DNA from: Heliocidaris erythrogramma
Lineage: Eukaryota; Echinodermata; Echinoidea; Camarodonta; Echinometridae
Assembly: GCA_025617745.1 (NCBI GenBank)
Contig: CM046864.1
Location: 25,978,199 to 26,042,198 of the forward strand
Length of the DNA stretch: 64,000 bases
Reading direction: 5' to 3'
Shown: piece after piece, positions 1-64,000 of the stretch
Numbering within the stretch: position 1 is the stretch's first letter
Layout of the letters: each line of letters begins with the position of its first letter
Notes under the pieces: model-generated
Seen by the model: the letters and a program-made list of their open reading frames with translations, nothing else
Told to the model about the DNA's origin: nothing
Database searches by the model: none
Program-made: the position numbers and the translations under genes

Positions 1-232
1 CGGAAAGTCCCGATTTTCTGTGTGCGCGATCGTAAAGATCGATGTGCGCTTGCGATCCCGAGTTTCTTCGCGGACAAAAATTTTATTGGCCGATTTTAGT
101 CTAAGACATCGGCAGTATGTAAACAACACGCGATCGCGAAACAAATCGGCGGGGATTTCTCCGGTTTTGGACAAGATTTTGACTTTGGATTTTGCTGAAA
201 ATATCAAAAGTTCTTCCTAACGGCCATTTGAG
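1..232 (-). repeat. partial copy of an exon-like repeat, cut by window edge
   Basis: Nearly the same sequence as 565-794 in the same orientation and as the inverse of 1210-1430. It shows that the exon-like unit described for 233-1771 is present at least three times and that the array continues to the left of the window. Confidence 0.8.
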
Positions 233-400
233 GCACTCATAGCTACATTCCTATACTTCGTGTGTATAATGTAGGCAGTCATACACCTCATCTTTTTAAA
301 ACACCACTGCACAAAAGTCACCAATATTCACTCAAAATCGGCATTTAATTTTCAAAAACCGACCCCAAAATATCCAAGAAATACAATAAATTCAACTCAC

Positions 401-756
401 CAATGTTGGAAAAGATATTTACAAAAATGAAATCCGTAATTTACTGTTGATTCTCGCGAAACCAGCTATCGGAGTCATTGTGTACATTTCCTGGTCGCCG
501 CGGGCGCTGACATCTCCCCAAAAGAGTTTTGTCCTCAAAAATTCGGTCCCTATGGCGTACACGGAAAAGTTCCGATTTTCTGTGTGCGCGATCGTAAAGA
601 TCGATGTGCCCTTGCGATCCCGAGTTTCTTCGTGGACAAAAATTATATTGGCCGATTTTAGTCTAAGACATCGGCAGTTTGTAAACAACACGCGATCGCG
701 AAACAAATCGGCGGGGATTTCTCCGGTTTTGGACAAGATTTTGACTTTGGATTTTG
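401..756 (-). CDS. exon-like ORF of unknown function in the inverted repeat (left arm)
   Basis: Inverse copy of the 1248-1603 segment. Acceptor form AAATATTTACAG before 756 and donor GTGAGT at 395-400 are both kept. Amino acid changes relative to the right arm are few (for example T to I after KSAN, R to G after ETRDRK, R to G before FARIN), though the reading frame closes near 419, shortly before the donor. No family recognised. Confidence 0.35.
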
Positions 757-1247
757 CTGTAAATATCAAAAGTTCTTCCTAACGGCCATTTGAGGTAGGA
801 GTGAGATTTTTAAGGGCTGAATTTGAAAGCAAGTATTTAAAATATTTATCTTATTTTCCCCCCCATACCTTTAGTACATGCGACAGAAAATACCAACTAT
901 TTTACAGAAATGTACCCGTGAGTGATTTGAGGTAGGAGTGAGATTTTTAAGGGCGGAATTTGAAAGTAAGGTATTTAAAATATTTATCTTATTTTCCCCC
1001 CATACCTTTACTACACGCGACAGAAAATACGAACTATTTTTGCATTTTGTATTCGTAGTGGTCAATATGACCACTATTCCACTCCCGGGTACATTTCTGT
1101 AAAATAGTTGGTATTTTCTGTCGCATGTACTAAAGGTATGGGGGAAAAAATAAGATAAATATTTTAAATACTTGCTTTCAAATTCAGCCCTTAAAAATCT
1201 CACTCCTACCTCAAATGGCCGTTAGGAAGAACTTTTGATATTTTCAG

Positions 1248-1603
1248 CAAAATCCAAAGTCAAAATCTTGTCCAAAACCGGAGAAATCCCCGCCGATTTG
1301 TTTCGCGATCGCGTGTTGTTTACAAACTGCCGATGTCTTAGACTAAAATCGGCCAATACAATTTTTGTCCACGAAGAAACTCGGGATCGCAAGCGCACAT
1401 CGATCTTTACGATCGCGCACACAGAAAATCGGAACTTTTCCGTGTACGCCATAGGGACCGAATTTTTGAGGACAAAACTCTTTTGGGGAGATGTCAGCGC
1501 CCGCGGCGACCAGGAAATGTACACAATGACTCCGATAGCTCGTTTCGCGAGAATCAACAGTAAATTACGGATTTCGTTTTTGGAAATATCTTTTCCAACA
1601 TTG
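1248..1603 (+). CDS. exon-like ORF of unknown function in the inverted repeat (right arm)
   Basis: Open for 118 codons between an acceptor (GATATTTTCAG before 1248) and a consensus donor (TTG then GTGAGT at 1604-1609); entry phase 1, exit phase 0. The protein includes KILSKTGEIPADLFRDRV, LFTNCRCLRLKSAN, FVHEETRDRK and FWGDVSARGDQEMYTMTP. It is basic, has two Cys and no signal or membrane segment. I do not recognise the family. The antisense frame is also open, so coding is not certain; it is favoured by the splice signals at both edges and by near-identical translation of the left-arm copy. It may be an exon of an unidentified transposon or a captured host exon. Confidence 0.4.
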
Positions 1604-1771
1604 GTGAGTTGAATTTATTGTATTTCTTGGATATTTTGGGGTCGGTTTTTGAAAATTAAATGCCGATTTTGAGTGAATATTGGTGGCTTTTGTGCAGTGG
1701 TGTTTTAAAAAGATGAGGTGTATGACTGCCTACATTATACACACGAAGTATAGGAATGTAGCTATGAGTGC

Positions 1772-2314
1772 ACTATTCGTGGTGTGCAACTACACTAAAG
1801 GAAAAAAGAAACTTATAAAAGTTCAAGAGATCACCAAATTAAATTCTCTGCATGGAAATGTACCAAATTTGGATATAATGTTGATTCAATGCATGGCTTT
1901 AAATGACAGTCAATAACAAAAAGTTTTCTTCAATGCCACAAAAGAAATGTGCACTGAAGCAAAGGACTCTCTAATCCCCAAGTCACAAAGACAAACTGCA
2001 TATAGTCAGACTGCCGAATTAGCTTAGATCAAACACAAATCCGTATGTATGGGACCACACAATAACAATACAGTTCGACGACGGCAGCACAAAGATTGAG
2101 CGGATGCAGTCAAAATAAATAAATGAAAGCCCTAAATATCACACATCTGAAAATTAGATATGTCGTTCATATTTTCAAACACTTGCAAGAAATATACTTA
2201 CGAGAAAAAGAAGCAACGTGAGTCTTGAAAAATACGGACTTCGTCTTGATTGACTTGCGTTGACAAGGCAACATCGAATTCCACGCATGCGCAGTGTACG
2301 CGCTAGCTACAAGA
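1772..2314. other. no gene or repeat recognised
   Basis: AT-rich sequence with short ORFs lacking family motifs. The 78-codon ORF at 1680-1916 begins inside the inverted repeat and has no recognisable domain. Confidence 0.6.
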
Positions 2315-2693
2315 CATTAATACAGTATAATTACAATAACAACAACAACAACAACAATTATAAAATAAATAACAAGCAAAATTGGACTCGGACTCCCAAA
2401 GCAGAAATATAGTACAGATACATTAATACAGTATAATTACAATAACAACAACAACAATTATAAAATAAATAACAAGCAAAATTGGACTCGGACTCCCAAA
2501 GCAGAAATATAGTACAGATACATTAATACAGTATAATTACAATAACAAGAACAATTATAAAATAAATAATAAGTAAAATTGGACTCGGACTCCCAAAGCA
2601 AAAATATAGTACAGATACATTAATACAGTATAATTACAATAACAACAACAACAATTCTAAAATGAATAACAAGCAAAATTGGACTCGGACTCC
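2315..2693. repeat. tandem repeat, about four units of roughly 100 bp
   Basis: Each unit runs CATTAATACAGTATAATTAC, then a short (AAC)n stretch, then AATTGGACTCGGACTCCCAA and GTACAGATA. Units differ mainly in the number of AAC triplets, so the array expanded recently relative to point changes. Confidence 0.88.
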
Positions 2694-2937
2694 AAAACTA
2701 AAGCACCCCCACGATGCAAGGTTACCCGATGCAATGTGCGCATGTGTGGCCGAGTTTTCCAGTTTTGTGGAGGCATGCACTCGGTTTTAGGGTAGGGGTG
2801 TTAAAGCAAGTTCACTCCTGAGTCAAACTTTACAGTTATACTTTGCAGAAGAAAAAAAATAAGAGTAAGCAGTCTACCAACTATATAGAAAGAGCGAATG
2901 ACGCAAAAATTGAGCCAGAGGCAGAGCGGGGGAAAAG

Positions 2938-3020
2938 GGCGGGGACGTTTTGGTACGCTACCCGGGGACGTTTTGGTCGTAGCAAGGCGGGCACGTTTTG
3001 ACGCGGGGACGTTTTGACCG
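2938..3020. repeat. short degenerate repeat of GGGGACGTTTTG
   Basis: Four spaced occurrences of GGGGACGTTTTG or GGGCACGTTTTG within about 80 bp, between the 100-bp tandem array and a small palindromic MITE. Confidence 0.6.
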
Positions 3021-3030
3021 GATACCACAA

Positions 3031-3178
3031 GATCTGGGAGCGTTTCATGAAAGGAAGTTGTCGGATATTTTATCCGACAACTGTTATAAGCTACTGAAAT
3101 CCTTGCATCTGATTGGCTGAAAGCAAATTTGTCGGATAAAATATCTGACAAGTCCTTTCATGAAACGCTCCCCAGATC
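3031..3178. mobile_element. palindromic MITE
   Basis: Terminal inverted repeat GATCTGGGAGCGTTTCATGA at the left, inverse at the right, with a subterminal pair built from TTGTCGGATATTTTATCCGA. About 145 bp, no coding capacity. Confidence 0.75.
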
Positions 3179-3364
3179 AAGAGTGAGATCTATGCCAGAA
3201 CCGCACCTTCTTTTGGGGGTTTGTTTTAAGGTTTTGTCTTCTTTCGTTCTGTTTTTAAGTGTACTTCTCGAAAATCTCATTTTTTCATGATATAAATCAT
3301 AATATTTTAGTCATAAATGGTTTGATTTGAAAAATTTCCATATCAACAATTCAGTTAAATAAGT

Positions 3365-3374
3365 TAAATTTACT

Positions 3375-3410
<36 letters not shown>

Positions 3411-3700
3411 ATCTCATTGAGGGCTTTACGGCATCCACGTCCATGAAAACGAATGTACATGTACATGTATCTGTTAATTGTCATACCAAATTGATATTGC
3501 GCGCAATAAACTCTAATCATTGGTGCTTGCTGAGTTGCGCAGATGGCTCTGTTAACTTTACGCGGGCACAGCCATCTTTGAGCAATCAATAACCAATGAC
3601 TTGTTCTGATTTTGATTTGTTATGACAATTAATTAACATCGTTTTAGTAACATAAAAAGTTGACATAGTTTTCAAAATACGGCCCTGACGGGTAACCCGG
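3365..3700. repeat. poly-G tract of about 32 G with flanking interspersed repeat
   Basis: A G-run at about 3378-3409 is followed by a segment (3478-3690) that matches 13430-13626: both contain AATCATTGGTGCTTGC, CAGCCATCTTTG and end near TTTTCAAAATACGG. It is a member of a family whose ends read like CCGTATTCTGAAAA. Confidence 0.7.
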
Positions 3701-5900
3701 GGATCTCGTTTAGGGTATCCAAAAAACAGGAAAATTCTGAAAAAGTGTATCACATTAACTAGAAGTAAGATCCTCGATAAGGGTAGGAAATTTGACAGCA
3801 GCAGTCAGGAGCCGGTCAGGAGCAGCTCATCTGAAAATCTTCCTGTGGATATTTTTTCATGAATCCAAAGAGTTTGTTACAAGTCATGTCTATCTCTCTT
3901 AGTTGCTAATTAATTCAGCCACTTTAACAGACTGCCCTAGATGTAGCACCTGGTTATGTCTTTTGTTCTTAATACAAATATGTAGCAGGCAGCTTATTGA
4001 ATGGCCTGACACAGACCAGTGCTTTTAGGATAATTTTATTCAGGTTCTTTTTAATTCAGCACAGGTTTAATGCAAGATTGGCATGTAGGTTCCTTTCATG
4101 CTTGTTAGGAGTATAATAAGGTATGGGAAATCCTAAGTCTTTGGTAGGGTGTAACATTAGGAGTGGCTAGTTTGGTCACATGAAGCTTTGATTTTGGGAA
4201 GACAAGACCTATTTGTGGTGTCTTGCAGCAGCAGCAGCAGTTTGCCTGCTAGGAGTTTGCTAGGTGCAGCTAGGCGAATGGCAGCATGTTTGAGCTGCTA
4301 GTTTTAAACTGGGCGTGGCAATTTTGTGCGTTCCCAGCATTTCCAGCCGTCACCAGCATTTGTCTGTACTGGACAAGGAGCTGTGTTCGTGCTTCCAAGC
4401 TTCATGTCATCAGTTGAACTGTAAGTTTAATTTTCCTATGCAGTAATTTTAAAGACAATTTAGGCAAAATATTTTTATTATCACAGAAAAGTGAAATGTT
4501 GCAAGTGCTAAATTGTCTTGAAGCAGTAAAGCTTATTTCATTGAAGTTTAGATATTGCACAATTTTATCTTAAATGTTAATTACAAACAAGATTTATGAA
4601 TAAGACTTAAGTGTGTCTTGAAGTATATTTCTGTGTGAAATGTTACAGATGGAGTTAAATTTATCTTCACATATTTGTAATCATTAATGAAGCTAAAATG
4701 TGGAAATATGGTTTTTACGCAAACTCAACTTTGTTATATTCTACATTATATTACATATTACGGATAGATAGTTATTATCCTTGTGTAATTTCATGTTCGT
4801 AGATGGTGTTAACCCTGACTCAGGAGTCAGATACTAGACTCGAGAAAAGAAGAAGGGTAGAGTCAGCATAAGCTGTTCTCCAATTCGCCTGGGGTCGAGT
4901 GCTTCAGTGGCAGAAAGATGTCTGCAAAATTGCAGTGTTATGGGTGAAGATCAGATGTTTCCTTTGTTCAGATCACCTTGGTTCTCCATCATTTCGAGTT
5001 TTATGTAACATCTTATGGACTAAAACTTTGTACTATTTATGCTTTGACATGAAATGTGATATTATCTTTTCTGACATGTCATTGTTCTTAAATCAACACT
5101 AAATGTTCTATTACTACATTAATAGTTTAAATGCAATAGTATGTTATAAGATACAATTCTTTAGTGGCAAATATTATGTAAACATTAAAAACCAAAAGTA
5201 TCCTATATTTCCATGTATTTGAAACCAAAACTATGTTCATTATCATTTTGTGAAGAATACTATATTCTATGATACATTCTGTAAATACATTGTAACTGTT
5301 AAAATATATGTACATGAATTTTGAAGACTGGAATTAAACTTAATTCCCTTAATGCATGTCTCATATTGTATTTTGTTTGAGTCTGGTATTCAATCAGTTA
5401 CTCTGGACAACAAGCAAATGGCTAGCTTTAATCGGCTGTGACAGTTTCTTTCCTATTCTTTCAATGAAAACGTAATTCTGTAATGTGTTCCAAAGTAAAC
5501 ATTTGTCTTTAACTCTTCCTTTTTGGCCAAAAAAAATGGCAAAGAAGCGCAAATCCTTGAATAGGGTGTAAAATACTATGCAAAATCTAAAAAAAATCCC
5601 TGTTAAGGATATAAAAATCAGACATTTTTGGCAAGTTTCCCTGAGTAGAGTATTAGAAACCTCTCGACCGAAATCCTCGTTTAGGGTGCTATTCTGAAAG
5701 TCATGGACGCGGATGCCGTACAGGCCTCAATAACCCCCCGGGAATTTACTTTGCCTATAATTATCGTCAAATTTTTTGTCAATCAATGATCTAGCTATTA
5801 TTAGTGAATATGACCAATATCATTTAGGATCTCTCTCTCACGAAGTCAACTAGGCCTTTCAAAATAGAAGATTTGAGGACTTACTGAGTTTCAAACGCCA
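3701..5900. other. no gene recognised; mostly unique AT-rich DNA
   Basis: Contains a short CAG run near 4226 and small ORFs without motifs. The 5690-5760 stretch resembles the flank of the 3.4-kb poly-G repeat (GGACGCGGATGCCGTA). Nothing else is supportable. Confidence 0.5.
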
Positions 5901-5989
5901 AAAACAAACGTGAATATCCTTTCTTTCTTAGACAGTGCATGAAACATTATATAGCAGGTTCATTACAGATTTCAATGACTTTAAAGGTA

Positions 5990-6320
5990 TAACAAATAAA
6001 TATGACTCACTGTCAGGGGCGTCGCTTTGTTGTCGGCAAATGGGCCACCTCTGTCGGCAAAACAAGGGGAGGGGGGAAAAGGGAAAGAGAAAAGTCGAAA
6101 AGAGAAAGGAGAAAAAAAAATAAAAAAGAAAAGGGAAAGGAAACGATAACAAAAACAGAAAGAAAAGATGGAAAGGAAAAGAGAAGGAAGGGAAGAGAAG
6201 GAATACTGGAAAGTTAATATTCGGGTAAAAAGTGTCCCCCTTCAGCAATAGGCACCATGCAGCCTATCGCATCCCCCCCCCCTCCCCCCCCCCCTCCCGA
6301 GATTGTCAAAGTTCCGATAT
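5990..6320. repeat. poly-G/C interspersed repeat with purine-rich stretch
   Basis: Starts CAGGGGCGTCGCTTTGTTGT near 6014, a terminus-like motif seen again near 53350 and (inverse) 54060. It runs through a long A/G-rich tract and two C-runs at about 6271-6298. Confidence 0.6.
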
Positions 6321-6581
6321 TATTCGGGCAGACGTGGGATGCCAGAATATTTACATATTTGGGCAGCGAGCTTCCTAGATGGGTAACCTCGCTAGTCATA
6401 AGGACCGCTATCCATAAAGTGTGACTAAATGAATAACGGTCCTTCTAAATAGCAAGCAAACCATATACAAATTACCTCGCTATTCATAAGGACCACTATT
6501 GATAAGTATTCATAATGTGTGTTAAGTGAATAGCGGCCTTATAAACATCGAGCGGACCCGACCTAGATAAGTAACCTACTT

Positions 6582-6726
6582 CGGCAATGGGCTGCAGCCC
6601 CCTCCCCGGTAGATTTTCAATGTTCCGCTATTCGGGCAACCACGGCTGCGAGATCCCCAGATGATTATGTAACTTCCATGGGTGTTGATCCATCCGGGGT
6701 GGCCTGTATTATCATCCCCCAATATT
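6582..6726. repeat. 145-bp dispersed direct repeat, copy 1
   Basis: CGGCAATGGGCTGCAGCCCC through GGGTGGCCTGTATTATCATC. A copy with few differences lies at 7407-7552, 825 bp away in the same orientation. Confidence 0.85.
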
Positions 6727-6738
6727 GACCATCTATGT

Positions 6739-6910
6739 CATTGGCGGATCCAGGGTTGGGGGAGCACTTCTGCCCCCCCCCCCCCCCCCCCGGCTGAGCG
6801 ACTTTTCGAGAAGCTGGCGAGAACAAAAAAATACGGGTCTACCTTTTCCAAAAGTTGACAAACCTTCATTTGTGTGCCCCCTCTTTCACTCAATCCTGGA
6901 TCCGCCCCTG
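6739..6910. mobile_element. hAT-like MITE with 8-bp target-site duplication
   Basis: Ends CATTGGCGGATCCAGGGTTG and the inverse of CAGGGGCGGATCCAGGATTG. Flanks ATCTATGT (6731-6738) and ATCTAAGT (6911-6918) form an 8-bp duplication with one mismatch. The interior holds a C-run of about 18 bp. Confidence 0.78.
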
Positions 6911-7406
6911 ATCTAAGTCATTGACAAAAAGGTTGTCAGTCTGAACGTAGCTGCTGGATTTAGCCCCCAGAGCACACCAAAGATCGACACCCGATAGTCG
7001 GGGTCGATTTTACCTCATCTCCCCCATGCATCAAACTTTGTCAGTAGGAATCAATATGACTGGACATTACAACAACAACAAAAAAAACCTGACAAAAATT
7101 TCCGTCGGGATGGGGTGTAAGATGGCCCCTAAAATTTGGGTATTTTTTCCCCTTGAAGCCGAGGGACCAAATTTTGTCAGAAGGAAGAGCTATGTAGGCC
7201 TACATTCCCAAAATATAAAAACTGCCTAAATTGTCTCAGTAAGTTTAAAGGTGTCAACAATTATGGGAGAAATGGGGTGACTATTTCGGGACAGGCTCCT
7301 GGACTGTAATATGTATGTAACTTCTGTACATTTTCTCTCCAGCGAAAACTTAGAAGAAAAAGAAGAAAAAAGAAGAAAAAAAGAGAAGAAGAAGAAAAAA
7401 AAAAAG

Positions 7407-7552
7407 ACGGCAATGGGCTGCAGCCCCCTCCCCCGTAGATTTTCAATGTTCCGCTATTCGGGCAACCACGGCTGCGAGATTCCCAGATGATTATGTAACT
7501 TCCATGGGTGTCGATCCATCGGGGGTGGCCTGTATTATCATCCCCCAATATT
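7407..7552. repeat. 145-bp dispersed direct repeat, copy 2
   Basis: Same sequence as 6582-6726, preceded here by an AAG-rich purine tract (7345-7405). Confidence 0.85.
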
Positions 7553-8564
7553 GTTTCATAAAATAAATAACATGATAGGCCTACATTAACTTAAAACTCA
7601 TAACTATCCAAACTCAATTATGTTTGATTTGAAATACCATCACATTCTTTAATAATTAGAGGCAAGGAAATAAAAAATGCCATAATTTCAATGCGAAAAC
7701 ATCAAAGAAAATTCGTTCGCTCGCATTGTTATTCTCAATTAAGGGGTTCCGTCCATTGGCGTAGATCCGCGCATTCCTTCTTTTCATTAAAAACCATTAT
7801 GGGATGCTCTAAAATGCAAGTTTTATAGACAGATTTTTGAAAAAGTCCCACACACTCCCGCGCTCGGTTGCTTCGCTCTGTGGGGTATATCGGGGGGGGG
7901 GGGGGGGGGGGGGGAACGTGCCCCGGGCGGCACTTGGAGGGGGCGCAAAAAACGCAAAGGGGAGAAAGAAAAGAAGAGGGAAATTAAGAAAAATCATAAT
8001 CCTTCCCCCCCCCCCCAAAAAAAAACAAAAAAAAAAAAATTCTGCGGGGTAAATGATTTAGAAATCTAGTTTTGAATGTTTGAAATGCGAAAATTTTCCA
8101 AAGCTCGGTCGCTTTGCTTCCTCGCATAATTATTTTCTTTCAGGATGTAATTTCGCGCCCCAGTATTATAGTTCTTAAATAGCTTAAAAGATTCAAAAAT
8201 TTAAAAAATAAAGATGTACATGTAATTGCTCTGCTCGATATATCATGTTTCATGTGACTCCTGCTAAATTAAGATAAAGTGTAATTATATAAAACAGCAT
8301 TTGCAAAGGTTCAACTTTTGAAAGAAATCTCAACTTCAGGTAGCCTTGCTGAATTTCTCGACTCCTTCTCAAGCCTTTAGGGTTTTCGTTAGTTTTGCTC
8401 CCGATTGTGGAAGTGAGTGAATAGAAAACCGTTCATTCATGTATAAAATTCAAGTTTCTCTATATCGCTCAACTGCGTTGGTCAATTTTCACTACCATCG
8501 ACTACGAAAAGTTAACAAATTTTCGCGCTCGCTTCGCCCTTCTCGCAGAACTTTAGAAATTAAA
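7553..8564. other. no gene; poly-G repeat inside
   Basis: A G-run of about 23 bp at 7891-7913 and a C-run at about 8007 lie inside a repeat with AAACGCAAAGG. The remainder is AT-rich with no motif. Confidence 0.5.
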
Positions 8565-8801
8565 CACAGCAAAAACTGTGGTGTTAACTGGTGTACATAG
8601 AGGACCACACCAGTCATTTTACACCGGTGTTAAATCTGTGGTGTTAAATCAACATCCTGTGGTGTTATTACAACACCTTTGGTTGTTATTTAACACTCTT
8701 TGGTGTTATGTTGAAACTCTGGGGTGTAATTTTAACACCCTAGGGTGTGGTCCTCTATTAACACCAACTGGTGTCAGTTTTAACACCCAGTTTTTGCAGT
8801 G
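8565..8801. mobile_element. self-similar MITE made of TGGTGTTA / TAACACCA motifs
   Basis: Terminal inverted repeats CACAGCAAAAACTG and CAGTTTTTGCAGTG. Between them the half-motifs GGTGTTA and TAACACC recur every 10-25 bp in both orientations, so the element can fold in many registers. AGAGGACCACACC is paired with GGTGTGGTCCTCT. Confidence 0.8.
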
Positions 8802-9690
8802 AAGAGTCGATATACGGGTAAAAGGCGGCAGCTCCCTTTTTGCAAAAATGGACCCGCGTGATCCAGATCTCTACATTTGTGATTTTCTTTAATTATTATT
8901 TATGGGGGGGGGGGGGGGGGGGGGAGATGAAGGTGCAGCATTTTTGTCGGCAAATTTGGATGTCACCCCCCCCCCCCCATTCAAAATGTTCTAGCAACGC
9001 CCTTGCTCAGTGTTATATTGCTAATGACATTACAGCGGAGACCCCCAATGATTTTTAAATTCGGATAGTCGGGCAGCGAGGTGCCCGAATATGTGATCGG
9101 ACCATTTATACTACAAAACGTGTCAAAATTTAGAAACTGGAAATTTGGTATTAGGGCACTGAAAATTGTCAGACCCCTCTTCAATATGTGCCCCTGGAAA
9201 AGGATTTTTTCATCACCATGGGTTCAGATAGTGCCCCGCCCCCGAAGCCAAATAAGCTCAGTGCTGTGTGCGCGTGGGTGAGTGTACGTGTAATATGTGG
9301 TTCTGTGATTTTGTGCGTCAGCAAAATTTAACAAGATCTTTATGAAAAGTATATTATAGGGAGCAAAGAAAAATTACCGAGAGATTTTTTTTCGAACTTT
9401 GAACCCTATAAAACGGTTTTTATACACAATTATCCTGGGGTAAAATAATGAGATCCTGAAGAAACATTGTAATGCGAGGGAGAAAAGCGACCGAGCTTTA
9501 GAAAAAAAGAGCATTTTGGACCCCTTAAAAACAATATGTTAATGCACTTTACCCCGGACTAGTGGAGGGGCATTTATAATCCTTATAACGACAATAATTT
9601 TCTTCCTTTTCTCCCCTTTCTCCTTTTCTATTTTTTGCACGTTTTGCGCGCGCCCCCTATAAAAAAAAATGTGACGCTCGGGGCACGTGC
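8802..9690. other. poly-G repeat cluster, no gene
   Basis: G-run at 8905-8923 and C-run at 8966-8979 sit inside a repeat sharing TTTTTGTCGGCAAATTTGG with the 53.4-kb region (inverse). GGGCAGCGAGGTGCCCGAAT at about 9072 is another dispersed motif, seen near 6363, 34545 and 53735. Confidence 0.6.
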
Positions 9691-9702
9691 CCCCCTCAAG
9701 CC

Positions 9703-10111
9703 CACCGCACACTTATTACGATCGGCTCTCATAGAATTTTGGAATTAAAGTGCAATAGCATTAAATACAGGCATTTTAACAAGTGAAAGCTATCTGAACA
9801 ATAATATGAATACTCAACATAAAAATTTAGTGCGATGTCAGCCTTAAATTCGGAACGAGGGCCAAATCAGTTTAAAATCGTACGACAGTCGCAGGACTGC
9901 TCTTAATACGTCACTACGATTCCGAGGCGATTTAGCCTTTCCTCCGACTAGAAGGGCCGAAATAGGCCGTAATTTCGATTTTACTATCTATGTAACTATT
10001 CAGAACTTCAATAAAATATATTTTATGTGTTAAACTGTTTATATCTAATGCTATAACATTTTCTTTCAAAATCGGATCGTAGACCTGTCGTATAGTGTGC
10101 GGTGGTCTTTA
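9703..10111. mobile_element. MITE with CCACCGCACAC termini
   Basis: Left CCACCGCACACTTATTACGA and right inverse (TCGTATAGTGTGCGGTGG at about 10088). A related element with GCCCGGCGCACA termini lies at 32218-32634, and both carry a subterminal ACGATNNGATTTT-like block. Confidence 0.65.
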
Positions 10112-10310
10112 GATACAAAACTGGGGAAAAACAGAAACAGTAAAGAGGGTGTGGGATTCTTAATCTCCCTTCTCTCTGTCTCTTTCTTTTTTCTCTCTTT
10201 CTTTGTTATTTCTTCAAAACATATATGGTACAGCGCCCATGACCTATCGAAGAAAATTAGGTCCTCTTTTTTGTATAATTATTAGTTACCTCTAGAATAT
10301 ATTGATTGGT

Positions 10311-10433
10311 ATTTTTACCATTGGTATCTCAGTCACCTCCTACATTTTCACCTGTGACATTTTCGCCATTGATAATTTTTACCTCTGATAATTTCACCTC
10401 TGAAATTATTATCGCTGACATTTTAACACTGAA
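10311..10433. repeat. degenerate minisatellite related to the 57.5-kb array
   Basis: Repeats a unit of about 15 bp of the form ATTTTCACCTCTGA with variants. The inverse complement of the 57.5-kb unit (CATTTTTACCTCTGG) is nearly the same motif. Confidence 0.55.
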
Positions 10434-11945
10434 CCAGTTATGCGCCAAAAAAATAAAAAAATAAAAAAAATAAGAGAAGAAATCCGCTACTAAAGTTTAT
10501 TACAGCATGTGGATGGCTTGTATCATGTTTCTCAGACAGTACACAAAATAATGACTCGGATATTTTGTCGGGGGAAAACCCCGAAATACAGCCGATGTTT
10601 TTCCTTATATGCAATTTATTATATAGATGACCCTCCACCACGAAACGAACAATACGCTTGAAATTTTTAAAAAAGATTTTAAAAGATTAGACTCAAAGAT
10701 TTAAAATGATATAACCCAACTTGCATATAATGTTGCAAAGAACAGCTTACAGTAAGAAATTTAACAGCCATTCCTTCAAGTGCCAATGCACTGTATACTT
10801 TGGCACTATAAGGTAGGCTAATACTCAATAATAACCATAATAACGCTAAAATATTTACATCCAGAAATTTCAGAATTTGAAAGCACTATGATGATTACTA
10901 CAGCATCACTCTAGAACTGTCTAGTTTGAACAAAAATATTGCCTGACATAATGTACATTATCTAGTATTAATTTCTTTGATATTTTACTCAAACAAAATC
11001 TTTAAGCTGTTATTCCTTCATTTGGCAACTATATGCCCATAAACTGAGTACTGAGAAGTACAGTGTAATTAGATTACAATTCTGATAAAGGCACACTGCA
11101 TACAAGCGTAAACATAATTGTATAATATAAAAAAAACCTTTCATGTTAAATATGTCTTTGTGCATTGATTCATGAAATCAGTCAATAATATCCCAGTCTG
11201 GGGAGAGTCGCGAAAAGGAGTCTTGAGATATATTTTTCCCTTTACCAGGCATCAAATTATAGGCCTTTTCCCTTCAACTCATATAGGCAGAGTAACAATC
11301 ATTAGGCCAATACAATCATGTAACTTGGTCTTTAAAGAGCTCATATTGAGAAAGAAGTGGTATGAGTTTTTATTTGGAAATATTAAAATCTGTGTATCAA
11401 AGAAAACAATCCTTTTTAAATTTTTCAAAGAGCTCAATTAGAAAGTGCAATTTTTAAAAATAAAAATCACCTTTTTGAGGGTTTGAAATTGTCTCGCAGT
11501 CCAATTCGGCAAAATGCTAGCTTGTTTACTTTTCTATGCAAACCGATAGTGAAGAGAAACTTTGCTCGACATGATTTTGGCAAAGGCAATCTTGCAGTGA
11601 CGTTCGAAGGCTGATTTTTCGAAATGGTCCCTACAATAGTACAAATTCGTGCATGCTTGCTGTGTGTTGCTGCTGTGAAATCTTTTCGCCGAATTTTCAC
11701 AAACTTCACCCACAAATTCCGTTGCTTATTGAGCTTTGGAAAGGTGAAGAAACTGATGTTGGTGTTCTTTAAAGTATTGTAACACCCCCCCCCCCCCCCC
11801 CACAACGCAATTTCGTGGCATTTTACCACAAAACGTAAGGATTCCCCCAAAAGAAAGCGACTCTCGTTGATGTTGGTTTTTTTTTACACACGATTTCAAT
11901 AGCGCGCGTTATGCACCGGATGAATTGACCTGGATGAATTGATCT
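10434..11945. other. no gene recognised
   Basis: AT-rich DNA with a C-run at about 11786-11801. The 127-codon minus ORF (11467-11850) crosses the C-run and has no domain. Confidence 0.55.
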
Positions 11946-12082
11946 GGGCCCTGTAACAAAGATTTGCAATCAATCGCAAACTTCAACAGCCAATCAAGAT
12001 CGTTGTTTTATGCACATCTTGTTGAAAATGAATCGTTGTTTCAACTTTGCGATTGATTGTAAATCTTTATGTTACAGGGCCC
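11946..12082. mobile_element. palindromic MITE
   Basis: Ends GGGCCCTGTAACAAAGATTT and its inverse (AAATCTTTATGTTACAGGGC). Inner arms CAATCAATCGCAAA and TTTGCGATTGATTG pair as well. A likely half-copy with GGGCCCCGTAACATAAAG is at about 59237. Confidence 0.78.
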
Positions 12083-12326
12083 AGCTCTACCCCGTGACGT
12101 CATAGCAGGTCAACCCCGCTTCGATGTTTAACGGTCTGTTTGAGAATTCTGGCTCAATAAGGGCAATAATCAACGGTACATTTTAGGCAAAAAAAATTAT
12201 TTTATTTGCTAAAATTGATGAAACCTTTATTTCAATATGTTTATTATTTATTTACAAACCATATTTCTTGCAATTGGGGGTCGAAAAAAATATTCACGGA
12301 TCACGTTACGATTGACTACGGATTAA

Positions 12327-12960
12327 AGGTCCCCAGAAATCCAAATGCAAGTTGATTTCTGTTGGTGTGCGGGGATGCATACAACTCATATTTTGTTATT
12401 AAAACATCTAAATATGTTTCGTAGATTTTTGAATATTTTTTGAAATATTTTTTCCGACCTCTTAAGCTCCACCCCCAAAAATAGCTCCAGATCTTATTCC
12501 TGAGATGACATCATCTGTCAATCATTAGTGAGCTAAGGAGAGAAAGTGGTATGTAGCTTTGCCAGAGATAACCATCTGTTCTAATAGACCATACAATGCC
12601 TACATAGGAGTTGCTATGCCAGACATGCTGTAGCATCACCACGAAAAGAAGGGTAATGAGGAGGTATTGTTTGAAAGCATGCAATTCTATTGTGAGCATG
12701 TGCTGAGCTGGGGAAAGTTACATTCCACTCTGTATTGTAGAATGTTAGTATGGCTGACTAATGATTGACAGATGATGTCATCTCAGGAATAAGATCTGGA
12801 GCTTTTTTTTAGGGTGGAGCTTAAGAGGTTGGGAAAAAATATTTCAAAAAATATTTAAAAATTTATGAAACATCTTTAGATGTTTTAATAACAACATATG
12901 AGTTGTATGCATGCCCGCACACCAACAGAAATTAACTTGCATTTGGATTTCTGGAGAACT
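12327..12960. mobile_element. TTAA-flanked foldback element
   Basis: TTAA at 12323-12326 and 12961-12964 frames arms AGGTCCCCAGAAATCC and GGATTTCTGGAGAACT. The arms of about 200 bp run inward nearly collinear (for example GTTATTAAAACATCTAAATA and its inverse). No ORF of transposase type. TTAA duplication is a property of Kolobok and piggyBac superfamilies. Confidence 0.82.
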
Positions 12961-13226
12961 TTAAATAAAAGTCACCTGGTGTTATGTTGTATCTTTGGAG
13001 CTACCTAGCATTCATGTTCCCCGGAATTCGATATTTATGCTTACCCGTCTATAAGACGACATTTTGTTACTGTTTTTGTTGATGTGTGCTGTTTAATAAA
13101 TATACATGGTGTACATGTAATTAAACCATTTCTTGGGGTAGTTATCCTTTTGTTTTTTCTTTCCACTCATGCCTTTTGGATATCATCCTATATATAAGAC
13201 TACAGCTTATCTTGAGATATTAATAT
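12961..13226. other. no feature recognised
   Basis: AT-rich linker between the TTAA foldback and the hAT-like element, without repeats or ORFs of note. Confidence 0.5.
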
Positions 13227-13642
13227 CAGGGACGGATCCAGGGGTAGGGGATGAATCGGCCGCGGCCCCACTTTTGAAACCCAACCGGCATAATACGCAA
13301 TAAAACAAAATTGCCTTCTTAATTGTGTACCTATTTCTGCAGCTGCGGCTATGTCCTCCTCTTTTACAAAATCCTGGAGCGGTATTCTGAAAAATATGTT
13401 ATCTTTTGTGTTATAGAAAACTATGTTAATTGGCATAACAAGCTGCAATTGCGCAATAAACACTAATCATTGGTGCTTGCGCAGACGTATCTGTTAACTA
13501 ATTTTTACGTGAGCACAGCCATCTTTGCGCAGTCATTAACCAGTGACTTGTCCTGATTTTAATTTGTAATGACAAATAATATCGTTTTACCAGCATAAAA
13601 GATAACATCGTTTTCAGAATACGGCCACAGGATCCGCCCCTG
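13227..13642. mobile_element. hAT-like element with a nested repeat
   Basis: Ends CAGGGACGGATCCAGG and GGATCCGCCCCTG, the same terminus type as 6739-6910. Inside, 13378-13626 has its own ends (GGTATTCTGAAAA and TTTTCAGAATACGGCC) and matches 3478-3690. The 8-bp duplication is not clear. Confidence 0.65.
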
Positions 13643-13882
13643 AATATTAAGATATTTGTAGCACGTCATTCTGTGTAAATGGTGTATTATGTCATCTTTT
13701 TTTTTCATACAAAGTGAACTAGAATAATAATATTTTCATGTGGTAAAGCCTGTAATTCTGCAGATTCTAATAGTATTATTCACAAGGCCTGTTATATCAT
13801 TCTCTGTGTATATAACTTGGTAATAGTTCTTAGGCATAAAGCGTATGAATGTCCAGGAATCTGAGTATACTTCACACTTCAT

Positions 13883-14160
13883 AAAGGTACAATTTTGCAC
13901 CCTTTAAATGCTACACTGGCAGCACCTTTTTGGGTGCAACTTTGCACCCTAAGAAGCTTTTTGCACCTTTAAGGGTGCAGTTAGCTACAATGTGCACCCT
14001 TAAACGGTGCAGAGATGTCCCCTTTAGAAAAGGTACAAATGTGCACCCTTTTGGAGGCAAAGGTTTCTGCACCCTTAAAGGTGCAAAGTTGCACCTTTTA
14101 GGGTGCAAACGGGCAGGGTGCTGCCAGTGTTGCATTTAGGGTGCAAACCTGAACCTTTTC
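13883..14160. mobile_element. self-similar MITE made of GGTGCAAA / TTTGCACC motifs
   Basis: Outer inverted arms AAAGGTACAATTTTGCACCC and GGGTGCAAACCTGAACCTTT, then ACACTGGCAGCACC and GGTGCTGCCAGTGT. Between them GGTGCA and TGCACC half-motifs alternate in both orientations, the same architecture as 8565-8801 with a different core word. Confidence 0.75.
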
Positions 14161-14496
14161 TTCTAAGTGTGTTCCTACATATTCCCAACATTTTTTTACA
14201 GCCTATACCTGAAGCCAAAGGTTATTATGACAGAAAAAAAACAAACCAATGTCTCAGCATTATCTACGTGGTTTACAGAGTCGCAAACACACTTTGCACC
14301 TTTAAAAACACCTACTTATAAATGGCATAGAATTCCATGCTGTTTAGATATCCATGTAAACATTCATACATGCAGTTTACATTTTTTGAAATTCATATCT
14401 TATCCTATTAAAATTCTTCTTTTTTCAAATACATGTACAGTCATACGGTTGGGTCGAAAGTTCAAATTTCGTATTTACACTCGCAGAAACACGACG

Positions 14497-14502
14497 TTTA
14501 TT
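14497..14502 (-). promoter_or_regulatory. candidate polyadenylation signal of the SRCR gene
   Basis: The minus strand reads AATAAA here, about 245 nt past the TAA of the terminal exon, in AT-rich sequence free of recognisable repeats (14161-14745), which would be the 3' UTR. The motif alone is weak evidence. Confidence 0.35.
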
Positions 14503-14745
14503 AAAAGCTTGTTTATGATTACACATCATCATCACCATATTTCTAATATATATATGAGTGAAACAATGATTGCTTTCAATAAGCATTATATTTTTGAACA
14601 TTTAATATCAATTTTAACATGCTTAAGTTCTCTCAAATAATGACATCCGGCAGGCCTGCTGGAAATTAACAAAATAATGTAGGTTCTTAATTAATTTTTT
14701 TTACTCCGTGCTTTAAAAAATTGAAAATTAAAAAAATCCGATGCC

Positions 14746-14951
14746 TTATATGGCCAGATTTTCATACGCCTCAGCATGGTCATCCACGACGCGTTTTGCA
14801 GGCATGGTAATTTCCATTGGCTTTTCCTCCTTCATCTTGATAATAGCCTGTCTCTGTTTGAAGTTGACAATGAGAAGAAGGATGACTATGAAGACAAGAA
14901 CTCCGATGGCAACAGTAATGCCGGCTACCCCGCCGGCACTGAGTGGTGCCA
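14746..14951 (-). CDS. terminal exon: transmembrane segment and cytoplasmic tail
   Basis: Acceptor TTTGTTTCACAG precedes 14951; the exon enters in phase 1 and ends with TAA at 14746-14748, giving 68 residues. It starts with a short Ala/Gly-rich stretch (APLSAGGVAG), then a hydrophobic segment of about 22 residues (ITVAIGVLVFIVILLLIV) followed by NFKQRQ, a positively charged stop-transfer edge. The tail of about 40 residues is rich in Lys and Glu and ends AYENLAI. YENL fits the YxxPhi sorting/endocytosis pattern and is also half of an ITAM-like YxxL; phosphorylation or endocytosis is inference only. The exon closes the SRCR chain as a type I membrane protein. A repeat begins only 38 bp upstream of the acceptor (14989). 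Confidence 0.82.
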
Positions 14952-17900
14952 CTGTGAAACAAAGAGATCATATAATTCAAGTGTACATCCCTGATAGCAG
15001 AAAGTGTTAAAAATGACGTGATATTTACGTCGTGTTTTCGTCTTTTTTACGTCCTGTAATTACGTCAATAAGACGACAACTTGCACCAACGCAAGACGTC
15101 AAGAGGACGTCTTATTTTGACGTCATCTCTACGTCTTCATTCCTCTTCCCTGATAGCAGAAAGTGTTAAAAATGACGTGATATTTACGTCGCGGTTTTCG
15201 TCTTTTTTACGTCCTGTAATTACGTCAATAAGACGACAACTTGCACCAACGCAAGACGTCAAGAGGACGTCTTATTTTGACGTCATCTCTACGTCTTCAT
15301 TCCTCTTCCCTGATAGCAGAAAGTGTTAAAAATGACGTGATATTTACGTCGCGGTTTTCGTCTTTTTTACGTCCTGTAATTACGTCAATAAGACGACAAC
15401 TTGTACCAACCCAAGACGTCAAGAGGACGTCTTATTTTGACGTCATCTCTACGTCTTGTACACTATAAAACTACTTTTATGGGCATGTATAGTGACTGCA
15501 CCTGAAATGCTGTTTAAAGCACTTGTAGTGTGCTAATTTACCAGCAAAAAAATGTGACCGTGGCGAGCCTCGAACCAGGTTCCGCTGATTGAGAGGCGCT
15601 GACGTTACCGATGGACTAACGAATGCTTCTTGCAATCCAGTTTAGTCATGGGAGTCAAGTAGATAACATGAACTATGTGGAGTCGTAAATTCACTATGTA
15701 ACAATATGATCTGCTCTAAAACGTACAATGTGAGTTAGTCTAGCGGTAATGCCAGCAATTCTCGATCAGCGGACCCTGGTTCGAAGCTCGCCCAAATCAT
15801 TTTTTTTAATGAATGTTTAGCAGTTTAAGGAGCCGGTCCAGCTCCCGTGAAAGTGCTGAAATAGCATGCTGTGTGCATTCAATAGCACTGTGAGTGCAGT
15901 CCCTATGCATGCCCTCAAAAAGTGCTATATACAGCACTTCAGTTTTTACAGTGTACAGATGACGTCAAAATAAGACGTCCTCTTGACGTCTTGCGTTGGT
16001 GCAAGTTGTCGTCTTATTGACGTAATTACATGACGTAAAAAAGACGAAAACCACGACGTAAATATCACGTAATTTTTAACACTTTCTGCTATCAGGGATA
16101 ATTATGTCGTCGTAGCCGATCTCCATGCAGGCTGATGAGCATGAGACAGCTCGGGGAAAGTAGGATTGGGAAGTGAAGTTTTATTTCACTGCTTACTCAC
16201 TGGAACTGGGTGGTTCCTGGATTAACCCCAGTGGGAATGAGATATCAATTCAGTAGCCAATGGGTTAAGCTTTTAACCCCCCTCCCCCCCCCCCCCCAAA
16301 AAAAAAAAGAGAGAGGAGGATGGCATTTTTGTTTTTTATATTCTTTTTTTGTGTGTCTAATGGAGTATACATGGTGTGCGAGACTCAGCAGTTGTAAAAA
16401 GGACCATTTTCCCCACAAGGCATTGCACGGACATGCCTCATTAACCCGGGTGCCCCATTTCCTTTAAAACAATCGAGTTGTTACATTAAAGATCAGTGGA
16501 TGACATAGCATATTTTGGAAACAAAGTCTTTACCCCTTTAAGCATGGTAAGCCACAATATATGCTACGCAAACGCACAGTATCCCTTTATACTCCACTAC
16601 CCCATAATTGGAAAACGGAACTACGTCTAGACCTAATTTTTACAAGCCATATTGGATAAAATCACTCTGATCCAGGAAGGATGCTGATACATCATTAGCC
16701 TCTTGTCGAGGCCCTGGCGCTGTTGAAATCCTTGGCGATATGGAGGCAAAATTTCTGGCGAGCAAAGCAAGCCAGAAAGACCGAGGCCCTTGCGCCGAGG
16801 GCCTCTTGACACCCGACCTGAATTATATATTCATGAGGCACGATTTCCTACTGAATTATGCATGAAAACGTGAATAGTTAGATAACCGCGGCGATCGCCC
16901 AGCAAATTGGCCAATGATATCTCAAGGATTTCTTACTTCAGTGCTGGACTATTCTATTATGCTGAGGACCTTTCTTTTTTTTGCTTGTCAGAGAATTTGG
17001 GACTGAAAAGGGGACACTAAAACTAAAATGCTGAGGGGGCGGGGGGGGGGGGGGGGGGGGGGGGGCTTGTCAGAGAATTTTGGACTGAAAAGTAGGCACT
17101 AAAATATGCTGAGGCCTTTTTATATTTTATATTTTTTGCTTGTCAAAGAATCGTTCCCAGGCGCCTGACTTACGCTTCAAATGGATCTAGCATATTTTTT
17201 CTCAATTTAGCATAATTTGGGACGACACTTGGCAAAATTCCGATTTTGAGTTGTGGCAACACTGGACCGGCATTTACTCCGGCTCGCAATGAGTAACTTG
17301 AAGGCAAATTGGTCGTCATGCAGACATGCACACTTTGAAAGTCCTACAGGTATGCCACAATACGACTGTGTGGAAAAGAAAAGCATAGGTTTTTGCTTAC
17401 CATGCACGGATGTTAAACACACCACACCTGCATCATGGGAATGTTCACAATCACTGGTTCCCCAACCATCATGTCTGCAGTCATTCAGAGTCGCCTCCGT
17501 TCCAGAGCACTCCACACTGTCCAACCAGATGGGTCCAGTTCCCTCGCCGTAAATCATGGCGTCACCAACATCCATCGCCCCGGTGAAGCCCAGCTGTTTG
17601 CAGACCACTGTGGCGTCATCGAGTCCCCACCTATCCGAGCAGACAGTCCCCCATTGGCCGTTGTAAGAAATTTCCACGCGACCTTCACTGGCTGAACTCT
17701 CCGTACCAGCTAAACGGACAGTAAAGTCTTCTGTAGAGAGGGATCAAAACATGTCAAAGTTATATTAAAGCTTGTTATATTCCACATACTGAGAATTTTG
17801 CTGTTAGATTGGTCAAAAGGTAATCACGTGATAAAACGTAGTTTTCCCCATATCAATTGACAGAGAAGAAAAGTTCGTGACCTCGACGGAATAGTACCTA

Positions 17901-20900
17901 TGTGTTTCGCTGATCTCTTCAGTCCATTACAGAGTCACAATGCGTTATCAATATTTGGGTACGCGCGAAATGAAAGTGCATGACCTCTACGAATAGTCAA
18001 TTGAAAAGTGCGTAACCTCTACGAATAGTCAAAATGGAAAGTGCGTGACCTTTACGAATAGCTCCATAGGCGTACTGAAATAAGCGCGCATTGCCCAATC
18101 GCGCGCTTAAAATGATAAAACAATTGTGCGCACCCAGGTAGGGCTACGGTTTATGGTGGTTAATGGTGGTTTTAACATCTTTTATGAATTTATTCGGACC
18201 TAAATCATAAATGTCTTTTTCGAGAAGCAGAGAATAATTGTCTTTCTCGTACCAGTTAAATGTTTCAGATGCGGAATATAAAGCAAATAATCACCTTTTG
18301 ATTTCCGGCGATGAGACGTACTATCACTTCCGCGGCGATCTGAATGTATACGTTATCTTTCCTCAGCTTCGCTTCGGAAAGATAGCTACATCCAAATCGC
18401 CTCGGAAGTGATAGTTTGTCCCATCACCTTCACCAACGGTAATTATTTGCTTACTATATCACAGTCCGTGCCGATACATCAAATCGGCGAATTATGTATA
18501 AACGCAGAACTAAAATGGAAGGGAAGAAAAACAGCAGGCCTGTCCCCAACCCTTACGTGCACACATACGCAAAATCGGATTTGGTTGATTTTTTTTTTCT
18601 CGGTAAAACACTGAATAGGCCTATATTTTAAGTGAACATGCTAAATTTAGTGATAGGTTTAATTAAATATATTTGATCGGCCCTATGCGGTAAACATACA
18701 CTATGTTAGCAGAACTGTGAAGCAAAATAAGGATTTAGGTATGTCATTGATATACTCATTTATATATTTTCACAAAGGAGCGAGTGTAAAGCAAATGACT
18801 ATGCTATTGTGGCTATCCACATCTTGAAATTGATATTATATTACTCCTCTTTCCAGTCCTAAAATTTTCTTACGTTCATTTCGCTCAGTGCTGCAGATAA
18901 CAGAGGCATCTTGTGCGTGATCACAGCCGGTGTTTCCAAATCCGACATGGCCGCACATCTCTAGGGATGTTTCCGTGCCGGAGCAAGAAACCTCATTGAT
19001 CCAAATGGGGCCCGAGCCACGACCGTAAAACGAACCCCGTGGCGCATCCGTCGCATCTGCAAACCCAAGTCGCCTGCACACTACAGTTGCGTCATCCAGA
19101 TCCCAGGAATCGTCACAGATGGTTCCCCATTGGTTCTTGTAGTAGATTTCGACTCGGCCAGCATACGCGAGACTACCCGCTCCAGACAAACGTAAGATGT
19201 AGTCATCTGGTTATTAAATGCACAAAATGCAATGTAGGTTTAACTTGTCTTCATTCTCGCCTAAATACAAGGATATCTTGAGCTTGTAGGCCTATCTTTG
19301 AAAAAAAAAAAATGTTTTCAGTATTATTGGCAAAACCACTATCTATATAGCCCCCTGATCTTCCTGATGCAGTTTTAAATTGATTCCCTAGATCAACGGA
19401 ATTTCATGACTTAAAAGGTGCGATGGATGTTACCCCCGTCGTCCTGTAACTTTAAAACCGATTCATTAATGATTGCTACCTGAAGCAGAGGAAAGTCATT
19501 TGTACAACATTTTAAAACCCATAGCGACAAATTAACCGGTTATCTGCTGATGAAAGTTATGCTATCATCAACTTCATAATTCTTTTACTTATGTTCCCTT
19601 TTTACATTCCATGATGCATGGGTGAAAGGTCATGGAGCACCGCCAATAAAGAATATTCTAAAATACATAACATGCAAAAAGTATGCCATCTAAACGTTTA
19701 GAAATTTCGTGGAAATTTTGGGTCATTTGTGACATGCTAGTTTCATCCACGCTGGAAACTTGCCATGCTCTCTCTCCGTACTGCAAACTGCACCAGCATC
19801 GTTGCGATGGGAACAGTCTCCTGTATTTTCCCATCCACCGTTGACGCAGGAGGCAAGATAGACTTCATTCCCACTGCAATCAACGTCCTTCATCCAGATG
19901 ACGCCGGTCCCCTTTCCAAAGTGTGACCCGCTGGTCGCCCTTTCGGCTCCACTGAAGCCGAGTTGACGACATGCAACGGACGCATCGTCTAGTCCCCATC
20001 CAGCGTCACATATGGTGCCCCACTGTCCATTGTAGTTGATCTCTATCCGTCCCTCAGAGTTAGACGATCCTATCAACCGAACAGCAAACTCTCCTGGTCG
20101 ACAGAAGAAAAAAAATATTATGCTTATTTAGGTAAGGTCAGCCTAAACATCTAGGAAAAACAAATCTTAAATGATTGCCATTCAAGTAAGAACATATTTG
20201 TATTCACCAGATTCCAAATTATACAAAACCATTTCTTAGATGTTCTCTGTAGGTTTCCATGGTGAGTATTTATAATTCAAGGCTTTCGGTAAAACTATGT
20301 GGGAGCCTCTTTGAAAAGAGCTGTTGATATAAGCTTTCGTGGAAAAGAACCCACTTATTTATATTAGGTGTTAACATGGTTTAGAGGAATTTAGGATAAG
20401 TAAAAGGAAAGGAAAGAAAAGGAAAGAAAAGGAAAAATATGATAGTGGAATGAAATAAAAATAAACACTTACATTATAATATTTTTGGTTTTTGTTTTCG
20501 GTGCTTATACACAAAAAAATGAACTGAAATGGACAGAGGAAAGAGGAAAATGGGAAAAAGTTGTGAGCCGGTCACAGAATTTGAGAGTGTAGTTCTGAAA
20601 AAAACTGTTTGTATTCCTCGGCAGAGTAGTTCTAAAAGAGATTTTCGAACTACTTTAATCTTAAGGGAGGGAGTAGGCCTAAATCTGTCTCGACGCGTTT
20701 AGAACAGTGTGCTCTGATCATCGTCAGGAGATTAACTCCAGGGAAACTGCAGTGCGGCGAGTATTTATGCATTTGTTCTCACTAATGCAAGCCCGTAACC
20801 AGGGTTTCTAAAGGGGTGGGTCGTTTTGGGCAAAAGCGGACCTTTTTGTCCTTGCTAGGGGGGTCCGATTAAAGGTGTGTGTGTTTTTTTAATGAAAAAT

Positions 20901-23900
20901 CCGACCTCAGCCCAAGAAGGGGGGGGGGGGGGGGGGTCGTCCGACCCCTCCGACCCCCCCCCCCCCCCCAATCTGGCTACGGGCCTGTAATGTGTTTAGA
21001 GTGCGAACATCGATCATGTCGAAAGTTCTGTATCAGATTATCCATTGACATATCATGTCATACTGACAAGCTTATTTCTGATATGTCAAAGAGAACAAGA
21101 ATCTAACTGGCCCATCTATTTGATCCCTAACTGTTGATAGTCAAACATTAAGGAAAAGGACCCTAAAACACGTCATGCATTCCGTTCTTTAGGAGGTCAA
21201 CAAACTTACTTAGCATCCCAGGGTCTGTTGAACACCGAACACTGACATCGTTCCCATGATCACATGAAGTGCTAACAGTTCCAAAACCAGGGAGGTTGCA
21301 CTCGTCCAATCTTTCTTCGCTTCCTGTGCATTCCGGATTCTCCAGCCATACTTCCCCCGAACCAGCACCGTACAAGGAGTCGGTGTCGTAACTGACGGCG
21401 CCGTCAAATCCAAGTTGCTTACAGACCACTTCAGCGTCATCGCTGTCGAAAGACTCACCACATATAGTTCCCCACTGGCCTGCGTGGAATATCTCTACTC
21501 TTCCAGCAAGAATCGAGCTGTCTGATCCTACCAACCTTATTGACATGTCATCTTGATAAGATATAATTGGAAAATAAGCATTTTCTTGAAAAGGATTTGG
21601 TCAATAAAAGGGAAATTCCGATGTCTGTTTGTTGCAAATTGTCATAGCATCCATGCATTTAATACTCACATTAGTATATTATTTAGATCAGGCTAAAGAA
21701 TTGGCTATATCAAGATAAATTTGTATGTGTTCTCTAGATCTACTATTTCTTAAAGGCCAAGTCCACCTCAATATCAAGTTGATTTGAATAAACAGAGTAA
21801 AATTAAACGAGCATAACAGTAAAAATTTCACTGAAATCGGATGTAAAATAAGAAAGTTACGGCATTTTGAAGTTTTGCATTATTTCATGAAACAGTAGAG
21901 CATGGGCGGTATGCAAATGAGTGAACCGATGATGTCACACACTCACTTTTCCTTATGTATTCAATTTATTATCACATCTATAAAAATTGAAATATTTGAA
22001 ATTTCATATAATAAAATACATAAGGAAAATGTATTTTATTATATGAAATTTCAATTATTTCAATTTTTATAGATGTGATGATAAATTAAATACATAAGGA
22101 AAAGTGAGTGTGTGACATCATCGGTTCACTCATTTGCATACCGCCCATGCTACGCATATCACTGTTTCATGAAATAATGAAAAACTTCAAAATGCCGTAA
22201 CTTTCTTATTTTACATCCAATTTCAGTGAAATTTTTACTGTTATGCTTCTTTAATTTTACTCTGTTTATTCAAATCAACTTGATATTGAGGTGGACTTGG
22301 CCTTTAAAATACGACAATGAATTCGGAAATACGGGGAATAAATTCAGAAGTCACAAACCCGTTTCATTTGAGGAGGAACAGACTACCCCTGCATATTGAC
22401 TGTGATCGCAGTTATTGGTGCCCCAAGATGCGTGAGGACAGGAAGCAAGGGTATCATCACCAACAGCACATCGAACATCGTCAAGCCAAATAATCCCTGA
22501 GCCTGACCCGTATTGTCCAATATTAGCAGTCGACGGTCCTGTGAATCCAAGTTGTTTGCAGACCACACCTGCGTTGATATTGCCCCAGAGGTTTCCGCAC
22601 ACCATACCCCAGCGTCCCCCGTAGTTAATTTCTACTCGACCCTCAGACGCAGATGATCCACGTCCAGCCAAACGTATGCTGTATTGATCTTTGATAGAAA
22701 TAGAGTAAACCTTGAATAGAGTGTTAAAAAACCTACATCCAATATTATATACCTAATTGTACCATACATAAGATGCTCTTAACAATTAGGTGAGAAACTT
22801 TCATGTTCACAATAGTCACAGATTCTAAATATCATCACCTCTGTTATGGGAGTTCATTCGGTGATTTTACAGTATCGTAAGGGAAATATTACAAGAACAA
22901 TAATACATTGTAATGACAGTAATGATGATTAAAATGATAATCATGATTAAAAAAAGAAAGAAATAATAGCAATGATAACAAAAAATAATATTAATAACCA
23001 TTATTAATAAAATATAACTAATAGATGACAATACAAGAAATAACTGTGTGGCGGACAACACGTTGAAAAAAATATAGCTTAATCAAGTTAATGCGCGTTT
23101 TGAATTCTCGCTACCCCAAATACGCAATTTCGCCAACAGATGGCGTTTGTAACGCAAACCACGTATGCGCAGTGCTGACAATATCCCGATTGGGTCGACA
23201 AGTGTTTGTCTTTTTGCATTGAAAATGTACACAGGTATTACAAAAATCCTCGAGTTTGAGTATAAATTAACCGACATGTTTGAAACGATACCATGATTTA
23301 TTGAGACAATTGGTCGCATTTTCAAAATTTGAGTGGTTTATGTCATGCGATCCAAAAATTAAAGGGAGCGACAAGTCACAATCTATGGGCGGTTTTACAG
23401 TTGGCTGCTCCTTTCTCTGGATCAAAGTTCAAAGCGACTTCAATGTATCGCACGCAGCTAAGAAAAGTTCGCACATTGACCCAAATTTGAGTAAACAAGA
23501 TCGCGCGTTCTTTATTCCAGTATTTGAATCTCATTGGTCGGTTACGTATGTAGGGATTCGAGTTAACGATCACGCGAGGAATTCTGCAATAACATTCCTT
23601 CGGTAGCGCACGATTGGACCTGATTGTATCCGAATTTCCCGAGTCAGGCCAACTGGTCAGGCCCATGGATTACGACTTGCCACCTTTAAGCATTTTAGCA
23701 CTCACTTTATTCATAAGCCGTAGTATTTCAATACGGACCGGAAGTGAAGTTGACGAAGATGCGGACCATTTCCATGCATAATATTGCCCTCTACGTCGAA
23801 AATTGCATATTTGAGGGGGCGAGAATTGAATACCGCCTCGGTATTCAAGTCAAAACGCGTATAGCGTTAGCAATTTAATTAGCATTTGGCGTGGCTAAGT

Positions 23901-26900
23901 AAAATTAGTATTCATATGAAATCTAAGTACTTTACTTTAGCAAGCCTATTTCAAGGCAAAATACAATAGCCATTGTGACGTCACATATCCAGTATACAAA
24001 TATTGACTGCTCATTAAAGGTTCACTAAATTAGCGAGAAAATGGGTGCTCTTTCCATGTAGATTTGCCTTCTAATCACGAATCTGCCAATCGATTGTCCA
24101 AATTATGTCTCGTTTTGGCGAAAAAGGGGGAAAAGTAGAGGTTTTGGGACCTTTCCTTAAAACTCGTGAGCTGATTGGCTAACCCCAAGTGACGTATGAA
24201 AAGTAAGAGGCACAAGATCTGCAGGCTGCAGCATATAATATTGTACACAGAATGCGGTATTTGACCCCTCTGTTCAACGGACAATTTATGAAAAAAGGAA
24301 ATTAATCAATATAATCTTAGGAGTGAATAATCATTAGCAATATATTTTCTACAAGATCAGAAAACGCTTTTGCCCAAATATACAGCTCTTGTTTTGTTTT
24401 TTAGCTTTTCTTTTGAACAATGTTCTCATCCATCTGAGCTTGCCGAACGAAAGTTTTGCATTGGTCATAAACGCGTGCACAGCCGTTTTATGCGTCTGTA
24501 TGTACAATGTCCTACACATTTTTAGTACGGCAGTGACTATGTTCCCCTCGTACATAGCGACTGGTGAACGCTTTTGTTTTGTTTATTTCACTTACGGGTT
24601 TTTTTTTTCCTTCGCTTTACATAATACGTTAGTACTGACTTAGATTTTGGCTGAATTCGAGTAACTTATATAGAGAGAGGAAAAGTGCCCGCGATTCCGA
24701 GTTGGAGGACTTTTCTGAGCCATGCAGATACGAACTCTGATTTATCAGATGATTTATCAGACCCCGAAGGCAAAGAAGCTCGAGTGGCGAGTGGCAAGGT
24801 GAAATTCGACCATAATTATTATATGTTTGAACCCCTCGCAGAATACGGTGAAGGGCCGTGGGTGAAGTTACTCCAAGGGAGCTCCAACGCGTTGGAGCTC
24901 CCTGGAGTTACGGGTAAAGTAGACCGAAAATGCTGTCTCTCGTTCGACGAACGAGTGACAGAATTTTCGGTCTACGGATGAAGCTGCTGCAGCTGCTGTC
25001 GTTGAAAAACAGATTGGAAGACTTGACTCCAAGTCTGATCGTTGGAATAGCTGAATCTTTTAGCTAGCTTATCCTTCTCTTCATGCCAAATTCGGAATAC
25101 AGGCCAGGATCCTCAAAATCATCTTCGGCAAAGTGATCGCTGCAGATTGTACTCCACTCACTTGGCCGGCCCTTGCCACTCTGCCCGCGTGAGCTTTACA
25201 TTTGCGACCCACAATTTCCGTAGATTTTCATCTTTAGGAAAATGATGTAGGCTTACACCATTTTTAGGGGTCTTGCTACAGCCCGCAACTATACACCGAT
25301 TAGCCATTATTGATGAAACTGTGTCCCCAAATCAAAGTTATTGTGAGGAATTAAACACACGAAAATACGCAATGCAAATGGTCGATGCGGTGAATATCAT
25401 GCTCGGCACCGGGCTAGGCCTGCCGGGGGCCTCCGGGCGCGCACGGTATAGGTTAGTGGAATATTTTCCCTTACTTTTCATGCGTCACAGATCACATGAT
25501 CACGATGTCGCTTCGATGGGTTTTTTTAGGGGCGGGGCTTATGACTGTGTAAATCAGCAAAAATGCACTTTTCAGATGATTATAAAATGTGACTGAATGC
25601 ATACAAAATTGTGTGATGGATATTTTTTGGCTCCTGATGACACCTTCCTACGAAAAATGGGCAATTATTTTTTTTATTTTAGTGACCCTTTAAGTTGATG
25701 GTGGAAATTATCACTCCTTCGGGGGTGTTCATACTGACCCTTCGCCTCGGGGGTGATAGAAGGGTATGAACACCTCCTTGGGAGTGATAATTTCCACCAC
25801 CATCCGATTACAGAACAGTCCATATTTGATTTGTTTTATATACCTCCTCCTTTTCATTGATTCATGAAGGTCTAGCTATAAGTCTAGCTACAGTGCCGTC
25901 ACCAGCTTTTTTCAAGGGGGGGGGGGGTGCCTTTTGGAAAAAAAGACAAAACTTACCAACTCCAATGTCAGGCGGTGGTGCTGGTGGCGCAGATGTGAGC
26001 TGTTCGACATTACACAATACTGCATATAAGATTACCCCCCCCCCCCCCCCCCCCCCCAAAGAAGAAAAAAAAATCCTTTTTTTTTTTGTCTGGAAGGGGG
26101 TGCAGTGCGAATGCACCCCCTTCCAGACCAAAAAAAGGATTTTTTACGCGTTATATCACAGGTTTTTGGCGTACTATCATTTGACGTTCAACTGATAGAA
26201 CGCCAAAACCCTCTGATGCAATGATAGATCGAGATGCGCTGTGTCATGTGATGTAGTTTTGACCAATCAGTGAATAAGAATCTATGTATGTAGACCGATC
26301 GGCAAAAGGGTCCGATAGACCGACAATAAATAGTGGATAAAATGATAAGTTGGTAAAAATAAGTGGTTAAAATAAGTGGGGCGTTATGTTTTCAGATGTT
26401 TTCAAATGTGGGGGCGGGAATACCCTCCCTCTCCCACTTGTCATGCCTGAAAATGGGGTTCCAACCAAAGAAAAAGCAAAAAAGGAAGAGGCTGAAAAGG
26501 AAAGAAGAAAAGAAAAGAAGGGAAAGAAAACAAAAATTCAAAAACTTCGCTCACTAGCATTATTAGGGTTATTTACCATTGCCCATTATATTTTCATTAT
26601 TGATATTAGTTATTAATATAATCGCCATATGTATATATATATAAACCAATGGCAATTATATTAATAATTCATATGCTTATGGAAGTTATTTGGTTTGCAT
26701 TATGAATCTCGAGCTAATGTTATATATTTCTACTAAAAGAATGTTAGCAACATAACTGAAAGGAATCGAGCAGCAAGTTGACCTAAAGGGGCTAAAGAGA
26801 TGGATTTTCAGAAATAATGGCCTGTGACAATAGTCTCTTCCCAATATGAGAACGGAAGATGCCGATAACATATTACACAGATTATGAGAACGGAATATCA

Positions 26901-29240
26901 ATACGCTAGAGTCTATTCTCAGGATACAATTTTTTTTTCCTTTTTTTTTCTCTCTCTCTCGTTCGCTCGCTTTGCTCGCTCATACAATCAAGAAACTAGG
27001 CCTAGATTGTTTCTTGCAGCAAGCACCTCTTACGTCCTGCAGCAACAAGAAGCCCGAATATCATAATATTTGGGCGGTGAGGTATCCGACTATTCTCGAA
27101 TTCCCCCCCCCCCCCAAAAAAAAAATGGTATAATTTACCCGACAGAGTCCACAGACTAAAATTCGCCACAAGGTAGTAGTATGGGTGTAGTCGGTGAACA
27201 TTAAAAAAATATAACAGGTGACATCATAGCTGGTAGGAAAATATCACCTGACAACCCTAAAAAATGGAAACGCCCCCCTCCCAAGAAGGTGGTAGGGCCT
27301 AATTGAAACAATTTCATTTTTATCGGTCAGAATCTTTTGTCAGAATCTTATCTTTGTTACCTTTAATGAAAATTCAACTATAAAGTGTGTACCCCATAAT
27401 ATTTCTTTGTTTAAAAAATAACACTTGTGTTAGAAGGGGACGCCCTTTCCTCAGCTTGCTCCACTAGAAAAAAATGCTTCGGCATGATGGGCCTCGGGGC
27501 TTTAGTGTGCACCATATAATTAGATTTCCATGTTTCAAAAAATGGTCAGCGTTCCCCATTGCCAATACATCGGTTTAGTGGCAACATTAACCGGGGGAGG
27601 GGGGGGGGGGGGCTGAGCTGCATGGGTGGACCACCCCCGCCCCACTGTGATGATGATGATGCTCTGATAAAAATACTTTTAACATGTTGAAAATGTATAA
27701 AACAAAATTTTCAAATAAGTTCCCCATTTCTTTCTTTTTTTGAGGGGGGGGGGGGGGAGGGTGGGCCTACAGACCTAGTGCATCGGTTTATTATTAAAAA
27801 CTTATTGTATCCACTTATTTTACCTTTTTTACGTTATTGTCGGTCTATCGGACCTTCTAACTATCGGACCCCTACCGAACCTTCGGACTATCGGACCCTT
27901 TTGTCGATTCGGTCTATCGAACCTTCTATCTATCGGACCTTCTGACTATCGGACCCCGTTGGACATTCGATCTATAGAACCTTCGGACTATCGGACCCTC
28001 CGCCGATTCCGGTCTATAGAACCGTCTGTCTATTGGACCCTCTCGTACATTCGGTCTATCGAACCTTCTATCTACTGGGTGTCGGTCTATCGGACCCGCT
28101 AAACTATCGGACCTTCTAGCTATAGGGCTGTAACCGCGTTGCGTATAATGTGCGCGCAAAAGTTAAAAGATGATTTAGAAAAGGTTGGGTATTTTTTAGC
28201 GGTCGATTAACTTGGAAAAGATAAATCACCCATGGCACTCTTTTATTGTATTTTTCATGTTAAATGTTGCGCGTTCAATCGCAACGATGATAATTATGTT
28301 TGATTAAATGAGAATCACCTTATCCAATTTGATACAAAGGAGCAGTCTCGGAGTTGATTTTCAACGTTTTGTGGATGCTTGAAATCAAGATAGTCAAATT
28401 ATAGCACAACCGCCTGATTTCATTTCACAGCGGCTCGCGCAGGAAGCGGTTCACATTTTGCTACGTTGAAGCTGGAGCGCGTACACCATTTTTCTTTGTT
28501 ACAGCGCATCTGATTGGTGGAAATGGACTAAAAAGAAGTGAAGCATATTCTGACTACGCTGGACTTAATTGAGCGCTAAGAGAGCTTTCAGAATACCGAT
28601 TTGGAGGTGTATTAGCGCTGAATTAGGGGATTTATGAGGAAAGTTTAAATGATAGTTTTAAGTGAGCTTTCCAAATACCACCTCTAGGGTAAAATACTTA
28701 GCCAAATGATTCAGAAAAATACCAAAGTTGCTTCAGTATTTTATTTCAGCCCAAAACTAAGTAAACTACTCATATTTAAGTATTGAATTGAATAGTAATC
28801 TGTTATTAGTAACTAATCTGCCACTGGCTATATGCTCTAAGCGAGAATTCGTCTTCGCTTGCTGATTTCTGTAGTTGATATTTCACCATATATTAACTTA
28901 CAACTGAGAGAATACCGAGTACACCCGACTCCAACATCATATGAATGCGAGCACGTCGTTGAAGCGAAATTCACATGAGGGCATCCGACAAGGGTCTCCT
29001 CATTTCCAGTACAGCCAGGATATGCCAATTGTAGCCAGACAGGACCCCATCCCATGTCGATAAATTCAATTCTTCTGCTCGTATACGCATTCCTGAAACC
29101 AAGTTGTCTACATACGATGTGTCCTTCTACGATGTCAAAATAACTGTCGCAAATCGTACCCCATTGACCATTAACAAGCACCTCTATTCTACCTTCATCA
29201 GGATTTGAGGTAGTACTCACCAAGCGTACTGGGTTTTCTT
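14746..29240 (-). CDS. multi-SRCR type I membrane receptor gene, 5'-incomplete
   Basis: Gene-level entry for six SRCR exons plus a terminal transmembrane exon, all on the minus strand. Exons (5' to 3'): 28902-29240, 22359-22688, 21210-21551, 19764-20093, 18874-19206, 17401-17730, 14746-14951. Every internal exon begins and ends in phase 1, so any subset splices in frame, as expected of domain-per-exon receptor genes. Introns are 6213, 807, 1116, 557, 1143 and 2449 bp and are largely filled by repeats. The likely role, known from the family, is recognition of microbial or modified-self ligands at the cell surface of immune cells; large SRCR families are expressed in echinoderm coelomocytes. 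The signal peptide and possibly further SRCR domains lie upstream. The exon chain is inferred from phase, order and orientation, not from transcripts. Confidence 0.8.
15554..15626 (-). ncRNA. tRNA-like module (minus) in composite element copy 1
   Basis: Minus strand contains TTAGTCCATCGGTAACG (A-box-like) and GGTTCGAGGCTC (B-box-like) with CTC in the anticodon position, most like tRNA-Glu. The acceptor ends do not pair convincingly, so it is not called a functional tRNA. Confidence 0.6.
15730..15799 (+). ncRNA. tRNA-like module (plus) in composite element copy 1
   Basis: TTAGTCTAGCGGTAATGCC (A-box-like) and GGTTCGAAGCTC (B-box-like), again CTC-like anticodon. About 80 percent similar to the minus-strand module at 15554-15626, so the two are an inverted duplication of one tRNA-derived ancestor. 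Confidence 0.6.
16098..17400. other. intron DNA, poly-C and poly-G tracts
   Basis: Lies in the intron before the TM exon. C-run at about 16282-16297 and a 27-bp G-run at 17039-17065. A short inverted pair GAGGCCCTGGCGC / GCGCCGAGGGCCTC spans about 16709-16805. No coding feature. Confidence 0.55.
17401..17730 (-). CDS. SRCR domain exon (last before TM exon)
   Basis: 330 nt, 110 codons. Acceptor CCCTCTCTACAG before 17730; donor GTAAGC at 17395-17400. Phase 1 in and out. The translation starts (E)DFTVRLAGTESSASEGRVE and has the SRCR landmarks GQWGTVC, VVCKQLGFTGA, GTGPIWLDSVEC, LNDC, TSDC and DAGVVC. Six cysteines and LGF in place of the LGC of group B place it in group A. Length and spacing match a complete domain of about 100 residues. 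It lies 2.4 kb upstream of the TM exon. The overlapping plus-strand ORFs are antisense shadows. Confidence 0.9.
18284..18447. repeat. hairpin repeat in SRCR intron
   Basis: Left arm GCAAATAATCACCTTTTGAT... with ACTATCACTTCCGCGGCGAT, right arm with ATCGCCTCGGAAGTGATAGT-like inverse and AATTATTTGC. Loop at GCTTCGCTTC. A small palindromic MITE without coding. Confidence 0.65.
18874..19206 (-). CDS. SRCR domain exon
   Basis: 333 nt, 111 codons, phase 1-1. Acceptor TTTAATAACCAG before 19206; donor GTAAGA at 18868-18873. The domain opens (x)DYILRLSGAGSLAYAGRVE, then shows NQWGTICDDSW, VVCRRLGF, GSGPIWINEVSC, SLEMC, NTGC and DASVIC. All six group A cysteines are present and the domain is complete. 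The neighbouring exons on both sides are also SRCR, with introns of 557 bp (upstream) and 1143 bp (downstream). Confidence 0.9.
19764..20093 (-). CDS. SRCR domain exon with a GC donor
   Basis: 330 nt, 110 codons, phase 1-1. Acceptor TTCTGTCGACCAG before 20093. The expected phase-1 boundary falls at CATG followed by GCAAGT (19758-19763), which is a GC-AG type donor with otherwise consensus bases. A GT alternative, TGCA followed by GTACGG, lies 15 nt upstream in the same phase but would remove residues present in the sister exons. Landmarks: GQWGTICDAGW, VACRQLGFSGA, GTGVIWMKDVDC, YLASC, TGDC and DAGAVC. Six group A cysteines, complete domain. Confidence 0.87.
20399..20440. repeat. GGAAA-type simple repeat
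   Basis: Short array of AAAGG/AAAAGG units in the intron upstream of the 19.8-kb exon. Confidence 0.7.
20670..20770 (-). mobile_element. possible Penelope-like element tail
   Basis: The minus strand reads CTGACGATGATCAG followed by TTCTAAACGCGTCGAG, a layout resembling the conserved tail of Penelope-like elements (compare 46572-46602). No coding part is visible nearby. Confidence 0.3.
20915..20972. repeat. paired poly-G and poly-C tracts
   Basis: G-run (about 17) followed 18 bp later by a C-run (about 15), able to form a G:C hairpin, in an intron. Part of the poly-G interspersed family. Confidence 0.8.
21210..21551 (-). CDS. SRCR domain exon
   Basis: 342 nt, 114 codons, phase 1-1. Acceptor ATATCTTATCAAG before 21551; donor GTAAGT at 21204-21209. 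It opens (x)DMSIRLVGSDSSILAGRVE and continues GQWGTICGESF, VVCKQLGFDGA, GSGEVWLENPEC, LDEC, STSC and VSVRC, so six cysteines are present. It is slightly longer than its neighbours because of a loop before the fifth cysteine (PGFGTVSTSC). The upstream intron of 807 bp is about two thirds foldback repeat. Confidence 0.9.
21754..22303. mobile_element. TTAA-flanked foldback element in SRCR intron
   Basis: TTAA at 21750-21753 and 22304-22307. Arms AGGCCAAGTCCACCTCAATA and inverse, each about 260 bp and nearly identical, meeting near 22030. No coding capacity. It makes up 550 of the 807 bp of the intron between the 22.4-kb and 21.2-kb exons. Confidence 0.9.
22359..22688 (-). CDS. SRCR domain exon
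   Basis: 330 nt, 110 codons, phase 1-1. Acceptor TTCTATCAAAG before 22688; donor GTTTGT at 22353-22358, a weak site shared in form with the exon at 62227. It opens DQYSIRLAGRGSSASEGRVE (first residue split), then GRWGMVC, GVVCKQLGFTGPS, GSGIIWLDDVRC, LASC, TNNC and AGVVC. Six group A cysteines are present. The run ANIGQYGSGSG is shared with the 62.2-kb exon, making these two the closest paralogues in the window. Confidence 0.88.
22689..23358. other. intron DNA, no feature recognised
   Basis: AT-rich intron sequence upstream of the 22.4-kb exon with ATT/AATG-rich microsatellite-like stretches near 22900-23030. Confidence 0.5.
23363..23685. mobile_element. TTAA-flanked MITE, copy 1
   Basis: TTAA at 23359-23362 and 23686-23689. 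Ends AGGGAGCGACAAGTCACAAT and inverse of GATTACGACTTGCCACCT. Very similar to 47631-47957 over its full length. The open frames through it are not conserved coding. Confidence 0.88.
24018..25689 (-). mobile_element. Kolobok-like DNA transposon, THAP-bearing, copy A
   Basis: TTAA at 24014-24017 and 25690-25693. Terminal inverted repeats AGGTTCACTAAATTAG (left) and AGGGTCACTAAAATAA (right, read inward). A THAP-type zinc-finger reading frame lies on the minus strand near 25036-25307. TTAA duplications together with a THAP domain are characteristic of the Kolobok superfamily. At 1.67 kb it lacks room for the catalytic part and none is seen, so it is non-autonomous. Copy B, in the opposite orientation, is at 60005-61655. 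A long inverted repeat with GGGAGCTCCAACGCGTTGGA is internal. Confidence 0.8.
25158..25307 (-). pseudogene. THAP zinc-finger fragment of copy A
   Basis: ATG at 25305-25307 opens MANRCIVAGCSKTPKNGVSL, then HHFPKDENLRKLWVA and TRAEWQGPAK, matching the C-x4-C and W-anchored first half of a THAP domain. The frame closes at TGA (25158-25160). The remaining half (WSTICSDHFAEDDFEDP, with the C-x2-H pair) is in another frame after a 4-nt offset, and an in-frame TAG precedes the AIPTI motif that corresponds to AVPTIF. Copy B has the same two defects. Confidence 0.8.
25694..25806. repeat. hairpin repeat abutting the Kolobok copy
   Basis: Arms GATGGTGGAAATTATCACTC and the inverse (GAGTGATAATTTCCACCACC) around a centre with GGGTGTTCATAC and TATGAACACC. 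About 110 bp, directly after the TTAA of 24018-25689. Confidence 0.8.
25807..26290. repeat. poly-G/C repeat block
   Basis: G-run at about 25917-25927, C-run at 26035-26057, followed by an inverted pair GGAAGGGGGTGCAGTGCGA / GCACCCCCTTCC at about 26092-26127. No gene. Confidence 0.65.
26291..28130. mobile_element. foldback element with CGGTCTATCGGACC satellite
   Basis: The left end (GGTCCGATAGACCGACAATA at about 26309) is the inverse of 27836-27856 and the right part is an array (27838-28130) of CGGTCTATCGGACC-like units separated by CTTCTAACT-type spacers. The region between includes a purine tract, poly-C/G runs at about 27104, 27600 and 27746, and no gene. The minus ORF over the array (27926-28159) is only translated repeat. 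Confidence 0.65.
28131..28901. other. intron DNA, no feature recognised
   Basis: Sequence flanking the 28.9-kb exon, moderately AT-rich, no repeat family recognised. Confidence 0.5.
28902..29240 (-). CDS. SRCR domain exon, most 5' of the clustered set
   Basis: 339 nt, 113 codons, phase 1-1. Acceptor CTTTTCGCAG before 29240; donor GTAAGT at 28896-28901. It opens (x)ENPVRLVSTTSNPDEGRIE and continues GQWGTICDSYF, HIVCRQLGFRNA, WGPVWLQLAYPGC, LVGC, STTC and VGVGC. Six cysteines are kept, but the acidic and aromatic surface residues differ from the other exons (GSGxIWLD is replaced by GWGPVWLQ), so this is a diverged domain. It is separated from the next exon by a 6.2-kb repeat-filled intron. Confidence 0.88.
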
Positions 29241-29331
29241 CTGCGAAAAGAAAAGAAAAAAAAAATGATGGAAACAAAATTTCATAAAAATGCGAAAGTC
29301 CCAAGATCCCGGCATGGTTGTGCGTAACCTA

Positions 29332-29688
29332 GGGGCTGGTCACACTTGTCCGATAACGATAACGGTAAGGATAACGATAAATCTTTGCCAAATCGCCCAA
29401 GCATTGTTGATGCATGTTATGTGGAAAATGAATAGGAATTAATTGTGGTAGGTCAGACTTCTCCGATATTATGGTAACAACTCTCCGATTTTCGTCTAAG
29501 TGGAATCGCTCGGCCACCAATTTTTTCAGGACCAAGCTCACCGATATTTTCTGAGAGCCAACTGTTTTCGCTCCTTCGAGGGTACGTTAGTTCAGAAAAT
29601 CATGTGAACTGTTTTACAGTGCTTGTCGTACTCGGTTGACTTGATTGCGCACACATTATCGTTATCACACAAAATGTGACCAGCCCTT
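29332..29688. mobile_element. MITE with GGGCTGGTCACA termini
   Basis: Left GGGCTGGTCACACTTGTCCG, right inverse (ATGTGACCAGCCC), followed by TTAA on the right and a degraded CTAG on the left. Subterminal GATAACGATAACGGTAAGGA pairs with TTATCGTTATC. Possibly another TTAA-type element. Confidence 0.7.
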
Positions 29689-30967
29689 AAGTCGATCATA
29701 ATTAGCCCTTTTCAATTGATATGGAACGGCCGATTATCCCCCTATGTCGATCCTCCCACCAATTTTATGCGTTGAATATGACAACTATTTGAAATCTAGA
29801 AACTCCTTGTGATGTGTAGAAGCTTATACGATGTCGCAATGGGAGTTTTGATTTTTAACCTCGTTTTTAACATAGATTGCTGAAAAATAACAACACCAAC
29901 GCCCTCACATGCAGGTTTGACCTTGCCCTTGCGGTATGTTCACTGAAAACTTGCGCAACTAATCCACTACTTCGAACGTACCCTTAATCCTAAGTCACAC
30001 ATAAGTGGAGACAGGTCGCAACCAGCGTCAATCAGTTGGTTGTCAGTGGACCTCGCAGAAAGTTTTTTTTTGTTATTGTTGTTGCAGTCTTTAAGAGGTT
30101 GTCATTGACCGGCAACTGGGTGCTTGAGGGTTTTCGTTCGGCAATTGGTCGGCAGAAAGTTTTTTTTATTTTCATTTTTTAAAGAAAACACACACATACA
30201 CACACACACACAAACACCCTCGTTGATAATCATATATGCGAAACACATGCTAAATGTATCCTACATTAAAAGAGCAATGTAGATAAAATGCCTTCTTCCT
30301 CAAGAACATTTTCTTTTCAGGGGGATTATGGCTGCCTTATATTGGTCTTGGGAGGACCGACGGATTGACTTTTCCGTACTACCCTCCCGTCACCACCAGC
30401 GCGAGGGGAGACGGGAGTAATCCTATGCGTATTCACATCATAGTGGACAAATTTTCGAAGGAAATTTGGGTTGGTTTGGTTGTGGGGGATAGGCTCCTTC
30501 TTTACACCGTGGCAACCGATATTACTAAGTGACGTGATCTCCTACACCTCCCCTCCCCCGAATGATGTCTACAGATCGGTTAAGTCTGTCATAAGGGAAT
30601 GAATAATATATTTGAGGCGATATACAATAACATGTTTCCAACGGTATGAAGGCCATTTTCCCCGTTCATGTCAATTTAGTTGTTGATAATAGGAATGACT
30701 TATTCGACAGCCACCGAAGTGTGCGGTTACGTAAACCCTAACCCCAAGCCTAACCCTATATATTGTTTTCATTTCGGGAGGCTGTCGTAAAAGAAAGTTT
30801 ACCCTAGTATATGCTTCCATGATATTAGTAAAAAGTAGAAATATCCCCTATTTATACCATTAACGGCGCTTTTATATCTTGCTTGGTATTTTACATCCTA
30901 TGCTTATCAGTCTCTGAATTTGATACCCTTTTTCTTGATTTTTGCTTTTTTGATACCTTAAAGATAA
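29689..30967. other. no gene; short CA repeat
   Basis: A (CA)n tract at about 30188-30212. CCCTAACCCCAAGCCTAACCC near 30737 is too short to be telomeric. Nothing else recognised. Confidence 0.5.
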
Positions 30968-31553
30968 AGGGCAATCCAACCTTGGTTATAACATGATTTG
31001 TGTGAAAGCAGAAAAATATGAAAAATAGGATGGTGAAAGTTTGAAAGAAATCGGACAAGGACTAAGCGAGTTATAGATGTTTGAAAAATGAGATCACTAC
31101 ATCTATGCGAATCTCAAATTGGCAATTTGGTGAGTCGATTGTGACATTTTTTGTGGACAACTCTCCCGTTCGTCGTACACAAATATAATTAATTTGCGGT
31201 TTTCTTCCAGGCGCTTTTACTATCGGGGCAGTACTCAAAATATATTGCAGATAGCATATGAGCATATTATGAGGTCCTCATGAAAGAAAAATATCCTACT
31301 GAGTAAAACATTTTGAAAAAAGTGACATTTTAGTCATTTTGTGTGTTGGAGCGAATGGAGGAGTTGTCCATATCTACATCACAGTGACATTACCTATTCG
31401 GCCAATTTGAAATTTCCGTAGTATAGTGATTACTACTTTCAAAAATTCATATCTTTCTTATTGCTTGTCCGATTTAGTTCAAACTTTCATCAATCTGCTT
31501 TTCTAGTTTTTCCTCTTTCTTTCCAAGCAACTTGCTATTAAGGTTGGATTTCC
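30968..31553. mobile_element. foldback MITE
   Basis: Ends TAAAGGGCAATCCAACCTT and inverse of AAGGTTGGATTTCCCTTTAA. Inner arms GAAAGTTTGAAAGAAATCGG and CCGATTTAGTTCAAACTTTC pair. TTAA is intact on the right and reads ATAA on the left, so a degraded TTAA element is likely. Confidence 0.75.
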
Positions 31554-32217
31554 CTTTAAACGCGTAACCCGGGTTATGCGCCTATTGCCGAAAAGGTAAA
31601 ACATAGAGTTACATACACACTAAACTGTGTGTATGCAATGAGTTATAACTCGTTGGTGTATGTAACCATGAAGCTTCAAATGCTGTAACCATATGCTTGA
31701 AACATAGTACCTGTACAGGTGCGAACGAATAACACGTGTGTTGCGTCGTATATATTGAAGCCATGTGGATATGGCCTTGGAGTATACACGTCACGCTGTT
31801 CTTTGACAATACACCAATTGAGGTTTCTCCCCTTCACAGGTAAAGGGTATGGGTTGGGCATGAAGCTACAAACCAGCTTCATGGGTTGGCAGAATTATTA
31901 CTCCCTCCGGAAATTTAATGTTTAGAAATGAATTTATGATATATGGACTGCACGCCAGCCATTAAAAAGTCACTCCCAACCCTCTAAGAACCCTTCCCCG
32001 CCCGTGGGTACCAAAAGGTGGGGACCGAACGGGCCAGGTGAGGCGCCTATTCGAACCAATAAAAAAAAAGGCCCCAAATCCTTAGCGCAATATCTATATA
32101 TATATATATTGGAGAATCCTTTGCTCCCCCTATCAGGGGTCAGACAATGTTGGGAAACTTTGGGTGTCCATATTTGTATATTATAGATAAGTGTTTAATC
32201 CAAAAGGAAACTAAAGC
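31554..32217. other. no gene recognised
   Basis: Contains a small palindrome near 31605-31665 (GTTACATACACAC / GTGTATGTAAC) and a short (TA)n at about 32093. ORFs here overlap one another on both strands without motifs. Confidence 0.5.
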
Positions 32218-32634
32218 CCGGCGCACATTGCCCGATCTGACTACGATGCGATTTTGGGAAAAGTTGTTATAACACTTAATATGAACCTTCAAACATGTAA
32301 AATCTTCGTGATCAAAGTTCCAAATAGTAGTATGAATACTAAAATCGAAATTCCGGTCTAGTGCGAGCCCCCGTGTAGGAATAAAAGTGAATTTAATTCC
32401 AAATCGTAGTGACGTCATACCAATCTTCCGATCGACTAAGATTTGAAGCCGATTTGGCCCTTACCCTAAACCAGAAGAACTCCAGTTAACCAAAATTTCG
32501 ATATTAGTATTCGTATCATTATTCCGAACTTCAAATAAGATAATTTCACTTTTTTAAACTTTCACATTTAATGCAAACTGCAGTTTGTTCGAAAATCGGG
32601 TCGCAGTCGGGTCGTATAGTGTGCTCCGGGCTTA
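32218..32634. mobile_element. MITE with GCCCGGNGCACA termini
   Basis: Left AGCCCGGCGCACATTGCCCG, right inverse of AAGCCCGGAGCACACTATAC. TAA is found on both sides, compatible with a 3-bp duplication of Harbinger type or a degraded TTAA. Related to 9703-10111. Confidence 0.72.
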
Positions 32635-33237
32635 ATGGATACTGTTTTTCATGTAATTTTCTCACACTGAATGTGTGAGGGGAATACGAGATAGAAGCAA
32701 ACGATAAAACAAATGTTTAATTGGTTTAGGACAAATTCTACAGTATATTTACAAGAAACATATAGTACACCTGATATGGAGAAGAAATAGCATTAAGGAC
32801 GTTCCCTAGTTATGTTTGTGCGCACCTCAGCTGCGCATCCTGGCTGGTTGTGTTACGTCATCACAACACCGGGAGAGTATTGCGCGCAGTTAAGACAATG
32901 TATACGCACATTTAACACAATGCTTAATAATGGGTACGCAAGAGTGCACAGTAAGAAGAACCCGGTAATAGATGAAATCAATAATTCTGTACCTGCGAAA
33001 TCTATACCAAAAATTAAATAGCTTGAGCTGAAAGATAACATTCGATGCCCCTTATCAATTTTCAAATAGGCAAAGTTAGTCGTATAGGAAAAAAAAAATA
33101 AAGATGGATGTCCTTTGGAATTCATAGTCATGGTCATTTACCTCCCACTTTTTTGTACACTAATTTAACACAAAAAGATAGCTGGAGAAAGAAATTCAAA
33201 TAATTATATGCCGAAGAATCATTTGTCTATGACCAGG

Positions 33238-33403
33238 TGGGTGTTTCATAAAGCTGTTCGTAGGTTACGCACGACTTTACGCACGACTGGTGATCAGTTC
33301 TTGTGCTAAATGATTGAGAATCTGATTAGTATAGCACCCAAGAGGACGTTCCAGTCGTTCGTAAAGTCATTCGTAACTTTACGAACAGCTTTATGAAACA
33401 CCC
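33238..33403. mobile_element. palindromic MITE
   Basis: GGGTGTTTCATAAAGCTGTT at the left and its inverse (AACAGCTTTATGAAACACCC) at the right. Inner arms with CGTAAAGT / ACTTTACG. Nested in the 32.8-36.9 kb element. Confidence 0.82.
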
Positions 33404-36120
33404 CCAGGGGTTCTTAATTATTTTGTCAGGTGCATGGCCAGAAATATTCTCGAAATTACGTTGCGGGCCACTGAGTATTACACATACATACACAAAAATG
33501 TATGGGATTGGCGTATCTTGCCCGAAAACATTGTGTATTCATTTTCTGGTTTTCAATTCAGTTTAGCGAGCAAATCGAGCAAGCCAAAGAAATTGGCACA
33601 TTAGAACCGTGAAATGTAATTTTGTCATCAAAATGTGCTAATTCAGAAAAGATATAAAAAGTACAACGAGAATGCCAGCCGAGGTAATTTTGATATTCTC
33701 GGGAGGGGACTGCAACCCCCATCCCAGGTCCTATACACCTCCGTATACACCCGAATGCATGGCCTATTTAAGGACTGAGTAAGAATTTCAGAATACACAT
33801 CCCGGTATCATAAATAATTATTATTATCCTTATTTTTCTTTGTTTGATGATAACTCTTTGGTTGACTATTTTTCAAATTATGCGCGGTAGGACATGCTGT
33901 GATAACTCCTTGGTAGGACAGGGGACAGATAATTATGATATGCTAATTGCAAGTGAACGAAGCGAGTGAGAAAAAAAATTGACAACTGTAATCATACCGA
34001 TAGTTAGGATATTACTTAAAACTTAAGATTATTTTTTCAAATTAGATATTTTGGCGGGCCGTATGAAATCGTCTCGCGGGCCGCAAGTGGCCCATGGGCG
34101 GCACTAATTAAGAACAAGGGGTCTATGCCATTATGTCTAATGATATTTATCCATACAGTCAAAGACATGAGCAAATAGATTATGAGTAAAATGTCACGTA
34201 AAATGACTAACAATTTCCTTCTTTTTTATACACTGGTTCAAAAGTGTGCGTTTGACTGTCACATGATTCACTCTTCGTACGTAGAATAGACAATTACAGG
34301 TTATGTCGTTACCGTGACATTTATGTTTGAAGGCGTTTTTTTTTGGTTTTGTTGGGTTTGGGGGGGGGGGGGGGGCAAACACTTTGAGGGGCCCCACCTC
34401 ACACGATTGCTACCTGCTTACAGCCCTACAATATTTGAAGCACTGTAATCATCCATTGTTTTTCAATATCCCTCCTTACACCAGAAATGGGGTTATTTTG
34501 TTTCTACATTTTGTGTACAAATCTATAAAAACATTTTGCTAAACCGGCACCTCGCTGCCTGAATATGAGGATATTCAGGCACCTTGCCCCGCCTCGTACA
34601 CCTATGGGGCTATTCATGCTAAAAATCCTTAGGAGAATATTGGAACTCAGCCACCAAGAGAATGTTTTAAAGCATATTAGAGAATCATTAAACATTTTTT
34701 TTCTTTTCTTAAGACGGAACAGTTTTAATAGAACAGAATTTAAGCAGTATATATGACAATTTTTTCTTCGTATGACTACTTGGTGAGGGGGCGTAGCAAC
34801 CGAGCGAAAAAGTTGCTTTCATAATACATGTATTGATATTTTGCATTCAATAGAAACTTTACACACAGGCAGGTCACAGCTTACTTAGAATTGTGACTTA
34901 CATAACATGAAATATAGTTATATATATATAATTATATAAATTAGATAACAATCTTGCGATAGGGTGGGAACAAAACGAGGAAAGCCCCTGCCCCACACAT
35001 ACGTGTTAACCCACAGACTACGGGAACCGGGTGGCTCCCGTGTTAAGCCTATGATAGTTAAAGAATTCAGTAGTCAACGGGTGAATAAACTCTGCATTTA
35101 TTGAAATGCGAGAGATCGTAAGTATCGATTTAGATTTGGATTATTCAATGTTGAAACTACGTATTTTAGAGCACAAAAAATGTTTCCATTAGTTAACTGC
35201 AAAATGATTGATGTCATATAGCATCTTTTTGAGGAGGAGAATAATAACGACATTTCCCCTTCTTTTTAGGCACAAAAAAGCACCTGCCACACCCATGCAC
35301 TTCTGGGCCTTGTAATATAGAAGAGATATTGTAAAGTCAAATGATCAATGTTGCCATTAATGTGAGAGGGAGTATAGCGACTGAGCGAAAAAAGAGAATG
35401 TAGAGGAATTTTATATTAGAGCAAACGTTGGCAAAGTAAATCTTGTTCTTACATTGTTTAACTTAAAATTTCTTGTCTTGCGAGGGGCCCCTCTGAGGGG
35501 ACAGAACAGATTATGGCAAACAGGAAAACCTTGCATTTCGCATCGCTAGAAGATTATTCGTTATACCCCTATCCGCTCCCTCCTTTAATAGTAGGAAAAA
35601 TCTGCCACTTCGCTTTTGTCGCCACTGGTGGTAGACAGTATTAATACTTGAGATACCTTGCTCCTATATATCTGCATGTAAGGGAGCGGAGCGACCATGT
35701 GATGGTGATACCTCGCCTTTTGGAGCACTAGAAAGGTGATCGCAATACTGCAAGTTTTATTGTCTTATGGGGGGGGGGGGGGGGTAGAGGGGAAAATATA
35801 CAATAGACAGGGTTTCTAAATGTTAAGAAACATTGCGTCTATCAATATAGTAGGGACCGTGGTGACAGAGTGCGATTTGTTAAAATACTGGAGGTTTGCA
35901 CTATTATTATATCACTGACAAGGCAGCTTATTATACAAGGGGTCTCCCTTTTTGAATGATTGGTGGGGAAAATGCCCCCTCTGCCCAGTGCCCACCCCCT
36001 CCCCCGCGCTTCCGGTGCCTATGGCCGTGAATGTATATTAAAAATATCAGTTACATGGTGACATGTCTGATAACAGGCAACGAGCATTAATTTTGTAAGT
36101 TTAAGACTCTCTGACAAACG
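33404..36120. other. no gene; interior of the 4.1-kb element
   Basis: AT-rich with poly-G tracts at about 34361-34375 and 35768-35782. GCGAACGAAGCGAGTGAG-like stretches recur (33958, 34790, 35378, 35690) next to poly-G repeats. No conserved ORF. Confidence 0.5.
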
Positions 36121-36890
36121 GGGGCGCTGCTAGCACAAAAACCAGTACATGGACCCCCTTTGCAAACTCTCTCTTCCTTTAGTATACTTCACTGGAAACT
36201 TTGGTAAAAATGACATGGATTTTGAATTTACATTAGAGTTTTTTCGAACCCATCGCCTTCCTACACTGTTTCCAATCCAGCCATGAACAGTTTTCACTAT
36301 TTTTGTGTGTTTTTGACCTTTTCCGCCACCTAAGGTTGCTGCAAGCACAACAACGAGTGCATGGACTCCCCTTTTTAAAATTTTCTCCTAATAGAGTATG
36401 TAATTCTCGACAAATCTTGAAAAATTTACGAATCTGGCATGGATTCTAAATATACAGCAGAGTTATTACGAACCCATCCCCTTCCAACACAGGTTCTCAG
36501 CCAGTTCTTACGAGTTTTGCTAGTTTTTTACTTTTTCCGCCACCTGAGGGCGCTGCTAGCATAAAAACGAGTGCCTGGACCCCTTTTTTAAAACTTTCTC
36601 CTTTTGCAGTATACAATTCTCTACAAATCTGGAAATATTTACGAATCTGACATGGATTTTGACAGAATAATGGGGATTTGTATATGACATTACGAATTCT
36701 GAGGTCTATCAATGGCCAAAAACCTGCTTTGACGTCATTCTACCTGACACCCAATCATGGCACACTTCAGTGTCCCATAGAAAAAAAAGTAAGCACATGG
36801 ACCTATACTTTTCTATGCGTATTTTTGGCTTCTCATGGACCAAAGTAACCGTGTGCAAAATTTGGTGAAACTGACATGGATTTGACTTTA
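36121..36890. repeat. diverged tandem repeats of about 210 bp
   Basis: Units start near 36121, 36334 and 36547 with GGGCGCTGCTAGCA-like sequence, each with ACATGGATTTTGA-like and TTTTTTCGAACCCATC-like blocks. A last partial unit ends at TGACATGGATTTGACTTT (about 36870-36890), just inside the terminal repeat. Confidence 0.78.
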
Positions 36891-36904
36891 ACTAGGGAAC
36901 GTCC

Positions 36905-36984
36905 TTAGTAAATTAGTGAGAATTTCAGTGGTCATCCCACGGTCTATAGACATTGAAATTAGTGACACATATATAGACGTAAAT

Positions 36985-37025
<41 letters not shown>

Positions 37026-37244
37026 GACTAATGGGTACATTAGGAGGACAGTTTTTGTTCTTTTTCTTTGTTCAACTGTCGACCTAATGTACCAACTGTC
37101 TACCTAATGTAGGGGTCGCTATTATGACGGAATAAACTGCATTGTTAGGTGTCGACTTAATGTACCCGTTAGTCAAATATATGGTACCATATATATATAT
37201 ATATATTTAATCAATATATATATATATATATATATATATATTGA
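36905..37244. repeat. AT microsatellites and TACCTAATGTA words
   Basis: (TA)n at about 36990-37022 and a self-complementary AT block at about 37190-37248 (TTAATCAATATATA and inverse). Between them, CGACCTAATGTACC and related words repeat. Nothing coding. Confidence 0.75.
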
Positions 37245-37248
37245 TTAA

Positions 37249-38936
37249 ATATAGTATACAAGGTATACAAGGCCTCGAAATATTTTTTCCCCACTGGTAA
37301 TAATGAAGGAGAGCAAATAAAACGTTTAAATGATTTCAGTCAATTGTTGCAAATGAACAAACCTTAAGGGAATCAAGTAGTAATTGGAGGTGATTTTAAT
37401 GTTATTAAAAACACGAACTTAGATTATTTTGGACAAGTTTAAAGAAGCAACCAAAATTCAGTAGCAAATTGGAAAAGTTCATGAATAGTTTCAGATTAAT
37501 AATGTATGGAGAAATAAAAATAACGATAAAAAGCAATATATATAGGGAATCAATTTATGCAAAGCCGTTTAGATTATTGGATTATATCAGAGAATCTAGA
37601 AGAGATAACATCCAAATGCGACACTATTCTCTGACCATTCAGCTGTTAATTTAGTTCTGTATGATAGCATATCGTTAAAATTTCAAAATAAAAGAGCCTA
37701 TTGGAAGTTCAGGAATAGTTTCTTAAATGACAGGGAATATGTTTTGAAGATGAGAGAAGAAATACAGACTTTAAAGAATAAACTGTCATGTGAAATAAAA
37801 GATAAAAGAATATTATGGGACTATATGAAAATGGAAATACCCAGGTTTACAAGTACATTTTCAAAGAAAAGGGCAAAAGAAAGTGAAAAACTTGCAAACA
37901 TTTAGAGAAAGAAATTGAAGATTGAGAAGAGAATTTCCTATCAATCAATAAACTACGTTATAATGATATCCTTGAAAATTGAAAGCTAATTAGAGACAAG
38001 AACTAAGTGTATTCTAGGACTATATTATTGAAGGTTTGAAAATACAGTCAAGATCCTCATGGTATGAATGTGGAAAGAAGAATACAGCATTTTTTTAAAA
38101 TGTAAGAAAAGTGTAATCCAATTAAATGTAAATGGAAAGATTATTTTTGAGGAAAATGAAATTGTTAAAATAAATTAATTTTACAGTCAGTTACATAACA
38201 AAATAGAACTTGTGCAAGATGGATGTTAGATTTTTTCCCCCTAGTAACCTGCCAAAATTAAACGATATTTTACAAGATTTAGATGAAGAAAAGATTGTAT
38301 AAAGGGAATGTATAGATATATTAAAAATATAAAGTTCAATAAATCACCAGAGAATCATTGCTTAAGCGTAGAATTTTATCTTAAATTTTGGCCAGTAATT
38401 GGAGATCTAATTCTTGCATGTTTTAATGAAGCTTTTGTACAGGGGGAACTATCTGCCTCTTAGATGCAATCAGTTATAACCTTGATACATAAAGAAGGCA
38501 AAGATCTAGACTTTAGTAAGAATAGACCAATCTCTCTTTTAAACGTGGATTATAAATAAATATCAAAGATACTTTCAAAGAGAATACCAGAAGTTATACC
38601 TGAAATCGTGTCTTCTGATCAACTTGGTTATGTTAAGAATATATTGGAGAAGTAATAATGACAACAGATGATCTGGTTTTTCATACTTCTTTTTGTAAAG
38701 TAAATGCTTTTTGATGGCCATAGATTCTGTTTCTCATTCATTATACACAGTCTTAAAATCTTTAGGTTTTGGACCATTATTTTGTAAAAGCGTAAAAATA
38801 TTACATACAAATAATGAGAGCTGTGATATGAATGGATATACATCAACAGGTTACTTTAAAGTTGAAAGAGGAGTCAGGCAGGGAGATCCATTATTTCCAC
38901 ACTTATTTACTTTATTTATTACTTTAATAATTGCAA
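37249..38936 (+). mobile_element. L1-like LINE fragment: endonuclease and reverse transcriptase
   Basis: Plus-strand translation shows VVIGGDFNVI at about 37380, the endonuclease signature, and further on SVSHSLYTVLKSLGFGPLF and FKVERGVRQGDPLFPHLF at about 38855-38910, the RT segment before the catalytic aspartates. Many frame breaks and stops; the longest open piece here is 85 codons. The fragment is interrupted at 38936 by a CR1-like tail and continues at about 40210. Confidence 0.82.
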
Positions 38937-39748
38937 TAATAATAATAATAATACATACATTTATATAGCGCAAACACTATGCTAATATACTCTCATGCGT
39001 TGCAAGAGCTGTTATGCTTGATTAACTGATTAAAGAAAAATTATTTTACAAATTTATGACTTTAACCTTAATTGAATTAAAAATGGTCAGGGGTGAAGAT
39101 TTCCTTACTGCAAGAGGTAAATTATTCCAGGTTTTGGGGGCTACACATGCAAAGGCACGATCTCCCATTGTTATTTTTGTTCTATGAAACGGGATTTGCA
39201 ACAGCAAAGTAGCGTGGGAGCTGCGAAGGTTATGAGAATGCATGTGAGACCTTGTTTTCAACAATTCTGTTATATAACTGGGGGCTTGACCATTTAAGGC
39301 CTTATACACAATTAACGTCTTTGACGTACAGGTAGCCAGCCAGTGGAGGTCTCTCAGGACAGGCGTTATCCGTGAATATTTTGAATTACCGCAAACTAGA
39401 CTTGCACATGTGTTCTGGACTCGCTGCAGCCGTCCATTTTGGGATTCAGGGAGTCCGACAATAAGCTATTACAGTAGTCTAACTTACTGATGATGCAAGC
39501 ATGAACTATTGTTTTGGCACATCCTGATCCAAATATTTTCGGATATGTCTAAGATTATATATCATGTAGTATGCTGATTTGCATACACTTGTTATGTGTC
39601 TTTCCATATTCAAGTGTGTATCAAAATGTACTCCCAGATTTTTTGAGCTCATAGAAGGGTTTATGACAGAGTCCCCTACAGTAACTCCATCAAGATCCAG
39701 TTTTGATACGTTATGGGGGTCCAGTTTCCCTCCATAATTCCCTGACAA
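38937..39748 (-). mobile_element. CR1/L2-like LINE 3' fragment
   Basis: Minus-strand pieces read SKNLGVHFDTHLNMERHITS (39506-39748) and YKALNGQAPSYITELL ... GDRAFACVAPKTWNNLPLAV (39046-39309), the C-terminal part of the RT ORF. The element ends with GCGCTATATAAATGTATG and (ATT)n at about 38937-38960, a 3' tail typical of this group. It is 5'-truncated and inserted into the L1-like LINE. Confidence 0.82.
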
Positions 39749-40209
39749 GAGAGAGAAAAAAAAAAAGAGTCATTCTAAAAAGTGGGGGGGGGGGGGGGCA
39801 CAATCGAGAAAATGGCGGGTCGTCTATGGTCAAAATGCATACTGTTCTACCAAAAGGGGGGGGGGGGGCACGGGTCGGAAGTGCCCCCCCCCCCCCTGGA
39901 TCCGACAATAGACCCAACGACGATGCGACGATCGTCCACAAGCCGCGAAGCGCCGATGTCCGCGAGCCGCATAGCGGCGATCCGATTTTTTTTCGCTATT
40001 TTGAACCCCCGTAAGTGATGTTTTCCTGGCATCTACTAACGCAATGGAGACCATGAAAAGCAGGCCTGTGCTTTAGGAACATTCTGTGTGGGTCTGGACA
40101 TACAACGTTATGATGGCGTTTTTCTATGCACATTAAATTTTTACTTGGCAGCCCTGGGGGGGGGGGGGGGGGTTAAACACCCTACCCCCCCCCCTAGATC
40201 CGCCACTGT
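39749..40209. repeat. poly-G/C repeat block inside the LINE
   Basis: G-runs at about 39783, 39856 and 40154 and C-runs at about 39884 and 40183. GTGCCCCCC-GGATCCGACAA and CTAGATCCGCCACTGTG resemble hAT-type ends. The ORFs through it (39703-40054) are low-complexity shadows. Confidence 0.65.
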
Positions 40210-40435
40210 GATTTGCACAACAGTGGAATGATACAGATGGGAATTTCTTTTGAACATTGAATAATGAGACAAAGTATATTGTAGCTCAAATGATTACAAA
40301 TAATCACTTGGTAAAATGAAATGCAAAAATGAAGTAGGTGTTGTATGCAGATGACATAACACACTTCATCAAAGATATGAATTCAGTTATGGATATAGAA
40401 CATATTTTTGAGGGCTTTCATAACATATCAGGATT
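40210..40435 (+). mobile_element. L1-like LINE fragment: YADD motif
   Basis: Reads VLYADDITHFIKDMNSVM at about 40337-40390, the catalytic YxDD of reverse transcriptase, then FEGFHNISG up to the insertion point. Direct continuation of the 37249-38936 fragment. Confidence 0.82.
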
Positions 40436-42280
40436 TTTGAAGGTAGAGGTTTGCATGGAGGAATTGATAACGTTGAGAAGGCTTACGGTTCACGATGTGG
40501 TTAGTCCTGGAAAGGACTGTTGAGTAAGAGGAAGAAAATGGAGAAAAGTTGAGAGGAAAAGAAATGGAAAGGCGAGATAGAAATTCAAAGAATGTAAAAG
40601 TAATCTTTCTTGAAAGTGCGAAGTCTTGAAAAGGACTGTAAACCAGATGAGAAGGCTGAGAGTGGAGAAGACTCGACGTTTCGGACAGGTGGACAGGTGC
40701 CGGGAGGAACGGGGTATAAGTAGCGGTAATGCGGACGTAGTAGTAGCACCTGGGCAGGAGCGATTGGCGGCGTGAGGCGAATTGGCGGGAAACCTAAACT
40801 ATGGGCGGGGGTGTAATGCGGACGTGGTACTCTTGCGTGGGCGGAGGTTATGGCGGGAAGTCCTCGTGTTTGTCGTTGGGTTGGTAGACTGGTCGTCTGT
40901 TGAATGGGCGGGGGCCGTGGCGGGAGCGTGCCTGGTTGAGTTGGTGGTGACGGGCGGAGGTGTGGTTGTGGTGGAGTGGCATCAGTGGTGGGGAGAGCTG
41001 GGTGGGGTGGAGTAGTCGATGGCTTCCCTATAATTCTTCTGGTGTTCCAATTTTGATTGGTTGTGATGAGGTGGCTATGGTCCCAGTTGATGCGGTGGTC
41101 ATGTTGTTGGGCGTGTTTCACGAAGGCTGATTTGGCCCAGTCGCTGAGTCGTTGGCAATTCCTGTGTTCCTTGAATCATAATGTGTCGAAGGTGCGGCCT
41201 GTTGCTCCCATGTATACTTTGCCGCACTTCCATGGTATCCTATATACGCCTGAGTGTTTGTTGGGTGGGTTCTTGTCCTTGTGAGAGTGTAGAATAGAGT
41301 GGAGTTTGTTGGAGAAGCGGTGTCTAACTTGTACGTTGGTCGGTCGGAGGATGCGCTGAAGTTGGTGGGAGGTCTTGCCGATGTACGGGAGGACAACTGT
41401 CATGGGTGGGTGGTGGTCGGAGGCTGGTCGTTGGTGGCGTTGATTGTGGTCTTGTTGCGTGGTGGTTGTGTGTTGATCTTCCGTCTGGGGTACTGGTTGA
41501 TAGTGGTCAGAGCGTTGGTGACATGTCGGAGTTCCTGTTGTAGATGATCTTGGTCGCTTAGTTGGTAGGCTCGTCTGATGAGGGTGTTGGGGACAGACTG
41601 CCAGGTGGACGGGTGGTGGTGAGAGCGGTAGTGGAGGTATCGATCGGTGTAGGTTGGTTTTCGGTAGGCTTGGTGGGATGGGAATCCGTTGGGTGTTTTC
41701 TTGATGAGGGCATCGAGGAAGGGGATTGAGTCATCTTGTTGAATCTGCTATGGGGCCAGATAACGAAGGTGTCGTCCACGTAACGGAGCCAGAGAGATGG
41801 ACGGGTGTCAGAAGTCTTGAGGGGGTAGGTTTCGAAGTTTTCCATGAAGATGTTGGCGATGATGGGTCCCGGTGGAGCCACTCCCCCTCAGAGGGGGACG
41901 CGTATGACCGTTACCAAAAATGCAAATAACCCGCTTTTGCAGTCAATTTCAAGGACATTTCGTGAAATTTAACCCCCCTTTTACGTTAAAACAAGGATAA
42001 AATGGTACTTTGAAATACCCCTATTTTTAAGATTGTAAGGACACTTTCGGAAACTTACCCCTATTTTACCATATTTCAAGGACAAAACATTTATACCCTT
42101 TTTTCACATAGCAATATGTGTCCAAGACCGGATTCCTCAAATTACAAGTTCACACACAATTTATATAAGGAAAATGCATATTTTAATGTGTTATTCATTT
42201 AAAAATAGTTCGGAAATAGTTCATAAAAAACCACTGAAATAACCACTATCATCTATGTCTATGACCACTCACAAATAGGC

Positions 42281-42975
42281 GAGGTTAAATAACCTCATAC
42301 CCACTTAGACATGTACAAGCTTATCTGAAGATAACCTTGTACCCCAGACAAGCTTTTACGGGTGAATAGGCTTCAATAGCTTTTGTGTGTATCAGCGTGC
42401 CTTTTTCCAGGCTAGATCATTCATACATGAGAGGAAAATAATTATTTAAAATTTCACTTTCAGTACTGAATCCCCAAATTTGTGGCACAGTAATGACAGT
42501 ATCTGAGTAACAGTTGAAGAGTCTTTGAATCAGGTAAAATCTATCAAATTTAAGAAAATTAAATCTTGCTTAGAGCAAATTTGTTGTCTGGGCCCTTGCC
42601 TATGTGTGTCCAACATTCACTGTTGCAGCAGTCACAAGCAGACAACAAACTTGCTCTAAGCAAGATTTGATTTTGTTAAATTTGCTAGATTGCCTGATTC
42701 AGGGACTCTTCAACTCTTACTGTGCCACAAATTTGGGGATTCAGAATTTAAAATTAAAAATTTTAATTTAAATAATTATTTTCCTCTAATATATGAATTG
42801 TCTAGACTGGAAAAGGGCCCGCTGATAGTGATAGTACACACATAAGCTATTGAAGCCTATTCATCCGTAAAAGCTAGTCTGGAGAACAAGGTTATCTTCA
42901 GATAGGCTTGTAGCCTATATGTATACTATAAGTGGCAAGGGCCTAAGTATGAGTGCCTCATACCCATAAACCCAT
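42281..42975. repeat. foldback core within the 41.9-43.5 kb transposon
   Basis: Arms such as CAATAGCTTTTGTGTGTAT / ACACATAAGCTATTG and AATCCCCAAATTTGTGGCAC / inverse, meeting around 42620. About 340-bp arms with moderate divergence. Confidence 0.8.
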
Positions 42976-43278
42976 CAACTAACATGAAAGCGTATGGTTG
43001 GGACTGTTAGTTTTAGTTGCTTATTAATGGGTCTTCATACCTGTGAAACATAATTCCTCTCTGACGACTTTCACGAACATCACGATTCGTGCATCTTTGA
43101 AGGGCATTATGATGATAATAATATGAGTGAAAATAGTCCTTCAAACTTGGGCAAATGTTACAATACAGCGACGATGGCGCTAGCGAGCTGCCAGTGGCGT
43201 CATGTTGCCTATGGCTAATCAGCGTGCAGCGAGCGATCGAGCCCATTCCAGTCATAGAGTTCAGTGAGAAAAACTTAC

Positions 43279-43297
43279 CTTCACGTACGTCCGCCAT
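43279..43297 (-). CDS. candidate small first exon in a transposon
   Basis: The minus strand reads CAAGATGGCGGACGTACGTG, an ATG in a YY1-like context, followed after 19 nt (MADVRE + 1 base) by donor GTAAGT at 43273-43278. It looks like a start exon with a promoter in GC-rich DNA inside the 41.9-43.5 kb transposon. Too short to prove by sequence. Confidence 0.3.
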
Positions 43298-43847
43298 CTT
43301 GCTGAGTGACGGCAGTGCGGGGATTTTTCTCAACGATGAGCGCGCCCTCCCCGGCAGGCCCGCAGCTAGCGACTTGGCTCCGGGATTTTTCTTCACGGGT
43401 TTTCTTCCCTTTTCCTGACCCCTATTTTATCAATTTTGAGGACACCTGCGCACCACTATTTTCTATATTTCGAGGAATATTCTGTCCGCGGACGTTCCTT
43501 GAAATTCACCCCTTTATCCGCGATTTTGGTAACGGTCATGCGGTCCCCAAGTCACATTGAGTGGCTCCACCGGGTGATGGGTGAGATGGCTGCTCCTTCA
43601 AGTTGTTTGTAGTAGCCGGTACGCCATTTGAAGAGTTAGAGTGGTTTTCTCTTCTCCACAACGAAACTACTTCACCCCGCCCAGCTCTCCCCACCGCTGA
43701 TGCCACTCCACCACAACCCACACCTCCGCCCGTCACCACCAACCCAACCAGGCACGCTCCCGCTACGGCCCCCACCCATTCAACAGACGACCAAACTACC
43801 TACTCAACGACACACACCAGGACTTCCCGCCATAACCGCCATTAACC

Positions 43848-44069
43848 GGGCATGTTGGCTCAGTTGGTTAGAGCGCCCGCCTCATGAACGGGAGGTCGTG
43901 CGTTCGAACCCCGGCCGAGTCATACCAAAGACTTTAAAAATGGGACCTTCTGCCTCCTAGCCAGGCGCTCGGCATATTAGAATGGAGAAGGGTAATAATA
44001 ACATATCATGTTATGCACGGCCCGCTGGAAGAGCAGTTTGATACCCTGGGTAAATAAAATGTTATTATT
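43848..44069 (+). mobile_element. tRNA-derived SINE
   Basis: tRNA-like head at 43849-43921 with GGCTCAGTTGGTTAGAG (A box) and CGTTCGAACCCC (B box). The anticodon stem-loop CCCGCCTCATGAACGGG places CAT as anticodon (tRNA-Met-like). Body TGGGACCTTCTGCCTCC..., tail TAAATAAAATG(TTA)n. ATTAACC at 43841-43847 and 44070-44076 is the likely target duplication. Inserted in the PLE. The head is a promoter of RNA polymerase III type; nothing indicates activity. Confidence 0.85.
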
Positions 44070-44076
44070 ATTAACC

Positions 44077-46560
44077 TCCGCCCACGCAAAAGTATACCAC
44101 GTCCGCATGGGCGGTCCGCATTACGGTGTAATGCGCGCCGCCCATGCATATAGTTTAGGTTTCCCAATTCGCCTCACGCTACTACTACGTCCGCATTACC
44201 ACTACTTATACCCTGTTCCTCCCGGAAAAAGGACCAAGACATTAAAAGGTACCTGAGGCCTGAAGAAATAATTTGTGTATAGTCAAAGAGTTTAAATACG
44301 AAGATTGCTCAGTCCCGAAAAAAGCACGCGTATATATTGTGGTACATGTCCATCGGCCCAGAGTGAGTTTGTTACAAGAAAAGGTTATAGTCTTAATCTA
44401 GATGTTTGTATTTTTTTTTCCTTTTTTTTTTTGGACATCGCTTTTGGTAAAGCAGTAACAAAAGGGCATAATTTTGAGTTAAAACATTATTATTTTTGGG
44501 GTTAAAATTATTTGCTATGAAATTTATTAAGCTCTATATGAGCAAACACTGCGATATCTGACGGGAATGTCGAGAAAAGTTATTTTAAAAATAATAAAAT
44601 GCTATCTTTATTTTTCTATTAAATCGGAATATTTCATTTGATATGATTTATGGAAATTATAGGGATTATAGAGCTGTAATGTAATTTTTTTAGTCTTCTT
44701 CATTTAAAAGTCAAGACAGAAAAGGCTTTAATAAAATGAGAATGTGTGCGAGTAATTCCTTATATAAGAGTGGCGTATCCAAGATTTTCTTATTTTTATT
44801 GGTAGCGTATCCAGGAATGCACGTGCCCCTACGTGCCAGCCAAAACCAAATCTGACATATCTTAGTTAGACATCGAATGAAAGGAAATGTGTACAGAAAA
44901 TGTGTACAGAAAGAATCTGAAAACTGTGATATTTTTTTCCTTGCTTGTCCTAAAATTCAAAATAGAATGTATCTGATGATGTTTAGTTCGTCAGGCGTGA
45001 GCCTCCCCTCTCCCAATGCATTCCTGGATACGCCACCAATGTAGCTAACATACGGTAAGTAATTTGTAATATTCTGCTGTAGAAATTTGAGACGACGACA
45101 AGCGAAGAAAACAGTATAGGGGCTTGCTCCGAAGCCATCACCAACGCAATAGGGCCTATACCGTACAAAAAAAAGGGGGAAAATGGCCTCCGTGTTTTGA
45201 ATTTAATTAACTAGTAACCAACAATAGCAGCTGATGATAGAATTTATTTATTACCAGTCCTATTCTGTCTTTTTAGGAATATTCCATTACTTTTGCCCCA
45301 GCTTTCTTTGTCTCTCTCTCTCTCCATGAAAACATTTTGCGTTGTATACTTCTTTCATTTTGTTTTATTTCGGCTGTGTCCCTAAGTTAACCGCCAAAAT
45401 CAGTTTTCGATTTGATAAATGTATTTTGCGTCTTAGTTCTAATTCATTTGTTGTTTTATTTGGATTGTAGATTATCCATAAGTTACCCGCCAAATCAATT
45501 TCCAATTCGATAAAAACGTGGTTGAGTTCCGTGCGTCGATCATTTACGCTGTCCTTTATTACCATGCCCAAAATACGCAAGACAAAGAAATAACATGTAC
45601 ACTGCACTTAAGACAAAAAGTATGTCACCTACTAGGAAATGAGGAATATATAGCAAAGGTGGTAGCTGTCATAAAAGGAAGTGCAAGATACAATGTATTG
45701 TGATTGTCAAAGAGCATTACAGTTATGTTATCAACATTATAGTTATGTAGTGATATTTATCATTACTACAGCACTAGAATTTATGATATTAAGGACATTT
45801 TCAGGCTGTTATAAAGATTATAAAAGAGGTAAGAACATGACAGGTGTTTCTGATGTTGCTATGCTGATGCGGATTTATACATTATTGGCTACAAATCACC
45901 GATCTTTCCTTCTGATGTAATGACTGTAATGTCGAAAAGGGGCTTCAAATAACCTTTAAACATAACAGACTGAACCCATCTAACATTCATCTCCTTCATT
46001 ATTTCCTATATTATTCTTTGTAATAACGTGCTCAATAACACATATAATAAAGCAACTGCACTCAACCTAATATTAAGGAGTTTTCGGATATGTCGACTAG
46101 AACGCCGTCCTAGATCCTCCCAGCGACAATGGACTGCTTTGTGTTGACTGCATACAATGTAGGTGAAGCATGAGCTAACAATGGGTGAAGCAAGGTTCAC
46201 GTTTTAGAGAAGACGGCAAAACCATGTTTGACGCGTTCTCGACCTGACTAGTGGACGAGGGAGAAGCCAGTGGACAGGTGAGCCGTTCTCGCACAAAACG
46301 CGGTATGCAGCTAACACAAAGCAGTCCACTGTAGCAACACAAAGCGTCCAAGTCGATACATTCGAAAGCTCACTATTAATCCTCAGTGCACAACGCCACC
46401 TAAGGTCACTGTCGACCCCACAGAGCAAAATACGGTGGTCTCAACGATACCATGCACGATCTGTGACATCAAGGAAAACAACGCCCTCTCATACTGCCTG
46501 GCTAAAATCATCCAATCACCGATGGAATTCGCCATCAAACCAACGAACAACAACGACGCA
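44077..46560. other. PLE interior and unassigned DNA
   Basis: 44077-44250 continues the inverted PLE segment. 44250-46000 is AT-rich without motif apart from the MITE at 44801-45041. 46080-46560 is more balanced in composition and runs into the conserved PLE end; no reading frame was assignable. Confidence 0.5.
44801..45041. mobile_element. MITE with GGCGTATCCAGGAATGCA termini
   Basis: Left GGTAGCGTATCCAGGAATGC and right inverse (GCATTCCTGGATACGCCACC). An extra GTGGCGTATCCAAG is at 44770. No coding. Confidence 0.72.
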
Positions 46561-46571
46561 CGTACTCACTC

Positions 46572-46602
46572 CTGATGACGGACAGTCAACCTGTCCGAAA
46601 CG
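46572..46602 (+). ncRNA. hammerhead-ribozyme-like motif at PLE end
   Basis: CTGATGA, then a stem CGGACAG/CTGTCCG closed by TCAAC, then AAACG: the core layout of the minimal hammerhead motifs known from Penelope-like terminal repeats. The core is not a perfect consensus: either the C after CTGATGA is unpaired or the G before AAA is shared with the stem. At the other end (inverse, about 40672-40700) the GAAACG side is kept but CTGATGA is not seen. Confidence 0.5.
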
Positions 46603-46811
46603 CCCAGTCTTCTCCACTCTCAGCCTTCTCATCTGGTTTTCAGTCCTTTTCAGGGCTTCACACTTTCAAGAAATATTACTGCTACATTCTCTGAATTTTC
46701 ATCTCGCATTTCCATTTCTACTCCTCTCAACTTTTCTCCACTTCCTTCCTCTTACTCAACAATCCTTTTCGGGACTAACCACATCGTGAACCCTAAGCCT
46801 TCTCAACGTTA

Positions 46812-47288
46812 ATATCAGGATTAAATTTAAACAAGGACAAGACATATATTCTGCCTTTGGATCCGCAGGTGTCTAAGCATATATTTCCATTCGAGAAGCT
46901 AGTAGATGTTGTTAAAATATTAGGCATTTATTTTTCAGTTCAAGCAGATATCAAGGAAACAGTGAATTTTAAGGAAATATTGAGCAAAGTTTAAAAAGCT
47001 GACGTGGTGGAAACAGCGTGATCTAACTTTAATAGGAAAAATTAAATTAATGAAAATATATCGATATTCTAAATGGATAATGCAACATCACTTATGCCAG
47101 TTCCAGAGTGTGTATATAAGAAAATTAAAGGAATATGCTTTGATTTCTTGTGGAGAGGTAAAGATAAAATTTTAAAAAGTACAGTGACTTTAGATTATCA
47201 GCAGGGTGGGCTAAAATGATGAATCTTAGGTTCTTTGTAAAAGCACAAAGAATAATGTGGATAAAAAGGCTTATAACAGGATCTCAAG
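46812..47288 (+). mobile_element. L1-like LINE fragment: region after the RT catalytic motif
   Basis: Plus-strand reading ISGLNLNKDKTYILPLD follows directly on the segment before the PLE. Later ICFDFLWRGKDKI and GGLKMMNLRFFVKAQR lead to MWIKRLITG, a typical post-RT block of L1-like elements. Interrupted at 47288 by a DNA transposon. Confidence 0.82.
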
Positions 47289-48840
47289 GGCTTTTGCTAA
47301 ACAGTCGGGTAACTTCGCGTCGCGTTGGTAGAAATTTTCGAACATTTTTCAGGAAGGTGTCAAGGGGACAAATTGAAAAAGAGTCCATCTCAGTATGATT
47401 TTTCCCGTTTTCAGGCTAAAAACGACAAACAAGGGAATAAAGAAAACAATAGAAGGATAATGCAAAGAAAAACATGAACTATAAAGAGAGAATAGAAGGG
47501 TAGGAAGGATGGAATAATGTTTAGCAAAAGCCGATCAAACGTGTTGCTCGAAAACTTATTTAAAAAAAATAATAATTCCAAAACGAACGCATCTACACTA
47601 TATACAAATTGTTCTCACATTTTGGGTTAAAGGGAGCGACAAGTCGCAATCTATGGGCGGTTTTACAGTTGGCTGCTCCTTTCTCTGGATCAAAGTTCAA
47701 AGCGACTTCAATTTATCGCGCGCAGCTAATAAAAGTTCGCATATTGACCCAAATTTGAGTAAATAAGATCGCGCGTTCTTTATTCCAGTATTTGAATCTC
47801 ATTGGTCGGTTACGTATGTAAGGATTCGAGTTAACGATCACGCGAGGAATTCGGCAATAACATTCCTTCGGTAGCGCTCGATTGGACCTGATTGTATCCG
47901 AATTTCCCCGAGTCAGGCCAACTGGTCAGGCCCATGGATTACGACTTGTCACTCCCTTTAATGTATGCCGACATCTTTGACTCGTGTCTTGAAGATGTTG
48001 ATCGATGGTAGTCAGTAGACGTAAGCAAAGATTAAATAAATAATTATTAATAATTTATTAAAATAATAATTAAGTAAACTAGATTAAATTAATTGACTAA
48101 TATAATGCTTACCTGTCATCATCTTCCCCTGACCCTGAGGCTGAGCTTGAACTTGAAGCCATCGTACGATGATACACCATCCCGGTGGCCTGTACTTTCA
48201 CGGATGATGTCTGATGATGATGATGATGACGATGATCGTGACACAGTGCAAAGCACTTTACGCATGAAAAGATATGCAGCGTAGACCAGAGCATGACTAG
48301 CCTACACGTACCGTACGTACAGACCCTAATTTGTCACTTTATCAGAAAATCATTGTGTCTTGACAGAAGCCTAATTCAGCTACCTTCTGGTAGGAAGGAG
48401 CAGCTATAGTACATGGCCTATAGTAGTCTTACAGTGCAGACACTCTTTTACGACTGACCAGGGTTTGTGCCTGCAAACTAGGCTAGGCTAGGCTAGGCCA
48501 TGCGCAGCTCAGGCCATTCCACGAATCCGGAAAACGTAAACACAGCTAAAATTATTAAAATTATTAAACATCTCTGTGTTTTCAATCAAAAGTTCAATAA
48601 AACAGTGATTAATTGAATAATTAATTAATTAATCCAACAATCGATTTATTCATGGCATAAGAAATCAAATAATTAATTCATGCTGCCATCAGGCCACCTT
48701 TTTTTCCCCCTCTCCTTGTCTTTTTCATTTCTTTTCTTTTTTTGCTGCTAAAAAAAAGATACCATGAATAAAATTCCTTAAAAATGTTCGAAAATTTCTA
48801 CCAACGCGACGCGACGTTACCCGACTGTTTAGCAAAATCC
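47289..48840. mobile_element. DNA transposon with 8-bp duplication and 60-bp termini
   Basis: ATCTCAAG at 47281-47288 and 48841-48848 is a perfect 8-bp target duplication. The ends GGCTTTTGCTAAACAGTCGG and GGATTTTGCTAAACAGTCGG (read inward) extend to about 60 bp. An 8-bp duplication suits hAT or P superfamilies. No transposase is recognised; the interior has the nested TTAA MITE and AT-rich DNA. Confidence 0.85.
47631..47957. mobile_element. TTAA-flanked MITE, copy 2
   Basis: TTAA at 47627-47630 and 47958-47961, ends AGGGAGCGACAAGTCGCAAT and inverse of GATTACGACTTGTCACTCCC. Nearly the same as 23363-23685 along its whole length. Confidence 0.9.
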
Positions 48841-48848
48841 ATCTCAAG

Positions 48849-48905
48849 CTATCAAATGGAAACTTTGTTTCAAATACTTAAAGGTATTGGGTAGCTTTGC
48901 AAAAT
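48849..48905 (+). mobile_element. L1-like LINE fragment: continuation past the transposon
   Basis: After the 8-bp duplication the plus strand reads AIKWKLCFKYLKVLG, which follows MWIKRLITGSQ of the preceding LINE piece in frame. The LINE is not recognisable beyond about 48905. Confidence 0.6.
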
Positions 48906-49906
48906 TTGACAAATTCAGTGAGAAAGTGGTCCAATGATATATAATCCTACTGTTAGAACTATAATTCGTGACATGTGAAAGTAAGATAGTAATTGGAGCT
49001 CATTTACTATTAAAAAAAAAGTAAATAAAATGTGGTTTTGAAATCAAAATTCTGGCTGAAATAACGGCAGATCTACGTTTCAAACAGTATTTGGTCTAGC
49101 GTCCTCGTGCGTTCGTTGTGAGACATTTGCAATATAAATACGCTATGCGTGTTTCGTACATAGAGATACATAGTATGTGTCTCTTTGGTTTCGTATTATT
49201 TCAAGCCCGTACGTTACCCAACATCCACTTACAGGCGCTAGGCGCCAATGATATACCAGTTTTTGGCTAGCTGAGCTGTCGGAATAGTATACTGGTACAG
49301 TGCAACGCAACGGTACGGTCGTCGGCGAGCCAGCCGGCGTATACGCATGTAGCTAGCTCAGTGCAGCTAGCATGCATACTGAAAACTAGTTCTCGACGTT
49401 TGTTTTATCATCTTGAGACTTGAGATTTTTTTTCTCCTTCAGACAAGCAGCGGCAGCTGTCTAGTCAGATTGACCAAACATAATGCTGGCGCAGGGCCAG
49501 GGGCACACTGTGATATCCACAACTGACTGGTAGGTATAACAGAATGGGGTGACCAACTGAGTACTGTACTGTACGCCGAGCTCCTTGGCTGATCAATCTG
49601 GTAGTGGTACTGGCCTACGCAGCTGTATGGGGAGCCCTAGGTCTGCGCACCTAAGGTTTTGACGGGAAAATGAACAAGAATTTCTTTAATATTCCTCTAA
49701 AGATTTATTTTATTTTATTCCTGATATTCTAAAGCGTAAGTTTGAAAAAAATCTCATCAAAATTAGAGCAAGAACAATGCCATTTTCACAAGAAACGTTG
49801 GCCTTGTCATTTCAACATTGAAAAAACAATCATCATGGTTCCCATGTCTGCGCACTTATTCATTTACACGCAGTTCGGGAGTTTTGAAGTGAAAGACAAC
49901 ATCTGG
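48906..49906. other. no gene recognised; GCTCCTTGG repeat inside
   Basis: Mixed composition. At 49577-49630 GAGCTCCTTGGCTGATCAAT begins an inverse copy of a short semi-palindromic repeat also found at 50014-50066 and 51381-51437. Confidence 0.5.
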
Positions 49907-50592
49907 TTTGCATGGCTCGCAGTAAGTGAGAAATGATTATAATTTATTTAGATCTTTTTTTTTTTTTTTTGATATGTGCCTCCGGCTCCACTCACAGTTG
50001 GATCCCATTAACGGTACAGCTCCGTAGGCCAGTACCAGATTGATAAGCAAAGGAGCTCATACAGGTAGGATCCATACCGTGTGTGGAGGCAGATATATAT
50101 AAAAAAAAAAAAAAGATCTAAATATCACCATTTCACACATACTGTGAGCCATGCAAACCACCCTCAGAGTTTGCTAAAGGGGTTACCTTCCACTCCAGGA
50201 TCAACTTAGATTGTAAAAATTGAATGACTAAAAAAAAGAAAAAATTGGCAGGTGTGATCACATCAGCAAGCAATGGTCATATTGACCATTAGGATCATAT
50301 ACATGTGTGTATACTGGGTATTGGGGATACAGATGTAATTTTGTTTGAAATGGAGGTTTTTGTGGGCAAACTGATACTTAAGTATCACTCTTTAGATTTT
50401 ACGTTATAAGTTCGTTAAGATACAAAATGTAGAAAGTTATAAAAACTTACATTTACATCCTTGTTTTTCGTACTTGTTACCCACACCTCCATACGGATGA
50501 CGACTGCTCTCAATATGTTGCGCACTAGTGAGGCCGCTCTACATGGTTACGCACCATAGATACGTACGCAGAATGTTACGCACACAAGCTAT

Positions 50593-50733
50593 TCTACGAA
50601 GACCTGGAAGGGCCAAACTGACGACGTAAAAAAATTAAAAATATTACGTACGTACGTAGTAATTATTACGTACGTACGTAATATTTTTTATTTTTTTACG
50701 TCGTCAGTTTGGCCCTTCCAGGTCTTCGTAGGA
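50593..50733. repeat. near-perfect hairpin of about 65-bp arms
   Basis: CGAAGACCTGGAAGGGCCAA at the left edge and its exact inverse at the right. The arms run through GACGACGTAAAAAAAT and an ATTACGTACGTACGTA tract on each side of an 8-bp centre GTAATTAT. Almost no mismatches, which implies recent origin or selection for pairing. Confidence 0.9.
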
Positions 50734-50808
50734 GATCGACGAACCGATCGCGCCGGTACCACTACGAGCGCTGAGGGCTCCCTTCATCATAATCGTGAAA
50801 AATACAAA

Positions 50809-50900
50809 ATGGATGCAGACGGGACAGTCTCGATAGGAGTTATCGACAAAAAGTACCCCAAGTTTCAGGAAACCCTCTTCAAAGGTCACAAAACAAACTG
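50809..50900 (+). CDS. candidate first coding exon, function unknown
   Basis: ATG at 50809-50811 opens MDADGTVSIGVIDKKYPKFQ followed by ETLFKGHKTN, then a consensus donor GTAAGT at 50901-50906 (codon split after TG). 30 codons plus 2 nt. It starts 76 bp after the 141-bp hairpin, in the loop of a larger inverted repeat. No domain is recognised and no downstream exon was found, so it may be a captured or relic exon. Confidence 0.3.
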
Positions 50901-51479
50901 GTAAGTTTTAATCATCTATTATTCAACATAAGTATTTAGATTTAAGTAAACTGCAATATATGAGTTTCACTTAAATATAGCCAAAAATGCACAGTGATGC
51001 AGTTTAGGTATGGGATGTGTGTTGGCTGCATTCCTACACAGTCGGCAATGGCGTGTACCTATGAGTGGGTGTGATCAGGGTTTTTTTTACTTGCACATGT
51101 AAATTCCATGCAAGGTGAGGTTTGTGTAGTCCATATATATACAAGTTACACATGCCAGGTATAAACAAACCTCATCACACCTGCCGATTTCTGTTTTCTT
51201 TTTTAGTCATTCAATTTTTACAATCTTAGTTGATCCTGGTAGGCAACCCCTTTAGGCAACCCCTTTAGCAAACTCCGAGGGTGGTTTGCATGGCTCACAT
51301 TATGTGAGAAATGGTGATGCATGCATTTAGATAATAGTTTTTTTGTTGATATCTGCCTCCACACACAGTATATTGATCCCATGTACAGCTCCGTAGGCCA
51401 GTACCAGATTGATAAGCCAAGGAGCTCGTACAGCTAGTGACCTACCGTATCTGGAACTTAAACAAAATATGAATAAGCG

Positions 51480-51806
51480 TACAATTATTTTCGCAGAGAT
51501 CACGAGTATACCCTAAAAGTGGTGGGTATGTGCCCGCAAGTTATTCTACCCAGACTCTATAAGACTTTGGAACCTGCTTCCTGGAGATCTTGTGAACCGT
51601 ACCTCTGCCATCCCATTTAGGCAGGAGGTACAGGAAATCCAGCTCCGCTAAAAGGGGATTCTGTGGTTTTTTAGCTGCACATAGTTACCTTGTAGTCTTT
51701 TTATTTGGCACTGTACATACGCTGCACCTGCCGGCCAAACCATACAAGTACTAGAATACACCAGCTGGTGGACTGTACTTATCAAGAAGAAGAAGAAGAA
51801 GACAAA
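51480..51806 (+). mobile_element. LINE 3' end (CR1/Jockey-like)
   Basis: FYPDSIRLWNLLPGDLVNRT then FRQEVQEIQLR and a stop (about 51540-51651) is the usual C-terminus of such RT ORFs. A short 3' UTR ends in (AAG)n at 51787-51803. 5'-truncated; only the tail is present. Confidence 0.75.
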
Positions 51807-54235
51807 AAAAGGGGGCTTTGGAACGAGCGTATCATGAAAAAGGATGGTCTTCAGAACTACTACATTTTTTTAAACAGGGCTCTTTGGAACTGGACTACAA
51901 TATAAATATGCTACGGAACTGGGCATCGTTTCACCAAACCGTCACAGGCACAAGTTCGCCGACATCCTATAACGCATGTTAATTTTATACAAGCGTTTCA
52001 ATAAGATGTCGGCGAACCCGCACCTATGACCGTTTGATGAGGCACTACCCTGGTACCCACACACAAGCTCCCATGCATTCGCTAAATACGCTGTGTGTAA
52101 TGGCACGTCTATTCTATGTTGTCTTTGAAGCGAAGCGAAACGGGCCGGGGCCGTGGCGTGCCAGAACGACCCGAACGACGGAATGAAAAAAAAAACGGTG
52201 CTTTGGAACGGTTTTTTTTTCTTTTTCTCAAGAAAAAAAATGGAATGCTTTGGAACGGAAATTTTAGTGTAAAAATTGGGGTCTTCTGGGCGGCACATAC
52301 CCACCGCACACTACATGTATATACTGAGTGCTCCCCCCGCCCCCCCCCCCCCCCGGGTCGTTAAATCCCCATCGTTCGATCTGTTTCTTTCTTGCAGATT
52401 TGAAAAAAAATAAACACTTAGATTCACTCTGCTCTAAATTTATGGTTTCCTGGAATTTTGAATCGTCTTCTTGCTGCTTTCCCAATCTGGTGGAATATTA
52501 CATACCAATCATGCCATAGAGTAATTGCATTGTTTTCTTAGCAGTTCAAAATCTTGATTTATGTAGGATTTATTTGTGACAGTTATCAATGAGAATGAGT
52601 TATCCTTATCACTACATACATGTATACCAATGTTGGGTGTCCGGACAGGTAGGTTAGTTTCCAACTACTGGTAGATCTGATCTGTAATTTAAAAAAAATT
52701 GCATTCAATATTCGGGAAATCGCTTAAAATGTATGTTGGGCATAAGCATGAATAAATATTTTATCTTGGTTAGTGCTATTCCATGCATATTATTTTTTGG
52801 AGAAATCCAACGGCAAACTTCAGTTATATGGACCCCCACCCCTTCGTACTACTGAATTTTATTTTTAAAATGTTTTTTTAATACTTTCCTGGATAAGTGG
52901 ATATGCAGTAGGGCAGCGAGTTGTGGGCTGTTCACAGGTATATGATTGCAGTAGATATCTACAAACTCTTATTTTCAGTTTTTCATTCAGATCCTCGCTT
53001 AAGAAAACTGTTCGATAGTCTGTTATGGATACATTTGACTAGTCATTCTATTTTGCTTACAGATGCATGGCATCTCTTATTTGATGATGGAGCAGACACC
53101 GTGATGCCAGAAACATGCAAATAGATCTACACTCACCTACAGGTAAATATCCTCTTTCGTCACCCTCAGTGTTTACTTGAGAGATGTGCAATTATAGAAC
53201 AAGAATGAAACAAAGAAATTTTGTATTTGGAGTAGTAGGGTCTACATGTAAAAAATAAAGAAATGGAGTATAATAAAAATAAAATTAAGCTGGTTTATTG
53301 CCACTCGGGTCTATTCCATTAGAGTTTTTGTCATGCAAGAGCTTGACTAACAGGAGCGTCGCTAGAACATTTTGAATCGGGGGGGGGGGGGGGGGGAGGG
53401 TTGTGACACCCAAATTTGGCAACAAATTTTTAGGATGCGATACCCATTTTTGCCGACAAAAATGCTGCACCGTAATCCCTCTCCCCCGACAAAAAATAAA
53501 AGAAAATCGCAGACTTAGAGATCTTGATCAGACAGGCCCATTTTCGTAAGGAGGGGACTGACGCCTTTTGCCCAAATATCAGCTTTTCAATTTCTAAATA
53601 TTTTGCGAGGGAGCGAACCGAGTCAAGCAACATTTTTTTGAACTTTTTTTGAGGTGAAAATTACTGAAGTTATTTACATAAGTTATATAATTATCCTGGA
53701 ACCTTTCTTCTTCAATATGTGGATATATACTAGCACCTCACTGCCCGAATATGACTATCTGAACTTTGACAATCCCGGGGGGGGGGGGGGGGCGGCAGCT
53801 GTAGCCTATTGCAGAAGGGAAGGGAAGGGACGCCATTTGCCCAAAGATTACCATCTCAATGTTTTTGCGAGCGACTGGAGCGAGCGAGCAAAAAAAAATT
53901 GACCAGTTTTTCCTTCTTTTTCTTCCCTTCCTTTTTTCCTTTCCTTCTTTTCAGTGTTTATTTTCCTTTCCCTTCCTTTTTCTTTTTTTACCCTATATTT
54001 CCTCTTCCCCCACTCTTCCCCCCCCCCCCCCTCTTTTTTGTTGCCAACAGAGGTGGCGCATTTGCCGCTAGCGACGCCCCGGTTGACAAATTTATGATAT
54101 TTATATCTGCATTCCTATAGATTTTGTAAATTTGTCTTGATGAATGATGAAAGAAATATTTGTGGATCAAGGATGGATTTACTTTACATTTTATATTCTT
54201 ATGATGAATTATTTATGGGATTCTGTAGCACAGAT
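51807..54235. repeat. poly-G repeats and unassigned DNA
   Basis: A small inverted pair GTTCGCCGACATC / GATGTCGGCGAAC at 51954-52017. C-run at 52337-52354. A poly-G repeat at 53350-53480 starts GGAGCGTCGCTAGAACATTT and has TTTTTGCCGACAAAAATGCT. Another at 53735-54080 begins GCACCTCACTGCCCGAATAT and ends CGCTAGCGACGCCCC. No gene recognised. Confidence 0.6.
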
Positions 54236-55566
54236 ATAGAAATTTTGGTCAGTATAAGTAATTTTTGTAGGCAGTTGTTAGTTCCTGTCTGATTTGTTTG
54301 CACATCAGTTTTACACAAGCTGTTGCTGTGTAAATTACTAGAATATTTGTCAAAGGTACCTCTACCATCATGTAGACCAGTGCATGTAGTGTTCGCAACA
54401 CTGGCATATTTCACTTTAGGACAGTTTCCATTTCAGTTCATGACCAAAAAAGTGTAATGAAAAGCTTGACACCTTGTTAAGAAGCACATTGGCCACAAGT
54501 CACAAAGGAGGGTAAACCCCGGGGGGGGGGGGGGGGGGCACTCACATATATATGTCACACATGTATGTGCCGCTGTGACGTCCCCCATTTTCAACCTTCT
54601 CGGGTCGCTCCCATGGTATGCGATTTTCAGATTTTCACTAACCGCACCTGGATTGGCTTCCGACTCGCTCCCTACTATGAGAAAACAATGCGCACAGCCC
54701 ATTGTCCGGGAACGGTCGCTCCCTAGCCTCCCAGGCCAGCGCAGCGGGGGAGCTGGGCGGCCTAGTGCCCCCTAACTGAACGCGGTATTACTAGTGCTAG
54801 CGGCGACTCAGCGAGATCAATCTGCATGCGACATCGAGTCAGTGCAGTGGCGCGGCATATACAGCGTTAGAAACAGCGCTGCGACCGCTGACTCAGCTCA
54901 TGCACCGTATGTGTACCAGAGTAGTGAGATCGCGAGCAGCTAAAATTAGCTCTGCTCATGAGCCCTTTCGCTCCTTAGACCCTCAAAAATGAGCTTCCTC
55001 AATTAACCATTTAGCTCCTTAGCCCCCTGTTTTGAGATTGGCAAAAACAGGTTGAGTGCCCCCCCCCCCCCGGGGGGGATAAATCCATGGTCTAAACTAT
55101 GGTTTAGACCATGGCGTAGCCTGTATTGCCATTTACGATTGGACATGAGGCCATGCACATTGCTTGGACTACCCTTACAGAAGTATTTTTGTCAGTATAA
55201 GTAATTTTTGTAGGCAGTTGTTAGTTCCTGTCTGATTTTTTTGCACATTAGTTTTACACAAGGTGTTGCTGTGTAAATTACTAGAATATTTGTCAAAGGT
55301 ACCTCTACCATCATGTAGACCAGTGCATGTAGTGTTCGCAACATTGGCATATTTCACTTTAGGACAGTTTCCATTTCAGTTCATGACCAAAAAAGTGTAA
55401 TGAAAAGCTTGACACCTTGTTGTTAAGAAGCACATTGGCCACAATTCACAAAGGAGGGTAAACCCCTGGTCTAAACTATGGTTTAAAATAAGCGTAGCCT
55501 GTATTGCCATTTATGATTGGACATGAGGCCATGCACATTGCTTGTACAACCCTTACAGAAGTATTC
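54236..55566. repeat. tandem duplication of about 385 bp, first unit interrupted
   Basis: Units are X-Y: X at 54236-54510 and 55181-55466; Y at about 55088-55180 and 55467-55566. Similarity is high (for example TCAAAGGTACCTCTACCATC and GGACATGAGGCCATGCACAT in both). The first unit is split by a 0.57-kb insertion. Short ORFs in X (60-71 codons) are present in both copies but show no family motif. Confidence 0.85.
54518..55079. mobile_element. poly-G-ended insertion with probable 8-bp duplication
   Basis: Starts with a G-run (54520-54538) and ends with C-run plus G-run (55060-55078). The flanks TAAACCCC and TAAATCCA look like a decayed 8-bp duplication. The uninterrupted sister sequence GGTAAACCCCTGGTC at about 55458-55472 is the empty site. 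No coding. Confidence 0.75.
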
Positions 55567-56460
55567 ATGAATTCAGGCCATGGCCTTTTCACAAAAGAAA
55601 AAAGAGAAGGATTTCAATGAAATTGTAAGTCATCTTTTCTTTTATTACAGCACTACCAAACTGTTGTGTGGGCTGACTGGATTCCACTATGCCATGAAAA
55701 TTGATCGCCTTGAATGGGGACATCTCAATAGGCTGGCAGACCATGAGACCGACAGCCCATAAGAATGACAATTTCAGTTTCGTGAAGCCCCAGTGAAGTT
55801 GACAGAAGACCTGGTAGACTGACATGTAAAATTGGATAAAACAGTGAGAGGATTGCTCTTATGTCTGCTTCCAACATGAAGCGAATAGTGTTTTTCTTTA
55901 TGCATTTAGCATGATTCAGGGGCACACACTCACATGCCCATCGTGGATATTTTTTTTCAGTGGTATCAGAGTAATAAACCTGAGAACAGCCCTCTCTTTA
56001 TTTTTGGACATGTTGGCTAATAATTGCTTCAGCTGCATTGTGACTACTGCAGGGTAGATGATTGAAGGAAAGGTTCATCAAGGCAAGGACATGCCCCAAG
56101 TCATATATGCTATACATGTGAAATGGTCCATGTTTAAAGTGATAAATGTTTGTAACATGTAACATGTAACATGTAACATGTTCTTCCACCATTGTCTAAG
56201 TTTGAAAGTTTGACAGCTATAATACAGTAACGATGATGTGATGTTTTTTAGGAAGAAGTGCAATAAAATCAAGTTCTAAAGCCGCGGGAGCTAGCGCTAG
56301 CCACTGCGCTTGTGAGCGCTAGTTAGCGCGAGCAGCAGTGCATGCACAACATGCATAGTAACACTGCACTGTTAACATGCAGTGGGAATGACTAGGTACA
56401 CGCACTGCTTGCATAACTCTGGGGGCTGTACTCGAGTGGACGTGAGATGGCGCTACACAA
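55567..56460. other. no gene recognised
   Basis: AT-rich, with a short ACATGTAAC triplet repeat at about 56154-56180. ORFs overlap on both strands without motifs. Confidence 0.5.
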
Positions 56461-56953
56461 CGTGGTACCCCGGGGTGCGTTATGTTTTTTCTGCGGCACA
56501 GATTGGGCCTTTTTTTTTTAAAGGGGTCTTGATTTACAGACTAATGCGTCAAATTGCTCATAATACGGTTTATTCCGTCAAGATTAGTCGGCATGAATAT
56601 TCATGAAAACGAACTGTAGGGATATGATAAAACGAGCAAGGCCATTGAGGTGAGCAGCTGTTCGGTGTGGCGCCATCGGATAATCTTGTGCTCTATCGAT
56701 GAAAGGACCGCGAGTTCGAATCTCGGCAGAGGAATATATTGCGAAATTTTCTTCTGCTGATTTAAAAATAAGGTGAAACTGAGTAAGAAAATACAAGTCC
56801 GATACTTGTAGTCTCTTTCAAAGTTGAAACATGACTAGTCTCAAGTGCAGACATTATTCAGAAGGGAAAGAACGTACTTCCCATAGGCTCAACACGCACC
56901 ATGCCCCAATCTGTGCCGCAGAAAAAAATAACTACCCCCGGGGTAACGCGTGG
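56461..56953. mobile_element. foldback element with tRNA-like core
   Basis: Left arm CGTGGTACCCCGGGGTGCGT ... TTCTGCGGCACAGATTGGG; right arm is the inverse (CCCAATCTGTGCCGCAGAA ... ACCCCCGGGGTAACGCG). A tRNA-like sequence is in the loop. Unrelated in sequence to the composite elements at 15.0 and 62.7 kb. Confidence 0.7.
56665..56735 (+). ncRNA. tRNA-like module in foldback loop
   Basis: TGGCGCCATCGGATAATC (A-box-like) and GCGAGTTCGAATCTCGGC (T-arm with GTTCGAATC B box and a 5-bp stem). The anticodon arm is not well formed. More likely a SINE head than a working tRNA gene. Confidence 0.5.
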
Positions 56954-57460
56954 TGCATCATGTATTCTTTGAATGTAATAACATAAAGGAAGTGTGGGGG
57001 AAAATGTGCTGACGAGCTTAATATACCAATTCTGAAGAAGTTATCCTGGAAAGAAATTCATATTGGAATAATTGACAACATAATAAAATCAGAGAAATGA
57101 CTAAACCATATCTTGACTTTGATTAAATTTACGATTTTCCATAGTAGAGAGATAGCAGATCCCCCAAATGCAAAAGAAATTATAGATAGATTAATTGAAA
57201 ATAGAAATGAGGAGAAAAAAACAACACCTTGCAATGGGACAGGGATACTTTTCAATCCACGTCAAGAAATAGGAAGCCTTGGAAGGTTGTCAGTGATTTT
57301 CCCCCTCTTATGTTCTCTGACTGTATAGAGTGCCGAGGTGTTGGTGTCGTATTCGCTCGTTGGCCTGTGCATGAGGTTCACCGTGAAACCATACAAGCAA
57401 CGGGCTGGAGGTGGGCAAATTCGGTGTTTGGCCCTGTTGTGAACACCGCACCATTGTGGT

Positions 57461-57700
57461 GCCAGGTAAAAATGCCAAGGGTAAAAATGCCAGAGGAAAA
57501 AAATGCCAGAGGTAAAAATGCAAGAGGTAAAAATGCCATAGGTAAAAATACCAGAGGTAAAAGTGCCAGAGGAAAAAATGCCAGAGGTAAAAATGCCAGA
57601 GGTAAAAATGCCAGAGGAAAAAAATGCCAGAGGAAAAAATGGCAGAGGTAAAAATGCCAAAGGTACAAAATGCTAGTGGTAAATGTAAAAGGAAAAAGTT
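57461..57700. repeat. 15-bp minisatellite GCCAGAGGTAAAAAT
   Basis: About 15 copies with small changes (AGGAAAAAA in place of AGGTAAAAA in several). The long minus-strand ORFs across it (up to 195 codons, FLPLAFL-type repeats) are translated repeat and not genes. Confidence 0.92.
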
Positions 57701-57746
57701 GTCAGAAAAGAAAATCTGAGATGATTCCAAATCAGGCAAGGGGCTG

Positions 57747-57971
57747 TTGAAGCTAATGCTAAACAGCTCCTGTGGAATGGCCCCAAGATCTCCAGACTTA
57801 ACACCCATGGACTTCTTCGTCTGGGGGTTTCTGAAGTCCAAGGTGTACAGCAGCCCTCCTGCAACTCTAGATGACTTGCAAACAGGCAGACACATCGTAG
57901 GGCCAATGCCAGCAATGCTCCATCGAGCTCAGAAATGCATCGAGAGAAACGGACGCCATGTGGAAGATTGA
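57747..57971 (+). pseudogene. mariner-like transposase C-terminal remnant
   Basis: MAPRSPDLTPMDFFVWGFLK, then SKVYSSPPATLDDL, MPAMLHRAQKC and NGRHVED resemble the last part of mariner/Tc1-type DDE transposases (the SPDLxPxDFFLWGxLK motif with the third catalytic acidic residue). A stop follows at 57969. The upstream catalytic part is not found and the minisatellite sits directly before it, so this is a fragment. Two internal deletions relative to the usual spacing are likely. Confidence 0.75.
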
Positions 57972-59478
57972 AAGCTATGTCCAAGTGCCCAAAATGACTA
58001 TGAAAAAGGACTTTCAGTGAAGATCACTGAGTGTTATGACTGGCTTTATTTAGTTATTAATTTGATTAAACATATGCATAAACTTTACGCTCATTGTTTG
58101 TGTGAATGTTGTTGTCTCTGTTTCAGCAGGTAATTATACGACTTGGCCCAAATGAATTTTGACTATCTTTCAAACAATGGCCATTGTGCACTCAACCGTA
58201 AAAACAACATTGAAACAAATGTTACCAAACAACAGAGGAATATGCACTCTATCTACACATGCTAAAAATACTCTGTTAATCCCACAATTTTTTAAACAAT
58301 ACTCAATTTCAATAGTGAAACATTTTTCTAACTCACACTGTTGTATACGACTTTAGGTTTCTCACAACCATGACAATGATAGATGAGAGATATGGAGCAT
58401 AACATCTGGACCCTCTGCCCTACCCCTTTCTTTCCTTTTTAATTTTTCACCCATTGGTTGTTTATGTATATTTGCTGTTGGTGTGGCTTTTCCCTCTTTG
58501 TTTTGTTTTTTTCTTCTTCCTTTTCTTTGTTTTAAATGTTTGTTCGTTTGTTGTTGCGTTTTGAGTTGTGGAATAGGCGGGGGGGGGGGGGGGGGGGGGG
58601 GGTGATGGTGTATGTTCTCTTATCTTTTTTTTTTCTTCCTATATTCTTCCTATCCTTTTTTCTTCTCTTATCTTTCCTCTTTCTTTTAAAATTTTCTCTC
58701 TGAAAGAAATTGAAAAAGGATTTCTTGAAAATAGTTAAAATTCATTTGCTATTTTGTTATTATAAGACCCAATGATATTTTTTTAAAGACTATTAACGCG
58801 ATTTCATACGAATGGTAAAGCTTTATTTGCGATTTGTTTATGTGAAAATACATTTCAATTGTTATCTTTCATTTGGTTTTATTTCTTTTTTGTTTGTAAT
58901 GCAATGTGTAACTTAAATATACGAATCTTATTATTATTGAAATGTGTATTCCTATTCGCAAATATATTTTACATGAAAAGTTATTTCTGTTATTGTTTTG
59001 GAAATTTGAAATTTCAGATGAAATTGGTATCTCTCCTATACGACGTCACTGCATGGACACACTGATCTCTACTGTATATTCATTGTCACTCACGCATCTA
59101 CTTAGTCGTGAACGTGCATCTGCGACAAAATAAATGGCTCGTAAACTTGGTATTTACACTACACGGGGACGAAAGGGCAAGTGGCATAGCTAGGATTTTT
59201 GTATTTATTTATTATTATTTTTGTTTGGCGTGACCTGGGCCCCGTAACATAAAGAGTGTTTATAAACTCCGATCAAGCGATAATGGCAATCAATCGCTAA
59301 AATCCGTAACACAAAGCCCCCCCCCCCTTTCATTCAAGGCTATTAGAGCATGATTCATAGCGATCAATCATTATTAATTTTTGCAATGAATTTAAATAAC
59401 ACGTAACGACTTGTCTTGAGACTATGACAATTCCACATTTCCCCGCTGATATCGCTGAAACTAGTGGAAGCATGACTG
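57972..59478. other. no gene; 25-bp poly-G tract
   Basis: T-rich stretches, a G-run at 58577-58601 and a C-run at about 59317. GGGCCCCGTAACATAAAG at 59237 resembles one end of the MITE at 11946-12082. No coding feature recognised. Confidence 0.55.
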
Positions 59479-59609
59479 GAAAAATGAGGTAAGTACCTCC
59501 GTTTTATTCATATTATATAACGATGTCAATATATTTTAATAAATGATGACAATAATTATGTAAAATTCTAATGTAAGTAGCATTCTATGACAATGAATTG
59601 TGCATATAT

Positions 59610-59807
59610 AAAGATGAAAGCTGATATTTTACCGGAATTAAGACGCCTTTTTATCCTATCGCGCAACCGTGTTTCAGTGGCAAGAAGCACACGCTGACGG
59701 AACAACCAAAGGTCCTTCGCCCGTGATCTCCGGCAGACCTCGCGTTGCTTGCCCGGTGGGCTGTGTACGGCAGAATTTTTTTCTGACTTGGACGATGCAA
59801 ATTTCAT
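59610..59807 (-). CDS. exon-like ORF of unknown function, left arm
   Basis: ATG at 59805-59807 opens MKFASSKSEKNSAVHSPPGK, then QREVCRRSRAKDLWLFRQRV, LLATETRLRDRIKRRLNSG, strongly basic with an Arg-rich C-terminal half, suggesting nucleic-acid binding (inference). A donor-like GTAAAA follows LNSG at about 59632-59637. No family recognised. Confidence 0.4.
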
Positions 59808-60386
59808 TGTGCTTGTAAAACTAATTGTGTATTTGTTATGATGGTATTATTATGACCCATGTCTCTTATTTCTTAACACACTTGGGCAAACCCACAAAAT
59901 AGGGGCCGGATTTTTTTCCAAGCTATTATAAGGCCAACCAAAAACAACATGCTTGCAACAGGCAGGCCCAAATGTTTGGCCTGCCTGTTGCATGTTGTTA
60001 TTAAAGGGTTACTAAAATAAAAAAATAATTGCCCATTTTTCGTAGGAAGGTGTCATCAGGAGCCAAAAAATATCCATCACCCAATTTTTTATGCATTCAG
60101 TCATATTTTATAATCATTTGAAAAGTACATTTTTGCTGATTTACACAGTCATAAGCCCCGCCCCTAAAAAAAAACCATCGAAGCGACATCATGATCACGT
60201 GATCTGTGACGCATGAAAAGTAAGGGGAAATATTCCACTAACCTATACCGTTCGCGCCCGGAGGCCCCCGGCAGGCCCAGCCCGGTGCCGAGCATGATAT
60301 TCACCGCATCGACCATTTGCATTGCGTATTTTCGTGTGTTTTATTCCTCACAATAACTTTGATTTCGGGACACAGTTTCATCAATA

Positions 60387-60536
60387 ATGCCTAATCGGTG
60401 TATAGTTGCGGGCTGTAGCAAGACCCCTAAAGATGGTGTAAGCCTACATCATTTTCCTGAAGATAAAAATCTACGGAAATTGTGGGTCGCAAAGGTAAAC
60501 CTCACGCGGGCAAAGTGGCAAGGGCCGGCCAAGTGA
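60387..60536 (+). pseudogene. THAP zinc-finger fragment of copy B
   Basis: ATG at 60387 opens MPNRCIVAGCSKTPKDGVSL, then HHFPEDKNLRKLWVA and WQGPAK, closing at TGA (60534-60536). The four bases TGAG at 60534-60537 shift the frame; the next frame gives WSTICSDHFAEDDFEDPGLY with the C-x2-H zinc pair. An in-frame TAG follows KRRIS, then LKDSAIPTIR at about 60631-60660. Both lesions are shared with copy A. Confidence 0.82.
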
Positions 60537-60799
60537 GTGGAGTACAATCTGCAGCGATCACTTTGCCGAAGATGATTTTGAGGATCCTGGCCTGTATTCC
60601 GAATTTGGCATGAAGAGAAGGATAAGCTAGCTAAAAGATTCAGCTATTCCAACGATCAGACTTGGAGTCAAGTCTTCCAATCTGTTTTTCAACGACAGCA
60701 GCTGCAGCAGCTTCACCCGGAGACAGAAAATTCTGTCTCTCGTTCGTTAGCTAAGACGACCTAACGAACGAGAGACAGAATTTTTGGTCTACTTCACCC

Positions 60800-60843
60800 G
60801 TAACTCCAGGGAGCTCCAACGCGTTGGAGCTCCCTGGAGTTAC
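60800..60843. repeat. 44-bp perfect palindrome in Kolobok copy B
   Basis: GTAACTCCAGGGAGCTCCAA and its inverse meet at the ACGCGT centre. Just before it (60720-60785) another inverted pair GAGACAGAAAATTC / GAGACAGAATTTTT occurs. Copy A has the same pair near 24865-24975. Confidence 0.92.
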
Positions 60844-61834
60844 TTCACCCACGGCCCTTCACCGTATTCTGCGAGGGGTTCTGGTCGAATTTCCCCTTGC
60901 CACTCGAGCTTCTTTGCCTTCGGGGTCTGATCATCTGATAAATCAGAGTTCGTATCTGCATGGTTCAGAAAAGTCCTCCAACTCGGAATCGCGGGCACTT
61001 TTCCTCTCTCTATATAAGTTACTCGAATTCAGCCAAAATCTAAGTCAGTACTAACGTACTATGTAAAGCAAAGTAAAAAAAAAAGCCGTAAGTGAAATAA
61101 ACAAAACAAAAGCGTTCACCAGTCGCTATGGACGAGGGGAACATAGTCACTGCCGTACTAAAGATGTGTAGGACATTGTACATACAGACTCATAAAACGG
61201 CTGTGCACGCGTTTATGACCAATGCAAAACTTTCGTTCGGCAAGCTCAGATGGATGAGAACAAAAAGAAAAGCTAAAAAACAAGAGCTGTATATATTTGG
61301 GCAAAAGCGTTTTCTGATCTTGTAGAAAATATATTGCCAATGATTATTCACTCATAAGATTATATTAATTAATTTCCTTTTTCATAAATTGTCCGTTGAA
61401 CAGAGGGGTCAAATACCGCATTCTGTGTACAATATTATATGCTGCAGCCTGCAGATCTTGTGCCTCTTACTTTTCATACGTCACTTGGGGGTTAGCCAAT
61501 CAGCTCACGAGTTTTAAGGAACGGTCCCAAAACCTCTACTTTTCCCCTTTTTCGCCAAAACGAGACATAATTTGGACAATCGATTGGCAGATTCGTGATT
61601 ACAAGGCAAAACTACATGGAAAGAGCACACATTTACTCTCTAATTTAGTCAACCTTTAATATTATTACTGTTATACATAGTGGGCCTGCCTGTTGAATGT
61701 TGTTATTGGTTGGCCTTATAATAGCTTGGAAAAAATCCGGCCCCTATTTTGTGGGTTTGCCCAAGTGTGTTAAGAAATAGTAGGAGACATGGGTCATAAT
61801 AATACCATCATAACAAATTAGTTTTACAAGCACA

Positions 61835-62032
61835 ATGAAATTTGCATCGTCCAAGTCAGAAAAAAATTCTGCCGTACACAACCCATCGGGCAAGCAACGC
61901 GAGGTCTGCCGGAGATCACGGGCGAAGGACCCTTGGTTGTTCCGTCAGCGTGTGCTTCTTGCCACTGAAACAGGGTTGCGCGATAGGATAAAAAGGCGTC
62001 TTAATTCCGGTAAAATATCAGCTTTCATCTTT
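61835..62032 (+). CDS. exon-like ORF of unknown function, right arm
   Basis: Inverse copy of the left-arm ORF, also fully open from ATG at 61835. Changes are few: SPPGK to NPSGK, AKDLW to AKDPW, TRLRD to TGLRD. The unbroken frame in both arms may reflect recent duplication. No family recognised. Confidence 0.4.
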
Positions 62033-62226
62033 ATATATGCACAATTCATTGTCATAGAATGCTACTTAAATTAGAATTTTACATAATTATTGTTATGATT
62101 TATTAAAAAATATTGACATCGTCATATAATATGAATAAAACGGAGGTACTTACCTCATTTTTCAGCGCTGGTAATGACGCGTGCACATTTATATTGATTG
62201 CAATTGCCGCGACAGAATTCCCAAAC

Positions 62227-62559
62227 CTGATCCAGTTGTGGAGGTGGTACAGACAACGCCTGCGTCTTGACTGTGATCACAGTTGTGGGACCCCCATTGA
62301 AGGTGGCTGCAGTCAGCAAGAAAGTCATCATCGGTATTACAGTTAACATTGTCTAGCCAAATAGTCCCAGACCCTGACCCGTATTGTCCGATATTAGCTA
62401 CTGAAGGTCCTGCGAATCCCAGTTGTTTGCAAACGACTGCTGCGTTTACGTTGTCCCAGTAGTCTCCGCACACAGTACCCCAACGCCCCGCGTAGTTAAT
62501 TTCTACTCGACCTTCAGATGGATATGATGTATTTCCCTCTAGACGAATGGGGTACTGGT
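62227..62559 (-). CDS. SRCR domain exon, isolated
   Basis: 333 nt, 111 codons, phase 1-1. Acceptor CAATTCATTTATAG before 62559; donor GTTTGG at 62221-62226 (weak). Landmarks: QYPIRLEGNTS, GRWGTVC, VVCKQLGFAGPS, ANIGQYGSGSG, IWLDNVNC, LADC, SHNC and DAGVVC; six group A cysteines. The domain is complete and very similar to the 22.4-kb exon. Strand and phase would let it join the cluster 33 kb downstream, but it could equally belong to a second SRCR gene. A foldback repeat starts about 60 bp downstream (62164) and a composite element about 105 bp upstream (62665). Confidence 0.87.
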
Positions 62560-62928
62560 CTATAAATGAATTGTAATGAGAAATAAATCCGGAGTAAACA
62601 TTAAATCTATAGGTGATATGTTTTATTATCATCATACAATGATCTCACAGTTTTTTGATAATGTCCCTGATAGCAGAAAGTGTTAAAAAATGACGTGATA
62701 TTTACGTCGTGGTTTTCGTCTTTTTTACGTCCTGTAATTACGTCAATAAGACGACAACTTGCACCAACGCAAGACGTCAAGAGGACGTCTTATTTTGACG
62801 TCATCTCTACGTCTTGTACACTGTAAAAACTAAAGTGCTACTTTTAGGGGCATGTATAATGACTGCACCTGAAATGCTGTTTATAGCACTTGCAGTGTGC
62901 TAATTTACCAGCAAAAAAAAAAAAAAAT

Positions 62929-63001
62929 GTGACCGTGGCGAGCCTCGAACCAGGTTCCGCTGATTGAGAGGCGCTGACGTTACCGATGGACTAACAAATG
63001 C
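62929..63001 (-). ncRNA. tRNA-like module (minus) in composite element copy 2
   Basis: Nearly the same as 15554-15626: TTAGTCCATCGGTAACG and GGTTCGAGGCTC on the minus strand, CTC in the anticodon position. Confidence 0.6.
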
Positions 63002-63104
63002 TTCTTGCAATCCAGTTTAGTCATGGGAGTCAAGTAGATAACATGAACTATGTGGTGTCGTAAATTCACTATGTAACAATATGATCTGATCTAAATCGTA
63101 CAAT

Positions 63105-63172
63105 GTGAGGTAGTCTAGCGGTAATGCCAGCAATTCTCGATCAGCGGACCCTGGTTCGAAGCTCGCCCAAAT
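63105..63172 (+). ncRNA. tRNA-like module (plus) in composite element copy 2
   Basis: Nearly the same as 15730-15799: TAGTCTAGCGGTAATGCC and GGTTCGAAGCTC. Both box motifs are unchanged between copies. Confidence 0.6.
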
Positions 63173-63473
63173 CATTTTTTTTAAATGAATGTTTAGCAGT
63201 TTAAGGAGCCGGTCCAGCTCCCGTGAAAGTGCTGAAATAGCACGCTGTGTGCATTCAATAGCACGCTGAGTGCAGTCCGTATGCATGCCCTCAAAAAGTG
63301 CTATATACAGCACTTCAGTTTTTACAGTGTACAGATGACGTCAAAATAAGACGTCCTCTTGACGTCTTGCGTTGGTGCAAGTTGTCGTCTTATTGACGTA
63401 ATTACAGGACGTAAAAAAGACGAAAACCACGACGTAATTATCACGTAATTTTTACCACTTTCTGCTATCAGGG

Positions 63474-64000
63474 GTAATATACATGGAATCATTTCATATC
63501 ATCTACAACCTTTATCTTATCAAGCATTAATTCTTTATCATATTGATAATATTTCCATTCAAAAGTCTTAAGATTTTCAGTTCATATTTATTCAATTCCA
63601 TTCCATCTTTAAAAAACTCAAAACACGACTAATAAAAACATGCGATTCCATATAACATTATAACCATGATAACACATTACATTTCAAATCACATACTATT
63701 AAATGGTGATGAAACTAAATTGGGCATAGCTTAAAAAGCCAAAAGGGTTTTGTCAGGACAACTTCTCAGATGATATATAATTTGGTAAACTAAATGGTGG
63801 AATAAACAAATAGCAAGTAGTAACAACAAAATAATTTACGAACTGCACCTTGTACCAACACAAGCCCAGAATACAACAGGACATGCATGATGGGATAGGA
63901 AAGGAGATACACATCAAAAACAGAGAAAAAAGAAGAGATGGAGGAAATGGAAGAAAATCTTATATATTTGCTCAGTGAAAATTATGTATAATCGAAAACT
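63474..64000. other. no gene recognised
   Basis: AT-rich sequence upstream (in gene orientation) of the 62.2-kb SRCR exon. No further SRCR exon or signal-peptide exon before the window edge. Confidence 0.55.

Follow-up and report, generated by a model that had tools for sequence, protein, structure and literature searches.

The locus considered here raises the question of what kind of mobile element carries, between its own inverted ends, a pair of sequences resembling tRNA promoters, and whether these sequences serve the element or are merely carried by it. Two copies lie in the window (the whole 64-kb stretch of DNA that was analysed). The first-pass annotation had set their limits at 14989-16097 and 62665-63473, and the shell ends, CCCTGATAGCAG.../...CTGCTATCAGGG, stand at exactly these positions. 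The reading that we favour, with reasonable though limited confidence, is a two-layer non-autonomous DNA transposon of the MITE type with promoter-like modules as cargo. In the surrounding DNA, five SRCR-domain open frames are found on the minus strand between 17 and 30 kb (window 17207-29304), and copy 2 begins 30 nt past a sixth such frame (62189-62635, minus strand). Another inverted repeat, at 419-1612, holds near-identical open frames at 447-782 (plus strand) and 1222-1557 (minus strand). The parts of the two copies are as follows.

14989..16097, no strand assigned: composite element copy 1 (shell and inner element), from arm alignment, flanked by a 2-nt target duplication, AT
14989..15307, plus strand: a further pair of tandem shell units (the first begins at 14989, the second at 15148), lying outward of the innermost left arm
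15308..15458, plus strand: innermost left shell arm, an ACGTC-rich terminal inverted repeat (motif count on the consensus)
15459..15955, no strand assigned: inner palindromic element with TACACTGTA-type ends, copy 1 (left end slightly deleted here)
15546..15552, minus strand: T-run of the left module (an A-run on the plus strand), four or more T in 61/61 copies
15566..15576, minus strand: B-box-like GGTTCGAGGCT of the left module, B pattern present in 57/61 copies
15608..15618, minus strand: A-box-like TAGTCCATCGG of the left module, one mismatch to TRGYNNARNNG; at most one mismatch in 59/61 copies, exact in 0/61
15736..15746, plus strand: A-box-like TAGTCTAGCGG of the right module, pattern match, 56/61 copies
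15778..15788, plus strand: B-box-like GGTTCGAAGCT of the right module, pattern match, 60/61 copies
15800..15807, plus strand: T-run of the right module, four or more T in 61/61 copies
15956..16097, minus strand: right shell arm, inverted
62665..63473, no strand assigned: composite element copy 2, a single shell unit per side, from arm alignment
62817..63331, no strand assigned: inner element of copy 2, read from the sequence and the alignment
62941..62951, minus strand: B-box-like motif of the left module of copy 2, pattern match
63111..63121, plus strand: A-box-like motif of the right module of copy 2, pattern match
63153..63163, plus strand: B-box-like motif of the right module of copy 2, pattern match

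For the outer layer, the left and right shell arms are 146 nt long and 97% complementary, and thus form terminal inverted repeats as in the MITE class, in agreement with the terminal-inverted-repeat nature ascribed to the element in the first pass. In the genome searched (1.064 Gb in 26 contigs, of eukaryotic type), a 38-mer from the right module was matched at 2566 places and a 33-mer from the shell end at 3656 places, both with up to three mismatches and with controls of 0. Sixty-one copies were examined: the two in the window, 20 from sampled places and the 39 that matched best across the whole genome. Of these, 53 retain both ends. A 2-nt target duplication flanks 43 of these 53 complete copies, and a 3-nt match flanks only one; the duplicated dinucleotides are of eleven kinds (AT 10, TA 10, AA 6, TT 5, plus seven others). 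Such a flanking duplication is what insertion by a cut-and-paste mechanism leaves behind. The consensus, built from 40 copies (41 were examined, and L046 was left out as too short), is 800 nt long with a longest open frame of 52 codons, so that the family is short, non-coding and high in copy number. The composite is therefore an abundant non-coding terminal-inverted-repeat element of the MITE type.

The two shell arms differ in their make-up. In copy 1 the left arm consists of three tandem units (the innermost starting at 15308) and the right arm of one inverted unit; among the 53 complete copies the left side has two units in 33, one in 17 and three in 3. On the right side, a second unit is absent from all of the 48 loci listed, in which certain places are entered twice. 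The motif ACGTC occurs 10 times over both strands of the 146-nt arm, against a control mean of 1.0, and ten occurrences were reached in 0 of 2000 controls. Among these repeats the consensus arm also holds one perfect TGACGTCA, a CRE/ATF site (window 15118-15125, in the first unit). As RNA, the arm at window 14989-15134 folds far better than expected (z -3.87, with 0/200 shuffles as good), owing to short inverted repeats inside it. The same 18-nt shell end followed by a different interior gave 19 matches with up to three mismatches, counted by pattern alone, against 4 in the control, and no transposase source for the shell ends was found.

Within the shell, the left half of the consensus aligns with the reverse complement of the right half across shell, linkers and modules, leaving only the central ~100 nt as unique sequence. 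Arm-to-arm similarity exceeded all of 500 block shuffles for the linker and the module, and did not do so for the spacer. The element is thus a single imperfect palindrome with one module in each mirrored arm, instead of two modules dropped into a shell. In copy 1 the modules form an inverted pair of 74 nt (15547-15620 and 15734-15807, 78% complementary) that points outward; the earlier description of modules facing each other has to be reversed, as their orientation is divergent. The first pass had also overlooked the inverted arms outside the modules, the T-run after each B box and the existence of a core without its shell. When the two arms are aligned with each other, the 59-nt module has 0 gaps and the 115-nt linker 12 gap events (p ~0.007 if gaps were evenly spread), while mismatches number 10 in the 59 module positions versus 11 in at most 106 linker columns, i.e. 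more per aligned base in the module. A gap-free module between diverged arms hints that spacing may have been kept, as opposed to plain cargo.

The spacing between the A and B boxes of the modules is that of tRNA genes. A strict pattern of both boxes at tRNA spacing is matched in the 64 kb by the two right modules only, compared with 0.04 matches per 64 kb in Markov controls, and the B box alone is matched by the four modules only, compared with 1.54 expected by chance; this rarity is suggestive and not overwhelming, because the window had been scanned with an eye for unusual features. The claim that motifs resembling A and B boxes occur in every module holds under the strict pattern for the right module and for the B box of the left, whereas the left A box carries one mismatch. 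Both modules are present in all 61 copies, each followed by a T-run of at least five. The full type-2 promoter layout (both boxes at the distance found in tRNAs, followed by a T-run) is seen in the right module of 55/61 copies and, with one A-box mismatch allowed, in the left module of 56/61, and both units are complete on these terms in 50/61, so that the motifs are indeed a property of most of the copies examined.

This layout may be explained by modules that are working divergent type-2 Pol III units, in which TFIIIC would bind the A and B boxes and two outward RNAs of ~75-90 nt would run to the T-runs. The element might profit from this, for instance if chromatin thereby stayed accessible to the transposase. 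The rarity of the box pair, the constancy of the T-runs, the large share of copies with both full units, and the fact that the module is the sole gap-free part of the diverged arms speak for such a role, as does the identical layout in a copy of the inner element that has no shell (L111, see below). On the other hand, the boxes are intact in 37, 35, 36 and 31 of 40 copies versus 33.3 for an average 11-mer window, i.e. they are kept no better than the rest of the element, which gives no indication that individual copies are under selection. In addition, the left A box is never exact in the 61 copies, and module RNA folds at chance level (z -0.16, -0.04 and 0.33 versus shuffles). It appears unlikely that the modules work in this way.

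An about equally unlikely explanation, in our estimate, is that the boxes are a coincidence and that ordinary palindromic MITE sequence happens to resemble a tRNA promoter. Searches for tRNAs lend it some weight. ARAGORN found none at default settings, nor in mitochondrial mode over the core; with lowered thresholds it made 7 and 4 weak calls there, some on the modules and others elsewhere. The Rfam tRNA model (RF00005) was absent at E<=10, including in sequences of 101-116 nt. A true tRNA pair was rejected on the ARAGORN default result, the absence of the Rfam model and the chance-level folding. When the four modules were freely aligned with 12 tRNAs, p values reached only 0.003-0.019; tRNA-Asp was best for three of the four (in one case on a par with Val), and for the remaining module Glu and Gly shared the top score, so that the tRNA-Glu identity originally assigned to the modules is not upheld. 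Moreover, a window-level chance of 0.04 is modest, and neither the second arm nor the second copy is independent of the first. Elsewhere in this genome, tRNA genes are arrayed in tandem over a long stretch at C12:18858807-18889677 (L068, L070-L097), with a spacing of mostly ~280-310 nt; this array holds 59 of the 63 scored tRNA matches, and all 27 genes that ARAGORN called in the three of its loci that were scanned are tRNA-Lys (TTT).

What tells against coincidence is that the box pair, its spacing and the T-run occur together in both arms, and that the modules, to differing degrees, resemble a SINE head and a 7SL-like locus of the same genome. An ordinary tRNA-derived SINE head (reverse complement 856-935 of locus L099), a type scored at 94-100% identity in 40 places from 2156 first-look candidates, is similar to the left modules with p of 0.002 and <0.001, but to the right modules with p of only 0.043 and 0.077. 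This head is likewise not called a tRNA by Rfam (E<=0.1); the silence of the tRNA model is therefore weak evidence and does not exclude a SINE-like origin of the modules. A second relative, L118 (C12:11379000-11379500), has a 7SL/SRP-like 5' domain (34 bits, below the cut-off of 70) followed by a B-box-like stretch that closely resembles the element's module. It matches three of the four modules with p<0.001 (beyond 1000 shuffles) and the fourth with p 0.006, and outscores the 12 tRNAs for three of the four, although it was chosen by a pattern search over 1 Gb that favours such a match. The modules are probably cargo derived from a Pol III promoter, with a tRNA, a SINE head or 7SL as the candidate source. 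In a SINE, a transcribed body follows the Pol III head, and the retroposed tail comes with a target duplication of variable length. The element itself differs in that it terminates in inverted repeats, is flanked by a duplication of 2 nt and has its T-run directly behind the head. A microRNA precursor was considered as well and rejected, as the match to MIR8007 (28.2 bits, E 0.0057) is far under the cut-off of 195 and is due to the hairpin only.

The order in which the two layers were joined can be approached through cores that lack a shell. Twenty regions chosen by an exact right module, a sample that favours young copies, contain 21 exact cores, of which 20 carry the shell (some of them truncated) and one does not; the latter is a fragment, the first core of L067, which also lacks the inner ends and is 97.6% identical. 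This agrees with the proposal of the first-pass annotation that core and shell were already joined when the composite began to spread, the core lying within. A pattern designed not to match the standard module gave 109 genome places (control 0), and ten of these loci were read. Six are composites (L109, L110, L112-L115), one is the 7SL-like locus described above, and three are inner elements by themselves: L111, a whole inner element alone inside a CTA repeat with the same module layout as the composites, and L116 and L117, partial elements from which the shell is absent. Thus, the core does occur on its own. The partial element L117 (C13:9933200-9934000) sits within a tandem repeat of ~721 nt, with four module matches at that spacing.

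Wider pattern searches suggest that such loci are more numerous. Inner ends with a non-shell flank were matched at 410 genome places (control 0) by a pattern that misses L111, L116 and L117. A strict pattern of an exact B box, the inner end and a non-shell flank (controls 0) gave 143 arms as pattern matches, 86 of the left type and 57 of the right. Left and right arms at the correct distance, with both flanks non-shell, pair up into whole elements at seven places (on C7, C10, C11, C15, C19, C20 and C21). Two right/right pairs with non-shell flanks, likewise making whole elements, at C12:23061896-23062464 and C14:1322394-1322947, are apparently more symmetric palindromes. Among 77 exact arms in the 61 composites, one passes the non-shell pattern because of a shell deletion (L063); scaled to 2566 places, and as an estimate from this single case, composites with a damaged shell would account, very roughly, for 40 arms among the 143 and for as many ends among the 410. 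With regard to a possible placement of the inner element in Tc1/mariner, a group with a TA target duplication, both inner ends carry TA in the composites and in L111, although the search patterns demanded TA and only three shell-less loci were read. Substitutions relative to the inner consensus amount to 0.4-2.4% in 22 composites, 4.7% in L111 and 3.2% in L117, which is in keeping with a shell that is younger than the inner element it enclosed; the fragment L116, at 1.2% only, does not follow this trend.

No equivalent was found for the shell. The predicted empty shell site has 0 matches in the genome (up to three mismatches), and the search for a shell arm with another interior returned one match, a composite with a rearranged left shell, by a pattern that would miss some interiors. 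Ten shell ends for which no exact core was on the list (L098-L107) were chosen, and proved to contain the core in seven cases and to lack it in three (L099, L101 and L103). These three are two-unit left shell ends broken at different points with no common sequence behind them, and their interpretation as an autonomous family was dropped, since they are one-sided and share no interior. As a complete shell without a core is absent from these results, it is only for the inner layer that a separate existence is shown, and it is on this layer that the nesting order depends. The last alternative, in which the core arose from two independent SINE insertions in opposite orientation, could draw on the likeness of the left module to a SINE head common in this genome, but it is rejected and carries a negligible probability, as the inverted homology runs past the modules to the inner ends, a T-run right behind the head would halt a transcript before any SINE body, and both modules occur in all 61 copies and in L111 rather than being confined to the two window copies.

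Returning to the two-layer MITE, the following course of events appears plausible. The older layer would be a palindrome of ~505 nt ending in TACACTGTA-type sequence and bearing in each arm a sequence derived from a type of Pol III promoter (A box, B box and T-run). It would have come to sit inside a second pair of long inverted ends, the 146-nt CCCTGATAG shell. A transposase encoded elsewhere would then bind the shell ends, multiply the composite and produce the 2-nt target duplications. In some transposon families subterminal repeats are transposase sites, and the ACGTC repeats of the shell may have this function. The tandem left units could act as alternative left ends, which would give rise to copies with one, two or three units, and the inner element with its modules would at present be carried along as a passenger. 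The palindrome, the inner element without a shell, the copy number, the target duplication and the boxes and T-runs of the copies are observed directly, and from there we infer the order of the layers, the action of the transposase in trans, the origin of the modules and their present passenger status.

A stronger version of the working-module hypothesis holds that both arms contain a self-terminated, outward type-2 Pol III unit that functions and has been kept through at least two rounds of mobilisation, the older TACACTGTA round and the younger shelled one, the benefit being that transposition is promoted, or silencing averted, by short RNAs or by bound TFIIIC. This version is quite doubtful. 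If the modules do work, paired start and stop signals for Pol III, or else sites for TFIIIC, would have been distributed in their thousands by a cut-and-paste element over a one-gigabase genome of animal type. TFIIIC sites can serve as chromatin boundaries. Even without working modules, the data suggest that a MITE came to be carried by another set of transposon ends, and that a mirror-image pair of promoter-like sequences was kept through both bursts.

With respect to known systems, the foldback transposons are similar in their long inverted arms with a variable number of tandem arm units. They include Tetris of Drosophila virilis (PMC4079207), which has tandem repeats in its arms and is said to be the source of a satellite, and the TU elements of sea urchins, also of foldback type with tandem arm repeats. 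As Tetris reportedly fed a satellite, so here a shell-less piece (L117) lies in the ~721-nt tandem array. The present family differs in its Pol III-like modules and in that, among the copies listed, only the left arm has its units in tandem. Twin SINE of Culex, a retroposon with two tRNA-related regions in direct order, likewise has two tRNA-related modules per repeat, whereas here they are inverted and lie in a DNA transposon. EnSpm/CACTA elements have CACT(A/G) termini, a target duplication of 2-3 nt and many short subterminal repeats. The short duplication and the numerous subterminal repeats (here ACGTC) are shared with them; however, the ends here are CCCTGATAG and not CACT, and no transposase was found. 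In the open-licence literature searched, judged by titles and the beginnings of abstracts, no palindromic MITE with paired Pol III modules was encountered.

The closest system is MER6/MER6A, a Tc1/Mariner MITE into which a SINE (V-SINE) was inserted before the composite spread (PMC6887750). Both are non-autonomous terminal-inverted-repeat elements that carry SINE or SINE-like sequence and multiplied as a composite. With this precedent, SINE cargo does not by itself make a DNA transposon a new kind of element, and the first-pass claim of a new architecture has to be narrowed to that extent. MER6 has one SINE insert, 24-bp terminal inverted repeats and a TA target duplication (PMC6887750), whereas in the present family both halves of a palindrome contain a promoter-like module, the ends of the surrounding second shell are 146 nt long, and the 2-nt duplication has no fixed sequence. 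The composite is distinct from MER6 in its mirrored pair of modules with T-runs, its second shell and its family of shell-less inner elements.
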